A program made the translations under genes and the position numbers. The notes under the pieces were generated by a model. That model ran no database searches and was not told the DNA's origin. It saw only the letters and a program-made list of their open reading frames with translations. Shown one piece after another: positions 1 to 64,000 of a DNA stretch of 64,000 nt. The stretch's first letter is position 1. Each line of letters begins with the position of its first letter. This stretch comes from Aquisphaera giovannonii (GTDB lineage: Bacteria; Planctomycetota; Planctomycetia; Isosphaerales; Isosphaeraceae): positions 9,734,001 to 9,798,000 of the forward strand of contig NZ_CP042997.1 of assembly GCF_008087625.1 (NCBI RefSeq), given 5' to 3'.

Positions 1-89
1 TCCAGGCCGTTCGAGAACGAGAAGGCGCCCACGGGGAGCGCCGAGTCGCCGAGCTGGAGCAGCCGCATCATCGAGGAGACCGCGCTCAA
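1..89 (-). CDS. ureF: Urease accessory protein UreF (N-terminal fragment, cut by window edge)
   Basis: Read on the minus strand, the first bases encode LLQLGDSALPVGAFSFSNGL, which is the hallmark N terminus of UreF. UreF is the GTPase-activating partner in the UreDFG complex that delivers nickel to apo-urease. Only about 30 residues are present; the rest lies left of position 1. The start is either a TTG at 89 or the ATG pair at 71; neither has a strong ribosome site. It follows ureE by about 50 bp in the same direction, as expected for a ureABCEF operon. The family assignment is firm despite the short length; the exact start is not. Confidence 0.85.
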   Translation of the reverse strand, partial: MSAVSSMMRLLQLGDSALPVGAFSFSNGL

Positions 90-138
90 CGCGCACCCCC
101 GGCGCTCGCGATGACGAGGCCCGTACCCATCGCCGTCC

Positions 139-714
139 TCATACCCGTCCCTGCTCATAAGACTTCGCATGAGAGTGGGGCGTGGAGTCCGCGCCGCCGA
201 AGAGGCGGCGGGCCTCGTGCGGGGCCAGGAAGGGGATGACCTCGAGGCCCGGCCTGAACTCGTGCGTGACCCCGGCGAAGGCGTGGGTCCGCATCACGGA
301 GTCCATCACGCGGCGGTCCACGGTGAGCGGGACGTACACCTCGGTCCCCTTGACGATCGCCGGCCAGTGCTGGTTGCCCAGCGCATGGCCGAGCTCGAAG
401 CAGGTCCGGGCGAGGGCCTCGGCCGGCTCGCCCAGGAGGGCGTCCAGGTGGATCACCAGGACCTCCTGGAGCCGGATCCGCACGGCGATGGCCGTCTTCG
501 TCCCCTCATCCCATCCGAGGATGTCGCCGTCTCGGAGGTGCGAGCCCCGGTCCAGAGCGACGGCGACCTCGGCGCCCGAGCGAGTCTTCAGGCGGAATCG
601 ATTCTTCTGCGCGTGCCACTGGTCCAGCTCGAGGACGTCCACCGTCGCCGTGGCCAGGCGGTCCGCCCAGGAGGGGTCGGCGAGGTTCCCGACGGGCTTC
701 TCGACCATCAGCAT
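139..714 (-). CDS. ureE: Urease accessory protein UreE (nickel metallochaperone)
   Basis: UreE binds nickel and passes it to the UreDFG-apourease complex. The 191-aa protein has an N-terminal UreE_N beta domain (from about MLMVEKPVGN) and a C-terminal ferredoxin-like UreE_C domain with GHALGNQHWP and VMRTHAF, the latter holding family metal-site histidines. The tail is short (PHSHAKSYEQGRV) with only two His, unlike the long poly-His tail of Klebsiella UreE. The open frame extends to a GTG at 750, but the extra residues are Pro/Arg-rich and the family normally begins at 'M(L/I)xVEK', so I place the start at ATG 714 (708 is also possible). It lies 40 bp downstream of ureC. Confidence 0.93.
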   Translation of the reverse strand: MLMVEKPVGNLADPSWADRLATATVDVLELDQWHAQKNRFRLKTRSGAEVAVALDRGSHLRDGDILGWDEGTKTAIAVRIRLQEVLVIHLDALLGEPAEALARTCFELGHALGNQHWPAIVKGTEVYVPLTVDRRVMDSVMRTHAFAGVTHEFRPGLEVIPFLAPHEARRLFGGADSTPHSHAKSYEQGRV

Positions 715-754
715 GAGGGAGCTCCGGGGGGGGCGGGCGGGCAACGGCACGCGC

Positions 755-2476
755 TCAGCCGAAGAAGTGCAGCCGATTCAGGGCGATCGACGTCGGCGGC
801 TTCACGGTGGCGTGCACGCCGTCCACGGTCACGGCGAAGGTCTGCGGGTCCACGTTGATGTCCGGGAGGAAGTCGTTGCGGACGAGGTTCCGCTTGGTGA
901 GCGTCCTCGTGCCGTAGACCGGCCGGACGAGCTTCTTCAGGCCGTACTTCGCCGCGACCCCCAGCTCGTGGGCCTCCCTGGAGATGAACGTGACGCACGT
1001 CCGATGCAGGGCCGAGCCGTGGGCGGCGAACATCGGCCGGTACATCATCGGCTGGCAGGTCGGCAGCGAGGCGTTCGGGTCCCCCATGCTGGCCCAGGCG
1101 ATCATGCCCCCCTTCAGGACCATCTTGGGCTTGGCCCCGAAGAAGGCCGGCTCCCAGAGGACCAGGTCGGCCATCTTCCCCGGCTCGATCGACCCCAGGC
1201 AGTCCGCGATGCCCACCGTGAGCGCGGGGTTGATCGTGACCTTGGCCACGAACCGGAGGACCCGCTGGTTGTCGTTGCCGGAGTGGGCGTCCTCGCGGAG
1301 CGGCCCGCGGGCCTTCTTCATGATGTCGGCCGTCTGCACGGTCCGCAGCCAGGTCTCGCCGACGCGGCCCATCGCCTGGGAGTCGCTGCTGATCATCGAG
1401 ATCGCGCCCAGGTCGTGCAGGACGCTCTCGGCCACGATCGTCTCGCCGCGGACCCGGCTCTCCGCGAAGGCGACGTCGGAGGGGATCTTGGGGCTGAGGT
1501 TGTGGCAGACCATGATCATGTCGAACAGCTCGGCCACCGAGTTCACGCCGCAGGGCAGGGTCGGGTTGGTCGAGCTCGGCAGGACGTTCGGCTGGCCGAC
1601 GACCTTCAGCAGGTCCGGCGCGTGGCCGCCGCCGGCCCCCTCGCTGTGGTAGGTGTGGATGGTCCGGCCGTCGAAGGCGGCGATCGAGTCCTCCACGTAG
1701 CCGGCCTCGTTCAGGGTGTCGGTGTGGATCGACACCGAGACGTCGTACTGGTCGGCGATCCTCAGGCAGGACCGGATCGTGGCGGGGGTGGTGCCGTAGT
1801 CCTCGTGGATCTTGAAGCTGGCGGCCCCGGCGCGGATCTGCTCCACCAGCGGGGCGATGCCGGTGGAGTTCCCCTTGCCGTGGAAGCCCATGTTGATGGG
1901 GAAGTCGTCGGCGGCGCGGAGCATCATCTCGATGTTCCACGGGCCGTTCGTGCTGGTCACGCCGTTGGTGCCGTCGGTGGGGCCGACCCCGCCCCCCCAG
2001 AGCGTGCCGATGCCGTTGCTGAGCGCGGCCCAGGCCTGCTGCGGGCAGATGTAGTGGATGTGGACGTCGATGCCCGCGGCGGTGAGGATCAGGTGCTCCC
2101 CGGATATGGCGTCCGTGGCCGTCCCGGTGGAGAGCCCCGGCGTGACGTGGTCCATCGTGCTCGGGTTGCCCGCCTTGCCGATGCCGACGATCCGGCCGTT
2201 GCGGACGCCGACGTCCGCCTTCACGACGCCCTGGATCGGGTCCAGGACGGTGACGTTGGTGATGACCAGGTCCAGGCAGCCGGACGCCTGGGTGAGCTGG
2301 TTGTCCGAGCCCATGCCGTCGCGGAGGGTCTTGCCGCCGCCGTACTGGAGCTCGTCGCCGAGGACCCGCAGGTCCCGCTCGATCTCGATGAAGAGGTCGG
2401 TGTCCCCCAGGCGGATCCGGTCGCCGACCGTCGGCCCGTAGAGATCGGCATACTGCTTGCGCGTGAGCTTGTGCAT
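755..2476 (-). CDS. ureC: Urease subunit alpha (catalytic)
   Basis: This 573-aa protein is the Ni-dependent amidohydrolase subunit that hydrolyses urea to ammonia and carbamate. Active-site residues align with Klebsiella UreC at a constant offset of +5: nickel ligands His139 and His141 (HIH), carbamylated Lys222 (FKIHED), His251, His277 and Asp365 (SSDSQAMGR), plus catalytic His224 and flap Cys324-His325. Two departures from the usual sequence are visible: the flap reads CHN where most ureases have CHH, and the 'TCTPGPW' segment reads TSTNGPW. All catalytic residues are kept, so activity is expected; it probably belongs to a divergent urease clade (inference). It sits 26 bp after ureB. A short purine-rich stretch precedes the ATG. 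Confidence 0.97.
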
Positions 2477-2502
2477 GAAAGGTCCCCTGCCCCGGCGGGC
2501 GG

Positions 2503-3006
2503 TCAGCCCTCGGAGGACTTGAATCCCAGCTCGTTCGCCTTCGCCACGGCGGTGATCTTGTTGGGCCGGTAGCTCGCCGGCCCGCCGCCGCCCGTCCAGC
2601 CGTCGACGAGGTTGTTGAAGCCGTAGCAGTGCTGCTTGCCCCCCATCGGGACGAGCGAGACCTCCTTCTCGTCCCCCGGCTCGAAGCGGATGGCGGTGCC
2701 GGAGGGGATGTCCAGCCGCAGCCCGAAGGCCTCGGGGCGGTCGAACTCGAGCGCCCGGTTGGCCTCGAAGAAGTGGAAGTGCGAGCCGACCTGGATGGGC
2801 CGGTCGCCGGTATTCCTGACCTTCATGCTGATCGCCGTGCGCCCCTCGTTGAGCGTGACCTCGCCGTCGGCGACGATCAGGCCGCCGACCGGCGCGGAGG
2901 ACCGGCTCTTCGCCTGCGGGGCCGCCTCGGGGTGGCGGAGCCAGTCGCCCACGCCGTGCTCATGCTCGTGCTCCCCGCCGCCCTCCGGTTTCTTCGTCTC
3001 GGCCAT
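2503..3006 (-). CDS. ureB: Urease subunit beta, extended with a His-rich N terminus
   Basis: UreB is a structural subunit of the UreABC trimer. The core from about residue 40 ([18 protein letters not shown]) through [19 protein letters not shown] to the [12 protein letters not shown] region is canonical. At 167 aa it is much longer than the usual free-standing beta subunit of roughly 100-110 aa. The extra length is an N-terminal tail of about 40 residues containing the alternating EHEHEHG and a further HPEAAPQ segment, plus a short C-terminal tail. The start ATG is the only one before the core. It follows ureA by 47 bp. The His/Glu run could bind nickel, but that is inference. Confidence 0.95.
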
Positions 3007-3053
3007 CGGGATCGCTCCTGCCTACGAGATGTTCGGATCGCGCCGGGGCGGCG

Positions 3054-3356
3054 TCACTTGATCGGGTCGTGGATCGTCACGAGCCGGCTGCCGTCGTCGA
3101 AGATGGCCTCCACCTGGACGAAGGGGATCATCTCCGCCACGCCCTCCATGACGTCATCCCTGGTCAGGACGTGCGCGGCGTCCTTCATGACTTCCTCCAC
3201 CGTCTTGCCCTCGCGGGCCCCTTCCATCGCGGTGGCGCAGAGGACGGCCATGGTCTCGGGGTGGTTCAGCTTCAACCCCTTGGCCTTCCGCTTCTCGGCG
3301 ATGTCGGCCATCTGGTAGATCATCAGCTTCTCGATCTCGCGCGGGGTCAGGTGCAT
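3054..3356 (-). CDS. ureA: Urease subunit gamma
   Basis: A 100-aa protein, exactly the usual length of UreA, beginning [14 protein letters not shown] and carrying the family segments [13 protein letters not shown] and [18 protein letters not shown]. It is a structural subunit packed against UreB and UreC. It is separate from ureB (not fused as in Helicobacter). It lies 53 bp downstream of the urea transporter and 47 bp upstream of ureB, all on the minus strand, so transporter and enzyme are likely co-transcribed. Confidence 0.97.
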
Positions 3357-3409
3357 CGGTTCGCCTCCGCAACGGAGCCGGGGATGCCGGCCGGGCTGCC
3401 TTCTTCACT

Positions 3410-4366
3410 TCATGGACGCGCGGTGCCGCGCCTCTGCAGGTACGGGTCCAGGGCGATCAGGGCCAGGACGATCCACGACGCCGCGACGAACGGGGCCGTC
3501 AGGGCCGGCAGTCCCAGGGACTTCGGGAAGAATTCCGTCAGCGGGACGGAGATCGCCGCGGCCAGCAGCACGGGGACCAGCGACGGCCGGGCCAGCCAGA
3601 TCGCCATCGCCGCCAACGCCGCGTTGTAACCGTACAGGCCCAGCGCGATGGACGACTCCGGGTCGCGGTGGTAGGACGCCAGCAGCGTGCCCGCCATGGA
3701 GCCGATGGCCGCCGTCGTCGCGTGCCGCCAGTCCGACAGCGCGATGCCGATCAGGAAGAGCAGGCCCGTCAGGGGGCTGGCCTCCAGCCAGACCTCCGCC
3801 TCGCCCGACAGGACCTCGGCGAAGAACCCGGCCAGCGACCCTTCCGAGACGGGCGAGGGGCCCGCCGGCGCGTCGATCTCATGCCCCGCCAGCCCGTGGA
3901 TCGCCAGCAGCAGCCCCCAGGTCACCACGACGAACGGCGCCGTGTAGGTCGGGAACGGCGCGAATCGACGGCAGAGTCGCGTGACGACCGCCGCGAGCAC
4001 GCAGCCGATCGCGATGGCCAGCCAGGTCATCGGCCTCGGCTGCAGGAGGACCAGGGGCGCCACGCCCACCAGCGCCGAGTTGAACCCGTAGATCCCTTGC
4101 TCGATATCGTCACGTGGAAACTTGCACAAAAGTGCTGTCCCCGCGCCTATCATCGATCCGAATACGGCACCGAACGCCACGAGGGGCGACCCCACGGCCA
4201 GCCCGGCGACGAACAAGAGTCCCGTCGCAGCGTTCGGCTGGAACATCACTTGCGCCACGCCACGGAGCACGACGAGGGCCGCCCTCCAGGGCTCGCCCTT
4301 CATCCAGCCGCGGACCTCCGAAGGCGTCTCGATGATGACAATCTCCGGTGCTGGGATGTCGATCAA
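3410..4366 (-). CDS. Urea transporter (UT / SLC14 family)
   Basis: A 318-aa integral membrane protein with the two-fold internal repeat of urea channels: QGIYGFNSALVGVA in the first half is mirrored by LGLYGYNAALAAMA in the second, and PTYTAPFVVVTW by PALTAPFVAASW. About ten hydrophobic segments are visible. UT channels allow passive urea entry; being first in the urease operon fits supply of substrate to UreABC. A GC-rich inverted repeat (4408-4429) lies about 40 bases upstream of its start and could act in the mRNA leader. Start is the ATG at 4366; no better alternative seen. Confidence 0.93.
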   Translation of the reverse strand: MIDIPAPEIVIIETPSEVRGWMKGEPWRAALVVLRGVAQVMFQPNAATGLLFVAGLAVGSPLVAFGAVFGSMIGAGTALLCKFPRDDIEQGIYGFNSALVGVAPLVLLQPRPMTWLAIAIGCVLAAVVTRLCRRFAPFPTYTAPFVVVTWGLLLAIHGLAGHEIDAPAGPSPVSEGSLAGFFAEVLSGEAEVWLEASPLTGLLFLIGIALSDWRHATTAAIGSMAGTLLASYHRDPESSIALGLYGYNAALAAMAIWLARPSLVPVLLAAAISVPLTEFFPKSLGLPALTAPFVAASWIVLALIALDPYLQRRGTARP

Positions 4367-4407
4367 GTCGAGTCGAGCACGGCCGCCGGGCAGGGTAGCG
4401 GCCGCGA

Positions 4408-4429
4408 GTCCGGGGCTCGCCCCCCGGAC
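4408..4429 (-). promoter_or_regulatory. 8-bp hairpin in the leader of the urea operon
   Basis: GTCCGGGG (4408-4415) pairs perfectly with CCCCGGAC (4422-4429) around a 6-base loop. It is 42 bases upstream of the urea-transporter start codon, in the 193-bp divergent region shared with the first porin. It could be an mRNA leader structure or an operator; no U-tract follows on either strand. Function is inference. Confidence 0.35.
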
Positions 4430-4559
4430 AAAGTCTCAGCCTAACGGGAAGAAGTGAAGGGTCAAGACACTCGGGGCCGATTTAAAGGTTCTAACCCCTA
4501 AAGTCGTCACGCGTCACTGCCCGGCCATCCCTCCTCCCCCTCGCAGGAGGCAGCGAAGC

Positions 4560-6296
4560 ATGCACACCCCACTCGTCACGCCCGGGCGATCGCGGCGTCG
4601 ATCGTGGCCCGCGGTCCCCGGGCTCCTCGGCGTGCTGTGCGGGGTTGCCATGGCCGCCCGGGCCGCCGCACAGGACTCGCCGCCGGCGCCACCGGCCCTC
4701 CCGGCGGGCGCCAACCTCACTGTACCGTCGAATGCGGAACTGGCCGAGGAATTGAGGCGGCTGCGCTCGGAGGTCGCGGAGACCCGCGCCCTGCGGCAGG
4801 AGCTCGAGAGCCTGCGCGGCCAGATCCAGTCCATGAACGCCGCCGCGGCCGGGTCGGCCGCGAGGGCCTCCGACTTCAACGCCCGGGGCGGCGCCGGAAC
4901 GGGCGGCGAATCCCTGAACTTCCGCAACGGATCCCCGGCCGACGCCGGCGGCCGCGAGGCGGCGGGGACGCCGGGCCGGTACCAGTCCGGCACCTTCGGG
5001 GGCGATTCCGACGCGGAGGTCCAGCGGTACGGCCTGAAGGGACGCTACAAGTACAACGACAAGGCCACCGGCCCGCTCGGCGGCGGCGGCTACTTCCACC
5101 TCGGCACCGAGGACGACGAGTTCTCGCTCAACATCACCAACCAGATCACCGTCGACGGCACGTTCGTGGACAGGACCGGCCTGCCCACCACCGAGAAGGG
5201 CTTCAACATCCCCTTCGCCCGCACCTTCTTCTACGGCAACATCACCAAGGACTTCAGCTACCAGGTCGGCACGCAGGGGTTCCTCGGCACGTTCAACCTC
5301 CTGGACCTGTTCATGGCCTGGCACATCAACAAGTATGTCACCATGCGCGCCGGCAAGGGCCTGACGCCGCCCGTCTACGAGTACTATGCCTTCACTCCCG
5401 CGCTGGAGCCGGTCATCACCAACTCCCCCCTCTATCAGGTCGCCGCCAAACGCCCCGTCGGGATCATGTTCAACGGCATGCTGTGGAAGGAGCGGATCCA
5501 GTGGTGGTCCGGCGTCACCAACAGCGGGACCAGCCTCTTCGGCGACCTCGATCGCAACGTGGACTACAACGGCGCCGTGGACCTCACGCCGTTCCGCGGC
5601 GAGGGCTGGGAGGACACCGTCTGGGAGGGCCTGGGCGGCGGCGTCGGCTTCTCCGCGGGCGATCAGCAGTACCTCCTCCAGCAGCAGGGCGTGTCCATCT
5701 CCAACAACGGCGAGTCCACAACCAACCCGGCCTTCTCCACGGTGCTGGGCGTCCCCTTCCACTCGTACGACGCGAACGTCTCGGCCGACGGCATGCAGAG
5801 CATCTTCGCGCCGCACATCTACTGGTACGGCCGGTTCAGCGTCCTGGCCGAGTACGTCAACTTCAGCCGCGAGCTCCGTGATCCGACCACGGTCGGCCGG
5901 TCCACGCAGCGGGCCTACTACGTGAACCTCTCCTACTGGCTCACCGGCGAGCGCGACTTCCGGGGCAACGGCTTCCAGGGCTACTCCACGGTCATCCCCA
6001 GGCGCCCGTTCAGCCCGAGCAACAAGGAGTGGGGCCCCGGGGCCTGGCAGCTCGCCGCCCAGTGGTCGGAGTTCAACGCCGGGACCGGCGACTTCCGCCG
6101 GGGCTTCGTGGATCCCGCGACCAACGCCAGCCTGATGCAGAACTTCATGGGCGGCGTCAACTGGTGGCCCAACCGCTACACCCGCTTCAGTTTCGACTAC
6201 GTCTGGACGCACTTCAACAGCAGCATCCCGCTGTCCGGCCGCAGCCCGGTGGACGGCTACCAGACGTTCTGGATGCGGTTCGCGATGTTCTTCTGA
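4560..6296 (+). CDS. OprP/OprO-like outer-membrane porin with N-terminal coiled coil
   Basis: A 578-aa secreted protein. An N-terminal Arg-rich stretch and hydrophobic segment (about residues 18-38, ending AARAAAQ) form a signal peptide. Residues about 60-92 (AELAEELRRLRSEVAETRAL) form a coiled coil. From about residue 160 the sequence is rich in alternating aromatic/polar beta strands and ends in Phe (WMRFAMFF), typical of a beta barrel of the phosphate-selective porin O/P family. The substrate is not shown; phosphate is only the name-giving case. AGGAGG at 4545-4550 fixes the ATG at 4560. A related paralogue follows 33 bp downstream, so the two are likely co-transcribed. Confidence 0.82.
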   Translation: MHTPLVTPGRSRRRSWPAVPGLLGVLCGVAMAARAAAQDSPPAPPALPAGANLTVPSNAELAEELRRLRSEVAETRALRQELESLRGQIQSMNAAAAGSAARASDFNARGGAGTGGESLNFRNGSPADAGGREAAGTPGRYQSGTFGGDSDAEVQRYGLKGRYKYNDKATGPLGGGGYFHLGTEDDEFSLNITNQITVDGTFVDRTGLPTTEKGFNIPFARTFFYGNITKDFSYQVGTQGFLGTFNLLDLFMAWHINKYVTMRAGKGLTPPVYEYYAFTPALEPVITNSPLYQVAAKRPVGIMFNGMLWKERIQWWSGVTNSGTSLFGDLDRNVDYNGAVDLTPFRGEGWEDTVWEGLGGGVGFSAGDQQYLLQQQGVSISNNGESTTNPAFSTVLGVPFHSYDANVSADGMQSIFAPHIYWYGRFSVLAEYVNFSRELRDPTTVGRSTQRAYYVNLSYWLTGERDFRGNGFQGYSTVIPRRPFSPSNKEWGPGAWQLAAQWSEFNAGTGDFRRGFVDPATNASLMQNFMGGVNWWPNRYTRFSFDYVWTHFNSSIPLSGRSPVDGYQTFWMRFAMFF

Positions 6297-6329
6297 TCGC
6301 CGCGTCGTGTCGCCGGCTCGCCGCGAGGA

Positions 6330-8048
6330 GTGATGATGCCAGGGGCAACCCGGAGGACGACGCGGATGCGCAACCTTCGGGCGGCGGCGGTCGTCATCGC
6401 GGCCCTCTGCGCCGGCCGGCCCGGCCTCGCCCGGGCCCAGGCCCCGGCGGCCGCCGCCCCCAGGTCCGCCCCCGACGTCGAGGATCGCCTCCGCCGACTG
6501 GAGGGCCTCGTGGACCGGCTCGCCACCGAGAACCGCCAGCTCGCCGCGGAGAATCGGAAGCTCGCCGCGGAGATCCGCGGTCGGCCGACGGCGGCCACCG
6601 TCGACCACGCCGTCCGCGCGTCCCAGGGAGAAGGCCCCCGGCCCCCGCTCCCCGCCCCGGTCCTGCCCGGCGCATCGCCCGCCGACCCGGAGGACGCCCC
6701 GCAGGGCGAGGCCGGCGTCGCGGAGACTGCGGCGCCCGGGGCCGCTGCCCCCGCCTCGGACGACTGGCCGACGGGCGGCGGCCGGATGCTCTCCGCCCTG
6801 CTCGACGCGGGCGGCGGCGCGGGCCAGGTCGAGGACGACCGCATGGGCCGCTTCCTCGCGGGCCGATACGACGGCGGCTACGTCCTGGTGGCGCCCACCG
6901 ACGAGCAGCGCACGCCCTTCGCGCTCAAGTTCAACCTCGCCTCGCAGCTGCGCTACACCGGCTTCGCCCGCGCGGCCGACTCCTGGACCGACAGCTCCGG
7001 GCTGATCCGGCCCATCCTCAACCAGAGCTACTTCTCGCTCAACCGGGCCTGGTTCACCTTCAGCGGGTTCGCCTTCTCCCCCAAGCTCCGCTTCAACGTC
7101 TCGGTGTTCACCACGTCGACCACGAACCAGACCATCTTCCAGGGCTTCTTCGGCTACGCCTTCAGCGAGGCGTTCGCGCTCTACGGCGGCTACTACAAGG
7201 TCCCGGGCACCCGGGAATGGCTCGAGTCCGCCCGCTACACGCTGGGGGTGGACCGCACCATGGCCAACACCTTCTTCCGCCCGTCGCTCAGCCCGGGCGT
7301 CTGGGCGACCGGCGAGCCGATCGAGAACGTCTATTACTATGCCGGCATCTTCAACGAATTCAACGCGTCCTACCTGACCACCCCTCGGAACAACAACAAC
7401 ATGACCTACTCCGGGAACCTCTGGTGGGAGCCGCTGGGCGAATTCGGCCCCGGCTACACCGACCAGGAGCTCCACGAGACGCCCGTGGCACGCACGGGCA
7501 CCAGCGTGTCCTACCAGCGGAGCTTCCGCGAGAGCGACCTGTCCGGCGGCGCGACCAACCCGGAGAACACCATCCTCCGCCTCTCCGACGGCACCCCGTT
7601 CTACCAGCGGGATGCGCTCGGGCCGGGCGTCCTGGCGCTGGCGGCCAACGTTGCGCTGGTCTCCTACGACCTCTCGGTCAAGTACCGCGGCTGGAGCCTG
7701 AGCGGCGAGTATTACGCCCGCTGGATCCAGGGGATCGCCACGAGCAGCGGGACCGTCCCGCGCGACCTCCTGAACCTCTTCGACAGCGGCGGGCTGGCCC
7801 AGGTCTCCTTCTCGCCGATCCCGACGAAGCTCGACGTCTTCGGCCGCGGCTCGATCGTCAGCGGCCACTTCGGCGAGGGCTCCGAGATCGGCGGCGGCCT
7901 GAATTGGTACATCCTCGGGACCCGCAACCTCCGCGGCACCGTCGAAGTCAAGAAGATCAACCACTCGCCCGCGAACAATCCGCTCTACGGCTACTTCGCC
8001 GGCTACAGCGGCACCCTCGTGCAGGCCCAGGTCGTCACCGACTTCTGA
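6330..8048 (+). CDS. Second OprP/OprO-like porin with N-terminal coiled coil
   Basis: A 572-aa paralogue of the upstream porin. It has a signal peptide (about residues 13-37, RNLRAAAVVIAALC ... ARAQA), a coiled coil (DVEDRLRRLEGLVDRLATEN with repeated RQLAAENRKLAAE), a Pro/Ala linker, then a beta-barrel region ending GYSGTLVQAQVVTDF with the C-terminal Phe expected for BAM recognition. Possible starts are the GTG at 6330, ATGs at 6333 and 6336, or ATG 6366 just before the signal peptide; GAGGAG at 6325-6330 favours a start slightly further downstream than 6330. Coiled coil plus barrel resembles other planctomycete porins that may tether the outer membrane; that role is inference. Confidence 0.8.
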   Translation: MMMPGATRRTTRMRNLRAAAVVIAALCAGRPGLARAQAPAAAAPRSAPDVEDRLRRLEGLVDRLATENRQLAAENRKLAAEIRGRPTAATVDHAVRASQGEGPRPPLPAPVLPGASPADPEDAPQGEAGVAETAAPGAAAPASDDWPTGGGRMLSALLDAGGGAGQVEDDRMGRFLAGRYDGGYVLVAPTDEQRTPFALKFNLASQLRYTGFARAADSWTDSSGLIRPILNQSYFSLNRAWFTFSGFAFSPKLRFNVSVFTTSTTNQTIFQGFFGYAFSEAFALYGGYYKVPGTREWLESARYTLGVDRTMANTFFRPSLSPGVWATGEPIENVYYYAGIFNEFNASYLTTPRNNNNMTYSGNLWWEPLGEFGPGYTDQELHETPVARTGTSVSYQRSFRESDLSGGATNPENTILRLSDGTPFYQRDALGPGVLALAANVALVSYDLSVKYRGWSLSGEYYARWIQGIATSSGTVPRDLLNLFDSGGLAQVSFSPIPTKLDVFGRGSIVSGHFGEGSEIGGGLNWYILGTRNLRGTVEVKKINHSPANNPLYGYFAGYSGTLVQAQVVTDF

Positions 8049-8167
8049 ACCCCGGCACTCCCCCTTCCCCGCCCCAAGATTCGCCGGTATCGTACGAATC
8101 CCTCCCGGGCCGCCTCGCCCCGCGCCGGCCCGACTCGACCACGATCCGCTCGCGCCGAGGATCCGCC

Positions 8168-9589
8168 ATGCCGCTTGACCTGCAGGAAACGGCCCCGGAG
8201 GGGGATGGCCCGCCGATCGAGCCGACGATGCTCGACTCCGAACCGGCCGTCGCCCACGAGCCCGCGGCCGACCTGGCGCCCGTCGCCGCCGCCGCCGCCG
8301 CGGCCGCGCCGGTCACGCCCGAGGAGCGGCTCGCCTCCGTGGACACGCTCCGCGGCCTCGCCCTGCTGGGCATCCTGGCGATGAACATCGTCGGCTTCGG
8401 CTGGCCCGGCGCCGCCTACGGCGACCCGCTCAAGGGCGGCGGTTTCGACGGCAGCGACCGCCTGATCTGGTTCTTCAACCACCTGGTCTTCGAGGAGAAG
8501 ATGATGACCATCTTCTCCATGCTCTTCGGCGCGGGGCTCGTGCTGATGGGCGAGCGGGCCGCGGCGCGGGGGGCCTCGCTCCGCGGGGTCTATTACCGCC
8601 GCGTCCTCTGGCTGCTGGCCATCGGCCTCGTCCATTCCTATCTCATCTGGGACGGCGACGTCCTGGTCCTATACGCACAGTGCGGCCTCTTCCTGTACCC
8701 CTTCCGCCGCCTCTCGGCGCGGGCCCTGATCACCATCGGCGTCATCTTCAGCCTGATCCTGATCCCGATCGTCCTGGGCTTCGGGCTGGCGATCCGGGGG
8801 CTGGAGCGCGTCACCGCGCGGGTGGACGCCCAGGTCGCGGCCGGAAAGACGCCCACGCGGCTGGACAGGCGGCTCCGCGACCTTTGGGTGGACGACCTCC
8901 AGAAGGAGCTCAACCCGAACCCCGAGCAGGAGAAGAAGGACTGGGACGAGTCGATGGCCGTCCACCGCGGGGGCTATGCCGGGATCGTGAAGAAACGCGC
9001 CGTTGGCCTGGTCTTCGAGCAGACGTTCGGCTTCGTGCTCGGCGGCTTCTTCTTCGCGATGTCGCGGATGCTCCTGGGCATGGGCCTGATGAAGCTCGGC
9101 GTCTTCTCGGCGGAGCGGTCGCGGGCGTTCTACCTGGAGATGGTGGGCCTCGGCTACGGCATCGGGCTCCCGCTGATGGTCATCGACGCCCGCGAGCTTG
9201 TCCGCCACGCGTTCCGGCCCGAGTACCTGCTCAACGGCGGCGAGTTCTACAACCTCTTCGGCAGCCTGGTCGTCGCGATGGGCCACGTCGGGCTGATCAT
9301 GCTGCTCGTGCAGTCGGGCTCGCTCGCCTGGCTGACCGGCCGCCTGGCCGCCGTCGGCCGGATGGCCCTCTCGAACTACCTGACGCACTCGATCGTCTGC
9401 ACGACGCTCTTCTACGGCTACGGCTTCGGCCTCTTCGGCCAGATCAACCGCACCGGCCTCGCCGCCATCGTCCTGACCATCTGGATCGCCCAACTGCTCA
9501 TCAGCCCGATCTGGCTGAAGCACTTCCGCTTCGGCCCCGCCGAATGGCTCTGGCGGTCGCTGACGTACTGGAAAATCCAGCCGATGTGA
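8168..9589 (+). CDS. DUF418 (YeiB-like) multi-pass membrane protein
   Basis: A 473-aa protein. The first about 55 residues are acidic and Ala/Pro-rich, followed by RLASVDTLRGLALLGILAMN, the typical opening of DUF418/YeiB-type proteins. About ten hydrophobic segments follow, ending in GRMALSNYLTHSIVCTTLFY and the C-terminal FGPAEWLWRSLTYW, the conserved DUF418 box. The molecular function of the family is unknown; a transporter or acyltransferase-like role has been suggested because of distant similarity. The ATG at 8168 starts after the upstream porin's stop with a 119-bp gap. Its stop is 12 bp before the next gene, indicating an operon. Confidence 0.85.
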   Translation: MPLDLQETAPEGDGPPIEPTMLDSEPAVAHEPAADLAPVAAAAAAAAPVTPEERLASVDTLRGLALLGILAMNIVGFGWPGAAYGDPLKGGGFDGSDRLIWFFNHLVFEEKMMTIFSMLFGAGLVLMGERAAARGASLRGVYYRRVLWLLAIGLVHSYLIWDGDVLVLYAQCGLFLYPFRRLSARALITIGVIFSLILIPIVLGFGLAIRGLERVTARVDAQVAAGKTPTRLDRRLRDLWVDDLQKELNPNPEQEKKDWDESMAVHRGGYAGIVKKRAVGLVFEQTFGFVLGGFFFAMSRMLLGMGLMKLGVFSAERSRAFYLEMVGLGYGIGLPLMVIDARELVRHAFRPEYLLNGGEFYNLFGSLVVAMGHVGLIMLLVQSGSLAWLTGRLAAVGRMALSNYLTHSIVCTTLFYGYGFGLFGQINRTGLAAIVLTIWIAQLLISPIWLKHFRFGPAEWLWRSLTYWKIQPM

Positions 9590-9601
9590 GGCCGGAGGAT
9601 C

Positions 9602-10705
9602 ATGGACGCGTCCAAGGACAAGGAACGATTCGACGCCATGCTCGCGGCGACGGGCATCCCGATCGAGGCTCTGACGCCGCGGATGGGGCTGGAACTGCTC
9701 CTCCGGTTCTACGCCGAGAATCCGGCCGGCGTGACCCTCTACGGCGTTTGGTCCAAGATCTCGCGCTATGGACCGGAGGAGTTGGGGTTCAGATTTCAGT
9801 GGCACCGGACCCGCTCCGAGGACCGCGGTGCGTTTGCGTCAGCCGACGTTTCCCTGCTCTTCAAGGTCGGCCCACAGTCCATGGCCGGTGACCTACGCGG
9901 GTTCAGAGCGTGGTGCGCCGGCCCCGAGCAAATGGCAGACTTCCGGTCAGCCGTCGAGACGTCGGACGCCATCCGGGTGTGGGGAGATTCGCCCTCCGCG
10001 GGGGTCCGCGTCCTGTGGGACGATATCATTCAGTCTCATGTAGCTCTGTTCGACTGCTGGGGATTCCGAGACCCATCCCGCCCTGTCGTGACCATGACCG
10101 AGGACCAGTGGCTGCAGTCCGACGATGTCCCCCTGATGCTGAGGTGGTTCCGGCAGGAGTGGCAAGGCGAAGAAGCCGACCTGGACCGGCTCTTGCAGAG
10201 CTACCTGCTGGCGTGCTGTCGGCGGATCTGGGAACTGCTCCCCCTCGACGCGAGCCGACGGGGAGTTGAGATCGCCGAGCGCGACCTCGAGGGCGAGGCG
10301 TCCCGCGAAGAAGTCGCCCGCGCCAGGTATGAGGCGGAAGGAGCCGCATTCTATCTCGATCCGTCCGACGATCGCGAGCCCCCGGCGGACTTGCCCCCGG
10401 ACTTCAAGGAAGCCTGGGCCCAATACGAATTGAAGCGGCGGGCCGACATCAATCGTCTGGCCGAAGAGGTGAAGGTAATTTCGTCCGAGAAATTGAAACA
10501 AATGGTCCGATCGGCGAGCCGCGAGATCATCGATTCGCCGAGGGAGCTTCTAGAATCCGCGGCATATTTCGCCGAGGCGTCGATGATCTATCCCGGCCTG
10601 CGGCCGAAGGAGAGTATCGAGCGATATCAAAACTTCCTCCCCGCCTCGCTTCTCCGCGAGATGGTCGGCAATCCCTTCCGCGAGCGGCCTTCGGCGTCGT
10701 CCTGA
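9602..10705 (+). CDS. Planctomycete-type protein of unknown function
   Basis: A 367-aa soluble protein starting at ATG 9602 with GGAGG just upstream. I do not recognise a catalytic domain. From about residue 165 (MTEDQWLQSDDVPLMLRWF) it carries a module that I associate with many planctomycete proteins: this opening, a 'CCRRIWELLP' segment, an 'RGVEIAERDLEGEAS' helix, and a tail ending LREMVGNPFRERP. The N-terminal half is unrelated to anything I know. No signal peptide or membrane segment. Directly behind the DUF418 gene (12-bp gap), so probably co-transcribed. Confidence 0.75.
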   Translation: MDASKDKERFDAMLAATGIPIEALTPRMGLELLLRFYAENPAGVTLYGVWSKISRYGPEELGFRFQWHRTRSEDRGAFASADVSLLFKVGPQSMAGDLRGFRAWCAGPEQMADFRSAVETSDAIRVWGDSPSAGVRVLWDDIIQSHVALFDCWGFRDPSRPVVTMTEDQWLQSDDVPLMLRWFRQEWQGEEADLDRLLQSYLLACCRRIWELLPLDASRRGVEIAERDLEGEASREEVARARYEAEGAAFYLDPSDDREPPADLPPDFKEAWAQYELKRRADINRLAEEVKVISSEKLKQMVRSASREIIDSPRELLESAAYFAEASMIYPGLRPKESIERYQNFLPASLLREMVGNPFRERPSASS

Positions 10706-10746
10706 CTGGACCAGGGGGCATGAGCTCGCGAGTCGCGTGACTTGCC

Positions 10747-10772
10747 GGTCGCGGTGCGTTTTCGCTGCGACC
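10747..10772. terminator. GC hairpin between convergent genes
   Basis: GGTCGC (10747-10752) pairs with GCGACC (10767-10772), with a further inner GCG/CGC pairing around a TTTT loop. It sits in the 90-bp gap between two convergent genes, so it may terminate both. No T-tract follows. Confidence 0.4.
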
Positions 10773-10795
10773 GACATTCCAGACAAAGTAACGCT

Positions 10796-12250
10796 TCACA
10801 TGTGGGCCGGTGCGTTGCCCTCGTCCATGGCCGCCAGGTGCCGACGACGGGCGCGGCGGCGGGGGCCGAGGGTGGCGATCCGGGGCTTCCGCGAGAAGAG
10901 TCCGGCGACGGAGTCGGCGTAGAAGAGCCCGCGCGGGGTCGGCTCGATGGCACCGTCGCCCACGGTGAGCAGGCCCTCGTCCACCAGGGCGGAGAGCTCG
11001 TCCCAGAAGTCGTCGATGAGGTCGGTGCCGAAGGCCCGCGCGTACGCAGGCCGCTCGATCCGGAGGGCGGCGAGGCGGCGGGCCAGGTGGAGGACCTTGC
11101 GGTCATCGAGCGTGTATCGAAAGGCCCGCTCCCAGGGCGGCCCGCCGCGCTCGATCGCGGCGCCGTACGAGGCGGCGGTCGTCGGGTTCATGACCTTGAC
11201 CGCCGAATGGGCATCGCCCGCGAACGAGATGCCCGAGGGCCCGAAGCCGAGGATGTCCGGGAAGTCGGCCGCGAAGCTGAGCTCCTCGTAGACGAACCGG
11301 CGATCGGTCGCGTTCAACTCGCGTCGCTCGAAGTTCGTCAGCGTCGTCGGGACGAAGCCGCGATCGAGCAGGACCGCGCGCACCCCCGCCAGGTTCCGCG
11401 CCGCGGCCTCGTTGTCCGGGAGCGTCTCGACGAGTTCCCGGTCTCGCGACCATTCGGTGCCGAGGCCCTCGAAGAGGACGAGGTGGTAGACGCAGATCCC
11501 GTCGAGGCCCAGCGCGACGGCGTTCTCGACGTCCTCGCGCATCGCGTCGGGCGACTGGCCCGGGAGGTTGATCAGCAGGTCGGCGGACGCGGTGAAGCCC
11601 CGCTCGTGGGCCAGCTCGACGACCTCGCGAAAGGTCGCCGCGGCACCGAAAGCGAGCCGGCCCATCTGCTTCAGCCTCACCTCGTCGAACGTCTGGATCC
11701 CCATGCTGAGCCGGACGTGCCGGGCGGGGAACTCGTCGCGGAGGATGTCCACGAGCCGGTCCTTCCGGCCCAGGAACGCGGCGGGTACGCCCTCCAGCGT
11801 CACCTCCGCGCCCGACAGGTCGAACGACTGCGCGAGCGTCCGGCAGAGCTCGCGGAAGGGCCCCGGCGGGCTCAGGTTCGCCGTGCCGCCCCCGAAGTAG
11901 AGCCCCGCGACCGGCCGGCCCGCCAGCGTCGGATCGGCCGAGAGTCGGGCATCGATCTCCCGGATCACGTCCGCGATCGTGGACTCCGCCCCGCGCCGGT
12001 CGAAACGCTCGTGCGGGAACGTGCAGAACCCGCACCCCGCCACCGCCGGTGAGCAGAACGGATGCGGCAGCACGCCGACCAGGAGCGTCCGCGACGGGTC
12101 GTGCTCGAGCACCGGCGCCGGCTCGTCGCCCTTGAGGATCGGCATCGCCGCCGCCAGCGGATACCCGTGCAGAAGCCGATGCCTCTGGGGCCGCTCCATG
12201 CGTCGCCGAAGTTCCTCCCGCGCCGAGGATGCACCGTTCGGAGTGGCCAC
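10796..12250 (-). CDS. Radical SAM protein, HemN/HemW-like, with CX6CX2C cluster motif
   Basis: A 484-aa protein of the coproporphyrinogen-oxidase-like radical SAM class. The SAM/GGxGT segment (LYFGGGTANL), the strand VTLEGVPAAF, RLSMGIQTFDE and DLLINLPGQSPD are all HemN/HemW landmarks, and a HemN C-terminal winged domain follows. The Fe-S motif is odd: PFCSPAVAGCGFC gives Cys66-x6-Cys73-x2-Cys76 instead of Cx3Cx2C. It could be a specialised enzyme rather than a haem chaperone or true CPO. The frame starts at GTG 12250; ATG 12199 (MERPQRHR) is an alternative. It is divergent from the GH127 gene. Confidence 0.8.
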   Translation of the reverse strand: MATPNGASSAREELRRRMERPQRHRLLHGYPLAAAMPILKGDEPAPVLEHDPSRTLLVGVLPHPFCSPAVAGCGFCTFPHERFDRRGAESTIADVIREIDARLSADPTLAGRPVAGLYFGGGTANLSPPGPFRELCRTLAQSFDLSGAEVTLEGVPAAFLGRKDRLVDILRDEFPARHVRLSMGIQTFDEVRLKQMGRLAFGAAATFREVVELAHERGFTASADLLINLPGQSPDAMREDVENAVALGLDGICVYHLVLFEGLGTEWSRDRELVETLPDNEAAARNLAGVRAVLLDRGFVPTTLTNFERRELNATDRRFVYEELSFAADFPDILGFGPSGISFAGDAHSAVKVMNPTTAASYGAAIERGGPPWERAFRYTLDDRKVLHLARRLAALRIERPAYARAFGTDLIDDFWDELSALVDEGLLTVGDGAIEPTPRGLFYADSVAGLFSRKPRIATLGPRRRARRRHLAAMDEGNAPAHM

Positions 12251-12476
12251 GACGATTCTCCGGAAGACAGGAGACGAAGCGCACCCAGTATAGCCGGGAT
12301 CGCACTCGCCGGCAGGAGCCGGCCGCGGCCCGGTACTTGACCGCGGGACGATCTCCCGGGCATCCTCGATTTCTCACGGGCCGGGGCGAAGGTCGCGGGC
12401 GATGCCTGACATGGTCGTGCCCGTGGCCGAAGATGTCATGGCCAGCGGTCCCACGGGCTTTGGTTCGGGTGTTGCG

Positions 12477-15400
12477 ATGACCACATGGATCCGCGTTGCG
12501 ACGGTCGTGGCGTTCTCGTCCTGCTGGCTGATGTCGGCCTCGGTCGCGACGGCGCAGGCCGACGGCGACCAGATCATCGACGGCATCGGCGAGACGTCGC
12601 TCATCGCCCGCTACCCGCTCGACGGCAACGCGACGGACCGCTCGCGCAACGGCTTCCACGCCACGCCACGCGGCGAGGGGGCGGCGTTCGCCGAAGACCG
12701 CCGCTTCGGCAAGGTGCTGGCCCTCAACGGCGCCCGGGGCGTGGCGCTCGAACTGCCGGCCATGATGCTGGACGGCGTCGAGTCGATGAGCGTCGTCGGC
12801 TGGGCCCGGCTCCGTTCGGCGAATGGAAATCCGCAGTTCTTCGCGTTCGAGCGCGACGCCGATCACGTCTTCTCCTGCATGCTGGCCGTCGCGGACGGGG
12901 ACGACGGCTTCAGGACAACCATCACCGCGAAGGGCGCGGCCGGCCCGGTCGGGCCATCTTCGAGGAATGCGGCGAGCGGGCGATGGACGCACGTGGCCGT
13001 CGTGCTGGACGCCGCGGCGGGCAGGCTGTCCCTCTTCCGGGACGGCACACTCGCCGGCCGGGCCGACGTGCCGGCCGCGGCGGTCGCCGGGATCCTCCAC
13101 GCGAAGGCCGTCGCGACGGCCAGGCTCCGCGTCGGCGACGGCCTGGACGGCATGATCCGCGACCTGCGCCTGTACTCGACGGCGCTGTCCGACGCCCAGG
13201 TGCGAACGATCCACGACAACGCGGCCGGCAACCGACGGATGGCCTCGGCCGGGTCGGCCTCCGAAGCGGCCCGCGCGGCGAAGGCGGGACCCGTCGACTT
13301 CGGCGGGCCGAAGCTCGTCGGCGTGGCGGATCTCAACGCGGCGACGACCGTCGGCTTCCTGCCGAAGCTGCCGGCGACGGTGCCCGGCGTCTACGAGGGC
13401 GGGGCGGCCGGCCCGGCGCTGAGGGTCATCTGGCCGTCGCCGAAGACCGCCGAAGCGGTCGCCAGGCCCGGCACCCATACCATCATCGGCCAGGTGCCCG
13501 GCACGACGTTCGCGGCCAGGGCGGTCGTCACCGTCTCCGCCCCGACAGCCGCGCCGGAGACGCCCGAACGCAAGCTGCGGCCGTTCGCCCTCGGAGAGGT
13601 CACGCTCGACCGCGACGCCGCCGGCCGGGAGACGCCGTTCATCAGGAACCGCGACAAGTTCGTCAGGGCCCTCGCCGGGACGAACCCCGACGACTTCCTC
13701 TACATGTTCCGCGACGCCTTCGGCCAGCCGCAGCCGGCGGGGGCGAAGGCCCTAGGCGTGTGGGACAGCCGGACGACGCGCCTCCGCGGACACGCCACCG
13801 GCCACTACCTCTCCGCGCTCGCCCAGGCGTACGCCGGCACCACCTACGACGAGACGCTCAGGGCCGAGTTGCGGAAGAGGATGGACGCCACGATCGAGGC
13901 TCTGTACTCGCTGTCGCAGAGGTCGGGCAACCCCGAGAAGCCCGGCGGCCCGGCCATCGCGGACCCGACGAAGGTCCCGCCCGGCGAGGGCCGGAAGGGG
14001 TACGACTCCAACCTCGCCGCCGGCCAGATCCGCACCGACTTCTGGAACTGGGGGCACGGCTTCCTCAGCGCGTATCCGCCCGACCAGTTCATCATGCTCG
14101 AGCAGGGCGCGACCTACGGCACGGGCAACGACCAGGTCTGGGCGCCGTACTACACGCTGCACAAGATCCTCGCCGGCCTGCTCGATTGTCACGAGGTCGG
14201 CGGCAACGCGAAGGCGCTCGACATCGCGCGGGGCATGGCCCTGTGGGCCCACGGTCGCCTGAGGCGCCTGCCGCAGGAGACCCGCATCGCGATGTGGAAC
14301 CGGTACATCGCCGGCGAGTACGGCGGCATGAACGAGGTGATGGCCCGCCTCCATCGCCTGACCGGCGACCCGCGGTTCCTCGAGGGGGCCAGGCTGTTCG
14401 ACAACATCGCCTTCTTCTACGGCGGCCCCGACCGCTCGGGCGGCCTGGCGAGGAACGTGGACACGCTCCGCGGCAAGCACGCCAACCAGCACATCCCGCA
14501 GGTCATCGGCTCGCTCGAGGCGTTCGACGCCACGAAGGACGCGGACGATTTCCGCGTCGCCGAGAACTTCTGGGACATCGCCACCACGTCGTACTCCTAC
14601 AGCATCGGCGGGGTGGCCGGCGCGCACCGGCCCAACAACGCCGAGTGCTTCACGGCCGAGCCCGACACGCTCTGGCGGAACGGCTTCGCCGAGGGCGGCC
14701 AGAACGAGACCTGCGCGACATACAACATGCTCAAGCTCAGCCGCGGGCTCTTCCTGCATCGCCCCGGCGACGCCCGGTACATGGACTACTACGAACGCGC
14801 CCTCCTCAACGACATCCTCGCGTCGGTGGCCGAGCACGACCCGGGCAACACGTACCACATCCCGCTGAACCCCGGCTCGAGGAAGTCCTTCGGCAACGAG
14901 GACATGCAAGGCTTCACCTGCTGCAACGGCACGGCCCTCGAGAGCAACACCAAGCTCCAGGACTCGATCTACTTCCGCACCGAGGACGGATCGGCCCTGT
15001 ACGTCAACCTGTTCGTCCCCTCGACCCTGACCTGGAGCAGCCGCGGCTCGAAGCTGAAGCAGGAGACGAGCTTCCCGTACGCCGACAGCACCCGTCTCAC
15101 GCTCAACGGCTGCGACGGCCTCGACCTGTTCGTCCGCGTGCCGGGATGGGCGACGAAGGGCTCCTCCGTGAAGGTGGACGGCGTCGAGAAGCCGGTCGAC
15201 GCGAGGCCCGGCAGCTACCTCAGCCTGGGCAAGGCGTGGAAGGACGGCGCCGTGGTCGAGCTCCGCATGCCGTTCGGCTTCCACTTCAGCCGCGTGATGG
15301 ATCGCCCGAACATCGCCAGCATCCTGTACGGCCCGGTGGTCCTCGCCGCCGAGGAGCCGGCCCCGCGTCCCGACTGGCGTCCGGTGACGGTCGACGTCAA

Positions 15401-15563
15401 CGCCCCGGAGAAATCCATCACCGGCGAACCGAGCACGCTCCGCTTCCGGGTCGGCGATGCGAAGCTCAGGCCGTTCTTCGAGTCCTATGGTCGATATTCG
15501 GTCTACTTCGACCTGAAGGCAAACGGCTCGGCGGCGCGGGAGAAATCCCCTCCCGCCCCCTGA
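12477..15563 (+). CDS. Secreted LamG-GH127 glycosidase (beta-L-arabinofuranosidase family)
   Basis: A 1028-aa exported enzyme. ATG 12477 is followed at once by a signal peptide (MTTWIRVATVVAFSSCWLMS ... ATAQA); an upstream ATG at 12402 would bury it. Residues about 40-215 form a LamG-like jelly roll. Residues about 280-352 resemble a Big_4 Ig-like domain (VPGVYEGG ... ARPGTHTIIGQVPG). From about 365 the DUF1680/GH127 (alpha/alpha)6 barrel begins. The Zn-thiolate catalytic set is visible: E744-x-C746 (NETCATYN) and C815-C816 (FTCCNGTALES), matching the Glu/Cys ligands and nucleophilic Cys of HypBA1. It probably trims arabinose from plant polysaccharides outside the cytoplasm; the substrate is inferred from the family. 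Confidence 0.9.
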   Translation: MTTWIRVATVVAFSSCWLMSASVATAQADGDQIIDGIGETSLIARYPLDGNATDRSRNGFHATPRGEGAAFAEDRRFGKVLALNGARGVALELPAMMLDGVESMSVVGWARLRSANGNPQFFAFERDADHVFSCMLAVADGDDGFRTTITAKGAAGPVGPSSRNAASGRWTHVAVVLDAAAGRLSLFRDGTLAGRADVPAAAVAGILHAKAVATARLRVGDGLDGMIRDLRLYSTALSDAQVRTIHDNAAGNRRMASAGSASEAARAAKAGPVDFGGPKLVGVADLNAATTVGFLPKLPATVPGVYEGGAAGPALRVIWPSPKTAEAVARPGTHTIIGQVPGTTFAARAVVTVSAPTAAPETPERKLRPFALGEVTLDRDAAGRETPFIRNRDKFVRALAGTNPDDFLYMFRDAFGQPQPAGAKALGVWDSRTTRLRGHATGHYLSALAQAYAGTTYDETLRAELRKRMDATIEALYSLSQRSGNPEKPGGPAIADPTKVPPGEGRKGYDSNLAAGQIRTDFWNWGHGFLSAYPPDQFIMLEQGATYGTGNDQVWAPYYTLHKILAGLLDCHEVGGNAKALDIARGMALWAHGRLRRLPQETRIAMWNRYIAGEYGGMNEVMARLHRLTGDPRFLEGARLFDNIAFFYGGPDRSGGLARNVDTLRGKHANQHIPQVIGSLEAFDATKDADDFRVAENFWDIATTSYSYSIGGVAGAHRPNNAECFTAEPDTLWRNGFAEGGQNETCATYNMLKLSRGLFLHRPGDARYMDYYERALLNDILASVAEHDPGNTYHIPLNPGSRKSFGNEDMQGFTCCNGTALESNTKLQDSIYFRTEDGSALYVNLFVPSTLTWSSRGSKLKQETSFPYADSTRLTLNGCDGLDLFVRVPGWATKGSSVKVDGVEKPVDARPGSYLSLGKAWKDGAVVELRMPFGFHFSRVMDRPNIASILYGPVVLAAEEPAPRPDWRPVTVDVNAPEKSITGEPSTLRFRVGDAKLRPFFESYGRYSVYFDLKANGSAAREKSPPAP

Positions 15564-15630
15564 ATGGCCGAGCGGCAGCGAGAGGCTTCCACGAGCGACG
15601 GACACACCGCCGCCGAGCCCTTGTGGTCGA

Positions 15631-17160
<1,530 letters not shown>

Positions 17161-17182
17161 CGCGGTCGCTCCCCGGGGCTCA

Positions 17183-20100
17183 TCAACCCTTGGTCATCAC
17201 TTCGTCGAGGTTCAGGATCACGTTGCCGATCATGGTCCACGCGGCCAGCTCGGCCGGGTCCCGCTTCGGGTCGGGCTTCGTCTCGCCGGCCTCGACCAGC
17301 GCCTTCGCCGCGGCCGGGTCGCCCGCGTAGTGGGACGTGAAGTCCTGGAGCGCGGCGTACAGGTCGGCCAGCTCCCTGGCGCCCGGCCTGCGGGCGGTGG
17401 CCAGGCGGAACATCCAGGCGAGGCGGTCGTCGGTGGTCGGGCCGGCCTCGCGGAGCGTCCGCTCGGCCAGGCCGCGGGCCGCCTCCACGAACTGCGGCTC
17501 ATTCATGATCAGGAGCGCCTGGAGCGGCGTATTCGTCCGCTCGCGGCGGACGGTGCACGACTCCCGGGAGGGCGCGTCGAGCGTCGTCATCTGGGGCGGC
17601 GGCGAGGTCCGCTTCCAGAAGGTGTACAAGCTGCGGCGGTGGACCTTCTCCGCGCCGGTGTCGGCCTTGAACTTGGCGGTGTTGCTGTCCGTGTAGGCGA
17701 CGGCCTCCCACAGCCCGGCCGGCTGAGGCGGCTTGACGCTCGGGCCGCCGACTCGCTCCACGAGGAGGTCGCCGAGGGCGAACGCCTGGTCGCGGACGGT
17801 CTCGGCGTCGAGCCGGAACCGCGGGCCGCGGGCGTAGAGGCGGTTCTCCGGGTCCTTGGCCAGGCTCTCCGGCGTGACGCGGCCGCTCTGGCGATAAGTC
17901 GCGGACATGAGCATCCGCTTCATGAACCGCTTGACGTCCCAGCCGTCCTCGCGGAACTGCACGGCCAGCCAGTCGAGCAGCTCGGGGTGGCTGGGCGGGT
18001 CGCCCTGCGAGCCGAAGTCCTCCGCCGTCTTGACGATCCCCGTGCCGAAGACCTGGAGCCAGAACCGGTTCACCGCCACGCGGGCCGTCAGCGGGTGATT
18101 CGGCTCGACGAGCCACTTCGCGAAGCCGAGCCGGTTCACCGGCGCCCCGGCCGGCAAGGGGGGCAGGAAGGCCGGCGTCGAGCGGCCGACCTTGTCCCTG
18201 CGCTGGTCGTACTCGCCGCGGTTGAGGAGGAACGCCGGCTTCGGCTCGCCGGCCCGCTCGCGGCTGATCAGGGTCGTCGGGATGCTCGCCTCGACGGCCG
18301 CCTTCGCCTTCTGGGCCTCGTCCACCTGGGCGTACAGCGGATCGAGGACGGCCTTCGCCCGCGGGTCGCGGGAGGCGACGAACATCGCGACCAGCTCCGC
18401 CTTCTGGGCCTCGGTCCGCCTGTCCGGGTCGATGGCGACGATCGCCTTGATCGCCTCCGGGAGCCCCGCCCCGCCGTCGGCCTTGCGGGCGCGGATCCAG
18501 GAGGCCAGCGTGTCATACGTCTGCCCTTCCTGCGGCGTCCAGGTCTCGATGCCGGCGTTGTCCCAGTAGACGGTGCCGTCCTGCTGGGTGAAGGCCCAGC
18601 CCTGGATGATCGTCCCGGGCTTCAGGCCGAGCGACTTCGCGGGGACATCCAGACGCACCCACTTGCCGGTGGTCGGCAGGTCGCCCATCCGGAGCCGCTC
18701 CGGGGAATTGTCCTTGCCGAACGGGATGACGTTCTCGCCCCAGTAGGCTCGGTGGGTCCACTGCCCGCCGAGGTTCCACTGGAGCATGACCTCCTTCGGC
18801 GGCGAGGTCGGGTCGAGGAACACATACGCGAAGAACGTGTCCCCTTCGCCGACCTTCAGCTTCGGCCCGGCGTTGTCGAAGAACCGCTGCTTCAGCCCCT
18901 GGGCGACGAGCCGGAACGAGGCCTTGCCGCTCTGCACCGGGTACGTGGGCCGGCCGCGGAACTCCCAGCCCGGCTCACCCTGCGGCGAGGCCCCGGCGGG
19001 CAGCGCGTCGTCCACCCAGGTGAAGTCGGCCCGGCGGACGAACTCCTCGGCATCGGCGTCCCGCTTCCTGTCGTACGTCGCGGCGAGCTTCGAGGCCTCG
19101 GCGGCGATCGCCTCCCGCGCCGAGGTGATCTTCGCGTCGGCCGCGGCGATGGCCCTCGTCTGCTCGGCCGAGGGGACCTTGGCGACGGGCGCCCACGCCG
19201 CGATGTTGCCGTCGAGCGCGGGGCCGTCGATGTTGTTGAAGAAGGCGAAGAGCTGGTAATAGTCCTTCATCCGGATCGGATCATACTTGTGATCGTGGCA
19301 GCGGGCGCATCCGGTCGTCAGGCCCAGGAGGACCGTGCCGTTGGTGTCCACCTGGTCCACGACGTTGCGGACGTAGACCTCCTCCTCGATCGACCCGCCC
19401 TCGCTCGTGGAGACGTGGCAGCGGTTGAAGCCGGTGGCGACGAGCTGGTCGAGCGTGGGGTTCGGCAGCAGGTCGCCGGCGAGCTGCTCGACGAGGAAGG
19501 TGTCGAACCGCTTGTTCGCGTTGAAGGCGTCGATGACCCAGTCGCGGTACGGCCAGATCTCGCGGTAGTTGTCCAGGTGCAGGCCGTGGGTGTCGCCGTA
19601 GCGTGCGGCGTCCAGCCAGTAGCGGGCCATGTGCTCCCCGTAGCGCGGCGAGTCGAGCAGCCGGTCGACGAGCCGCTCATAGCCGGCGTCGGACGTATCG
19701 GCGAGGAACGCGTCCACCTCCTTCGGCGTGGGGGGCAGGCCGGTGAGGTCGAGGTAGACCCGTCGGACCAGGGTGGCCGGGTCGGCCTCCGGCGAGGGGT
19801 GCAGGCGCTCGGCCTCGAGGCGGGCGAGGATGAACCGGTCGATCGGGTTGCGGGCCCAGGCGCCGTCCTTCACGGCCGGGAGCTCGGCCTTGCGGGGTGC
19901 CTCGAAGGCCCAGTGCGTGGACCAGTTCGCCCCCTCGGCGACCCAGCGCCTCAGGGTCTGCACCTGCGCGGGGGAGAGGGCCTTGCCGAACTTCTTCGGC
20001 GGCATGACCATCTCGGGGTCGTCGCTCTCGATGCGGGCGACCAGCTCGCTGTCGTCCGGCTTGCCGGGGACGACGGCGGCCTCGCCCGACTTGAGCTTCG

Positions 20101-20359
20101 CCAGGATGCCTTCCTTCGAGTCCACGCGGAGCCCGGCCTTGCGGGCCTTGTCGTCGGGCCCGTGGCAGGCGAAGCAGTGGTCCGAGAGGATCAAGCGGAC
20201 CTCGCGGGCGAAGTTCACGGGCTTCGTCGCGGGGGCGGGCTTCGCACCCTTCGCCGCATCGGCTTTCGCGCCGGCCGGCTCGTCGGCTCGGGCATCCCAG
20301 GCGAACGGCAGGCTCGCCAACGTCGCGGCCGCCATCAACAGGCCAGGACGGAAAGTCAT
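17183..20359 (-). CDS. PSCyt1-PSCyt2 (DUF1549)-DUF1553 planctomycete cytochrome protein
   Basis: A 1058-aa exported protein. ATG 20359 gives a signal peptide ([20 protein letters not shown]). A planctomycete c-type cytochrome domain follows with CFACH (Cys62, Cys65, His66). The DUF1549 domain has [16 protein letters not shown] and [16 protein letters not shown] and a second CxxCH motif ([13 protein letters not shown]). A middle segment (about residues 430-570, [12 protein letters not shown] ... [12 protein letters not shown]) looks like an inserted beta-sandwich that may bind carbohydrate. The C-terminal DUF1553 domain has [20 protein letters not shown] and [20 protein letters not shown]. Likely a periplasmic haem protein working with the DUF1501 protein downstream. 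Confidence 0.94.
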
Positions 20360-21010
20360 GGACCACCCCCAGATCGGCTCGGGTCGGATCGGATCAGGCC
20401 AGGTCTTCGTCGCGATGCGGTGCGTTGCGGCCCGCGGGGTCGGGAGGCTTCGCCGGGGGATCGGGGAAGGCCCCGATGCAGGCCCGTCGCGGGCGTGGAG
20501 TGAGGGAGCAGGAGGCGGCCAGGACGCCGCCGAGGTTGAGGTCCGGAGCCGGGGTCGATGCCAATCGCGACGGTCGGACGCGGGCCTCGCACGGCCCCCC
20601 CGTCCCCTCGCATAGGCTACCCCTTCAGCATCCACTATACGGGCCAGGCGGGCCGGCTGGAAGACCTGGTCAAGCCGGGCTCCGCGGGACGCGTCCGCCC
20701 GGACAACGCATGCGCGGACGAGGCAGCGTCTCCGACCCATGCCCCCGCCGCGGAAGCCGCATGGTCGACAACGCCCCGGCATCGCCGCGGCAGCCCCCGC
20801 GCGGACGCGCGAGACCGGCCTTCCGGCCCCCGGCCAAACGACCGGGCACGCGCGGGCGAGGCGAATCGGGCCGGCCCTCGTCGGCCCCGGGCTGCCTCTC
20901 CCACGCCGACCCGCGGTCTTCGAACAAGTGTCCTACGTTTTAGAAAGCCGACGAAATCCAACGGCCGGCGAGCGTCCTCGCGAGGCATCAAGACCAGGAG
21001 ATCCTGAGCA
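20360..21010. other. 651-bp intergenic region
   Basis: No convincing gene in either strand. It separates the divergent PSCyt and C92-hydrolase genes and should hold both promoters. A 7-bp perfect hairpin (ATCGGGG/CCCCGAT, loop AAGG) lies at 20460-20477, 100 bases upstream of the PSCyt gene. The only AT-rich patch is at about 20930-20965 (ACGTTTTAGAAAGCC), a candidate promoter for the plus-strand gene. AGGAG at 20996-21000 is its ribosome site. Confidence 0.5.
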
Positions 21011-21835
21011 ATGGGGCATCGGTTCAGCGAGAGAAGGCGTTATCAGGCCGGGCTGGAGACGATGGAGCGGCGCGACGTGCCCGCGGTGGCGCTGGCCGCG
21101 GCCTCGCCGGCACATATTCTGGCGGCGGCCGTGCGGGCGGACGGCTCGGGGGCATCCCAGCCGGCCCCCACGCCGGCTCTCGGGGCGACCGGGGCGGCCC
21201 AACTGCGGCATCCGTCGGCCCACCCCTTCTCGTTCAGCATCGCGCCCGACCCGTTCAAGGACCGGCCCTTGTTGAACACCTCCGACCTGAAGGTTGGCGA
21301 CATCCTGTTCTCGACGACCTCGGCCGACGAATCGAACTTGATCCGCAAGCTGACGAATTCGGCTTACAGCCACGCCGCGCTCTACATCGGCAACGGGAAG
21401 ATCATCGATGCGACGTCCAAGGGCGTCACCGCTCGCGAGCTCTCTGCATTGACCGGAGATGCCACCCGGGTCGGCGTGATGCGGGTGAACGGCATCACGA
21501 CGGCCCAGGCCTTCAAGGCCTATACCACCGCGCACGAGCTGGTGGGCAAGGGCTACAACTACACCGCGCTGGGGCTCAATGCGGTCCGCAAGCTGTTCGA
21601 CCTGACGAACCCGGTGAGCGCCTTGAAGAGATTCTTCCTCGAGGGGTACAAGAAGGGGCAGCTCCCGGCGATCGGGAGCGGCTATTTCTGTTCGGAGCTG
21701 GTGATCCACGCCTACCGCCAGGCGAACGTCACCGTCGCCTCGAGCCGCGGCGACTCCCCCGGTGGCATGATCGATTACGCGATGGACCACAGCAGCCGGT
21801 TCCAGTTCGTCGGCCGGCTCCCCACGGGCCATTGA
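21011..21835 (+). CDS. Secreted YiiX/C92-like permuted NlpC/P60 cysteine hydrolase
   Basis: A 274-aa protein. The N terminus contains GLETMERRDVPAVALAAA, a version of the planctomycete 'LExLExRxxP' signature found before the export segment. The domain from about residue 88 begins LKVGDILFSTTS, then AYSHAALYIGNGKIIDAT (His121, nucleophile partner) and SGYFCSELVIHAYR (Cys227, catalytic). This His-first, Cys-later order is that of permuted NlpC/P60 enzymes of the YiiX type, which act on lipid-linked, amide or peptide substrates. The actual substrate is unknown. AGGAG at 20996-21000 supports the ATG at 21011. A hairpin follows 22 bases after the stop. Confidence 0.85.
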   Translation: MGHRFSERRRYQAGLETMERRDVPAVALAAASPAHILAAAVRADGSGASQPAPTPALGATGAAQLRHPSAHPFSFSIAPDPFKDRPLLNTSDLKVGDILFSTTSADESNLIRKLTNSAYSHAALYIGNGKIIDATSKGVTARELSALTGDATRVGVMRVNGITTAQAFKAYTTAHELVGKGYNYTALGLNAVRKLFDLTNPVSALKRFFLEGYKKGQLPAIGSGYFCSELVIHAYRQANVTVASSRGDSPGGMIDYAMDHSSRFQFVGRLPTGH

Positions 21836-21857
21836 CGACGACGGGACGGCCCCGCCG

Positions 21858-21890
21858 GGCGCCCGCCACGGCCGGCGGCGTGCGGGCGCC
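21858..21890 (+). terminator. 9-bp GC hairpin after the C92 hydrolase gene
   Basis: GGCGCCCGC (21858-21866) pairs perfectly with GCGGGCGCC (21882-21890) around a 15-base loop, 22 bases beyond the stop codon. No T-tract follows. Position and stability suggest a terminator. Confidence 0.45.
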
Positions 21891-22126
21891 GATGCGACCG
21901 ATTGAACGGGGCGACCGCCCGGGCCGTCGGGCGGACACGCCCCGCATGCGATCTCCACCGCTGCCCGCGAACGACGGGGACCAGCGGCCCCTCTCCGCCG
22001 GGCCCGCCGGGCCTACCGGCGGAACCGACTCGCCGGTGCGAGGGCCGCCGGGCGCGAGGCGAGGTTGGCCTGCCACGCCGGGCGACCCGGCCAGATGACC
22101 GGCGGTGAGGGCGTTGAGCCGCGAGG

Positions 22127-22157
22127 GGCATCATCGGGGACGGGCCCCCGCGATGCC
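22127..22157. repeat. Two-tier inverted repeat (hairpin)
   Basis: GGCATC (22127-22132) pairs with GATGCC (22152-22157), and inside it CGGGG (22135-22139) pairs with CCCCG (22146-22150), with a small asymmetric internal loop. It lies in sequence without a gene. It could be a terminator for an unseen transcript or part of a structured RNA. Confidence 0.35.
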
Positions 22158-22591
22158 AGCACCCCCCGCGATCCGACGACGGCCGGGACCGGATCAAGGT
22201 GGCGTGCCGAGGCACTCCGCCCGCCGTGCTCGGCCATTGGGTCCGGGAAGCGTCCTGGGCCGCGGGCCTGACCTCTCGCACCCAGACCTCGTCGTCCCGG
22301 CCGTATCGCACCCCGCCGGCGGGCCGCCTGCGGCGGACGGCCTCGAGGACCTCCGCGACCTCCTCCACCATCCCCGCTCGTGCCCGGGCCCGCAGCACGC
22401 CCCATCCAGTCGCGCCCGCGGCACGCAGGTGAGGCGGGGCAGGCTGTCCGGCGGGAGATCGTACCTTACGGCCGGCGGTATCACCTGGACCGCACTCGGG
22501 TCGTCGTCGCGGCGGGCGAACCGGGACAATGGCCTCAGCCGGGCGACCGGGGCGAACCGCCGCGGCGTCGCGGGGTCCTGCGTGGCGAAGT

Positions 22592-22900
22592 TCATGAGAC
22601 GGGTTCATCGTGCAGGCGTAAGACTCGTCTCAGATCCCCGATCGAATCACGAACATCAGTCAGCTCATGCAACGCCTCGCCGAAGAAGGCCCAGCCACCG
22701 AGACGCATCAGCTCGTCATGGGCTCCGAAAGCGGCGTGCTCGGCGTCGTTGACGTCATGGCCAATTCGAGCCCGCCACCACGCTCCGAACTGGGCAACCA
22801 CCCACGCCGACGGGCTGATGCCGTCTGATAGTCGGCCTCTCGGGTCAAGGGCCTGCTCGATCCAGTTGGCGAGGACGGCTTCGACTTCATCGGTAGCCAT
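22592..22900 (-). CDS. Small hypothetical protein
   Basis: A 102-aa acidic, Trp-rich soluble protein: MATDEVEAVLANWIEQALDP, then SAWVVAQFGAWWRARIGHDV and AAFGAHDELMRLGGWAFFGE. I do not recognise the family. The open frame continues upstream, but that extension is Arg-rich and overlaps another gene, so the ATG at 22900 is preferred. It overlaps the end of the preceding small gene by 14 bp, which suggests translational coupling. Confidence 0.6.
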   Translation of the reverse strand: MATDEVEAVLANWIEQALDPRGRLSDGISPSAWVVAQFGAWWRARIGHDVNDAEHAAFGAHDELMRLGGWAFFGEALHELTDVRDSIGDLRRVLRLHDEPVS

Positions 22901-23111
22901 CGCACGACGCCACCTGACGTTCAGGCCCGGCGGACCGGCCCGCCGAGGGTATTTCCCTGTTGGCCGGAGCCGCCACGGCGGGCCGGGTCTGCCGCAGCGG
23001 CAGGAGGAACGGCTCATCCTCATCCGGCCCGCGCCTCGCCGCCATCTCAATGTACCGGACTTGCCGGCGAGTGAGGGGGACCAGGGGGGGATCGCCCCGG
23101 TGTGCGATCAA
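22887..23111 (-). CDS. Possible small coupled ORF (TTG start)
   Basis: The frame reads IAHRGDPPLVPLTRRQVRYI and continues with an acidic segment, DEDEPFLLPL, which is more protein-like than most shadow frames here. A TTG at 23111 overlaps the stop of the preceding gene in a TTGA arrangement, giving 74 aa, and the end overlaps the next gene by 14 bp. There is no ATG and no family I recognise, so it is tentative. Confidence 0.4.
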   Translation of the reverse strand: MIAHRGDPPLVPLTRRQVRYIEMAARRGPDEDEPFLLPLRQTRPAVAAPANREIPSAGRSAGPERQVASCDGYR

Positions 23112-23311
23112 GAGTCGATGCCACCCGGCCGCCTGGCCAGGGATGAGAGCTTGCGGAGAAGGGTTGTGTCCTCGATCGAGTAGACCTCGGGGCAAGGCTC
23201 GCGCGGTTGCACGGCGTTGACGATGAGCTGGCCCAGGCGCAGGTCGGGGTCACGCATCCAGACCTCGCGGACCACCGCCAGCACCTGATCGATCCGCGCC
23301 GGGTCTCGCAT
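23108..23311 (-). CDS. Small conserved protein (RDPxRI...RLGQLIVN type)
   Basis: A 67-aa protein, MRDPARIDQVLAVVREVW followed by DPDLRLGQLIVNAV and YSIEDTTLLRKLSSL. This pattern, with a short helix, an 'RLGQLI' core and a 'YxIED' segment, is one I know from many short bacterial proteins of unknown function, sometimes next to toxin-antitoxin or mobile genes. ATG start at 23311. It sits in a run of co-directional small genes. Confidence 0.7.
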   Translation of the reverse strand: MRDPARIDQVLAVVREVWMRDPDLRLGQLIVNAVQPREPCPEVYSIEDTTLLRKLSSLARRPGGIDS

Positions 23312-23390
23312 CGGAGGTCACTCCCGAGCCGCCCGGCGCCGGGGATCAGAGGCCCGTCCGCCCGGCGGGCGGGATCTCGGCGGCGCCTCT

Positions 23391-23627
23391 TCAGGCGGGC
23401 GTGATGGTGTCCGGGTTCGGGGCGTCTGGGGGGCCGCCGACCCGATCGATGCCAACCGGCGGAGGATAATCCTCGCAGCACAGGCGCACAAGGATTTCCT
23501 CCGCCACGACGGCCTTCGCCGCCTCGAATGCCTCCCGCGAAACGAGCCCGGCGTCCAGCAGGGCATCGACCGCGAGTGCGGCGACGCTCGCGGCCCACTG
23601 CTCGGCACGGCGATTCGGCTCGTTCAT
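23391..23627 (-). CDS. Small hypothetical protein
   Basis: A 78-aa protein, MNEPNRRAEQWAASVAALAV then DALLDAGLVSREAFEAAKAV and EEILVRLCCEDYPPP. It looks like a short helical hairpin with a flexible tail. I do not recognise it. ATG 23627 is chosen because the longer frame upstream is Arg/Pro-rich. Same direction as its small neighbours; 79 bp separate it from the next gene. Confidence 0.55.
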   Translation of the reverse strand: MNEPNRRAEQWAASVAALAVDALLDAGLVSREAFEAAKAVVAEEILVRLCCEDYPPPVGIDRVGGPPDAPNPDTITPA

Positions 23628-23749
23628 GGGCTTGCCCGCCGAGGGTGTCCTGACGATTGACCGCCGAAGTCCGGAGGCCTGGGCCGCCGGGCTTCGCAAG
23701 CGATTACGAAAGTCACAGCGGGCGGTTCCGGTCCGCCAGGGCGGAAAGG

Positions 23750-24190
23750 TCAGGCGTCCTCCGCAGCCTCTCCGGTTGGGTAGTGTGACAACTCGATTGC
23801 CAGGCCGAGTGATCCGGCCAGCCGCACCAACTCGGCCGGCAGGTGATCGGATTGCCAGGCGATATCCCGACAGGCAATTCCAAAGTCCAGAGTGACACAC
23901 TCGACCCCGGGGAAAGTGACCAGCCGTCGGACCTGCTCGGCCTCGACCTGCAAGAAAGTCGATGCGTCCTCGACCTGGCGCGGGAATTCGTCGAATTCCG
24001 CGCCGCTGGCCAGCACGTGAATGCCGGACTGTTCGTGTCGTCGCCCATTCGGCCGGCTCGCGGGGAAGACGAGCTCACCTCGCCGCTTTACGGCGCAGAC
24101 CGGCATGGAGCAGCCGGTGAGGAAGGCCTCGACATCGAACTCCGCTCCGTATGCCCGCAACACGGCCGACATGTCGGGTGCGACCTCCAC
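23750..24190 (-). CDS. Conserved hypothetical protein (146 aa)
   Basis: The protein begins MEVAPDMSAVLRAYGAEFDV, then LPVCAVKRRGELVFPASRP-like sequence (here MPVCAVKRRGELVFPASRP), GIHVLASGAEFDEFPRQVED, an FPGVECVTLDFGIACRD strand-turn and AGSLGLAIELSHYPTGE. This is a small alpha/beta protein I have met in planctomycetes and other soil bacteria, with no known function. No signal or membrane segment. ATG 24190 or the internal ATG at MSAVLRAYG could be the start. Confidence 0.7.
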   Translation of the reverse strand: MEVAPDMSAVLRAYGAEFDVEAFLTGCSMPVCAVKRRGELVFPASRPNGRRHEQSGIHVLASGAEFDEFPRQVEDASTFLQVEAEQVRRLVTFPGVECVTLDFGIACRDIAWQSDHLPAELVRLAGSLGLAIELSHYPTGEAAEDA

Positions 24191-24288
24191 CGCCTCACGT
24201 CATAGCCCGGCGGACCCGGCCACGGACCACCGAGCATTGGAGAATACAAGAGGGGCGGCCCGTGTCCGAGGCCTACTGCAGAGAGAAT

Positions 24289-24669
24289 TCAGGCGTGGGT
24301 TGACCCGGAATCGAGGCTAAACGACGCCCACTCCAGGCCGGGTACATAAGGCCTTCCGGATGTCCGCACGTCGAAAACGCCCTCGAAGACCACCAACTCC
24401 CCCTGGCCTCCGGGGCCTAGAAGATACCAGCCGTTACCGAGGCGATTGGCCAGCATCAGGCAGTCGAACGCGACCTCGGCCGCGTGGCCGGCAACCCCTG
24501 GTGTGTTGAGATTGCAATCCCAGAACGCCTCGTCCTTCCAGTATCGCTCGATCCTGGTGGCCTCGATCTCTCGGGCGAGGACCCGGCGAACCTCTTCGAC
24601 CCTTCGATGTGCTTTGTCGCGGTCCTTGACCCGAAACAGGAGGCGCCAGTGGATCGTCGGCTGCATCAT
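24289..24669 (-). CDS. Small hypothetical protein (126 aa)
   Basis: The protein starts at the ATG pair near 24669: MMQPTIHWRLLFRVKDRDKA. It has a charged helix (EVRRVLAREIEATRIERYW), a DEAFWDCNLNTPG segment and a beta-rich end (VVFEGVFDVRTSG). The ferredoxin-like alternation of strands and helices would fit a small binding protein. I do not recognise a family. The 23-codon upstream extension of the frame has no protein character. Confidence 0.6.
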   Translation of the reverse strand: MMQPTIHWRLLFRVKDRDKAHRRVEEVRRVLAREIEATRIERYWKDEAFWDCNLNTPGVAGHAAEVAFDCLMLANRLGNGWYLLGPGGQGELVVFEGVFDVRTSGRPYVPGLEWASFSLDSGSTHA

Positions 24670-24829
24670 ACGGGAGTGCTCCGACGCCTGACGACCGGGC
24701 TCGGCGGGCCACCCCGTCGAGTTGACCGATGATAGCACGCCGGCCCCGGCGACGGCGTGGGTCTGCTTCGGCGGGGGGTCATAGGCATCGGGTCAAGCCG
24801 CGATAGATCGGGCCGATCCTCGCAGCGGT

Positions 24830-25099
24830 CTACAGTTGAGCGAGGAGATGGTCATATGCCGCGTGCGAGCCGATCCAGAACCACACGACCGTATCGCCGT
24901 CACGGACGCAGACCGCTCGGTAGCTGATCCCAACCCTTGCCGAGTAGAGGAGCGGGTCGGCGTGGACCTGCTTGAGGTGCAGGCCGGGATGGGCCGGGTT
25001 CTGCCGAAACAGTCGATACGCCTCCCGGGCCTGCCGTTGGACTTGGCTGGGCAAGGCCGCGAACAAAGCCCGGAATTGCCGAGTCGTGTGCGAATTCAT
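24830..25099 (-). CDS. RelE/ParE-superfamily toxin-like protein
   Basis: An 89-aa basic protein: FRALFAALPSQVQRQAREAY, then RQNPAHPGLHLKQV, an SARVGISYRAVCVRDGDTVV beta-sheet core and the C-terminal VWFWIGSHAAYDHLL. This 'YRA(L/V)...W(I/F)GSHxxYD' arrangement is the usual end of ParE/RelE-like toxins, which cleave mRNA at the ribosome or inhibit gyrase. Its ATG overlaps the stop of the preceding gene by 4 bp (ATGA), as in many antitoxin-toxin operons. Activity is inferred, not shown. Confidence 0.75.
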   Translation of the reverse strand: MNSHTTRQFRALFAALPSQVQRQAREAYRLFRQNPAHPGLHLKQVHADPLLYSARVGISYRAVCVRDGDTVVWFWIGSHAAYDHLLAQL

Positions 25100-25314
25100 A
25101 GCCGGTCGGGATCGAGCTCCTTGGTCAAGCCGGCGCGATGCTCCGCGACAGCCTCGGCCGCCATTCCCGCGAGCCGATGTGCGGACCCGGCAATGGCCCG
25201 ATCGAATTCGTCCTCGGCCCCTAACTCGGCCAGTAGCCGCGATGCGAGGACCACCTGCTCATCTTCGGGCAGTTTGGCGGCTTCAGCGAACGCCTTCTCC
25301 AAGAGTTTTGTCAT
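25096..25314 (-). CDS. Putative antitoxin partner of the RelE/ParE-like toxin
   Basis: A 72-aa acidic, helical protein: MTKLLEKAFAEAAKLPEDEQ, VVLASRLLAELGAEDEFDRA, ending LTKELDPDRL. The 'KAFxxAxxLPxxEQ' opening is common to small antitoxins encoded before ParE-like toxins in cyanobacteria and planctomycetes. It is directly upstream of the toxin with a 4-bp overlap. No separate DNA-binding motif is obvious. Confidence 0.65.
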   Translation of the reverse strand: MTKLLEKAFAEAAKLPEDEQVVLASRLLAELGAEDEFDRAIAGSAHRLAGMAAEAVAEHRAGLTKELDPDRL

Positions 25315-25373
25315 GGCAGGCTCCTCCAGACAGCCAGGTTCCGCGAACCGATCCGGCGGGGGAAAGCCCCATA

Positions 25374-25987
25374 TTACCAGAAAACGCCGCGGCGGCGCCG
25401 GGTGCGCTGCGACGCGAGGTCAGGCGCAGCCTCCGTTCCAGACGACCACCCGCTCCAGAACCGGATTTGACGCACCTCATCGCACCGGGGCAAATGCCAG
25501 TCCTCATCGCCCCGCACTCGTAGGAGATACTCCCCGAGATTGCAACCGCCATAGATTAGTTGCGCCTGATACACCGACAACGCAGGATTGCCGGCCAACT
25601 CCGGTTCTGCCGGGAGGTAGACGTGCTGACAGATCGGGATTAGCTTCGGCGCGAGGCTCACATGGGCTCGCATCACCGCCACGGCCTCATCCGGGTCGCA
25701 GGGCTGGTCTCCCCAGGCCGGCCACCAGAACACGTTGGACCTGATGTCGAATTCGAACCCCTCGGCCGGCCAGCCGAGACGATCCGCGATGTCCGGCGAC
25801 TGCGGCGATCGCCAATCCGGCCAGCCCACCCCGGGGCAAGGCGGTGCGGAGGAACGATCGCAGGTCTGGCGGGAACCGGCACCCCACACGCTCCTCGGCC
25901 GCCGACAGTTCGGCCTCGGACAAGCCGGGGGGCGAACTCGACGCCGCGTCCGGCCAGGGTCGCCAGTTCAAGGGACCAGTCCACCAT
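25374..25987 (-). pseudogene. SMI1/KNR4-like gene broken by two +1 frameshifts
   Basis: Three frames together make one protein. From ATG 25987 one frame reads MVDWSLELATLAGRGVEFAP; a second continues GLSEAELSAAEERVGCRFPP and FLRTALP; a third continues GVGWPDWRSPQSPDIADRLG to IPICQHVYLPAEPELAGNP. Each switch falls in a C run: six C near 25927 and four C near 25833 (minus-strand sense). Deleting one C at each restores EFAPGLSEAE and ALPGVGWPDW. The joined sequence has the SMI1/KNR4 look, often an immunity-type fold. Either a recent pseudogene or two sequencing indels. Confidence 0.7.
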
Positions 25988-26168
25988 TGCTGCGCCTCCG
26001 CCGCCCGACTCGTGATGGGGCAAGCCTCGGCTCCGGATAATCCGCCCGCAGATCCTGCATGACACCAACGAGCGAGCCGCCCGAAGTCCAGCCCCGGCGT
26101 ACCGACACGATCCACGGTTTCTCGCGGGATTCGGGCCCGTCCGCGAAACGCAATGTGCCGCGTGCCAT
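25968..26168 (-). CDS. Possible small ORF upstream of the SMI1-like gene
   Basis: A 66-aa frame, MARGTLRFADGPESREKPWI then VSVRRGWTSGGSLVGVMQDL, has some protein character, and it overlaps the start of the broken SMI1-like gene by 20 bp. The tail is Arg-rich and no family is recognised. It may be chance; I list it because of its position. Confidence 0.22.
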   Translation of the reverse strand: MARGTLRFADGPESREKPWIVSVRRGWTSGGSLVGVMQDLRADYPEPRLAPSRVGRRRRSNGGLVP

Positions 26169-26445
26169 GCCCCCGGTCAAGCGGGCGCCATGGGGCGGTC
26201 GACCTTCGGGATACCGCCGCGATCGGACCGCGCTTGCGAACCGTCGGACGGCCTATACCCAGGACGGGCGGGGCCCCCGCGAGGCCCCGCGCCCACGGCC
26301 CTCGCAGGCTCGCCCCGGGATCGCCGTCGCCGACGCGTCCGGTTCGGACGGCGCTGGGGATCGGATCAGGGCCAGAACCGATCTGATGCCCATGCGTCAG
26401 GCGTGATGCGATATCTTGAAGACGCGTTTACTCATCGCGATAGTG
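26169..26445. other. Gap downstream of the kinase gene
   Basis: No gene recognised. At 26394-26409 GCGTCA and TGATGC can pair (one G-T pair) around GGCG, about 37 bases after the kinase stop on the minus strand; just further on, ATCGGATC and GATCTGAT form an imperfect inverted repeat. These may end the sigma-kinase transcript. Confidence 0.35.
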
Positions 26446-29400
26446 TTATTCGGTGGTCACGCCCTGGGCCCGCTCCCTCGCCGCGCGCCAGGTCGCGTTG
26501 TCCACGGGGAGCAGGGTGCCGCGGGCGGGGTCGAAGGTCAGGCCGGTGAGGGCGGTCAGCAGGTCGTCGGATCGGGACGCGTCGGCGGGGGGGACGGAGG
26601 GGGCCCGGAAGATGCGCGCGGTCTGGCGGACGTCGCCGGTCAGGATGGAGGACCCGTCGGGGGAGAAGCAGGCGGACCAGACGTCGGCCCCGTGCGGGAG
26701 GGGCGGGCCGATGGGCTGGCCGGTGGCGGCGTCCCAGAGCCGGGCGGTGTGGTCGCGGCTGCCGGAGAGGATGGTCCGGCCGTCGGGGCTGAACGCCACC
26801 GCGAAGACCCAGGCCGCGTGGGCCAGGGGCGGGATGAGGAGGTCGCCCGTGGACGGGTCCCAGAGGCGGGCGTGGCCGTCCTCGCAGCCGGTGACCAGGG
26901 CTTCGCCGTCGGGGCGGAAGGCGATTGCGCTGACGGCGCCGGGATGCGGCAGGATCCGGCCGGCGGGCGAGCGCGTGGCGAGGTCCCAGGCGAAGGCCGT
27001 GCCGGACGCCAGGCCGATGCCCAGGGCCTTGCCGTCGGGGCGGAAGGCCAGGGCGTCCACCGAGCCGGGGTGCTCGGCGGGGGGCCCGGCCGGCTCGCCC
27101 GTCGCGGCGTCCCAGAGGCGGCTCGTGCGGTCCTCGCCGCCGGTGGCGACGAGCCTGCCGTCGGGGCTGAAGGCGACGACGCTGGCCCCGCCGGGGTGAT
27201 CGAGCGGGCGGCCCAGGGGCCGGCCCGTGGCCGCGTCCAGGAGCAGCGCCGGCGAGCCCGCGACGACGAGCACCTTGCCGTCGGGGCGGCACGCGAGGCC
27301 CTTCGCCTGGCCGTTGGGGCACGTGGACCACCCGGCCACGCGGCCGGTGGCGGCGTCCCGGCGGCCGGCGACGCCGGTCGCGGCGGCCAGGAACGAGGCC
27401 CCGTCCGGGGCGAAGGCGACGGCCTGCCCCGCGCCGTGGACCTCCAGCGACGGCCCCGGCGAGGCGTCGAACCGGGCCTCCCAGATGCGGACGGCGTGGT
27501 CGCTGCTGGCGGTCAGCAGCGACCGTCCGTCGGGGCAGAACGCGACGGCCACCACGGGCCCCTGGTGGGGCAGCGGGGGCCCGACCGGCTCGTGCGTGGC
27601 GGCGTCCCAGAGCCGGGCCGTCTTGTCCTCGCTGCCGGTGGCGTACGCCCGGCCGTCGGGCCGGAAGGCGAGGGCCCGGACGTGCCCGCGGTGAGGGCGG
27701 GGCACCTCGCCGCGGGGCCGCCTGGCGGCGACGTCCCAGGCGCGGAGGCCGCCGCCCCAGCCGCCGACGAGGAGCGTCGAGCCGTCGGGGCTGAACGCCA
27801 GGGCGTGGACTTCCGGGCCGTCGGCCGCGACCCGCCCGACCTGCCTCGCGTCGCGGGCGTCGTAGACCCGCGCCAGGCCGTCGCGGCCGCCGATGGCCAG
27901 GAGATGCCCGCCGGGCTGGAAGGCGACGCAGGTGACCGCGAGGTCGGCCGTCAGCGGCCCGGCGATCGGCCGGCCGCCGGCGTCCCAGAGCCTCGCGGTG
28001 CGGTCCTTGCTGCCGGTGAGGATCCGCGTGCCGTCGGGGCTGAAGGCCACCGACTGGACCTCCGCCGCGTGCCGCAGCTCCACGCCGATCGGCCGCAGCG
28101 TGGCGGCGTCGTGCAGGCTCGCCACGCCGTCGCCGCGGCCGAGGAGCACGAGGCGGCCGTCGGGGCTGAACGCCAGCGAGCTGACCTGGGACGGCTGGAT
28201 CGCGGCGGGGCCGAGGGGCCGGGCCGAGGCCGCGTCCCAGAGCCTCGCCGCGGCGTCCTGCCCGCCGGTGAGGACCCGCGTGCCGTCGGGGCTGAAGGCG
28301 GCGGCGTTCGCCGGCCCGTCGTGGGAGAGCAGGCCCAGCAGGCGGGGCAGCCGGGCCCGCCACGCGGTCAGGTTCGCGAGCGCCGCGTGCTGCCAGGCGG
28401 GGTCCCCCGCGGCCTCGGCCGAGTGCCAGGCCTCCCGCATCCAGAAGAGGCCGGGGCCGGCCTGGTCCTTCTCGAAGGCGGCGAGCCCGCGGTCGAAGTC
28501 GCGCATGGCCAGCGCGCGGCGGGCCCCGGCGAGCGAGCCGCGCAGCCCTTCCCGCTCCCGGGCCAGGTCGGATGCCAGGGCCTGGACCGCGCCGGCCGCC
28601 CGGTCCCGCTCGCGGGCGTAGGCCACGGAGATTCCCGCGACGGCCGCCAGCGCCGCGGCCACCGCGACGGCCGCCGCCGCGCCCCACGGATGGCGCCGCG
28701 CCCATCGCCAGGTGCGCTCGACCGCCCCGGACCTCCGGGCCAGGATCGGCCGACCGGCGACGAACCGCCGCAGGTCCTCCGCCAGGCCGCCGGCCGTCGG
28801 GTAGCGTTCCGCCGGGTCGTTGGCGAGGGCCTTGAGGATGATCGTCTCCAGGTCGCGGGGGAACCGCCGGTCGAGCTGATGCAGCGGCATCGGCCCCCCG
28901 TGCAGGATCCGGGCCACGAGCCGCGCCCGGTCCGGCTCGTCGAAGGCCGGCCGCAGCGCCACGAGCTCGTAGAGCGTCGCCCCCAGCGCGAAGACGTCGC
29001 TCCGCGGGTCCGACCAGCCGCGGAACCGCTCCGGCGCCATGTAGCGGAGGGTGCCCACCAGGTCCCCGGTCCTCGTCAAACCCTCGCCGCCCTCGTCCCC
29101 CGTCTTGGCCAGGCCGAAGTCCGTGACCCAGACGTGCCCCCTCGCGTCGAGCAGCAGGTTCGAGGGCTTGATGTCGCGGTGCAGCACGCCCGCCCGGTGG
29201 GCGTACTCGAGCGCCTCCGCGACCTGGACGCACAGCCCCGCCGCGCGGCGGAGATAGCGGGCCCCGCCCGCCCCGGCGCCGGCCTCCGACGCCCCGGGCG
29301 AGGGGCCGCCCCGGCCGAGCCCCTCCGCCAGGCCGGCCGAGAGGTCGTCGCCGAGGGGCCTCCCCGCGAGGGGCTCGCCGGGGGAGGCGCGGCGGAGGCG

Positions 29401-29940
29401 GTCGAGCTCGCGGATGACCAGGTCCAGCCCGCGGCCCTCGATGAGCTGCATGGTGTAGAAGTGCCGCCCCTCGTGCTCCCCGATCTCGTAGACCGGGACG
29501 ATGTTCGCGTGCTGGAGCCGGGCCGCGGCGTGGGCCTCGCGGCGGAACCGCTCCAGGCGGGACGCCTCCCCGGGCCCGGGCGCGGGGAACATCTTCAGCG
29601 CGACCTGCCGCCCCAGCGACTGCTGCACCGCCTCGTAGACGACCCCCATCCCGCCGGACCCGATCGGCCGCACCAGCGCGTAATCGCCCAGCCGCGCGGG
29701 CATCGCCGCCAGCGCATCGGGCGGTCCGGCCGGCCCGCCGCCGTCGGCCTCGCCCCCGAGGCCCTCCATCTCCAGCATCGCCGGGACGAGCGACCGCAGC
29801 CGACCGGCGTGCTCCGGATTCGCCGCGATCAACGCGTCCAGCGACGGCCGCTCGCCCCGGCGATGCCGGCCGAGGAACTCGTCGATCAGGAGCTCGACCG
29901 GGTCGAAGCTCGACGAGCCGTCATCCACTTCGGCGCTCAT
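26446..29940 (-). CDS. Membrane-anchored Ser/Thr kinase with 14 WD40 repeats
   Basis: A 1164-aa Hanks-type kinase. Key residues (numbered from ATG 29940): P-loop GSGGMG about 94-99, Lys116 (VALKMF), HRDIKPSN about 254-261, DFG about 274-276, APE about 302-304. A Gly/Ala-rich insertion of about 45 residues (near 180-227) splits the C-lobe before HRD. A transmembrane helix lies at about 420-442 (AAAAVAVAAALAAVAGISVA). After a coiled-coil linker, 14 'FSPDG ... LWDAAT' units make two seven-bladed propellers, probably the sensor or partner platform. The ATG overlaps the stop of the upstream sigma factor gene as ATGA; GTG 29949 is the alternative start. Confidence 0.93.
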   Translation of the reverse strand: MSAEVDDGSSSFDPVELLIDEFLGRHRRGERPSLDALIAANPEHAGRLRSLVPAMLEMEGLGGEADGGGPAGPPDALAAMPARLGDYALVRPIGSGGMGVVYEAVQQSLGRQVALKMFPAPGPGEASRLERFRREAHAAARLQHANIVPVYEIGEHEGRHFYTMQLIEGRGLDLVIRELDRLRRASPGEPLAGRPLGDDLSAGLAEGLGRGGPSPGASEAGAGAGGARYLRRAAGLCVQVAEALEYAHRAGVLHRDIKPSNLLLDARGHVWVTDFGLAKTGDEGGEGLTRTGDLVGTLRYMAPERFRGWSDPRSDVFALGATLYELVALRPAFDEPDRARLVARILHGGPMPLHQLDRRFPRDLETIILKALANDPAERYPTAGGLAEDLRRFVAGRPILARRSGAVERTWRWARRHPWGAAAAVAVAAALAAVAGISVAYARERDRAAGAVQALASDLAREREGLRGSLAGARRALAMRDFDRGLAAFEKDQAGPGLFWMREAWHSAEAAGDPAWQHAALANLTAWRARLPRLLGLLSHDGPANAAAFSPDGTRVLTGGQDAAARLWDAASARPLGPAAIQPSQVSSLAFSPDGRLVLLGRGDGVASLHDAATLRPIGVELRHAAEVQSVAFSPDGTRILTGSKDRTARLWDAGGRPIAGPLTADLAVTCVAFQPGGHLLAIGGRDGLARVYDARDARQVGRVAADGPEVHALAFSPDGSTLLVGGWGGGLRAWDVAARRPRGEVPRPHRGHVRALAFRPDGRAYATGSEDKTARLWDAATHEPVGPPLPHQGPVVAVAFCPDGRSLLTASSDHAVRIWEARFDASPGPSLEVHGAGQAVAFAPDGASFLAAATGVAGRRDAATGRVAGWSTCPNGQAKGLACRPDGKVLVVAGSPALLLDAATGRPLGRPLDHPGGASVVAFSPDGRLVATGGEDRTSRLWDAATGEPAGPPAEHPGSVDALAFRPDGKALGIGLASGTAFAWDLATRSPAGRILPHPGAVSAIAFRPDGEALVTGCEDGHARLWDPSTGDLLIPPLAHAAWVFAVAFSPDGRTILSGSRDHTARLWDAATGQPIGPPLPHGADVWSACFSPDGSSILTGDVRQTARIFRAPSVPPADASRSDDLLTALTGLTFDPARGTLLPVDNATWRAARERAQGVTTE

Positions 29941-30590
29941 GCTTGCCACGCGGTGCCCTCGCCCGGCCCGTCAAGGTGCCTCCTCAGCTTCTCCAGCGCC
30001 CGGATGTAGCGCTTGCCGGCGGCGGCCTCCGAGATGCCCAGCACGGCGGCGATCTCGGCGCGGCTCAGCTGCTCGAAATGCCGCAGCGCGAGCGCCTCGC
30101 GGTCGGGCGGCTCGAGCTCCTCGAGGGCCCTGCGGACCCGCTCCTTCCGCTCCGCCCGCATCGCGGCCTCGCTGGGCGCCGTCCTCGCGTCCAGCAGGTG
30201 CTCGGCCAGCGCGGCGGAGGACGCCTGCGGCCAGCCGCCGCGGCCCAGGCCCACCTCCTGGCCGGCGTCCCTCATCTGCACGCCCAGGTGGTGCCGGTGC
30301 AGCGTGGCGAGCTTCTGGCCGGCGAGGAACCGCAGCCACAGGAAGAAGGGCATCGAGGGCTCGCGCAGATACGACGGCAGCCGGGCCGATGCCTCCAGGA
30401 ACGTCTCCTGGATCACGTCCGACGGGTCGATCCGCCTCCTCAGGCGCTCGTCGAGCCGCGCGGCGACCATCCGCCGGAGCCGGGGCCGCTGGCCCATCAG
30501 GAGGGACTCCAGCGCCCGCGAGTCTCCCGCCGACGCCCGCTCCAGGAGCCGCGCCGTCTCGCTCGATTCCACGCCCATGGCCGCCCTCAT
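29937..30590 (-). CDS. ECF-type RNA polymerase sigma factor (kinase-associated)
   Basis: A 217-aa sigma factor of the planctomycete kinase-linked ECF type. Region 2 is RIDPSDVIQETFLEASARLP and the following PSYLREPSMPFFLWLRFLAG; region 4 is LALRHFEQLSRAEIAAVLGI and SEAAAGKRYIRALEKLRRHL, a helix-turn-helix that reads the -35 element. No anti-sigma gene is adjacent; instead the WD40 kinase follows with an ATGA overlap, so phosphorylation may control sigma activity (known for some ECF families, inferred here). Starts at ATG 30590 or 30578. Confidence 0.92.
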   Translation of the reverse strand: MRAAMGVESSETARLLERASAGDSRALESLLMGQRPRLRRMVAARLDERLRRRIDPSDVIQETFLEASARLPSYLREPSMPFFLWLRFLAGQKLATLHRHHLGVQMRDAGQEVGLGRGGWPQASSAALAEHLLDARTAPSEAAMRAERKERVRRALEELEPPDREALALRHFEQLSRAEIAAVLGISEAAAGKRYIRALEKLRRHLDGPGEGTAWQA

Positions 30591-30995
30591 CCCGGCCGCC
30601 GCGGCTCCCCCTCGACCTCGGCCTCGCCGTCGCCTATAATGCTCTATTGTTGAACAAGCGCCTACGCCGCCCCGTCACGCCGTGATGAGCGGACGGCCGC
30701 ATGGCGTGGAGGCCCTCACCGGCCTCGCCACCCACCCCAACCCGCGCAGGCATCCCGCCAGGGGCCGCCCGCGCGTGAAGATCGTGGAGCCCACCCACCG
30801 CCCTCGCGTCCTCGCGAGCCCCGGCGACGAGCGGATCGCGAGGCCGCCCCCTGCGGGGTCGGTAGCCGCGAGAGTCTACGGCCTTGGCGGATCGGCCGGC
30901 GGGGAAATCGCACCCCCGGTTGTCCCGTCGCGGCCTCGGCGCGCGGTCCAGGGTATGAGGGGCTGCCGCGGGCGGTGCCCCGGAGGAGCAGGACC
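30591..30995. other. 405-bp divergent intergenic region
   Basis: Separates the ECF-kinase operon (minus) from a plus-strand secreted protein. The stretch at 30630-30656 is the only AT-rich patch (CCTATAATGCTCTATTGTTG on the plus strand) and is a candidate promoter for either side. GGAGGAG at 30982-30988 is the ribosome site of the plus-strand gene. No gene recognised inside. Confidence 0.4.
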
Positions 30996-31655
30996 ATGCG
31001 TCGACAACATACTCAAACCACACTTGCATCAGGGCCCCCCACACCTTCCCGGGCCGGGCGGTCCGCGGACGATCCGATGGCCCTCGCGATGTGGCGGCGG
31101 GTCGCCTCTTCCGGCTTCCGGACGCTCGTCGCGGCGGCCCTCGTCGGCGCGATCCTCCTGATCCCGGATCGGTCGTCGGCCCGGCCGTCGACCGGGACCA
31201 CCGCCCCGGCCGCGAACGACGACGAGGCGACGGGCGACGCCGGCGTCATCGTCCGCTCGGAGACGGTCGAGGTCTGGCTGCCCGAATCGCTCCGGGAGCT
31301 CGCCAGCCCGGTCGTCCGCGCCCGGGCCCTCGCCGAGCCCGACGGCCTGCGCCGCGTCCTCGGGCGGAGGGGCGGCGACCCGCGCATCGCCCTGACCACG
31401 CGCTGTCACCGAGCCGACGGCGAGCACTCCGACATCACGTTCATCCTCCGGCCCCTGGACGTGCCGGACCACCTCGAGCGGCTCCGCGAGGCCCTGGCCG
31501 GCGTCGCGGACGTACACCCGGGAGACGTCGCGGACGACGGCCAGGGCCCCGACGCCCACCTCGTCCCCGAGGGCCTCCTCGACCGGGACCAGGACCAGAT
31601 CCTCGCGACGCTGGACCGGATCCTCGCCGAAGAGCAGCCGGAAGTGACCCGGTGA
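30996..31655 (+). CDS. Hypothetical secreted or membrane-anchored protein
   Basis: A 219-aa protein. GGAGGAG at 30982 positions the ATG at 30996. An N-terminal basic region is followed by a hydrophobic helix (about residues 45-62, TLVAAALVGAILLIPDR), then an acidic soluble domain with VIVRSETVEVWLPESLRELA, a DPRIALTTRCHRADGEHSDI segment and a C-terminal helix. I do not recognise the family. A hairpin just after the stop is shared with the convergent sigma gene. Confidence 0.55.
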   Translation: MRRQHTQTTLASGPPTPSRAGRSADDPMALAMWRRVASSGFRTLVAAALVGAILLIPDRSSARPSTGTTAPAANDDEATGDAGVIVRSETVEVWLPESLRELASPVVRARALAEPDGLRRVLGRRGGDPRIALTTRCHRADGEHSDITFILRPLDVPDHLERLREALAGVADVHPGDVADDGQGPDAHLVPEGLLDRDQDQILATLDRILAEEQPEVTR

Positions 31656-31659
31656 GCGT

Positions 31660-31678
31660 CGACGACGGCCCCTCGTCG
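31660..31678. terminator. Short hairpin between convergent genes
   Basis: CGACGA (31660-31665) pairs with TCGTCG (31673-31678) around a 7-base loop in the 37-bp gap between two convergent stops. It could serve both directions. No T-tract. Confidence 0.4.
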
Positions 31679-31692
31679 TAGCCAGCCCGGCG

Positions 31693-33411
31693 TCACCTGC
31701 CCGCACCTCCGTGATCCGGCCGCGGGTGGGGCGCGATGCCGCGGAGTTCGGCCTGTTCGAAGGGGCGGAGCCGGACCTGGTACTCGCGGATCTGGTCGGG
31801 TGGCAGCGGGATCTCGGCGTCGATCAGGTCGATGACCCACTTCGGGTCGCCGTCCGGGCCCATGGAATACCGCTCGGCGGGATGCGGGTTGCCTTCCGGG
31901 CCGATCGCCACGATACGACGGGCTCGATCGAACGCATCGTGCGCCACGGCGAAGGCCGTCCCGGGCCGGCCCTGCACGGCGAAAGGGCGGCCCCGCCGAA
32001 GCGGAGCTTGTGGCCGTTCACGAACTGCCCGCGCCCCCCCCTTGCCGTCGTTGGTGACCTCCGTCTTCCAATCCCCGCCGGCGACCCTTGCCTGCACCGC
32101 GGCCTCCTCCTGCCCGTGGGTAAAGGTCGCGAGGCAGGACTGCAGTCCCTCCTCGTTGCGGCCGTCCCTCGTCGGCGTGCCGCCCCAGCACCCGTTGCAC
32201 GGGGCCGGATGCCAGCGGAGGTGGGCGTCCTCCTTCAGACCGGTCGCGCGGACGAGGATCACCCGCGCCACGTCCACCGGCCGGGCGCCCTTCGGCTCGA
32301 TGACGTCCACCGGCGGCGCCTCGAGCCGGGTGCCGTCGGGCTTCCACCAAGTCCTCGGCCCGGTCGGCAGCGTGGAGACCGCGACGACCTCGACGGCCGC
32401 CCCGTCGGCGGACCGGGCGAGGAAGCGGTCGGCATTGGAGGCCGCGGCGGGCGGGGCCGCCCCCCTCGTCCCTCGCGGCGCCGGCCCCGGCTCCGGCCCT
32501 TTGGCCCTCGCCATCAAGGCCGCCCCGATGCCACCCGCGGCGAGGGCCATCCGCAGGGCGGAAGACGCCCGTCGCATCCAGGAATTGACGCTCATGGTTC
32601 TCGTCACTCCTTCGGCCACTGCGGCGACGTCGGCCGAGATGCCGGCGGCTTCGGGCCCGGTCGCCGCGACGCGGGCCGCCGCCTGCGCGGTGGCGTGCTT
32701 CCAGGCGGCGGGGACGGCCTCCGACCGCGCCTTCTCGCCCAGGAGGGTGGCCAGCGAGATCAGCGTGGTGGCGGGTGCCAGGCCGCGGCGGGTCAGCCGG
32801 TCCCTGAGGCGGCCGCGTCCTCGGGCCAGGCGCGATTGCACGGTGCGGACCGGGCAGTCGAGCCGCCGGGCCGCCTGCTCGTGGGAGAGCCCCTCCAGGT
32901 GGCAGAGGAGGATCGGCAGCCGGAACCGCTCCGGGAGGCGGGCGAGTTCCTGGTGGAGCGCCTCCAGGGCGTCCCGATCGTCCGCTTCCCGCGAGGCCGC
33001 TTCCGCGAGGCCGCCGGAGGATGCCAGGCCCTCCGCTCGCAGATGTTCGCGGGCGAGCCGCCGGGCCGCCCCGCGACGGGCCCGGGCGGCGACCTTCGCC
33101 GCGACCCCATGGAGCCAGCTCGCGACCGACCCGGCCCGCCGGATCGAACCGGCCCGCTGGGCCAGCACCAGGGACGTCGCCTGGGCGGCGTCCTCCGCGT
33201 CGTGTCGGTCTCCCAGGAACCGCCGGCAGACGCCCAGCACCATCGGCGCGTGCCGCCCCACAAGGGCCGCGAACGCCGCCTCGGCCTCGTCGGCCCTCCC
33301 GCCGCGGAATCGATCGAGCAACGCGCCGTCCGACACCCCGACGGCCGTGCCGGCGCCGAGCAGGGCCGCAACCTCCCTCGCGACAACGACCGGCCTCGTT
33401 TCGCGTGCCAA
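31693..33411 (-). CDS. ECF sigma factor with long C-terminal extension
   Basis: A 572-aa protein. Residues about 26-190 are a sigma-70-like ECF factor: LLDRFRGGRADEAEAAFAAL, region 2 MVLGVCRRFLGDRHDAEDAA, and region 4 PILLCHLEGLSHEQAARRLD with CPVRTVQSRLARGRGRLRDR. A helical linker (LISLATLLGEKA ... AVAEGVTRT) leads to a weakly hydrophobic stretch (about 275-293, SSALRMALAAGGIGAALMAR) and then a roughly 270-residue extension of unknown fold (TWWKPDGTRLEAPPVDVIEP onwards). Such fused extensions replace separate anti-sigma factors in planctomycetes. GGAGG eight bases upstream supports the TTG start at 33411. Confidence 0.88.
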   Translation of the reverse strand: MARETRPVVVAREVAALLGAGTAVGVSDGALLDRFRGGRADEAEAAFAALVGRHAPMVLGVCRRFLGDRHDAEDAAQATSLVLAQRAGSIRRAGSVASWLHGVAAKVAARARRGAARRLAREHLRAEGLASSGGLAEAASREADDRDALEALHQELARLPERFRLPILLCHLEGLSHEQAARRLDCPVRTVQSRLARGRGRLRDRLTRRGLAPATTLISLATLLGEKARSEAVPAAWKHATAQAAARVAATGPEAAGISADVAAVAEGVTRTMSVNSWMRRASSALRMALAAGGIGAALMARAKGPEPGPAPRGTRGAAPPAAASNADRFLARSADGAAVEVVAVSTLPTGPRTWWKPDGTRLEAPPVDVIEPKGARPVDVARVILVRATGLKEDAHLRWHPAPCNGCWGGTPTRDGRNEEGLQSCLATFTHGQEEAAVQARVAGGDWKTEVTNDGKGGARAVRERPQAPLRRGRPFAVQGRPGTAFAVAHDAFDRARRIVAIGPEGNPHPAERYSMGPDGDPKWVIDLIDAEIPLPPDQIREYQVRLRPFEQAELRGIAPHPRPDHGGAGR

Positions 33412-33642
33412 GACGTTCCCTCCTCGATCCGACGGCGGCCCCGGCCGGAGGCCGAGCCGCCCCCTGCCCTACCCGCCTCACCGAGAATGGTGCCCGATCG
33501 GAGGCGGATCGCCCCGGGAATCCGGAAAATCGCGTCGACCGCCGGGGCGCCGCACCCGGGGCGGCCCGGTTCTGCGAGAATGAGGACGGAGGGGCCCTCG
33601 GCCGACGACCCCCGGCCGCCGAGATCGCGAAGGAGCAGCCGC

Positions 33643-34431
33643 GTGGACCACACGGAAGCCGGCCGATTCTGGGACGGGAATGCGGACGCGTGGACCGAGC
33701 TGGCGCGGGCCGGGTACGACGTCTATCGCGACCATCTGAACACGCCGGCCTTCCTCGGATGGCTGCCGGACGTGGGCGGGCTCTCCGGCCTGGACGTCGG
33801 CTGCGGGGAGGGGCACAACACGCGGCTGCTCGCACGCCGGGGCGCCCGGATGGCGGCCGTCGACATCTCCGAGAAGTTCATCGGCTACGCCCGACGGGCG
33901 GAGGCGGCCGAACCGCTGGGCGTCGACTACCGCGTCGCGAGCGCCGTGGAGTTGCCGTTCGCGGACGGCACGTTCGACTTCGCCACCGCCTTCATGAGCT
34001 TCATGGACATCCCCGAGACCGACCGCGTCCTGGCGGAGGCGGCCCGCGTGCTGAAGCCCGGCGGGTTCCTGCAGTTCTCCATCTGCCACCCCTGCTTCGA
34101 CACCCCGCACCGGCGGAACCTCCGCGACGGCTCGGGCGTCACCTACGCGATCGAGGTGGGCGGCTACTTCCGCGAGCTCGACGGCGAGGTCTCCGAGTGG
34201 CTCTTCGGCGAGGCCCCGGCCGAGGCGAGGTCGCGGCTCCCGAAGTTCCGCGTCCCGCGCTTCACCCGCACGCTCAGCCATTGGATCAACGCGGTCCTCG
34301 CCGCCGGCCTCCGCCTGGAGGGCCTCTCCGAGCCCGCCCCCACGGACGAGGCCGTCCGCGCCTGCCCCGCCATCCGGGACGCCCATGTCGTCTCCTACTT
34401 CCTCCACGTCCGGGCGCGGAAGGAGGGATGA
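33643..34431 (+). CDS. Class I SAM-dependent methyltransferase
   Basis: A 262-aa enzyme. Motif I is LDVGCGEGHNTRLLARRG, followed by acidic motif II (MAAVDISEKFI), motif ELPFADGTFDFATAFMSFMD and LKPGGFLQFSICHPCFDTP. It belongs to the Methyltransf_11/25 group, which methylates small molecules; the substrate is not evident. A GTG start at 33643 with AAGGAG eight bases upstream fits better than the upstream ATG at 33580. The C-terminal half ('YFRELDGEVSEWLFGE') is a lid. A hairpin follows 7 bases after the stop. Confidence 0.9.
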   Translation: MDHTEAGRFWDGNADAWTELARAGYDVYRDHLNTPAFLGWLPDVGGLSGLDVGCGEGHNTRLLARRGARMAAVDISEKFIGYARRAEAAEPLGVDYRVASAVELPFADGTFDFATAFMSFMDIPETDRVLAEAARVLKPGGFLQFSICHPCFDTPHRRNLRDGSGVTYAIEVGGYFRELDGEVSEWLFGEAPAEARSRLPKFRVPRFTRTLSHWINAVLAAGLRLEGLSEPAPTDEAVRACPAIRDAHVVSYFLHVRARKEG

Positions 34432-34437
34432 GGCGAG

Positions 34438-34460
34438 AGGCCCCGCCGACGTGCGGGCCT
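34438..34460 (+). terminator. GC hairpin after the methyltransferase gene
   Basis: AGGCC (34438-34442) with CGC (34444-34446) pairs with GCG-GGCCT (34453-34460), eight base pairs with one bulged C and a 6-base loop, 7 bases after the stop. Following bases TTGTGG give only a weak T-run. Confidence 0.5.
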
Positions 34461-34489
34461 TGTGGGCGTGTAATCCTCCTACGGCCCGA

Positions 34490-34624
34490 GGGCGAGGCGA
34501 CGCGGCGAGTATCCGCGGCACGCTCGACGCGGGGTATGCCGTCGAGGCCCGCGATGGCGAGGAACGGACACCGTTCGTGCTCGCGACGGAAGCCGGGCAC
34601 TTCGCCGCGGTACTGGCCCCGGTC
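34490..34624 (+). pseudogene. Possible ankyrin-repeat remnant
   Basis: The frame reads GDAASIRGTLDAGYAVEARD then RTPFVLATEAGHFAAVLAPV, which resembles one and a half ankyrin repeats. It has no start or full-length domain and breaks off into unrelated sequence. The rest of the gap 34461-34746 shows nothing else. Confidence 0.25.
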
Positions 34625-34746
34625 GGAACCGGCCGGATGCCTACTCGCATCCGCTCCCCGCGCCCCTCCCTCGACTGGCTGTCCTCGTTCTCCGATCTCA
34701 GCCTGTCTGGCATCGGCATCCTGCCGATGTGAGGCCGAGATCGAGC

Positions 34747-35484
34747 TCAGCGGTCGAGGGCCCTGAGGACCCGGTCGAGCTTCCGCTCCAGGTCGTCGAG
34801 CCGTTCGTCCTGGGTACGCCCCCGAGGCGGACTCGAGCCGCAGCCGATGGCCTCGAGGCGGGCCGCCACATCCGGTCGGGCGGCGAAACTAGACTCGCCG
34901 GTCGGCAGCAGGAGTCGGTTCGTGACGACGACACCCGTCGGGGCCGCCGCGGTGTCCCCCAGCGGGACCGACGGCACGAGCCCGGGCGGCCGGTGGCCGG
35001 CCTCGCGCGATGGCCGCCTCGAAGGCAGCGCCGGTTGCGCCGGGCGCAGCCGATTGCGATCGCCGAGGCGTTCCGGTAAAGGGCTCATCCGGTAATCGGC
35101 GACGGATGCCGACAGGACGGCGACCCATCCGACGACGGCTTGCATCAGGGAGATGTCCGCCCTCGCGAACGACACGAAGAGCACCGGGAGCAGGGCCGCC
35201 ATCGCGGCCAGTCCGCCCGACGTCAATGGGTGGCGGCGGGCCCGCAAGAACGCCGTCCAGACGGGCAGCACGCGGCGGCCGAACAGCTGCACGCACAGGA
35301 AGGCGGCGATCGCGTTGAAGGGCACGAAGAAGAGCAGGGTGATGAGGTCGGCACCGCGCAAGGGGCGGCCCGCAACGAGCCCGCGGGAGAACGACGCGGC
35401 GAACCCCGCATCGACGATGAGCGTGATCAGCGTCCAGGAGACCGTGCAGAACCCGATGCACGACCTGAGGCTTTGGTTTGGCAT
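34747..35484 (-). CDS. Hypothetical membrane protein
   Basis: A 245-aa protein with about four hydrophobic segments in its first 130 residues (for example IGFCTVSWTLITLIVDAGFA, LITLLFFVPFNAIAAFLCVQ, LAAMAALLPVLFVSFARADI, AVVGWVAVLSASVADY), then a Pro/Arg-rich cytoplasmic tail ending in a short coiled coil (DERLDDLERKLDRVLRALDR). No family recognised. ATG 35484 is preferred to the GTG at 35493. Confidence 0.6.
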   Translation of the reverse strand: MPNQSLRSCIGFCTVSWTLITLIVDAGFAASFSRGLVAGRPLRGADLITLLFFVPFNAIAAFLCVQLFGRRVLPVWTAFLRARRHPLTSGGLAAMAALLPVLFVSFARADISLMQAVVGWVAVLSASVADYRMSPLPERLGDRNRLRPAQPALPSRRPSREAGHRPPGLVPSVPLGDTAAAPTGVVVTNRLLLPTGESSFAARPDVAARLEAIGCGSSPPRGRTQDERLDDLERKLDRVLRALDR

Positions 35485-35778
35485 GGCGGACACGACCCGA
35501 CGAACGATCCCCCCGCCGCGTGCCTCCGGGGCACGAACCGGGCGGCGACCAGGTCTACTGTGAGCCCTGGTGAAGCAAGGAAACGACCGGCGACCCCGCC
35601 CGGCTCATCCGCCGGGGGCACGCCTGGGCGAGGGGGCTCGGGTGCCTCCGATGCGGCTGCATGACCCGCCCCCGGTGGGCCCATCTGGATTCACCCGGTC
35701 GCCTCGGCGTCCAGGACGATCGTACCCGCCAGGGCACCGTCCGCAATCGACGCCTCGGGCCCGCCCACCCGCGACGCG
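35485..35778. other. Gap of about 290 bp
   Basis: No gene, repeat or clear promoter recognised between two minus-strand membrane-protein genes. Frames on both strands are Arg/Pro-rich shadows. Confidence 0.4.
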
Positions 35779-36042
35779 TCACGGCCCCCTCGATTCCCCG
35801 GGGCGTCGCGGCAAATGCCGCGCCTTGACGCCCCATAGTGCGAGCACGTTCAGGATGGCGAACAGTCCGAAGACGATCCAACCGATGGCGGCCAGGGCGA
35901 GAGCCGACCATCCGGGCCCGACCCGCCTGGACAGGGACAGCGCGCCAAAGGCCGCCATGTAAACGCACCCGAAGCCGATGAGGATCAGCCGCTCCCTCGA
36001 GCGTCCCCGCCGGCGTCTCGTCGCAGGCCGCTGCACCGCCAT
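35779..36042 (-). CDS. Small membrane protein
   Basis: An 87-aa protein: a basic N terminus (MAVQRPATRRRRGRSRERL) then two hydrophobic helices (LILIGFGCVYMAAFGALSL and LALAAIGWIVFGLFAILNVL) and a basic tail. ATG 36042. The topology suggests two helices with both ends in the cytoplasm. No family recognised. Confidence 0.5.
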   Translation of the reverse strand: MAVQRPATRRRRGRSRERLILIGFGCVYMAAFGALSLSRRVGPGWSALALAAIGWIVFGLFAILNVLALWGVKARHLPRRPGESRGP

Positions 36043-36332
36043 CGACAGGACCTCGAATCCTTCTTCCTCCTACCACCGCGGCTTCGATCATACCTCAACG
36101 GCTCGCCCGGTGCCTGCGATGCCGCGCACGACGTGCGTTCCGCACCGGGCCCAAGGCCCGGGGCCAGGCATTTCCAGGCGGCGGACGCTCCGCCGAACGC
36201 CCCGGTTGCAATCTGCGGGCTCGCGAGGAGTCGGGTCGCGCGGCCCCGGCACTGTCGCGGGCGGGACGGGTGCGAGTGCGACTGAGCACGCCCCGACATC
36301 CAGCGGTCGAGACGCCCCCCCGCCCGCGCCCG
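36043..36332. other. Gap of about 290 bp
   Basis: Between the small membrane protein and the 3' end of the SDR gene, both minus strand. Runs of GGCCC/GGGCC occur around 36146-36170 but no clean hairpin or gene is seen. Confidence 0.35.
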
Positions 36333-37082
36333 TCAGACCTGCGCCATCCCGCCGTCCACGAACAGTTCGACGCCCGCGACGAAGCTGCTGTCGTCGGAGC
36401 CGAGGAACACGGCCACCTTGGCGATCTCGTCCGGGTCGCCGACGCGGCCGAGGGGCACCTGGCTGGCCATGCCGGCCTTGAACTGCCCGGCCGCCTCCTT
36501 GGATCCTGCCACGCTGTCGATGCCGGGCGTGTCGATCGGCCCGGGGCTGAGCGCGTTGACGCGGATCTTCCGCTCCTTCAGGTCCATCGTCCAGGTGCGG
36601 GCGAAGGAGCGTACCGCCGCCTTCGTCGCGCTGTAGACGCTGAACGAGGCGATCCCCTTGATGGACACGATCGACGCGTTCAGGATGATCGACCCGCCCT
36701 CGGCGAACAGCGGGAGCGCCTTCTGCACGGTGAAGAAGAGGCCCTTGACGTTGGTGTCGAACTGCCGGTCGAATTGATCCTCGGTCACCTCCCCGAGCTT
36801 GCCGAATTCGCCGAAGCCGGCGTTCGCGAAGAGGACGTCGATCCGCCCGTGCTCCTCCTTCACCGTCGCGTACAGCCGGTCCAGATCGGCGAGCTTCGAC
36901 ACGTCCCCCTGCACGCCGATCGCGCCGCGGCCGATCTCCGCGACCGCCCGGTCGAGCTCCTCCTTGCGGCGGCCTGTGACCACGACCTTCGCGCCCTCGG
37001 CCGCGAACCGCTTCGCCGTCGCCAGGCCGATCCCGCTGTTGCCCCCGGTGACCACCGCGACCTTCCCCTCGAGCTTGCCCAT
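36333..37082 (-). CDS. Short-chain dehydrogenase/reductase (SDR)
   Basis: A 249-aa classical SDR with all landmarks: cofactor motif TGGNSGIG near residue 13, VQGDVSKLADLD, NAG in LFANAGFGEFGKL, catalytic Ser region ILNASIVSIKG, YSATKAAVRSF (Tyr-x3-Lys) and PGPIDTPG. An Arg pair after the second strand (VTGRRKEEL) suggests NADP(H). The frame extends upstream, but MGKLEGKVAVVTGG at 37082 is the natural start. It is divergent from an HxlR regulator 115 bp away, the usual partner arrangement, and is therefore probably its target. Confidence 0.93.
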   Translation of the reverse strand: MGKLEGKVAVVTGGNSGIGLATAKRFAAEGAKVVVTGRRKEELDRAVAEIGRGAIGVQGDVSKLADLDRLYATVKEEHGRIDVLFANAGFGEFGKLGEVTEDQFDRQFDTNVKGLFFTVQKALPLFAEGGSIILNASIVSIKGIASFSVYSATKAAVRSFARTWTMDLKERKIRVNALSPGPIDTPGIDSVAGSKEAAGQFKAGMASQVPLGRVGDPDEIAKVAVFLGSDDSSFVAGVELFVDGGMAQV

Positions 37083-37140
37083 CGCCGTGCTCCCCCTCGA
37101 GACTGGTGTTGTATCGGAACGGCGGGTATTATGGTGTGAG

Positions 37141-37176
37141 CTTACGGCAGGACAAGTACCAACCTTTTTGTAAGTA
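37141..37176. promoter_or_regulatory. Candidate operator/promoter between SDR and HxlR genes
   Basis: An AT-richer patch in the divergent 115-bp gap. CTTAC (37141-37145) is mirrored by GTAAG (37170-37174), and AAGTA occurs twice, 18 bp apart (37154-37158 and 37172-37176). HxlR dimers bind short inverted repeats in such gaps, so this is the likely site of autoregulation and SDR control; inference from spacing and symmetry. Confidence 0.4.
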
Positions 37177-37197
37177 TCCCTTCGAGTGGGGGTCATC

Positions 37198-37545
37198 ATG
37201 GCGAGGAGCAGGCCGCTCTCCGGCTGCGGGCTGGAGGCGGCGCTGGCGGTGGTGGGCGGGAAGTGGAAGCCGATCGTGCTCTGGCGTCTGGCCGGCTCGA
37301 CGCGGCGGTTCGGCGAGCTGCGCCGGCTGGTGGAGGGGATCAGCGAGAAGATGCTGATCCAGCAGCTACGCGAGATGGAGGCCGATGGGATCGTCGCACG
37401 CAAGGATTTCCGCGAGATCCCGCCTCGCGTCGAATACTCCCTCACCGAGTTCGGCGTCTCCCTCGCCGAGGCCCTCCGACCCCTCTGCGAGTGGGGCCAG
37501 GCCCACGTCGCGCGGATCCGGGCGAACCAGGCCGATGCGGGGTGA
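37198..37545 (+). CDS. HxlR-family transcriptional regulator
   Basis: A 115-aa winged-helix protein: ALAVVGGKWKPIVLWRLAGS, RRFGELRRLVEGISEKMLIQ, QLREMEADGIVARKDFREIP and VEYSLTEFGVSLAEALRPL are the HxlR landmarks. A single Cys near the N terminus (residue 10, SGCGLEAAL) is in the place where redox- or quinone-sensing HxlR members (YodB/QorR type) carry their sensor Cys. ATG 37198 is preferred over GTG 37186. It probably represses the divergent SDR gene. The next gene starts inside its last codons. Confidence 0.9.
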   Translation: MARSRPLSGCGLEAALAVVGGKWKPIVLWRLAGSTRRFGELRRLVEGISEKMLIQQLREMEADGIVARKDFREIPPRVEYSLTEFGVSLAEALRPLCEWGQAHVARIRANQADAG

Positions 37546-37993
37546 GCGGCATGGGTCTCCACCCTCCGCCGGGAGGATCGTCGGGCAAGTCCTCGCCTGG
37601 GCTGCGGTCTGGGCGCTCTGGATCATCGTATCGCGGAACAATCATCCGACGCTCCGGCTGAATGTCCTCGCCAGTTTCCTCCTGATGCTGACATTCGCCG
37701 CGGCGGTCTACGCAAACCACCTCCTGCTGATCCCCCGGCTCTGGTCGAGGCGGCGATTCGCCGCCTACGCCGCGTCCCTGCTGGGCGTCATGGGCCTCCT
37801 GGCCCTCGCCTGCACGGCGGCGATCCACCTGGCCTACGACGGCCTCTGGGGCCCGGACCCGGCGCGGTTCGGCTTCTTGACCAACCTCGGCATGGAGTCC
37901 GGCCTCGTGGCGTTCCACGTCCTCGCGGCGGCGGTCGTCCTCGGGATCACGAGGCGTCTCCATGCGACGCGCCGGGCTGAATCCGGACGGTGA
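37535..37993 (+). CDS. Stand-alone membrane domain resembling the N terminus of LytS-type histidine kinases
   Basis: A 152-aa protein with four hydrophobic helices: AGRIVGQVLAWAAVWALWII, VLASFLLMLTFAAAVYANHL, AYAASLLGVMGLLALACTAA and AFHVLAAAVVLGITRRLHA. The segment VYANHLLLIPRLWSRRRFAA matches the opening of sensor kinases of the LytS/YehU class ('YxNxxLLIPRxL'), but no kinase domain follows; it stops after the fourth helix. ATG 37535 overlaps the hxlR stop by 11 bp, implying coupling. Possibly a truncated sensor or a small redox or lipid-sensing membrane protein. Confidence 0.6.
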   Translation: MRGERHGSPPSAGRIVGQVLAWAAVWALWIIVSRNNHPTLRLNVLASFLLMLTFAAAVYANHLLLIPRLWSRRRFAAYAASLLGVMGLLALACTAAIHLAYDGLWGPDPARFGFLTNLGMESGLVAFHVLAAAVVLGITRRLHATRRAESGR

Positions 37994-38202
37994 GTTGCAT
38001 GCGGGCCCTCGCCGCGGACGCCGGACCGGGCTCGTCGTCGCCGCCTCGCCCGCGGGAGGGAATCCCGGTTGATGCCCCGAAGCAACTCGGCCCTGGTCTC
38101 GGGTCCGATCGCGAGCTAGGTTTGGGACGACGCGAGCGGCACCGCGGCGCGGGGCATCGGACCGCGTCGGCGCCCGCACTCCCGCCCCGGAGACCACCCC
38201 CC

Positions 38203-39183
38203 ATGAGCGAATCCGGCGTGCCCCCGGAGGCGTGGCGGTCGGGCCTTACCAGCCCGAACTACCGGGTCCGCTGGAAGGCCATCCGGGGGCTGGGGGCGTC
38301 CCGCGATCCCCTCGCTTACGATGCCCTCGTCGCCGCGATCGGGGACCGCCTGCCGACCATCCGGATCGCCGCGCTCTCGGCCCTCGGCCGGCTCCGCGAC
38401 CGCCGCGCCATCGGCCCGGCGATCGAGGCGCTGAAGGACCCCGACGCCAAGGTCCGGGATTCCGCCGCGGCCGCGCTGAAGAAGTTCGGCAAGGCGGCCC
38501 ACGCCCCGATGCGGGATGCCTACCGCGACGGCGACGCCGGGGCCCGGCTCGCCCTGCTGGGCGCCCTGGGCCGCATCAAGACGCCCGCGATCTCGGAACT
38601 GCTGATCGCGGCCCTCGACGACCCGCGGGACGAGATCCGCATCGAGGCGGCCCGCGTCCTCGGCGTCCGCAAGGATCGCCGGGCGGTGCCGAGGCTCCTG
38701 GAGGCCGTCGCGGAGGGGGGACCATGCCTGCCCGCCTTCATCCGCGCCCTCGGCGAGATCGGCGACCCGGAGGCCCTCGAGCCGCTCCGGGCGATCCTCT
38801 CGGCCCCCGCCTTCATGCTGCGGGCCGAGGCCGCGACGGCCCTGCGGAAGATCGACAACGGCCGGGCCGTGGGCTTCTTCTGCGAGCGGCTCGAGGAGCC
38901 CGACCGCGACGAGTCGGGCGACCTGGCCCTCACCCTCGCGGGCACCGACCTCCTCGGCGCGACCGAGTCGCTGGTCCGCCGGGCAAGGGCATCCGGGGAC
39001 GGGGACGCCATCGCACGGGCCATCGTGGAGGTCCGGCGAGCCCTGGACCGCCACTCCGCGGGGCTCGACGCCGGCCGAGACGATGGCCCCGTGGCGGGCG
39101 CCGCGGGCTCGTGCCGTCGCGCCGGCGTGGAGTCCCTGCGCGAGCTCGAGCGCATCCTCCGCGCGCTCGGCCGCGGCCGCTGA
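38203..39183 (+). CDS. HEAT-repeat protein
   Basis: A 326-aa all-helical protein built of about eight HEAT-like repeats: NYRVRWKAIRGLGASRDPLA, LPTIRIAALSALGRLRDRRA, DAKVRDSAAAALKKFGKAAH, RDEIRIEAARVLGVRKDRRA and more, as in PBS-lyase-type HEAT domains. Such proteins serve as protein-binding scaffolds or phycobilin-lyase-like factors; nothing points to a lyase here. ATG 38203 begins MSESGVPPEAW. A hairpin overlapping the stop codon follows. Confidence 0.85.
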   Translation: MSESGVPPEAWRSGLTSPNYRVRWKAIRGLGASRDPLAYDALVAAIGDRLPTIRIAALSALGRLRDRRAIGPAIEALKDPDAKVRDSAAAALKKFGKAAHAPMRDAYRDGDAGARLALLGALGRIKTPAISELLIAALDDPRDEIRIEAARVLGVRKDRRAVPRLLEAVAEGGPCLPAFIRALGEIGDPEALEPLRAILSAPAFMLRAEAATALRKIDNGRAVGFFCERLEEPDRDESGDLALTLAGTDLLGATESLVRRARASGDGDAIARAIVEVRRALDRHSAGLDAGRDDGPVAGAAGSCRRAGVESLRELERILRALGRGR

Positions 39184-39204
39184 CCCGTGCGGGCCGGCGG
39201 GTCA
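39181..39204 (+). terminator. Hairpin at the stop codon of the HEAT-repeat gene
   Basis: TGACCCG (39181-39187), which includes the stop codon, pairs perfectly with CGGGTCA (39198-39204) around a 10-base loop. Confidence 0.45.
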
Positions 39205-39375
39205 TCCAACCGGGGCGACGTGCGACCGAGGACGACCGGGGCGCGCCCGGATCGCGCGGGATGGGCCGCGAGCTCGACGGTGGCCGCCGGCGTGCGGGGC
39301 GTGTATCCTTGGCGCGACGCCGGCCCGCCGAGTCCCGATCCGGAGCGGCGGACGAGCGAACCCCCGAGGTGACCC

Positions 39376-40437
39376 GTGCCGACCCGCAGAGACCTGTTGC
39401 ACCTGGCCGCGGCCCCCCTGCTCCTTCGGACGGCCCGCGCTGCGGATGCGGGTGCGGACGCGGAGGGGATGGAGCGCATCGACACGCACATCCACATCCA
39501 CCGCGAGGCCCCGGCGCTCGTCGCCAGCTTCAAGGACTCGAGGTGGAGCGGCCTGGACATCGTGGTCTGCCCGACCGAGGGCGACGAGCCGTACGACCTC
39601 GGGGCCAGGCTGGACGCGACCCTCAAGGGGGCCAGGTCGAGCGGCGGCCGGATCGCCTGGGCGTCCACGTTCGACGCCCGCGGCTTCGAGTCGCCCGACT
39701 TCGCGGAGCGGACGTCGGCCCGCCTCCGCCGGACGTTCGACGACGGCGCGATCGGCGTGAAGATCTGGAAGAACATCGGCATGGCGATCCGGGGCAAGGC
39801 CGGCGCCTACCTGCTGCCGGATCACCCCTCGCTCCTCCCGATCTACGAGGCGATCGGCCGGGCCGACCGGACGCTGGTCGCGCACCTGGCCGAGCCGGAC
39901 GGGGCCTGGATGCCGCTCGACGACAAGAACCCGGAGCTGCCGTACTACTCGAAGAACCCGCGATGGCACATGCTCGGCAGGGCGGGCGTGCCGTCGAAGG
40001 AGTCGATCCTGGACGCCCGCGACCGCGTGCTGGCCCGCTATCCGAGGCTCCGGGTCGTCGGCTGCCACCTCGGGAGCGACGAGGACGACCTGAAGCGGCT
40101 CGCCCGCCGGCTCGACGCGTTCCCCAACTTCGCCGTCGACACCGCGGCCCGCATCCGCTACTTCGCGCGGGGAAACCGCGAGCAGACCCGCGAGTTCCTC
40201 ACGCGGTATCAGGACCGCATCCTCTACGCCACGGACTTCGCCCTCCGCGACACGGCCCCGGAGGCCGGCGCGAAGACCCTGCTGGCCCGGCATCGGCGCG
40301 ACTGGGACTTCTTCGCCACCGACGCCGCGATGGAGTACGAGGGCCGCCCCACGCGCGGGCTCGCCCTGCCCGAGCCGGTCCTGCGGAAGATCTTCCGCGA
40401 CAACGCCCGGCGCTGGCTCCCCGGCATCGGGGTTTGA
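39376..40437 (+). CDS. Tat-exported amidohydrolase (Amidohydrolase_2-type TIM barrel)
   Basis: A 353-aa protein. The N terminus (MPTRRDLLHLAAAPLLLRTA) is a twin-arginine-like signal. Metal-site features of the amidohydrolase_2 family follow: IDTHIHIHRE (HxH), VAHLAEPDG (His), VVGCHLGSDEDD (His) and the C-terminal ILYATDFALRD (Asp), with the usual FRDNARRWLP end. It probably hydrolyses or decarboxylates a small molecule in the periplasm; the substrate is unknown. GTG 39376 is the start. Confidence 0.87.
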   Translation: MPTRRDLLHLAAAPLLLRTARAADAGADAEGMERIDTHIHIHREAPALVASFKDSRWSGLDIVVCPTEGDEPYDLGARLDATLKGARSSGGRIAWASTFDARGFESPDFAERTSARLRRTFDDGAIGVKIWKNIGMAIRGKAGAYLLPDHPSLLPIYEAIGRADRTLVAHLAEPDGAWMPLDDKNPELPYYSKNPRWHMLGRAGVPSKESILDARDRVLARYPRLRVVGCHLGSDEDDLKRLARRLDAFPNFAVDTAARIRYFARGNREQTREFLTRYQDRILYATDFALRDTAPEAGAKTLLARHRRDWDFFATDAAMEYEGRPTRGLALPEPVLRKIFRDNARRWLPGIGV

Positions 40438-41075
40438 ACCGAAACCCCCGAGTGCCGGGGCAAGGCGGTGATGGCATGTACGTTGCCGTCGGTCGAGGGG
40501 CCATGCCCCCCCTGGAGGCGATCCTGCAGGACGGCCCGCAGCATCCACGAAGGGACATGGGCATGGCCCTGGCGCAAGGCGACGCGCCGATGATCGACGC
40601 CCCAGAGGCGCATCAGGGGGAGTCGTTCTCCTCATTCGAGGTGCCGGGTCCCAAGGGGGGAAGGGTGACCCCGGCGACATCGATCGACGGCTCGCCCGTT
40701 GCGCCTTCCACTCCGACACCACCACGCAGCACGACATCGACGTTCGGACCGAGGGCAATGAGGTCCCGCAGAAGGCCGAGTCGCTGGCCGCGAAGGCCCG
40801 GGGGGCGGAGCGGTGCCTCCTCTCGGCGAACGGGTCGAGCCTCAGTGATCACGCCCCGCTCCCGGCGACGTCGGCCCAGCCCCGGAGGCCCCTCCCCGGC
40901 CCCTGATCGATTTTCCGGCCGACCGGCATGTTGATTGCCCCAGGATCCGTCACGGAAGGCCACGCCCCGGGATGGGCGTGGCCTTCCGGCGGGCGACCGG
41001 AGGCCATCCGCGGCGAGGAGCCGCAGCCGATCCCGCCGCCCCGCGACGCGGACGCGACGACCTGACGAGGCGATC
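40438..41075. other. 638-bp region containing an unassigned transcript end
   Basis: No intact known gene. In one plus-strand frame (about 40651-40906, stop TGA) the sequence RRLARCAFHSDTTTQHDIDV then RTEGNEVPQKAESLAAKARG looks protein-like and faintly like the C-terminal half of an OsmC protein, but no start codon or N-terminal half is found. A 15-bp perfect hairpin follows 47 bases after that stop (40953-40988). This suggests a real transcript, either a decayed gene or an RNA. Confidence 0.4.
40953..40988 (+). terminator. 15-bp perfect hairpin
   Basis: CGGAAGGCCACGCCC (40953-40967) pairs perfectly with GGGCGTGGCCTTCCG (40974-40988) around the loop CGGGAT. It is the strongest inverted repeat I found in the window. 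It lies 515 bases after the amidohydrolase gene and 87 bases before the zinc-finger gene, so it must end a transcript arising in the gap or the amidohydrolase mRNA with a long tail. No T-tract. Confidence 0.65.
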
Positions 41076-41882
41076 ATGGCGCTGACTCGAGAGAAGATCG
41101 GGAAATTTCGGCGGGTGCTGGAGCGGCTGGACGGCCGCGTGCAGGGCGACGCCCAGAGCCTCGAGAACCAGGCCCGCATCGGGCTCGGCGGGGAAGCCGG
41201 GGGGAACCTGTCCAACGCCCCGATGCACCTGGCCGACCTCGGCACGGAGCAGTACTTCCAGGAATTGAATGCGACCCTTCTTGAGAACGAGGCGTACATC
41301 CGGCGCGAGGTCCAGGACGCGATCGGGCGGATCGACCGGGACGCGTACGGCATCTGCGAGCGCTGCGGGACGTCGATCATCGAGGAGCGGCTGGAGGCCC
41401 TGCCCTACACGCGGTATTGCACCAAATGCTCGGCCGAGGTCGGCGACGGGGCGGTGGTGGACCTGAACGCGGGACGTCCCGAGGCGGGCATGGGCGGCCT
41501 GGAGCGCCGCCAGGGCGCGGGGGAGCATGCCCACGGCGGCCTCGAGGATCCCGACCAGCCGTTCACCGACGAGGCGAGCCGAGGCGGTGCGTACGCGGAC
41601 GTGCACGCGGCCGGCACGGCCGGCGGCGGCACGGCGGTCGGCGGCCTGGCCGGCACCAACATCGGCGAGGGAGACCCCGACGACGGCGACCTGGAAGACG
41701 CGATGGGGAGCGGCAACTACGACCAGGAGCTGGACGAGGACGACGAGGATACGACCGCGTATTCCGGACCCGAGGGCGGCGCCGTCGGCGGCGCGGTGGC
41801 CGATCGCCGGGCCACGGGCGGCAAGACCGGCGGCGGCATCGCCCCGCAGCCCGGCCCCGGCGACAGCCCGGTCGGCCAGTGA
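41076..41882 (+). CDS. DksA/TraR-type zinc-finger protein with Gly/Asp-rich tail
   Basis: A 268-aa protein. A coiled-coil N terminus (LTREKIGKFRRVLERLDGRV) leads to the DksA/TraR C4 zinc finger, Cys94-x2-Cys97 ... Cys115-x2-Cys118 (GICERCGTSI, YCTKCSAEV). DksA-like proteins act in the RNA polymerase secondary channel; the acidic tip of DksA is not obvious here. The last 150 residues are a low-complexity Gly/Asp/Ala tail with a His-containing run (GEHAHGGLEDPDQPF) and an acidic run (DQELDEDDEDTT), absent from DksA. ATG 41076. Confidence 0.8.
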   Translation: MALTREKIGKFRRVLERLDGRVQGDAQSLENQARIGLGGEAGGNLSNAPMHLADLGTEQYFQELNATLLENEAYIRREVQDAIGRIDRDAYGICERCGTSIIEERLEALPYTRYCTKCSAEVGDGAVVDLNAGRPEAGMGGLERRQGAGEHAHGGLEDPDQPFTDEASRGGAYADVHAAGTAGGGTAVGGLAGTNIGEGDPDDGDLEDAMGSGNYDQELDEDDEDTTAYSGPEGGAVGGAVADRRATGGKTGGGIAPQPGPGDSPVGQ

Positions 41883-42000
41883 GGCCGCGACGCGAGATCC
41901 GGATGCCGGGGCCGCCCTCGAAGCAAGGCACGATCGAGGGGCGGCCCCGGCCCCGCAAGGACGGGACCGTACGTCACCCGGGGAAGGTCCTCCTCGTCGG

Positions 42001-43206
42001 TCAGCGCCTCCCGATCGACGGCCTCTTGACCGTCGCGATGTAGGAGGAGGCGCCGGCGCTGCCGGCCGGGTAGATCCCCATGACGCTGTTGTCGATGACG
42101 GTGTCCCCGGTGGTCGGGGTGCCGTTCACGTTGTTCTTGATCGCGACCCAGCGCGCGGGCCCGAACGAGCCGTTCCCCCTCACCGGGATGAACGCATACG
42201 AGGCGCCGTTGTTGGACCTGCCCCCGGCGGCCGTCGCGGCGATCGAGAACCCTCCCTGCACGGCGCTGATCCCCTCGAAGTGGGTCACGATCGAGGGGCG
42301 GTTGTTGAAGGAGTACGAGCGGAAGCGGCTGAAGACGCCGGTCGCCGCGTCGTAGTTCTCGATGAACGCCTTGGCGCCGCGGACGTTGTCCGAGAAGCCG
42401 CCGACGATCGTGTAGTGGCTGCTGGACGGGCCGCCGTCCTGCCAGACGCCGTAGATGGTCGTGCTGAAGCGGCCGATGTCGACGGTGGTGTAGGCCTTCG
42501 TGGACTTGTTGTAGATGAAGCCGTGGCCCCGGACCTGGTCGTCCTGGTAGTCGAAGTTGCCGACGACGAGGTCCCCCATGGTGCTGTGGGGGATGGTGTC
42601 CCCGACCGCGTCGGTCCCGTTGCCGGGGGCCACGATCGGGGTGAAGCTGCCCGAGCCGTCCACGGGGCCGGTGTAGATCATGCCGGCCTGGAAGCTCGAG
42701 CCGGTGTACCGATACGCGCCGACGGCGGTGATGTTGCCGGCGCCGAGGCTGGGGTCGAAGAGCGACGTATTGGGCCCGTAGAACTGGGAGCTCGTGACCG
42801 TCTGGCCGGCAAACGTGGGATTGAACGTGTACAGGGACGGCGAGGGGGCGGTCGACGGGATCTGGCCGAGCGGGCCGTAATAGAGGAATGCCGGAGTCCC
42901 GTCCTTCAGCGACGGGGCACCCGTGCCGCCGGTGATCAGGACGTTGCCGCCGACGTCCTGCCGGACCCCGGTGACGCCATAGTTGAGCGGCAGGATGGGC
43001 TGGATCCCCGCCGATCGCGCGACCTGGGCCTTGGCCGCCCGATGAGCGGCCATGGCGTGGACGTGGACCGTCGAGAGCAGGTCGATCGACTCGAGCGTCT
43101 CCAGCGACGGGCGGAGCCTCGGCGCCGTCCTGGTCCCCGAGGCCCCCCGCGCCCCTGGGCGAGACCGGCCGTGGAAGGCGGTTGTCAACCTGGCCAAAAC
43201 GCTCAT
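42001..43206 (-). CDS. Secreted beta-rich protein with planctomycete LExLE signature
   Basis: A 401-aa protein. Near the N terminus it has LRPSLETLESIDLLSTVHVH, the 'LExLExxxLLS' motif seen in many secreted planctomycete proteins. The rest is Gly/Thr/Ser-rich beta repeats such as VGAYRYTGSSFQAGMIYTGP, VVGNFDYQDDQVRGHGFIYN and IVGGFSDNVRGAKAFIENYD, which look like blades of a beta propeller. I do not recognise a named family. ATG 43206 (MSVLARLTTAFHGR). It follows the giant surface protein gene by 209 bp in the same direction. Confidence 0.7.
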   Translation of the reverse strand: MSVLARLTTAFHGRSRPGARGASGTRTAPRLRPSLETLESIDLLSTVHVHAMAAHRAAKAQVARSAGIQPILPLNYGVTGVRQDVGGNVLITGGTGAPSLKDGTPAFLYYGPLGQIPSTAPSPSLYTFNPTFAGQTVTSSQFYGPNTSLFDPSLGAGNITAVGAYRYTGSSFQAGMIYTGPVDGSGSFTPIVAPGNGTDAVGDTIPHSTMGDLVVGNFDYQDDQVRGHGFIYNKSTKAYTTVDIGRFSTTIYGVWQDGGPSSSHYTIVGGFSDNVRGAKAFIENYDAATGVFSRFRSYSFNNRPSIVTHFEGISAVQGGFSIAATAAGGRSNNGASYAFIPVRGNGSFGPARWVAIKNNVNGTPTTGDTVIDNSVMGIYPAGSAGASSYIATVKRPSIGRR

Positions 43207-43415
43207 GCAAGCACCTCTCTGGGTGAACGACGAATCCAGGCCCATTTCGAAGCCTTCTCGACGAAACATAGAACACGCGCAATCGCGACGACCCGTCGGC
43301 CGCGGCCCGGAGGCCCCGGCCCGAAGCCCGCCCAGCACGGGCCGCCGATCGGCGCCCCATCGACGCGAGACGGCCCGCGAACCGACCGGCCACCGGCGAG
43401 GCAAGGCGGCTCGCC

Positions 43416-46400
43416 TCAGCGGCCCCTGGCATGAGCGCCGGCGTGCGTCTTCACCATCGCCGCGGCATTCCGTGCGAGCCGGAACGCGTGCGCGAAGCCG
43501 GCCCTCGACGCGGGCTTCCCGCCGTGCGTCGCGTGATGCTCGGGCGAATTCCAGATCGCCCGCGCGACGGCCAGGCGCGACGCCCCGGCCCGCAGGCGCC
43601 CGGACCAGTAGGAGAGGCCGGCCGGATCCGGGTCGTGTTCCAGGATGTGGTCGAAGAGCGAGATCACGAAGGCATCGCGGCGGGCGCCGAAGCCCGAGGA
43701 GAGGGGCGACGGGTTGGGCGGGACGACGGTCGGCCTGGGCAGGACGACGACCTCCGCGCTCGCGGTGCCGACTCCCCCCTCGCCGTCATCGATGACGACC
43801 GTCACCGTATACGTCCCCGGGGCCCGGTAGACATGATCCAGCTCGAACGTCTTGTCCAGGCCCAGGAGGAGGGGTTGGGGGCCCAGGCCATCGCCGTAGT
43901 CGACGGTCGCGGTCCAGGGATCCGTGCCGGGATCGGCGAACGAGCCGAGGCGGACGAAAGGATCTCCCAGGGTGATCTGGATCTGCGAACCGAGGCGGAC
44001 GACGGGGGCGACGTCAGTCACCGTGATCGTGAAGGCCTGCGAATCGGTCAGGAGCGGGGTGCCCGCCGCGACCGCGTTGACCACGATCGTGTACGTGCCC
44101 GGTCTGGTCGGCGTCCAGGAGAAGAGCCCCGTACTCGGGTCGATCGTGGCGCCGGCCGGGGCACCGGGGGCCAGGTAGAACACGGTCGGCTGGCCGGACA
44201 CGGCGTGGGCGAGCCCCACGGCGAACGAGACCGGCGAGCCCTCGGCGACCGTCACGTCGGCGATGGGCGCGATCACGAGCGGGCTGAGCCCGAAGTCCAG
44301 CCCCTTGACGGAGCCATGCGCGGTGACGTCGGCGAGATAGAACGAGCTCGAAGGCTGAGTCGGCACGCCCACCGGCGACGAGAGTACCCGGACGACGTAC
44401 CGGCCCGGCGCCAGGCCGGTGAAGCTGTAGGTCCCGTCCGCCTGCGTCACCGCCGTCGGCTCGCCCCCGTCGAGTCGGCCGTTGTGGTTCTCGTCGAGGT
44501 AGACGGTGGCCCCGGCTGCGCCGACCTCGCCGTCGTCCTGGATCCCGTCGTTGTTCGCGTCGACGTAGACGTCGCCCGACACCTGGGCCGTCTGCGTGTT
44601 CGTGAAATTCTCGCCGGTGTAAACCGTGTCCAGGGCCGCGGTCAGGGTGGGGCTCGCGCCGGACTGCGTCCAGCCATTCGGCGTGACTTCCTGGATCGTA
44701 TACGTGCCGGGCATCACGCCGTAGAAGTAGTAGAGGCCGGTGCTCCCGGTCTGGGTCGTGGCGACGACCTGGTTGTCGGAATTGAGCAACTCGACGGTCC
44801 ACCCCGAGAGCGGCCCGGATGTCGTCGAATCGAGCGGCGTGCCCGTGACCGCCCCGATGATCGTGGCCGACTGGACCTCGCCGAAGTTGGCTCCGGAGAC
44901 GACGTCATTCGTGCCGGAGATGGTCACGGCATAGGTCCCGGGATTGGTCGGCGTCGTCTGGACGACCGTCCCCGGGATGCCCCCGCCGTAGAGGGCCTGG
45001 ATTTGCGCCTGCGTGAGCGCCGATTGCCAGATGCTCACGTCATCCAGGTAACCGCCGAGGAATTGCGAGGCCTGGGTGCCCGGCTCGGCGCCGATCATCA
45101 TGGTGAATGCGGCCGCGCCGGAGATGTTCGCCGAGCCCGGCAAGGTGCCCAGGCCGATGGCCTGGCTGACCAGCACGCCGTTGACGTACAGGTCGAGCTC
45201 GTCGTTGCCGCTGGAATCGACGTCCGGGGTGTACGTGAACGCCACGTAGTACCAGGTGTCGTCGTTCATGACGTACGAGTTGGAGCTATTGGTCGAAAAC
45301 GACCCCGAACCCGAGGAGGGGTTTTCCATCACCTCGGCCGTGAGGTAGGTCTGGGTCAGGTAGTACGCGATGTTGACGCCCGGGCCGCCCGTCCAACTCG
45401 CGGCGAAGTTGTCGAGGCCGTTGCCGAGGAACGCGCCGGCGACCATGCCGTAAGGCGAGCCGGGGTCGTCCCACTCCATGTTGAAGTCCGAGACCCCGAA
45501 TGTCGGATTCGTCGTCCCGTTCGTCTCGTTCTGGAGGATGCTGATCAGGGCGCCCCCGCCGCCCACGGCCAGGTCCGGCAGGCCGCTCCCATAGAAATTC
45601 CCCGCGACGATCATGGTGGGGTCGGGGATGGTGTCGTACGTCGCGGACGTGAACGTCGCGGACGTCGCGCCGTTCCCGGTTGTGTTCATCAGTATGGTGA
45701 CGGTGCTGTCACCTCCACTGGTCACCGCGATGTCCGGCATGAAGTCGCCGTTCAGGCTGGTGACCACCAGGGCCGATGGATTCGACCCGACCGTGAAAGC
45801 CTGGGTGGTGTACGTGAACGTGGAGGAGCCCGTCGCCGTGGTGGAGAGGAGCACATAGAGCGTGTCGGTCGGGTTGCCCGTGGCGGTCGATTGGATGTAG
45901 GCGATGCCGTCGCTGAGCCAGTTGAACGCACCGACGGCGACCTCGCTGGAAGAGACGCCCGAAGTGAGGCCGAGGTCGATGTCCGTGGGAGTGCCGAACG
46001 ACGCGGTTGCGGCGCCCGCGGTCGTCGTGTTGATCAGGACCACGAGGGGACCGTTCAGGATCCCGACGACGAGGTCGGGGGAGTCGTCACCGTTGAATTC
46101 GCCCTCCGCGATCTGGTTGGGGACGCCCGGGCCGGAATAGCCGAGCGCCACGGATTGGGAGGTGAACGCCGGCGTCCCGCCACTCAGCGGCGTCTGGTTC
46201 ATGAAGACGGTGAGCGTACCGTCGAGGTTCGCGACGACGATGTCCGGGGAATGGTCCGCCCCGTTGAGCGTCTCGGCCATGATCGCGCACGGGCCGTTCG
46301 GGTCGGCCAGCGTGATCACCTGGAAAGCCGGCGTGGTGCTCCCCGCGGCCGTGACGTTCAGGAAGACGAGGACCTGATCATTGGCCTCGTCGGCGATGGC

Positions 46401-49400
46401 GAAATCGAACAGGCCGTCCGCGTTGAAGTCGCCGGTGGCCGCGGCCAGGGACTCGCCGTCGTTGTCCACGGTATAGGTGTACGGGGTGTAGGTGAATGTT
46501 GGCGAGGTGGCCCCGGCCGTCGTCGTGTTCAGGACGACCGTGACGGTGCCGGTCGCGGCGGAGACGCTCAGGATGTCGGTCAAGTTGTCGTGGTCGAAGT
46601 CGGCCGTGTAGAGCTGCGCGGACGACCCGCCGTAGTTTTCGTTCTGCGAGGTGACCTGGGAGGCGCCGCCGAGCCCCAGGCTCCACCCGCCCGACGCGGC
46701 ACCACTCGTGATGGTGCCCGCGATGGTGGAATTGGTCCCGAAGGGCAAGGCCTGCTCGTTGTTGACCCACGCCCCGACGGTGAAGCCCCCCGTGCCGGGC
46801 TGGAGGTTCGGATTGCCGGCGACGCTCACGTAGCCCGACGTGCCGTTGAGGCCGAGGACCTGGTCGTTGCCGTCCGAGGCATTGGGGGTGGCGGCGCCCA
46901 GGCTGGATGACGTCACCACGGTGGCCCCACCGTTCAACGTGCCGGCCTGCTGGAGCGCGTCCGCGTCGCCCGCGATGTCGTACACCGAGTTGCCGGAGAC
47001 CGCGGACGCCTGGAACGAGTAGATCGCCGCCGCGCCCGTGTTGGGCACGAGATCGACCGTGTAGGTCGTGCCCGACGTCAGGCCGTAGAACGCGTAGGAG
47101 CCGCTGGCGCTGGTCAGCGTCCACGGCTCGCCCGCGTCGAACTGGCCGTTGCCGTTGGTGTCGAGGAAGACCGTCCAACCCGAGAGGGGGGCCTGGCCGC
47201 TCGGATCGCCGGACAGGTTCGCATCGTCGAAGGCGATCCCCTCGATCGACGACGATTGGATCATCGAGAAGTTCGCGGTCGAGAGGTTCCCCGTGTAGGT
47301 GATCTGGCCCACGCCGTTCGACGGGGTGCCGAACGAGAAGGCAGAGGGATCGAGGTTGACCAGGACGATGTCCACGGGGGTGCCATACGGGACCTGGTTG
47401 CTCGAGAACCCGTAGAAGCCGTTGGCGTTGGTCGTCGTGGAGGGGTCGTTGGCCTCCAGGATCCCGTTGCCGTTCAGGTCCACGAAGACGGTCCAGCCGG
47501 AGAGGGCCGTCCCATCCTGGTTGGCGACCGTGCCGGAGACGACCGGCTCGTACTCCATGACCTGATCGGTGCCGGTCAGGCTCGACGTGACCGGCGCGTT
47601 CGTGCCGTCGTTGACGACCGCGTAGAAGTAGTACTGCGTGGGCAGGAGCCCGCTCAGGTCCACGGTGGAGGTCGCGGTATAGCCGGTCATCGCGTTGCCG
47701 TTGTCGGTCGCGCCGGAGAGCGGGACGCCCTGGGCGACCAGCGTCCCGTTGAAGGCCTGGGCGGTGCCCAGCGCCGCGTCGTAGGGCGCGATGTAGAGGT
47801 TGACGGTGGCATTGCTCGCGAGGGTGCTGGCCACCTGCACCGGCATGGTCACCGGGACCGACCCCGTCTGGACGGCGGACGCGACGGGGCTGACCGAGAT
47901 GCTCGGGGGCGGGATGTACCAGGTCGCGCTGAACTGCGGCAAGGTCCAGCCGCTCAGGGTCCCGCCGGTCGCCGCGCCGTTGTACGGGATGTTGAGGATC
48001 ACGCCGGAGCCGGTGATCTCCTGGACGGTCGCGACGACGCCGCTCGAGCTGGTGTTGTAGCCGGAGGAGCTGGTGCCGGCCAACGCCACGGTATCGCCCA
48101 CCTGGATGCCGCCGGGTACGGTCCCCGAGGCGAACGTCACGAGGGCATCGCCGGTGGACGGATCCTCGGTGATCCCCGTGATGGCGGCGGAGGTGTCCGT
48201 GGGCGCGACCTTGCTGGAGAACGTCGCCAGCAGCGTGTAAGTGCCGCCGGGCTGGACCGCGAGCGCCGCGTAGGGGTTCGAGGTCGAGCCCACGATCCCC
48301 ACGAGGGCCTGGGTCGAGGTCGTGTAGCCGGTGTTCGGGAGCAGGGTGATCGTGCCGGTGGTGGACGACGTCACCGACACGTCGGAGATCCCCGTCCCCT
48401 GGACCGTGAGCGAGGTCGGCGTCAGGGCCGCCAGGACGCTGTTGCCCGTCCAGTCGATCTCCAGGGTGCCCTGCGTGGCGCCGTCCGGCACGGTGAACGA
48501 CTGGGAGTAGGTGTAGGTCTCGGATGCAGAGGAGACCGTGTTCTCGAGGGCGTTGATCGCCCCGCTGCCCAGGACGATGAACTTGTCGTTGACGTAATTG
48601 TACTCGAACCCGATGTTGACGTGCGTCACGTACAGGTCGATGGAAGTCCAGGCCGCGATGAACCCCTGGGCCTGCCCGCCCGTGGTCGACGGCGGCTCAT
48701 ACTCGAACAGGAACGACAGGCTGCCCAGCTTCTGGCCGCCGATGATCGGGACGCCGTGGGGCACGTTCACGTCCGCGGTGGCGCTCAGCAGGATGTTGCC
48801 CCCGCCGCCGAATGTGAACGAGGCGTTGTACGTGTACGCGCCGTCGAGCATCGACGAGCTCGTGTCGAGCGAGTACGTGTCGTCGTCCCAGTCGAGGGTC
48901 ATCGTGCCGTTGCCGTCGCCCAGGAGGCCGGTCGTGCTGCCCCCCGACGTCACCGCGCCGAAGAGGACCTTGGACGACAGGCTCAGCTCGTCCTTGTCCG
49001 CGAAGAAGCTCCCGTCGACCTGGAAGAACGAGGCCTGCTGGCCGAAGATCGTCACCTGCTTGCCGTAGACCGCCTCCATGGTCCCGGACACCATCAGGTT
49101 GGACGGCTGATTGAAGTTCTGGACCTCCGCGCTCATCTCCGTCAGGAACAGCCCGGTGTCGCCGATCGGGATCGCCGTCGCGCTGCTGGTGGCCTGCCAG
49201 GCGAGCGAGATGTCCTGGATCGCGAAGAAGCCCGTGGCCTCGTTGATCGCGAGCTGGATCGAGCCCGTCACGGTCCAATTCTCGGGGAACGCGAGCTCCA
49301 TCGTGACGTCGACGGTGGCCACTGTGCTGCTCGTCTGCGTGTAGTCCACGACGAACTGCTGGATCTCGAACGCGCCGAGTGCCACCTCCCCGAGAGAGAG

Positions 49401-50738
49401 CTCGAGGCTGCCGATGGACCAATCTCCGTCATCGTCGATGGTGAGGCCCTGATTGCCCCCCGACCCGAGCGCGAGCGTGGCGTTGAAGAGCGTCGGCACG
49501 GTGACGCTCCCCGTGATCTGGTAATCGCCGCTCGCCGCCGAGTAGACGAACGCGGGCGGGCTCGAGCTGGAACAGGAGATCTGGAGCCCAAGCAGGCTGA
49601 AGGTGCCGGAGATCGACATGTTCACGGTGGTGATGGTGCCGTTGCTGGCGTCGATGGCCAGGCCCGGATCGCCGGCCGTCCCCATCGTGGCCGTGATCGG
49701 ATCGGTCCCCGAGACCGACGCCGTCACCGCCCCATACATCACGAACTGGTTGGCCCCCAGCGTGTATGCGAACGTCAGGTCCTGGGGTTTCAGCTCGAGC
49801 CCGAAGAGGTCGAACGAGGAGGGCAGATCGAGGCCGATCGCCTGGAGGGTGCCGCCGACCACGTTGGTGTTGCTGCCGAGCGAGGCGCCGACGTTGACCA
49901 TGCCGTCGGCCGAGAACGTGACCGAGCCGCCGAACGAGAACGTGTCGGTATCCGCCGAATAGGCCACCGTGATCTGCCCGCTGATGTCGACGCCGTAGGC
50001 CGAGAAGCTGGCCTGCAGCGAGGACTCCACCCCCGTGAGCGTCATGGACGCCGAGGCCCCGCTGGTCACGACCAGATCGTTGCCGTCGCCGGCGGTCCCC
50101 ACGCCCACCTGGAGGCCCACCAGACCGATGCACGAGAAGTCGAGGTTCCCCTGGAGCAGCACCTCGGCCTGGCTGGTGTCCGCGCCGGTCGGGATGGTGA
50201 ACGCCAGGTTCGTGGCGTCGAACGGGACGTCCGAGACGGTCAGCGCCTGGGCGGCCCCCGCGCCGAGCGACTGGCCGGCGGACGACGTCAGGCTGCCGAT
50301 GTCGAACGTGGCCGCGGACGAGGTGGCCCAGAAGGCGGGGTTCGCCGACAGCGAGCAGAGCGTCAGGCTCGCGGTCGTCTCGCCCTGCGCCGGGGCGATC
50401 GTGAATGAGGTGGCGTCGGCGGCGGGGATGGTGACAAGGCCGTCGGTGCTGAGGAGCGGGTTGAACGCCTCGCCCTGCGTCGGGGCATACCCGATCAGGA
50501 CGGCCCCCGCCGAGGTGTAGCCCTGCCCGCTCTGGGTGAAGGTGCCGGTGAATTCCAGGCCGTCGAGGAGGATCGACGACGCCAGGAGGGTCCGGCCCTC
50601 CAGCCCTTCGAGGACCGGGCGACGGCCCCGCACGCGCCTGGCGGCGCGGCTCGGGGACGAGGGAACGGATGCCGAGGGAGGCCGACGGACGCCTCCCGCC
50701 CGGAAGCAAGCATCTCGTCGCACGGTTTCTCCCCGCAA
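43416..50738 (-). CDS. Giant 2440-aa multidomain surface protein (SdrD-like, LamG, FG-GAP, PKD, DUF4214-like)
   Basis: Likely a secreted adhesin or matrix protein. The LExLE signature is PVLEGLEGRTLLASSI (about 41-56). Residues 245-515 hold about four tandem units of 65-72 residues. Two SdrD_B/Cna-B-like modules lie at about 1068-1160 and 1163-1240 (DLNGNGILEANDP, DTNGNGQFDAGEP). A LamG domain is split: its first half about 1285-1360, its second half about 1796-1920, with an FG-GAP/VCBS region (about 1371-1795, GDFNADGLFDFAIADEAND) between. Cna-B/SdrD modules follow (1957-2150), then an Ig-like (2155-2242), a PKD-like (2245-2333) and a DUF4214-like C terminus (2350-2405). Calcium binding by the DxNxDG loops is expected. 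Confidence 0.88.
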   Translation of the reverse strand: MRGETVRRDACFRAGGVRRPPSASVPSSPSRAARRVRGRRPVLEGLEGRTLLASSILLDGLEFTGTFTQSGQGYTSAGAVLIGYAPTQGEAFNPLLSTDGLVTIPAADATSFTIAPAQGETTASLTLCSLSANPAFWATSSAATFDIGSLTSSAGQSLGAGAAQALTVSDVPFDATNLAFTIPTGADTSQAEVLLQGNLDFSCIGLVGLQVGVGTAGDGNDLVVTSGASASMTLTGVESSLQASFSAYGVDISGQITVAYSADTDTFSFGGSVTFSADGMVNVGASLGSNTNVVGGTLQAIGLDLPSSFDLFGLELKPQDLTFAYTLGANQFVMYGAVTASVSGTDPITATMGTAGDPGLAIDASNGTITTVNMSISGTFSLLGLQISCSSSSPPAFVYSAASGDYQITGSVTVPTLFNATLALGSGGNQGLTIDDDGDWSIGSLELSLGEVALGAFEIQQFVVDYTQTSSTVATVDVTMELAFPENWTVTGSIQLAINEATGFFAIQDISLAWQATSSATAIPIGDTGLFLTEMSAEVQNFNQPSNLMVSGTMEAVYGKQVTIFGQQASFFQVDGSFFADKDELSLSSKVLFGAVTSGGSTTGLLGDGNGTMTLDWDDDTYSLDTSSSMLDGAYTYNASFTFGGGGNILLSATADVNVPHGVPIIGGQKLGSLSFLFEYEPPSTTGGQAQGFIAAWTSIDLYVTHVNIGFEYNYVNDKFIVLGSGAINALENTVSSASETYTYSQSFTVPDGATQGTLEIDWTGNSVLAALTPTSLTVQGTGISDVSVTSSTTGTITLLPNTGYTTSTQALVGIVGSTSNPYAALAVQPGGTYTLLATFSSKVAPTDTSAAITGITEDPSTGDALVTFASGTVPGGIQVGDTVALAGTSSSGYNTSSSGVVATVQEITGSGVILNIPYNGAATGGTLSGWTLPQFSATWYIPPPSISVSPVASAVQTGSVPVTMPVQVASTLASNATVNLYIAPYDAALGTAQAFNGTLVAQGVPLSGATDNGNAMTGYTATSTVDLSGLLPTQYYFYAVVNDGTNAPVTSSLTGTDQVMEYEPVVSGTVANQDGTALSGWTVFVDLNGNGILEANDPSTTTNANGFYGFSSNQVPYGTPVDIVLVNLDPSAFSFGTPSNGVGQITYTGNLSTANFSMIQSSSIEGIAFDDANLSGDPSGQAPLSGWTVFLDTNGNGQFDAGEPWTLTSASGSYAFYGLTSGTTYTVDLVPNTGAAAIYSFQASAVSGNSVYDIAGDADALQQAGTLNGGATVVTSSSLGAATPNASDGNDQVLGLNGTSGYVSVAGNPNLQPGTGGFTVGAWVNNEQALPFGTNSTIAGTITSGAASGGWSLGLGGASQVTSQNENYGGSSAQLYTADFDHDNLTDILSVSAATGTVTVVLNTTTAGATSPTFTYTPYTYTVDNDGESLAAATGDFNADGLFDFAIADEANDQVLVFLNVTAAGSTTPAFQVITLADPNGPCAIMAETLNGADHSPDIVVANLDGTLTVFMNQTPLSGGTPAFTSQSVALGYSGPGVPNQIAEGEFNGDDSPDLVVGILNGPLVVLINTTTAGAATASFGTPTDIDLGLTSGVSSSEVAVGAFNWLSDGIAYIQSTATGNPTDTLYVLLSTTATGSSTFTYTTQAFTVGSNPSALVVTSLNGDFMPDIAVTSGGDSTVTILMNTTGNGATSATFTSATYDTIPDPTMIVAGNFYGSGLPDLAVGGGGALISILQNETNGTTNPTFGVSDFNMEWDDPGSPYGMVAGAFLGNGLDNFAASWTGGPGVNIAYYLTQTYLTAEVMENPSSGSGSFSTNSSNSYVMNDDTWYYVAFTYTPDVDSSGNDELDLYVNGVLVSQAIGLGTLPGSANISGAAAFTMMIGAEPGTQASQFLGGYLDDVSIWQSALTQAQIQALYGGGIPGTVVQTTPTNPGTYAVTISGTNDVVSGANFGEVQSATIIGAVTGTPLDSTTSGPLSGWTVELLNSDNQVVATTQTGSTGLYYFYGVMPGTYTIQEVTPNGWTQSGASPTLTAALDTVYTGENFTNTQTAQVSGDVYVDANNDGIQDDGEVGAAGATVYLDENHNGRLDGGEPTAVTQADGTYSFTGLAPGRYVVRVLSSPVGVPTQPSSSFYLADVTAHGSVKGLDFGLSPLVIAPIADVTVAEGSPVSFAVGLAHAVSGQPTVFYLAPGAPAGATIDPSTGLFSWTPTRPGTYTIVVNAVAAGTPLLTDSQAFTITVTDVAPVVRLGSQIQITLGDPFVRLGSFADPGTDPWTATVDYGDGLGPQPLLLGLDKTFELDHVYRAPGTYTVTVVIDDGEGGVGTASAEVVVLPRPTVVPPNPSPLSSGFGARRDAFVISLFDHILEHDPDPAGLSYWSGRLRAGASRLAVARAIWNSPEHHATHGGKPASRAGFAHAFRLARNAAAMVKTHAGAHARGR
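49194..50006 (-). repeat. Tandem 65-72 residue beta repeats in the giant surface protein
   Basis: Residues 245-515 contain four units beginning FSAYGVDISG, FDLFGLELKP, FSLLGLQISC and VALGAFEIQQ, each followed by an FxY/VxY strand and a GSVT- or GAVT-type strand. Sequence identity is low, so DNA-level repeats are not expected; the periodicity is visible only in the protein. I do not recognise the repeat. Confidence 0.55.
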
Positions 50739-51183
50739 GTTGAGGATCTTCGGCGGGCGAGACGATCGCTACGCCCAGGGATGGCTTAACGCTGTGGAGC
50801 ACTCTAGAGCGCCGTCGGGCCGCGGGAGACCTTCTCCGAGGAAAGGTGGGGCCGGGGATCGCCCCGAACCGGGAGCCATGGGCCCCCGCATTGCATGGAT
50901 TTTCAACCATTCGACCGCAAGCACGCGAGGGCCTCACGCCGCTGCCGCATGGGGATCCCCTCCGATCCAAAGGACTGGCTCAAAAGGCCTTCCATGCATG
51001 GCCGCCGTCGAACCTCGGCCGGCGACCCGGCCCGCCGGCACGTCAAAATCCATCGGCATCGGTCTCAATCGGGGCGGGAGGTTCTAGATTAGGTTTGCTC
51101 GGCGGCGTGGGGTGAACTTGCGGGGTCGGCGCCATCGATGCGGCGTCGGGGGTCGGGCCTCTACCGGGAAGCGAAGGGCGACA
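50739..51183. other. 445-bp divergent intergenic region with palindromes
   Basis: Separates the giant protein gene (minus) from the FGE-fold gene (plus), so both promoters should be here. Two palindromes stand out: CTCTAGAG at 50802-50809, flanked by GC on both sides (50799-50812), and CCATGCATGG at 50992-51001. No gene recognised. Confidence 0.45.
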
Positions 51184-52980
51184 ATGAGCAGCAGGCCATC
51201 GAGAAGGCGTCGCGATGCTGGGATCACGGCCGAGGCCCTCGAAGGCCGCCAGCTCATGACGGCCTCGCCGGCCCGGGGGGGCCACCCCTCGGACGCTCCC
51301 GCCCCCGCGATCGAGGCGAGGCCAGCCCACGCCCTCGCGCGGCACGCCCTGCGGTCCCCCTACGACATCGCCCTGCGCGTCTCTTACGTGGGCGCGCCCG
51401 GGAACGCCTCGATCGGCATCAACGGGTTCGTGCCGCCGTCGAGGGCCACCGTGCCCGCGAAGGCGGAGAGCCCGACCGGCAGCTACCAGGAGATCGGCGG
51501 CGTCCCCTACGTCTACGCCATCGGCCGGACCGAGATCACGGCCGGGGAGTACGTCACCTTCCTCAACAAGGTCGACCCGACCGGCAGCAACCCCGTCCAG
51601 CCCGTCACCGGCATTCGGCTGTGGTCGAGCGCCTTCTCGCCGGTGACCAATCCGTTCTCCGGGCAGATCAACCTGGTGCAGAACGCCAGCCCGGGCACCC
51701 ACTACCGGCTGGCGGCCGACTTCTGGCGCAACAAGCCGCTGGTCAATGGGAACCTGATCCAGTTCGCGTACTTCGACAACAGCCTGTACAACGGGTCCAC
51801 GGTCGCCATCGACAACAGCCGGGGGAGGAGCCCGCTCGGCTACCGGGTGCACCAGCAGACCCGGTACGTCAGCCTGTCCACCAACATCTCGACCGGCATG
51901 TACGACCTCTCGAATTCGAGCTACCCGTATTTCAGCCGCATGAGCACCAGCGGCTACGTCATCCCCAGCGAGAACGAGTGGGTGAAGGCGGCGTACTACT
52001 CCCCCCGCCACACCGGGAATGGCACCCACTACTACTACTATCCGACGGTCAGCAACAAGCCGCCGACGGCGCTCACGACCGCGGACCCGAGGCCGACGGT
52101 GGATCGGCTGGGGCACGTGATCCGGCCCAACCTGACGCGCGGCGTGGCCTACTCCAACTACAACAAGGGGGTGGTCTGGCAGCCGCCCTACGACCCCGAG
52201 ACCGCCGACAACGGCGCGAACGTCGTCGACGTGGGCGGCGACCGCACGCCCTCGCCCTGGCTGACCTACGACCAGGGCGGCAACGTCGTCGAGTACACCG
52301 ACACCGCCGTCGCGCCGCCGGCGGGGGTGCCGAACCCGCGCAACCTGCCGGCCTACGTGAAGGTCCACGGCGGGATCGCCAACGCCGCGACCTATCAGCT
52401 CTGGCTGACGGCGACCGGCACGTCCAGCCCCTACGGCCAGGAGCTGGGGCAGGTGGGCACCCAGGGCGGGGCGCGGTTCGGCTACGTGCCCAACGCGAAG
52501 GCCGACAGGTCCATCGGCACGTCGAGGGGCGTCTCGCAGTCGTCGCTCGCGAGCCCGCTGGCGAGCGAGGGGCTCGTCTATCGCCTGGACAACCTGAACA
52601 CCCTGAGCACGTTCTACACCACGAACCTGACGCAGGCCATCACGCTCGCCAACGACCCGTCCACCTATGTGTCCCTCGGGGCGAGCTTCGAGCAACCGGC
52701 GACGCCGGGCGGCGTGCCCGTCTACGGCTTCCTGAACACGGCCACCCGCACGCAGTTCTACACGACCGATCCCCAGGCGGCCGCCGCCGCGGCCTCGAAC
52801 CCGGGGTACGCAAGCGAGGGGGTGGTCTTCCACGCGCTGCCTGCGGGCGTCGGGGCCACGAACTACCGGGAGTTCTACAACCCGCAGACCGGCGCCTACG
52901 CCTATTCCGCCGCCGCCGACGTGCAGTTCTTCACCTCGCGGGGCTATTCGATCCAGGGCGATGCCTGGTCGGTGGGATAA
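51184..52980 (+). CDS. Secreted FGE-fold (sulfatase-modifying-factor-like) protein with DUF5648-like C terminus
   Basis: A 598-aa protein. ATG 51184 precedes the signature GITAEALEGRQLMTASPARG. Residues about 95-430 follow the formylglycine-generating-enzyme fold (YAIGRTEITAGEYVTFLNKV, YVIPSENEWVKAAYYSPRHT, GGNVVEYTDTAV), but the mature chain contains no Cys, so the catalytic Cys pair of true FGE is missing and the fold is probably used for binding. The last about 130 residues (VYRLDNLNTLSTFYTTN ... AADVQFFTSRGYSIQGDAWS) repeat an 'xxFYTT' pattern like DUF5648. A hairpin follows the stop. Confidence 0.85.
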   Translation: MSSRPSRRRRDAGITAEALEGRQLMTASPARGGHPSDAPAPAIEARPAHALARHALRSPYDIALRVSYVGAPGNASIGINGFVPPSRATVPAKAESPTGSYQEIGGVPYVYAIGRTEITAGEYVTFLNKVDPTGSNPVQPVTGIRLWSSAFSPVTNPFSGQINLVQNASPGTHYRLAADFWRNKPLVNGNLIQFAYFDNSLYNGSTVAIDNSRGRSPLGYRVHQQTRYVSLSTNISTGMYDLSNSSYPYFSRMSTSGYVIPSENEWVKAAYYSPRHTGNGTHYYYYPTVSNKPPTALTTADPRPTVDRLGHVIRPNLTRGVAYSNYNKGVVWQPPYDPETADNGANVVDVGGDRTPSPWLTYDQGGNVVEYTDTAVAPPAGVPNPRNLPAYVKVHGGIANAATYQLWLTATGTSSPYGQELGQVGTQGGARFGYVPNAKADRSIGTSRGVSQSSLASPLASEGLVYRLDNLNTLSTFYTTNLTQAITLANDPSTYVSLGASFEQPATPGGVPVYGFLNTATRTQFYTTDPQAAAAAASNPGYASEGVVFHALPAGVGATNYREFYNPQTGAYAYSAAADVQFFTSRGYSIQGDAWSVG

Positions 52981-52983
52981 CGG

Positions 52984-53005
52984 CCCCGCCGGCCCCGGGC
53001 CGGGG
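52984..53005 (+). terminator. GC hairpin after the FGE-fold gene
   Basis: Outer CCCC (52984-52987) with GGGG (53002-53005) and inner GGCC (52991-52994) with GGCC (52998-53001) form a bulged hairpin that begins 4 bases after the stop codon. Confidence 0.4.
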
Positions 53006-53241
53006 AGCACCCGGCGAACGTCGAATCGGCAACCGCACGCCGACCCGGTGGGGGGCCGAAGAGCCTTCTCCAGCGCTTCGCAACCCGGCCCGAGTTCAAC
53101 CCGGCATCCCCGCCAATCTGGCAGGAACCATGGGCTCAGCGGCGTCGATGGCTGCCTGTTTGACGGAGAACGAAACACGCCCACCCATCGCCCATATCGC
53201 TACCTGTTCGCGCCCCTGGACTTACATTGATTGAACGCGAT

Positions 53242-53257
53242 TGGCACGCCCGCTGCT
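53242..53257 (+). promoter_or_regulatory. Sigma-54 (RpoN)-type -24/-12 promoter for the Hsp20 operon
   Basis: TTGGCACGCCCGCTGCTT matches TGGCACG-N4-YTGCW. The invariant GG (53243-53244) and GC (53255-53256) are separated by exactly 10 bases, the strict spacing of sigma-54 promoters. Transcription would start near 53268, about 110 bases before the Hsp20 ATG. The inverted repeat TGTTT/AAACA at 53157-53177 is placed where an enhancer-binding activator could sit. Function is inferred from the match. Confidence 0.65.
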
Positions 53258-53380
53258 TCATGGTTCCTTTCGGAGAAGCGACCCGTAGCGGCGATGCACG
53301 GGCTGCCGTCAGGGGCTTCTCCCTCGCATGGTCAATTTCCTTTCAAGCGTTGCCCGTGAACCATTGAGAGGGGGTTCTCT

Positions 53381-53818
53381 ATGCTTCCCATGCTGTCCAG
53401 GAATGCGATGCTGGCTCCGAGCGCAAGCGGCCCGATCCATCGCCTGGATTCGTTCTTCGATCGAGTCTTCGGCGAGGATGGCTCGTTCGGCCTGGCCTGG
53501 GACAACGTGCCGGTCTCGATGTGGGAGGACGACGATCGCATCCACGTCGAGGCCGACCTGCCCGGCATGACCGAGAATGATGTGGAGATCACCGTCCACA
53601 ACGGGATGCTCTCCATCCGCGGCGAGCGCAAGCCCGAGGGCGGCCGGAACTACTTCTACAACGGCCGATCCTACGGGCGGTTCGAGCGGGTGATCACGCT
53701 CCCGGAGGCCGTGAATGCCGACGACGTGCAGGGCACGCTCAAGGACGGCGTCCTGCGATTGACGCTGCCCAAGCGCCCCGAGGCGAGGCCGAAGAAGATC
53801 ACGCTCAGGACGACCTGA
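53381..53818 (+). CDS. Small heat-shock protein (Hsp20/alpha-crystallin)
   Basis: A 145-aa chaperone that holds unfolding proteins in soluble oligomers. The alpha-crystallin domain runs from about residue 43 (NVPVSMWEDDDRIHVEADLP) through ENDVEITVHNGMLSIRGERK and FERVITLPEAVNADDVQGTL to GVLRLTLPKRPEARPKKI; the conserved 'GVLxLxLPK' is near the end. The N-terminal arm carries LDSFFDRVFGED. AGGGGG about eight bases upstream fits the ATG at 53381. First gene of a pair behind a sigma-54-type promoter. Confidence 0.95.
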   Translation: MLPMLSRNAMLAPSASGPIHRLDSFFDRVFGEDGSFGLAWDNVPVSMWEDDDRIHVEADLPGMTENDVEITVHNGMLSIRGERKPEGGRNYFYNGRSYGRFERVITLPEAVNADDVQGTLKDGVLRLTLPKRPEARPKKITLRTT

Positions 53819-53936
53819 CGGGTCGCCGGCGAGACAATCTCGGGGGCCCCCGGGGCGGGCCCGGAGGCCGCGTCTTGAGGTCCGGCAGGCGGGGCGGGCT
53901 CCTCGCCCCGCCCCGGCGTAGGGAGGAGTGCGGAAC

Positions 53937-54416
53937 ATGGCCATCGAACGCTGGGATCCCTTCCGCGACGCGGTCAGCCTCCGCGACGCGGTGAACACGC
54001 TCTTCCAGGAGAGCTTCGTCCGGCCGGGGAGCGTCCCGAACACCAACGGCACGGCCTCGCTGCCGCTGGACATCTGCGAGTCGGAGAACGAGTTCGTGAT
54101 CAGGGCCTCGCTCCCCGGAGTGAAGCCGGATGACGTGCAGATCACCCTCCACGGCGACACCCTGACCATCCGCGCCGAGGCGAAGGCCGAGGAGGAGAAG
54201 AAGGGCGAGCACTGGCACCTCCGCGAGCGACGATTCGGCTCGTTCCAGCGGTCCGTGACCCTCGGCACGCCCGTCAACACCGAGAAGGCCGACGCCCAGT
54301 ACGAGCACGGCGTCCTGACGCTCCGGCTGCCGAAGGCCGAGGAGGCCAAGCCCCGCCAGATCCGGATCGGCGGCTCCAGGCAGGCCAGGGTCGGCCAGGA
54401 ATCGGGCTCGAAGTGA
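53937..54416 (+). CDS. Small heat-shock protein (Hsp20/alpha-crystallin), second copy
   Basis: A 159-aa Hsp20: MAIERWDPFRDAVSLRDAVN is the common N-terminal arm, then the crystallin domain (LPLDICESENEFVIRASLPG, VQITLHGDTLTIRAEAKAEE, GSFQRSVTLGTPVNTEKADA, GVLTLRLPKAEEAKPRQI). GGAGGAG at 53922-53928 favours the ATG at 53937 over the GTG at 53928. It differs enough from its neighbour to form a two-component IbpA/IbpB-like pair. They are 118 bp apart, with a strong hairpin terminator after this gene. Confidence 0.95.
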   Translation: MAIERWDPFRDAVSLRDAVNTLFQESFVRPGSVPNTNGTASLPLDICESENEFVIRASLPGVKPDDVQITLHGDTLTIRAEAKAEEEKKGEHWHLRERRFGSFQRSVTLGTPVNTEKADAQYEHGVLTLRLPKAEEAKPRQIRIGGSRQARVGQESGSK

Positions 54417-54426
54417 CGCGGTCCGA

Positions 54427-54452
54427 GCGGCCGCGCCCCCCGGCGCGGCCGC
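54427..54452. terminator. 11-bp perfect hairpin between convergent genes
   Basis: GCGGCCGCGCC (54427-54437) pairs perfectly with GGCGCGGCCGC (54442-54452) around CCCC. It starts 10 bases after the second Hsp20 stop and 34 bases before the stop of the convergent gene, so it can serve both. Confidence 0.65.
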
Positions 54453-54486
54453 GCACCTCCGTTTCGCCCCTCCCCGGCCGCTCCGG

Positions 54487-55902
54487 TCATCCCCCCCCGC
54501 CGCCGGCGCGTGCCGCCTCGCCCCGAGGAGATCCGACGCCGGGCAGGAAGAACTCGGGCAGGTCGGCCTCGAGGCGCCTCTCCAGCGAATCCAGATGCCG
54601 CGAGGCGGAATGCTCCGGCGCCAGTTCGCGGGCGAACTCCCAGCAGAAGAAGGCCGGCTCGGTCGCGAAGGCCTGCTGATAGGTCGAGCCGAGGTCCCTC
54701 CAGACCGACGGGTTGTAGGGGTTGACCCTCAGGGCCGCGAGGTGCAGCCGCCGCGCGTCGTCGAAGGCACGCTCCACGCCCGCCCCCGTGCGTCGCCGCG
54801 CGTGGAGGTTGGCCTCGTAGATCATGAGCACATGGGGGAAATCCCCGGATGCCTTCCTCAGGGATTGGAGGGTCCGGATGGCCCCGGCCAGGTGGTCCTG
54901 GTCGGGCATGAGCGCCGCGTCGAGGCGGCGGAGGCTCGGGTCGTCCCGCGCGCGGTCGGCGAAGGATTGGACCCGGCGATGCCAGTCCGGGTCCTCCGTC
55001 TGGAGGAAAAGCTCCGTCGCGGCCAGGGTGGCCTCGAAGTACCGGCCCGCGGCCGAGGCGCGATCGAATCCGGCCGAGGCACGCGCGACCTGCGCGGAGG
55101 CCCCGCGCGGGTCCTTCCGGGCGGCCTCCATCAGGGACGCCTCCTCGCCGAGGTTTGGCTGAACCCTGGACAGCCCGGCGACCAGGAAGGAGGACTCGTC
55201 CCCGACGCAGGCGCGATCGAGGGCGTACCGGGTGCAGACCGCCGGATCGGTCGCCCGGCCCCCGGGGTAGGCCATGTGGACGAGGACCTTCGGTATCCCC
55301 GGGCGGGCCTGCAGGTCCCCGAGGATCTCGGGATGGGTGCCGTAGTGGGCGTAGCGGAACGACTGCGAGAAGACGAGCAGCGTCCGGGGCGAAGCCCGGG
55401 CCATCTCCTTGTCGAATTCGAAGAGGAGTCTGTCCTTCCACCGGAATAACACCCGCGACGACGTCTCCTCGCGGCGGATCTCCGTCGGCGTGCCGGGTTC
55501 GGAGACCGCGAGCTCGTGATGCAGCAGCGCCGGCGGCCAGTCCGGCATGGACCTGCCCCCCGCTCCCCGGAACGCGGCCAGTAAGGCCTTCCGGCTGCCC
55601 AGTTCCATCGCGCGGAACAGCGGGACGCTGTACAGCGACCACTCCGCATACTCCTTCTTCGCGAGGTCGACGACGAGCCGACGCCGCGCCCGGAAGTCCA
55701 GCACGTAGCGGACCCCCGCCACCTCCTCGGCGAGGCGGTCGGCGCCGAGGACCAGGCGGACGGGGTACGACCGCGGGGCATCCGCCGGCAGCCCCGCGCC
55801 CTCGACCGTCACCGTGACGTCCAGTCGTACCGGGGCTTCGGGCGTCGCGCCGGCCCCGAGCAGGACGATGAGCACCGAGATCGGACTCGATAGCATGAAC
55901 AT
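54487..55902 (-). CDS. Hypothetical secreted protein
   Basis: A 471-aa protein starting at ATG 55902 with a signal peptide (MFMLSSPISVLIVLLGAG). A beta-rich N-terminal domain (VRYVLDFRARRRLVVDLAKK) is followed by an alpha/beta domain (LLVFSQSFRYAHYGTHPEIL) and helical, TPR-like sequence in the C-terminal half (HLAALRVNPYNPSVWRDLGS, FFCWEFARELAPEHSASRHL). No enzyme motif recognised. It may be a periplasmic binding or scaffold protein. Confidence 0.65.
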   Translation of the reverse strand: MFMLSSPISVLIVLLGAGATPEAPVRLDVTVTVEGAGLPADAPRSYPVRLVLGADRLAEEVAGVRYVLDFRARRRLVVDLAKKEYAEWSLYSVPLFRAMELGSRKALLAAFRGAGGRSMPDWPPALLHHELAVSEPGTPTEIRREETSSRVLFRWKDRLLFEFDKEMARASPRTLLVFSQSFRYAHYGTHPEILGDLQARPGIPKVLVHMAYPGGRATDPAVCTRYALDRACVGDESSFLVAGLSRVQPNLGEEASLMEAARKDPRGASAQVARASAGFDRASAAGRYFEATLAATELFLQTEDPDWHRRVQSFADRARDDPSLRRLDAALMPDQDHLAGAIRTLQSLRKASGDFPHVLMIYEANLHARRRTGAGVERAFDDARRLHLAALRVNPYNPSVWRDLGSTYQQAFATEPAFFCWEFARELAPEHSASRHLDSLERRLEADLPEFFLPGVGSPRGEAARAGGGGG

Positions 55903-56243
55903 GCCCAACCTCCCTGGCCGAACCTGTTCGGCGTCATCGCCGAGTCCGACGCGCCGGGCGCCGGGCGGATCCGGGGCCGCCGGGATCGCGGCGGCGAGCC
56001 CCCTCGGCGACTGCCTCGCGAGGGGCCCCGGCCCGCGTCACGGTCGCCTCGTCACGACCCCGCAGGCACCGGGCCCCGCGACAGGACCCCGCCGCGAAGC
56101 CGGAATGGCCGTCCCGCCGGCCCCTCGCGAGCCGGTCCAGCCAGCTCGAGCGTAGGCATATCGCATCAGCCGATCAAGCAAATCCCGATAAATCCACCGC
56201 GCCAGCCCGGCCCCGCTCCGCCGGGCCCGCCGCCGTCGCGGGG
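55903..56243. other. 341-bp gap
   Basis: Between two minus-strand genes. One frame near 56100-56215 reads ARWIYRDLLDRLMRYAYARA, more protein-like than its surroundings, and could be the end of a lost gene, but it has no credible start. Nothing else seen. Confidence 0.35.
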
Positions 56244-57050
56244 TCAGGCCTTCCCCGCGATGGCCGCCGTCCAGTGGGCGACCGCCTCCGGCGACATGGA
56301 GCCGATGGGCTCCAGGCGGGCGTCGCGGTAGCCCCACAGGCCGATGTCGGGCAGGTACTGCTCGCGGGAGAGGAGCGTCCCGAAGCAGACCTTCGCCGGC
56401 TCCGGGGGCGGCTGGCACTCCAGCTCCTCGGACAGCCTGGCGGCCAGGCGCTTGAGGACCCACGGCGGGATGCAGTCGCGCTCGGCGGGGTAGATGAAGC
56501 CGAAGGTGACGAGGTGGCCGAAGAGGATTCGCCACTTGTCGCCGAAGCGGCGGAGCAATCGCTCCCAGTCCAGGCCGCGCCCGCGGCTGCGGATGAGGTG
56601 GGCGACGTCGGCGCCATCGAACCGCTCGCGCTCCTGGATGAAGGCCTTGGACCAGATCATCTCCTCCGCGGGGCAGAGCTTCACCGGCACGCCCATCACC
56701 TCGCCGTCGGCCGCGTGGGCGAACCACTCGTCGTCCACCTCGGAGACGCCGTTGCCCGAGGAGTAGATCAGGTCGATGAACGCGTCGTCCTCGTACGCCT
56801 TGGCCAGCCAGTGGGGGAAGGTGGCCTCGGTCTGGTACCCGGCCGCCTCCAGCGCCCGGAGCATGGGGTCGCGGTCGGCCCGGCGGATGAAGACGTCCAG
56901 GTCCTTCGTGTGTCGCTCGATCCCCGCGTGCTTCGTCAGCGCGTACGCACCGCCGACGAGGAACGGCGGGCCCGCCTCGTTGAGCACGGCCAGCGTGCGC
57001 TGGTAGAACGCCTTCGTCTTCGGGTCCAGCCCGGCTTCCACGAGTCCCAT
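56244..57050 (-). CDS. Nucleotidyltransferase-fold protein
   Basis: A 268-aa protein: AFYQRTLAVLNEAGPPFLVG then GGAYALTKHAGIERHTKDLD and VFIRRADRDPMLRALEAAGY. The 'GGxAL ... R.TxDLD' pattern is that of minimal nucleotidyltransferases used as antitoxins or as aminoglycoside-like transferases; DLIYSSGNGVSEVDDEWFAH and LCPAEEMIWSKAFIQERERF continue the fold. No HEPN partner is nearby. Starts at ATG 57050 or 57059. Divergent from a phosphoesterase gene. Confidence 0.8.
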   Translation of the reverse strand: MGLVEAGLDPKTKAFYQRTLAVLNEAGPPFLVGGAYALTKHAGIERHTKDLDVFIRRADRDPMLRALEAAGYQTEATFPHWLAKAYEDDAFIDLIYSSGNGVSEVDDEWFAHAADGEVMGVPVKLCPAEEMIWSKAFIQERERFDGADVAHLIRSRGRGLDWERLLRRFGDKWRILFGHLVTFGFIYPAERDCIPPWVLKRLAARLSEELECQPPPEPAKVCFGTLLSREQYLPDIGLWGYRDARLEPIGSMSPEAVAHWTAAIAGKA

Positions 57051-57198
57051 GCCCGGCATTCCTCCGCTTGCGGTCCCAGGGTGCGTCCCCCACGGCTGCA
57101 AGTCCGGTGCCGCGCGGGCACGGTCTTTGCCGACTGCACGGTTGCGAAGTCGGCCCGCGTCGGTGCCGGGCGACGATCCCCGTTCGCGGAGGAAGACG

Positions 57199-57954
57199 AT
57201 GTCCGAGACGAGATCGACGGTGAGGGTCGCGGCGGTCGGCGACCTCCATTGCAGCAAGGACTCCCGGGGATTGATCCGGCCGCTGTTCGAGGCCGCGGGC
57301 GAGTTCGCCGACGTGCTGGTGCTCTGCGGCGACCTGACCGACTACGGGCTGCCCGAGGAGGCGAGCCTCCTGGTCGAGGAGCTGTCCGTCCCGTCGCGGC
57401 CGCCGACGGTGGCCGTGCTGGGCAACCACGACTTCGAGTCCGGCCGGGAGGGCGAGGTCCGCCGGATCCTCGCGGAGGCGGGCATCACGCTGCTCGACGG
57501 CGACGCGGTCGTGATCGAGGGGGTCGGGTTCGCGGGGGCCCGGGGGTTCGGGGGCGGGTTCGGCCGGGGGACGCTCGGCTCCTGGGGCGAGAAGGCGGTC
57601 AAGGCGTTCGTCCAGGAGGCGGTGGACGAGGCGCTGAAGCTCGAGAGCGCCCTCGCGCGGCTGCGGACCGAGAGCCGGATCGCGGTGCTCCACTACTCCC
57701 CGGTCCGCGACACGGTCGTGAACGAGCCGCCGGAGATCTTCCCGTTCCTCGGCTGCGGCCGCCTCGAGGACCCGCTGAACCGCTACCCCGTCACGGCCGT
57801 CGTCCACGGCCACGCCCACAACGGCACCCCCGAGGGCCGGACCGCCGGGGGGACCCCGGTCTACAACGTCTCGCTCCCCCTGATGCGCAAGGCCGCCCCC
57901 GGCGGCCCGCCGTTCCGGATCCTGGAGGTCCCGGCGGGGTCGCCGGCCGGTTGA
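57199..57954 (+). CDS. Calcineurin-like metallophosphoesterase
   Basis: A 251-aa protein with all dimetal-site blocks: GDLHCSKD (Asp, His), LCGDLTDYG (Asp), LGNHDFES (Asn, His), VLHYSPVRD (His) and HGHAHNG (His, His). Such enzymes cleave phosphodiesters, phosphomonoesters or nucleic acids; substrate unknown. A purine-rich GGAGGAAG upstream of ATG 57199 is the ribosome site. Soluble, no signal peptide. Divergent from the nucleotidyltransferase-like gene across 148 bp. Confidence 0.92.
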   Translation: MSETRSTVRVAAVGDLHCSKDSRGLIRPLFEAAGEFADVLVLCGDLTDYGLPEEASLLVEELSVPSRPPTVAVLGNHDFESGREGEVRRILAEAGITLLDGDAVVIEGVGFAGARGFGGGFGRGTLGSWGEKAVKAFVQEAVDEALKLESALARLRTESRIAVLHYSPVRDTVVNEPPEIFPFLGCGRLEDPLNRYPVTAVVHGHAHNGTPEGRTAGGTPVYNVSLPLMRKAAPGGPPFRILEVPAGSPAG

Positions 57955-58061
57955 GGCTCCGCCGGAAGGCCGACATCTGGCCCTCCCGCCGCCGGCGGTG
58001 CGAAGATGGTGGCGCGGCGGGCCGAGGCGGGCCCGCCGCGACCTCGGGAGATCGGATCGTG

Positions 58062-60101
58062 ATGGCTGCCCGTGCGACCGTCCTGGCCTGGCTTGGCCTG
58101 TCCCTCGTCCCGGCGGGGGCCGGCCGCGGCGAGCCCCCGCGCGAGCCGCTCGTGATCACGCGCGACGCGGCCCTGGAGCCCGGCCGCGTCTACGGGCCGA
58201 TCGTGGTGAAGGGCTCCGGGATCACGGTCGACGGCCGGGGCGCCTGGGTCGTGGGCGCGACGGGCGGGCCGGCGAAGGCGTTCCGGGGTACGGGCATCTG
58301 GGCGGAGCACGCCTCCCGGGTCACGCTGAGGAACCTCAACGCCAAGGGCTGGGAGACCGGCCTGCGGATCGTCGACGGCGAGGGCTGGCTCGTCGAGGGG
58401 TGCGATTTCTCCGACAACTTCGACGACCCGGCCTTCGGCTGGGGGGAGAACGGGCGCCGGGGCGGCATCGTGCTGGAGCGGGTCCGCAAGTCGACTCTCC
58501 GCCGCAACCGGGCCAACCGCGTCTGGGACGGATGCGTGCTCGTCGATTCGGACGACAACACGCTCGAGCACAACGACTTCTCCCACACCTCAAACACGGG
58601 CCTGAGGCTCTGGCACGCGTCCCGGAACCGGGTCGAGCGCAACAACCTCTCCTACGGCCTGCGGATCGACCCGGGCGAGGTCCACGCGCGCGACTCCGCC
58701 TGCGTGCTGATCGAGAGCGGCTCGGACGGCAATCGATTGGTCGCCAACGACTGCACACACGGCGGCGACGGCATCTTCATCCGCGTCCTCAACGGCCGGG
58801 TGAGCGCGGGGAACGTCTTCGAGGAGAACGACGCCTCGTACGCCAACAACAACGGCTTCGAGGCCTGGGCCCCGCGGAACGTCTACCGCCGCAACCGGGC
58901 CAACCACTGCAGCTACGGCTTCTGGCTGGGCGCCTCGGACCAGACGCGGCTCGAGGGGAACGAGGCGTCGTTCAACGGCCTCCCCGGCGGGTTCCACAAC
59001 TCCCCCCACCTGCCCGGCGACGGCCACGCCGGCATCGTCTTCCTGTTCGGCCCGTCGAGCCACACGGTGGTCCGGGACAACACCTGCCGCGACAACAACG
59101 GCGCGGGGGTCGCCCTCGTCGGCGACCTCGAGCGCGGCGGCCCGAAGTGGAAGGCGTTCCACTGGGTCGTGGAGCGGAACCGCCTGGAGGGCAACCGCTG
59201 GGGCCTGTACGCCCGCAACGCGGACTGGATCGACCTCTCCGGCAACGCGTTCAGGGGCAACACCGGGGACGACGTCCGCCTCGACGGCGGGGTGACGCGG
59301 TTCGCGAATCGCAAGGGTGACACCGGCATCCAGGCGCCTCCCGTCGTGCGACTGGAAGGGCCCGACCGCGTCCGTCGCGGGGAGGAGGTGACCTTCGACG
59401 CCTCGCGGAGTTCCGATCCCCAGGGGCGGCCCCTGACCTTCGCCTGGGACCTCGGCGACGGCACCCGGGCGGACTCGGCGGTCGTCCGGCACGCCTTCGC
59501 GAAGCCCGGGTTCCACCGCCTGGGCCTGACCGTGTCCAACGGCTCGCTCTCCGAGATCGGCTGGCGCGACCTCTACGTGGCGGACGAGGGTGAGGACCTC
59601 GCCACGGAGGGCCGGGCCGCATCGTGGATCTGGCGGGACCCGGATTCCCGCGTCGCGTTCGCGGACGACGAGGCGACCAGGGTCATCGGGCGCAGTTCCG
59701 TCGCCGCCCGAATCTCCCCCTACGGCGGCGGGCGCGTGGAGCTCGTCTATCCGACGGCGAAGGACGCCGCCTGGCCCCTCCGCGGCCGCACCGAGCTGGT
59801 CTTCTGGCTCAAGGCCCTGAACGAGAACGTCCCGGGCTGGCAGGACGTCAACCCGGTCGTCCGGCTCTCCGGGTCGGCCGACCGATCGGTCGTCTTCACC
59901 CCGCGGGCCGACCTGCTCAGCCACCCGCCGCACAACGAGGGCCGCGAGGGCTGGACTCGCTTCGCCATCCCCCTCGCCGGCAATGCCGACTGGTCCCGCG
60001 AGGGCCCGATGCTGGAGACGGTCCACGCGATCGCGATCGGCTTCGACTCCTGGGGCACGCCCCCGCTGCAGATCTGGATCGACGGCCTCTGCCTCGAATA
60101 G
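58062..60101 (+). CDS. Secreted parallel beta-helix protein with PKD and CBM-like domains
   Basis: A 679-aa exported protein. Signal peptide MAARATVLAWLGLSLVPAGA. Residues about 40-420 form a NosD/CASH-type right-handed parallel beta helix (STLRRNRANRVWDGCVLVDS, NTLEHNDFSHTSNTGLRLWH, NRLEGNRWGLYARNADWIDL). A PKD domain follows (about 430-510, FAWDLGDGTRADSAVVRHAF). The C-terminal about 170 residues are a jelly roll with LVFWLKALNENVPGWQDVNP and IAIGFDSWGTPPLQIWIDGL, as in carbohydrate-binding modules of glycoside hydrolases. Probably binds or cleaves a polysaccharide; catalytic residues are not identifiable. Confidence 0.85.
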   Translation: MAARATVLAWLGLSLVPAGAGRGEPPREPLVITRDAALEPGRVYGPIVVKGSGITVDGRGAWVVGATGGPAKAFRGTGIWAEHASRVTLRNLNAKGWETGLRIVDGEGWLVEGCDFSDNFDDPAFGWGENGRRGGIVLERVRKSTLRRNRANRVWDGCVLVDSDDNTLEHNDFSHTSNTGLRLWHASRNRVERNNLSYGLRIDPGEVHARDSACVLIESGSDGNRLVANDCTHGGDGIFIRVLNGRVSAGNVFEENDASYANNNGFEAWAPRNVYRRNRANHCSYGFWLGASDQTRLEGNEASFNGLPGGFHNSPHLPGDGHAGIVFLFGPSSHTVVRDNTCRDNNGAGVALVGDLERGGPKWKAFHWVVERNRLEGNRWGLYARNADWIDLSGNAFRGNTGDDVRLDGGVTRFANRKGDTGIQAPPVVRLEGPDRVRRGEEVTFDASRSSDPQGRPLTFAWDLGDGTRADSAVVRHAFAKPGFHRLGLTVSNGSLSEIGWRDLYVADEGEDLATEGRAASWIWRDPDSRVAFADDEATRVIGRSSVAARISPYGGGRVELVYPTAKDAAWPLRGRTELVFWLKALNENVPGWQDVNPVVRLSGSADRSVVFTPRADLLSHPPHNEGREGWTRFAIPLAGNADWSREGPMLETVHAIAIGFDSWGTPPLQIWIDGLCLE

Positions 60102-60457
60102 TTTCGGATCGCGAAGAGGCGTGCGATGGCCGCGGGAGGGGACTCCCGGAGGGGACGTCGCCAGCCCCCCGAGTGTCCGTGGCCGGGCTGGAGGCGATGC
60201 GACGGGATCGCCTCGGCCGGCGGGCCGGAGCCGGTCCCTCATCGGGGCTCGCACGACCTCGGCCGGCGACACGCCGGCGACCCGGTCCGCGATACACACG
60301 CCGGCGACAAGCCGCCGTTCGTCTACTGGCGCACCAATCGGGTCCTTCGCAGATCATCAGCAGCGGCCGCCTCCGTGCGGCGACTCCGCGGGCCGAGGCT
60401 CGCCCGGACGCCCCGCAGGGGGCGGCAGGTCGCGACCGCTGTAGTGCCCCCGCGAGT
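60102..60457. other. 356-bp gap between convergent genes
   Basis: No gene recognised. It contains the hairpin at 60191-60214 and three copies of CGCCGGCGAC-like sequence between about 60264 and 60311. Confidence 0.4.
60191..60214. terminator. 8-bp hairpin between convergent genes
   Basis: GAGGCGAT (60191-60198) pairs perfectly with ATCGCCTC (60207-60214) around an 8-base loop, 90 bases after the beta-helix gene. It could end either converging transcript. Confidence 0.4.
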
Positions 60458-61009
60458 TCAGGCGGCGGCCCCGTGAGGCGACCGGCCCGGCATTCCGAGC
60501 CGGGACACGCCCAACCTTGCGAGGCCCATGGCGCAGAGGCCCCCGGCCAGGGCAAAGAGCAGTTGCGGCGCCGACCAGACCAGGGACCTGACCAGGACCC
60601 CCGCAGGCCCCTCGGGATCGACAAGCTGCCGGGACGAGCCGAGCCACCGCTCGAGGACATCGCCCGCGGAGCTGCCGTAGCTCAACCAGAGGGAACTGGC
60701 CTTCGAGACGTTGACCAGCCGGGGCGATTGGCCCGGATAGGCGACGGCGACCAGCTCCCTCGGGAGGGTCATCCCCCAGGCGAAGGAGGCCATCGCCAGC
60801 GAGCCGAAGGCCAGGAATCCGAGCCAGAAGGCGGGATTCGACCGGCGGCGAAGGAGGCGGAAGGCCACCGCCTGGAGCGCGATCAGGGTCGGCGCCATGC
60901 CGACGAAGATCTCGGCGTTATGAGCGAACAGCGCCGTCGCGACGGTCAGATTGGCGGCGACGATCAGGACGACGACCATCCCTGCCGCGATCGAGAACCG
61001 GAGTTTCAT
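60458..61009 (-). CDS. Hypothetical membrane protein
   Basis: A 183-aa protein with about four hydrophobic helices: FSIAAGMVVVLIVAANLTVA, IFVGMAPTLIALQAVAFRLL, FWLGFLAFGSLAMASFAWGM and LVWSAPQLLFALAGGLCAMG. A soluble loop (YPGQSPRLVNVSKASSLWLS) lies between the third and fourth. ATG 61009. No family recognised. Confidence 0.6.
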   Translation of the reverse strand: MKLRFSIAAGMVVVLIVAANLTVATALFAHNAEIFVGMAPTLIALQAVAFRLLRRRSNPAFWLGFLAFGSLAMASFAWGMTLPRELVAVAYPGQSPRLVNVSKASSLWLSYGSSAGDVLERWLGSSRQLVDPEGPAGVLVRSLVWSAPQLLFALAGGLCAMGLARLGVSRLGMPGRSPHGAAA

Positions 61010-61181
61010 GGCTCCCTCCGTGGGGCGTAACGGTGTCCGGAGACGGCCAGAGCCTAAAGCAAGCCGCGGGGGTGTCAATCGGAACTGGCCCGAGCGACGG
61101 GCCGATGAGCACCTCGACCATTCCGGCCTTCCGCCCGTACGCAACCCGGGGAGCATCTCGGAGAGGGCCGGCGCCGCCCCC

Positions 61182-62873
61182 TCACGTCTCCCGGACCGGC
61201 CGGTATCCGTCCGGGTCGTCGAACCCGGCCAGCCAGGCGGCGGCCTCGCGGCACGTCCGGGTTTCGGGCGGCACGCGGAGCAGGTATTCGCGGCCCGTCG
61301 AGGGGCAGCGGCAGTGGAGATAGCAGCGAGGCTGTGCCTGTCCCGGACGGTCCCGCAGCCAGGTCAGCACGAGCCGGCGCTCGCCCCCGGCGTCGGCGTC
61401 GCGGTCCAGGACCTCGGCCCGGGCTCGCCGGAGGACGACTTCCAGGCCGACTCGTTCCAACATGACCCGGCGGAGCTCGGCATTCGGCTGGCCGAGGATC
61501 TGTTCGGGCGTCAGCGTCTCGGGCCGGAAGACGACCTCGGGCGGGACCAGGACGCCCCGCCAGAGGATCCGGGTCGACCGCGAGAGCCGCTCCGGGAGGT
61601 CCCGCAATCCCGAGCCCGCGACCTCGATCGGCCCGGCCAGCTCCAGGTCGCCCGGGAGCGACGTCAACGCCGGGCAGTCGGCCACGCGGAGGGCCGGCTC
61701 GAAGGCCGACCGGCCCGGCGCGGCCCCGACGTCGAGCCCCCGCGGCAGCTTCGTCAGCGTGGCGCTTCCGCGGAGGTCCAGCGTCCCGGGGACGACCAGG
61801 CCTTCGGGGAGTTCCTCCAGACGTCCGCAGCGGCGGATGCAAAGGTCGGTCCCGACCCGCAGCCCCGGCCCGATCCGCCGCAGCGTCGGGCAGCGGAGCA
61901 GCTCGATGCGGCCGGGCGCGGACAGGCCCGGGGGCGTCTCCCGCAGCTCGGGCAGGCGATGGAGCCGAAGGTCACGCCCGACCCGCAGGCCCTCGGGAAT
62001 CCGGCCGATGGGGCAGCGACGGACGACCAGGCTGCCGCCGACCGCCAGGCCGTCGGGGAGGGTCGTCAGGCGATCGCAGCACTCCAGGACGAGATCCTCG
62101 CCGACGGTCAGGTGCCCGGGCAGGCTCTCGATGTGGGCGCCGATCACCCGCAGGTTCCCCTTCACGACCAGGCGGTCCGGCAGGGCGGCCAGGCTCGGGG
62201 CGCTCTGGATCGTCAGGTCGCCGTGGACCTCGAAGGGGTCGGGCAGCCGGGCCAGGGACGTGCAGCCCGCCAGCTCGATCGACCGCCCGACGAACAGGCC
62301 CTCCGGGAGTCGCTCCAGCCGCCGAAGCTTGCGGAGGCGGAGGTCGCCGCCGATCCGCAGCTCGGACGGCAAGGCGGCGAGCGGGCACTGGTCGTCCCCG
62401 CTCAGGGTGCGGAGGGCCATCGCCGGGGTATGCGACGTCTCGGCCTCCCGGAGCCACTTCCGCTCCCACCAGGGCGGCTCGGGGCAACGGCCGCCGACCC
62501 GCAGGTCCCCCGAGACGCACAGGCCATCGCCGATCCGCGTCAGCCGCTGGCATTGGCGGAGGTCCAGGTCGCCCCGGACCGTCAGGCCCGCCGGCAGCGA
62601 GCGGATGCGCAGCTTCGCCAGCGAGAGCGAGTGGCCCGCCGCCAGGCCCTCGGGGGCCCGGCCCCCCGCGAGCAGGAGCACGCACGCCTTCCACGCCTCG
62701 TAGTCCCGGGCCACGTCGCCGAGCCGGGAGCCTCGCGGCCCCGGCGCGGCCGGCGACGGGCGATCGACGGGCTCGATGACAGGCTGTCCCGAGTCCGACG
62801 GCCCCGGAGCGGGAATCGGCGGGGCCGAAGGCACGCCCAGCCATCCCAGGAGTCGTTGCAGCAGAGGTCCCAT
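61182..62873 (-). CDS. Repeat protein with beta-solenoid/LRR-like units
   Basis: A 563-aa protein. After a Pro-rich N terminus, about fourteen units of 20-23 residues follow the pattern 'LPxGLxVxxDLxLxxCxxL' (for example RSLPAGLTVRGDLDLRQCQR, RLPEGLFVGRSIELAGCTSL). This predicts a solenoid stack and is common to a family of planctomycete repeat proteins. The C terminus (LRRVMLERVGLEVVLRRARA ... RRLVLTWLRDRP) resembles DUF6745-like ends of such proteins. ATG 62873, 22 bp after the 107-aa gene, in the same operon. Function unknown. Confidence 0.8.
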   Translation of the reverse strand: MGPLLQRLLGWLGVPSAPPIPAPGPSDSGQPVIEPVDRPSPAAPGPRGSRLGDVARDYEAWKACVLLLAGGRAPEGLAAGHSLSLAKLRIRSLPAGLTVRGDLDLRQCQRLTRIGDGLCVSGDLRVGGRCPEPPWWERKWLREAETSHTPAMALRTLSGDDQCPLAALPSELRIGGDLRLRKLRRLERLPEGLFVGRSIELAGCTSLARLPDPFEVHGDLTIQSAPSLAALPDRLVVKGNLRVIGAHIESLPGHLTVGEDLVLECCDRLTTLPDGLAVGGSLVVRRCPIGRIPEGLRVGRDLRLHRLPELRETPPGLSAPGRIELLRCPTLRRIGPGLRVGTDLCIRRCGRLEELPEGLVVPGTLDLRGSATLTKLPRGLDVGAAPGRSAFEPALRVADCPALTSLPGDLELAGPIEVAGSGLRDLPERLSRSTRILWRGVLVPPEVVFRPETLTPEQILGQPNAELRRVMLERVGLEVVLRRARAEVLDRDADAGGERRLVLTWLRDRPGQAQPRCYLHCRCPSTGREYLLRVPPETRTCREAAAWLAGFDDPDGYRPVRET

Positions 62874-62895
62874 GGCCTTCCCCGATATCCCGCGA

Positions 62896-63219
62896 TCAAT
62901 CGGACACGGGCCGGGATCCCCGATCGTCGAACTCGCGCTGACGCCAGACCCGGTACGCGCCGCGGGGGAGGGTGATCGTATCATGCTCGGGATGCACGAC
63001 GCTCGCCTCGTCGGCGTCCACCTCCAGGAAGAGCTGCGTGCCCGGAGCCCCGTCGATCAGGAGCAATCGCGCGGTGCGACGGTCCTCGATCCGGTGGCTG
63101 TGCCCCGTCGTGTCGCCGGAAGCCAGGACCGGGCGCCTCAGCCGCTGGGCCGCGGGCGGGACCGACTCGATCCGCTGGATCAAAATATCACCCTGCCGCC
63201 ACAACGTCCCGACGTTCAT
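62896..63219 (-). CDS. 107-aa protein of the 'QGDILI/TGHSHRI' type
   Basis: MNVGTLWRQGDILIQRIESV, then VLASGDTTGHSHRIEDRRTA, LLLIDGAPGTQLFLEVDADE and TITLPRGAYRVWRQREFDD. I know this small beta-rich family from planctomycetes, actinobacteria and phages, often beside solenoid repeat proteins, with no assigned role. ATG 63219. It lies 10 bp after the SDR-like gene and 22 bp before the repeat gene, so the three probably share one transcript. Confidence 0.75.
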   Translation of the reverse strand: MNVGTLWRQGDILIQRIESVPPAAQRLRRPVLASGDTTGHSHRIEDRRTARLLLIDGAPGTQLFLEVDADEASVVHPEHDTITLPRGAYRVWRQREFDDRGSRPVSD

Positions 63220-63229
63220 GACGCCCCCC

Positions 63230-64000
63230 TCACCAGGCCGTCGGCCGGTAGTCCTTGAAGAAATGCCCGTGCTCCCGATGCCCGCGGAGGCCCTGCACGA
63301 TCGGGTCGTAGATCCTCGCCGCGCCGTCGACCTCGTCGAGCGGGGGCACGAACCCGCGGGCCCGCATCCGCAGCCGCGTGGAATGCGCCCCCTCGTGCGT
63401 GATCCAGCCGACGTCCACGCTGTTCATGAGGATGCCGTCGCGGGCGAAGTCGGCCGCGGAGGTGCGGGTCATCATGTTCAGCGCCGCCTTGCTCATGTTC
63501 ACGTGCGGGTGGCGGTCCGTCTTGGAACCCCGCCCGAACTGCCCGTCGAGGCCCGCCACGTTCAGGACGTACCGATCGGGGAACGGCGACCGCAGCAGCA
63601 GCGGCTTCAGGCGTCCGGTCAGCAGGAACGGGGCGGCGGCGTTGATCAGGAGCACCTCCAGCAGCTCGACCGGCGGCACGTCGGCCAGCCGGGCGGTCCA
63701 GCTATTGGACTCCCGGCGATCGATCGGCTCCTCGCGGGGCCCGACCGGGAGCGCCGGGCTCGAGGCCCCCAGGGCGGAGGCGCCGGGCACGCCGCCAAGG
63801 AGGGCCGGGGCCTCCAATTCCGGCGGCAGCCCTGTGCCGGGATGGACACCGAGGAGTGCCCCGATGTTCGCCGGGAGGGCCTCGGCCGGCATCCGCTCCA
63901 GGGCCGCCGCGTCGGCGAAGTGGTCGGCGGGGAGTCGGACCGTCTGGGCGGCGTTGTGGATCAGGATCTCCAGGGACGGGAGACCGGCCAGCAGCCGATC
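63230..64000 (-). CDS. SDR-fold protein lacking catalytic Ser and Tyr (5' end beyond window)
   Basis: The frame is open to position 64000, so the start lies outside. LEILIHNAAQTVRLP is the SDR 'NAG' segment. Later, RYVLNVAGLDGQFGRGSK takes the place of the usual 'VNVSS', and HPHVNMSKAALNMMTRTSAA has the Lys of YxxxK but Val instead of Tyr; so both the catalytic Ser and Tyr are missing. DGILMNSVDVGWITHE is the family's C-terminal turn. This subfamily, with 'HTNMAKAALNM', is known and its members may not be reductases. First gene of a three-gene unit. Confidence 0.85.
   Translation of the reverse strand, partial: DRLLAGLPSLEILIHNAAQTVRLPADHFADAAALERMPAEALPANIGALLGVHPGTGLPPELEAPALLGGVPGASALGASSPALPVGPREEPIDRRESNSWTARLADVPPVELLEVLLINAAAPFLLTGRLKPLLLRSPFPDRYVLNVAGLDGQFGRGSKTDRHPHVNMSKAALNMMTRTSAADFARDGILMNSVDVGWITHEGAHSTRLRMRARGFVPPLDEVDGAARIYDPIVQGLRGHREHGHFFKDYRPTAW

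Follow-up and report, generated by a model that had tools for sequence, protein, structure and literature searches.

A predicted sigma-54 promoter, a degraded probable enhancer and a predicted structured RNA leader precede an Hsp20 operon and point to a probable sigma-54-dependent chaperone regulon in Planctomycetia

The stretch of DNA analysed here (64 kb; G000:C1:9734001-9798000, hereafter the window) lies within a genome of 10.5 Mb and contains two consecutive genes for small heat-shock proteins of the Hsp20 type. Among named relatives, those closest to the first of these proteins are encoded on contigs labelled Isosphaeraceae or Planctomycetales. The two genes and the elements that precede them are, in their order along the DNA:

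53111..53123, + strand: upstream palindrome copy UAS1, CGCCAATCTGGCA, two mismatches to TGCCAWWWTGGCA, 131 bp before the promoter
53153..53165, + strand: strongly degraded palindrome copy UAS2, TGCCTGTTTGACG, 89 bp before the promoter, placed by spacing
53242..53256, + strand: predicted sigma-54 -24/-12 promoter, TGGCACGCCCGCTGC, assigned by its motif and by its recurrence upstream of Hsp20 genes (21 of 30 loci)
53268, + strand: predicted transcription start, inferred as the C of the -12 element plus 12 bases; the conserved RNA runs from +5
53272..53322, + strand: RNA hairpin I (GGAGAAGC...GCUUCUCC), predicted by folding, apical loop CACGGGC at 53297-53303
53326..53384, + strand: RNA hairpin II, containing the Shine-Dalgarno sequence GAGAGGGGG (53366-53374) and the start codon
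53381..53818, + strand: first Hsp20 gene, 145 aa (PF00011, E 5.9e-24)
53937..54416, + strand: second Hsp20 gene, about 159 aa (PF00011, E 1e-23), ATG start taken from the sequence

The consensus of sigma-54-dependent -24/-12 promoters is TGGCAYGN4TTGC, and the element TGGCACGCCCGCTGC departs from it by a single mismatch, its GG (53243-53244) and GC (53255-53256) standing in the GG-N10-GC arrangement. A verdict from this motif alone was rejected, since sequences with up to two mismatches to TGGCACN5TTGC occur at chance level in the window (36 matches in 64 kb versus a mean of 41.6 after shuffling), five of the 36 having one mismatch. The promoter becomes convincing because it is conserved across species. 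Thirty Hsp20 loci were chosen by protein similarity only, and not by the motif, and the 450 bp upstream of each were scanned against a null of 100 dinucleotide shuffles. A sigma-54 site with at most one mismatch was present at 20 of these loci (shuffles: mean 0.22, maximum 2) and one with at most two mismatches at 21 (shuffles: mean 1.47, maximum 5), while the 450 bp upstream of the other nine contained no such site. When the palindrome TGCCAWWWTGGCA (at most one mismatch) was sought 30 to 230 bp above the sigma-54 site, both elements were found together at 14 of the 30 loci and never in the 100 shuffles of each; seven of the 21 loci with a sigma-54 site were without the palindrome. The initial annotation of this DNA had placed a sigma-54 promoter in front of the two-gene Hsp20 operon, and had named beforehand a lack of conservation of GG-N10-GC in relatives as one of the findings that would refute this proposal; the recurrence of the site at 21 unselected loci supports the proposal. 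The rpoN gene, which was to be looked for as well, is present in the genome (PF00309 match at C1:4861468, E 1.8e-12).

The palindrome has the general form TGCCA-WWW-TGGCA; situated roughly 130 and 90 bp above the promoter, it is the likely enhancer of the operon, that is, its upstream activating sequence (UAS). The spacing of UAS1 is matched at L206, L207, L208, L210, L214 and L216 (-128 to -131), and seven relatives have a second copy at -88 to -92, all of these being Hsp20 loci that bear the RNA described below. Neither of the two copies in the window would be called without these relatives; they are degraded but in register, and UAS2, with four mismatches, is not callable by sequence alone. 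Given this degradation (two and four mismatches, respectively), the operon may respond weakly or differently. A possible enhancer role had previously been assigned to the inverted repeat TGTTT/AAACA, the arms of which are indeed present (53157-53161 and 53173-53177). Arms of 5 bp mean little, the repeat is not conserved in relatives, and its TGTTT arm merely overlaps the degraded UAS2, so that this assignment was wrong; the conserved element is TGCCA-WWW-TGGCA.

Across 59 genomes, the exact UAS occurs at 95 sites, versus 26 for the reversed pattern, and 38 of the genomes contain it. With six duplicate loci (L150-L155) excluded, 64 distinct exact-UAS loci were evaluated. A chaperone gene lies 20 to 600 bp downstream at 31 of them (12 Hsp20, nine dnaK, seven groES/groEL, two htpG and one clpB; the families were checked with Pfam on eight examples), and none was found at the other 33; this count is restricted to exact-UAS loci and omits several sites beside known Hsp20 genes, so that it leans against Hsp20. 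At most of the chaperone loci, a sigma-54 site with at most two mismatches is situated between the palindrome and the gene. The 56 UAS/sigma-54 pairs that were counted, versus none with the reversed UAS, are left out of the argument, since the UAS was the reason for choosing many of these loci. Both elements precede only five of the 30 best-matching groES loci; some groES genes follow groEL, as is also the case in the window's own genome.

This genome has 13 UAS sites with at most one mismatch, versus three for the control. Five chaperone operons, namely those of dnaK, groES and groEL-groES and two with Hsp20 genes, have six of the 13 in their promoter regions; dnaK has a perfect sigma-54 site along with its UAS. 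Two of the six, C1:2333691 and C1:3735483 at the Hsp20 loci, overlap the -24 element and are therefore not independent enhancer copies. A UAS-like palindrome overlapped by a perfect sigma-54 -24/-12 site was also observed at L047 (G000:C1:9659894). HrcA was found in none of the 59 genomes by a search whose control was positive in seven of 14 named genomes.

The ibpB gene of E. coli is reported to have a sigma-54 promoter in addition to its sigma-32 promoter. The initial annotation drew a comparison with this gene that holds as far as a small-heat-shock gene with a sigma-54 promoter is concerned; it undersold the case, because the same pair of elements also precedes dnaK, groE, htpG and clpB. 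In E. coli, sigma-54 adds to sigma-32 at ibpB, whereas here the elements are also found at the main chaperone genes, and no HrcA is found. We take the predicted promoter at 53242-53256 to be genuine and to belong, in all likelihood, to a sigma-54 regulon of chaperone genes that spans the class.

The genome encodes 15 strong enhancer-binding proteins (EBPs; PF00158). One of these, encoded at G000:C1:7058215, is our candidate activator; it consists of a receiver domain (PF00072), an AAA+ domain (PF00158) and a Fis-type HTH (PF02954), and its gene is positioned directly behind that of a soluble HisKA/HATPase histidine kinase. Of the 59 genomes, 56 contain a strong match to this protein, including every one of the 43 good ones. 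When the 17 PF00158 loci of the window's own genome were compared by BLAST with the 64 UAS loci, a single place was matched, in G048, and this place is the ortholog of C1:7058215. Furthermore, UAS copies lie just upstream of the activator gene in all three genomes of family f4 (G039, G044, G048) and in G053. In G044, G048 and G053, TATACT or TATAAT follows the UAS within about 10 bases, a layout that suggests an autorepressed promoter of the NtrC type; NtrC represses its own synthesis, and the sites at the candidate's own promoter in some families suggest likewise. In the window's family, where the activator gene again stands behind the kinase gene, no UAS with at most one mismatch was detected in the nearby sequence examined, and none with at most two mismatches in the 300 bp before the activator gene. 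The open reading frame ahead of the kinase-activator pair (own-genome L055:254-4092) may encode a polynucleotide phosphorylase, which it resembles.

The recognition helix of the activator, ERTLYRK, is almost constant across the class. Orthologs with altered recognition helices are present at L185, L203 and L202 (G005, G051 and G054, respectively), in genomes that lack an exact UAS. The correlation between helix and UAS is too weak to build upon, because G053 is an exception and many genomes with the canonical helix are also without an exact UAS; the deviant helices are only a lead towards a possible change in specificity. A different arrangement was observed at L186 (G041:C183:54000-63500, minus strand), where three Hsp20 genes, an open reading frame, a histidine kinase gene and an EBP gene follow each other in tandem, with a perfect sigma-54 site ahead of the first Hsp20 gene. 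The EBP encoded there is 46% identical to the candidate activator, and the locus appears to be a self-contained Hsp20 two-component cassette, possibly with a different enhancer; the position of an EBP and its kinase inside an Hsp20 operon indicates that such proteins can be wired to Hsp20. In a congener (L036, G001:C340), another Hsp20 gene follows about 460 bp after the end of a gene for an EBP close to that of own-genome L064 (61%). C1:7058215 is probably the activator of the chaperone regulon.

Missing from the initial annotation is a structured RNA leader, which takes up the 5' untranslated region of the operon. This leader (53272-53384) consists of two conserved RNA hairpins, their loops complementary to each other and the Shine-Dalgarno sequence buried: the apical loop of hairpin II (GCCCGUG, 53352-53358) is complementary to that of hairpin I, and a CCUUUC segment of hairpin II is paired with the Shine-Dalgarno sequence. 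The predicted fold has a z-score of -2.92, and none of 200 shuffled sequences was equally stable. An RNA model (R1) built from seven sequences scores 93.6 bits at the window leader and yielded 16 matches in 14 of the 297 genomes of the class that were searched, 15 of which end at an Hsp20 start codon. Seven divergent matches before Hsp20 genes come from families f2, f3, f8 and f9, and a match at a contig end (L220) likewise precedes an Hsp20 gene. The sole miss (L221, E 0.0037) was discarded as false, as no Hsp20 gene follows it. A comparison of the leader with Rfam gave no match at the gathering score.

The stems of hairpin I differ between lineages yet re-form, and ACGGG is kept in or near the apical loop. 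Over the whole RNA structure, 92.4% of the cells are paired, versus 41 to 58% after sliding, and the two loops, CACGGGC and GCCCGUG, are complementary in 95.2% of the cells. Changes on both sides of a pair are few (six cells), and the loop-loop pairing is nearly invariant, so that covariation cannot prove it. Hairpin I of L207 (G031) contains a tandem duplication of the loop I segment GACGCACGGGCC. A sigma-54 site is present at 12 of the 15 RNA leaders; the 5' end of the RNA coincides with +0 to +5 of the predicted transcription start in 10 of these 12, and lies at +17 and -3 in the remaining two. No sigma-54 site was found at the other three leaders, L209 and L211 (G038 and G056) and L217 (G278), which indicates that the RNA can be combined with another promoter. 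The promoter, the UAS, their spacing, the target genes and the conservation of the RNA structure are all evident at the level of sequence.

The regulon could be real and yet be served by an activator other than the one we favor, either one of the approximately 14 other EBPs or several paralogous EBPs that share the work. The choice is not narrowed by any small genome, and identification by elimination in EBP-poor genomes had to be given up, as each of the eight has 13 to 19 matches to PF00158 when weak ones are counted; the cassette of G041 with its different EBP and kinase also fits this reading. Against it stand the fact that the ortholog of the candidate is the only EBP found among the 64 distinct UAS loci, the conserved UAS pairs at the candidate's own promoter in four genomes, and the finding that none of the other EBPs of the window's own genome has a UAS with at most one mismatch nearby; we regard another activator as rather unlikely. 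Another objection is that the -24/-12 element of the window is a relic or a chance match, with sigma-70 or an ECF sigma factor transcribing the operon and sigma-54 acting in relatives only. The motif frequency in the window, the decay of the UAS copies and the persistence of the RNA at L209, L211 and L217 would all agree with this objection. The spacing between the UAS positions and the predicted promoter is, however, correct, and the conserved RNA of the window starts at +5 of the predicted start just as it does in relatives with perfect sites, so that we judge a relic or chance origin to be quite improbable.

As for the leader, ROSE and fourU elements are RNA thermometers in the 5' untranslated regions of small-heat-shock genes, and the leader might likewise be a strict thermometer that heat melts to free the Shine-Dalgarno sequence. 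Like these elements, it precedes small-heat-shock genes, and its structure pairs the Shine-Dalgarno sequence in most of the sequences. It differs from them in its two hairpins, in its complementary conserved loops and in having no Rfam match, and it is too stable in silico for simple melting: the predicted pairing probability of the Shine-Dalgarno sequence in the window is 1.00 at 37 °C and still 0.98 at 60 °C, and in most leaders the predicted stability hardly drops at temperatures below 60 °C, with the Shine-Dalgarno sequence paired up to that temperature. In L206 and L207, the full-length predicted fold leaves it free at every temperature. A plain thermometer is therefore not established, and the conservation of the loops points to contact between them or with a ligand more than to plain melting; we consider the strict thermometer less likely than not.

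We suggest that sigma-54 governs a heat-shock, or proteotoxic-stress, regulon to which the Hsp20 operon belongs. An activator acting as a dimer or oligomer, most likely the NtrC-type response regulator G000:C1:7058215, would bind the pair of TGCCA-N3-TGGCA sites that lie some 130 and 90 bp above the promoter, loop to the sigma-54 holoenzyme at 53242-53256 and open it through ATP hydrolysis. The same activator would act class-wide on Hsp20, dnaK, groE, htpG and clpB and would replace HrcA. The mRNA would begin with the two-hairpin RNA, whose hairpin II would hide the ribosome-binding site, so that this Hsp20 subfamily would be gated a second time, at translation. The parts of this scheme that we infer are the binding and activation steps, the nature of the stress signal, the protein that serves as activator and the trigger that opens the RNA. 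The candidate pair resembles NtrC/NtrB in its receiver, its sigma-54 interaction domain, its Fis-type HTH and the adjoining HisKA/HATPase kinase; unlike NtrC, it would have chaperone genes as targets and TGCCA-N3-TGGCA as its predicted site. We hold this explanation as a whole, the sigma-54 chaperone regulon with C1:7058215 as activator and the RNA as translational gate, to be likely. On the broader proposition we are evenly divided, namely that one class-wide kinase/NtrC-type pair replaces the usual heat-shock circuitry in Planctomycetia, reads protein stress and activates all main chaperones via TGCCA-N3-TGGCA, with a new kissing-loop RNA family, which begins at +1 to +5 of the sigma-54 transcript, gating translation of one Hsp20 subfamily.

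Heat induces ClpB, GroEL, DnaJ, GrpE, Hsp20 and DnaK in R. baltica, an organism in which rpoH is present and not heat-regulated, and rpoN is likewise not regulated (PMC2754498). A connection between sigma-54 and chaperones is already in print: a study from 2025 (PMC12316311) reports, for Planctomycetota and Bacteroidota, an enrichment of predicted sigma-54 promoters in the GroEL, IbpA/Hsp20, GroES, GrpE, DnaJ and DnaK groups. The main text of that study makes no mention of an upstream activating sequence, UAS, palindrome or bEBP, and its passages on the chaperone genes name neither an activator for them nor an RNA element. Neither the enhancer nor the activator nor the RNA was reported in the literature searched; the work of Studholme and Dixon (2004) on the EBPs of Pirellula may bear on the matter. 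A literature search on RNA thermometers in planctomycetes likewise found nothing.

The textbook picture of the bacterial heat-shock response is built on sigma-32 or on HrcA/CIRCE. The present analysis supplies a concrete activator, a site and an RNA as testable candidates, and the RNA leader would represent a new cis-regulatory family in which the transcription start and the 5' end of the RNA predict each other. A sigma-54 regulon would explain the heat induction of the R. baltica chaperones at unchanged rpoH and rpoN levels (PMC2754498). If our interpretation is true, a fast emergency response would run on the strictly activator-gated, ATP-driven and enhancer-dependent sigma-54 polymerase, and would do so throughout a class of bacteria without HrcA.
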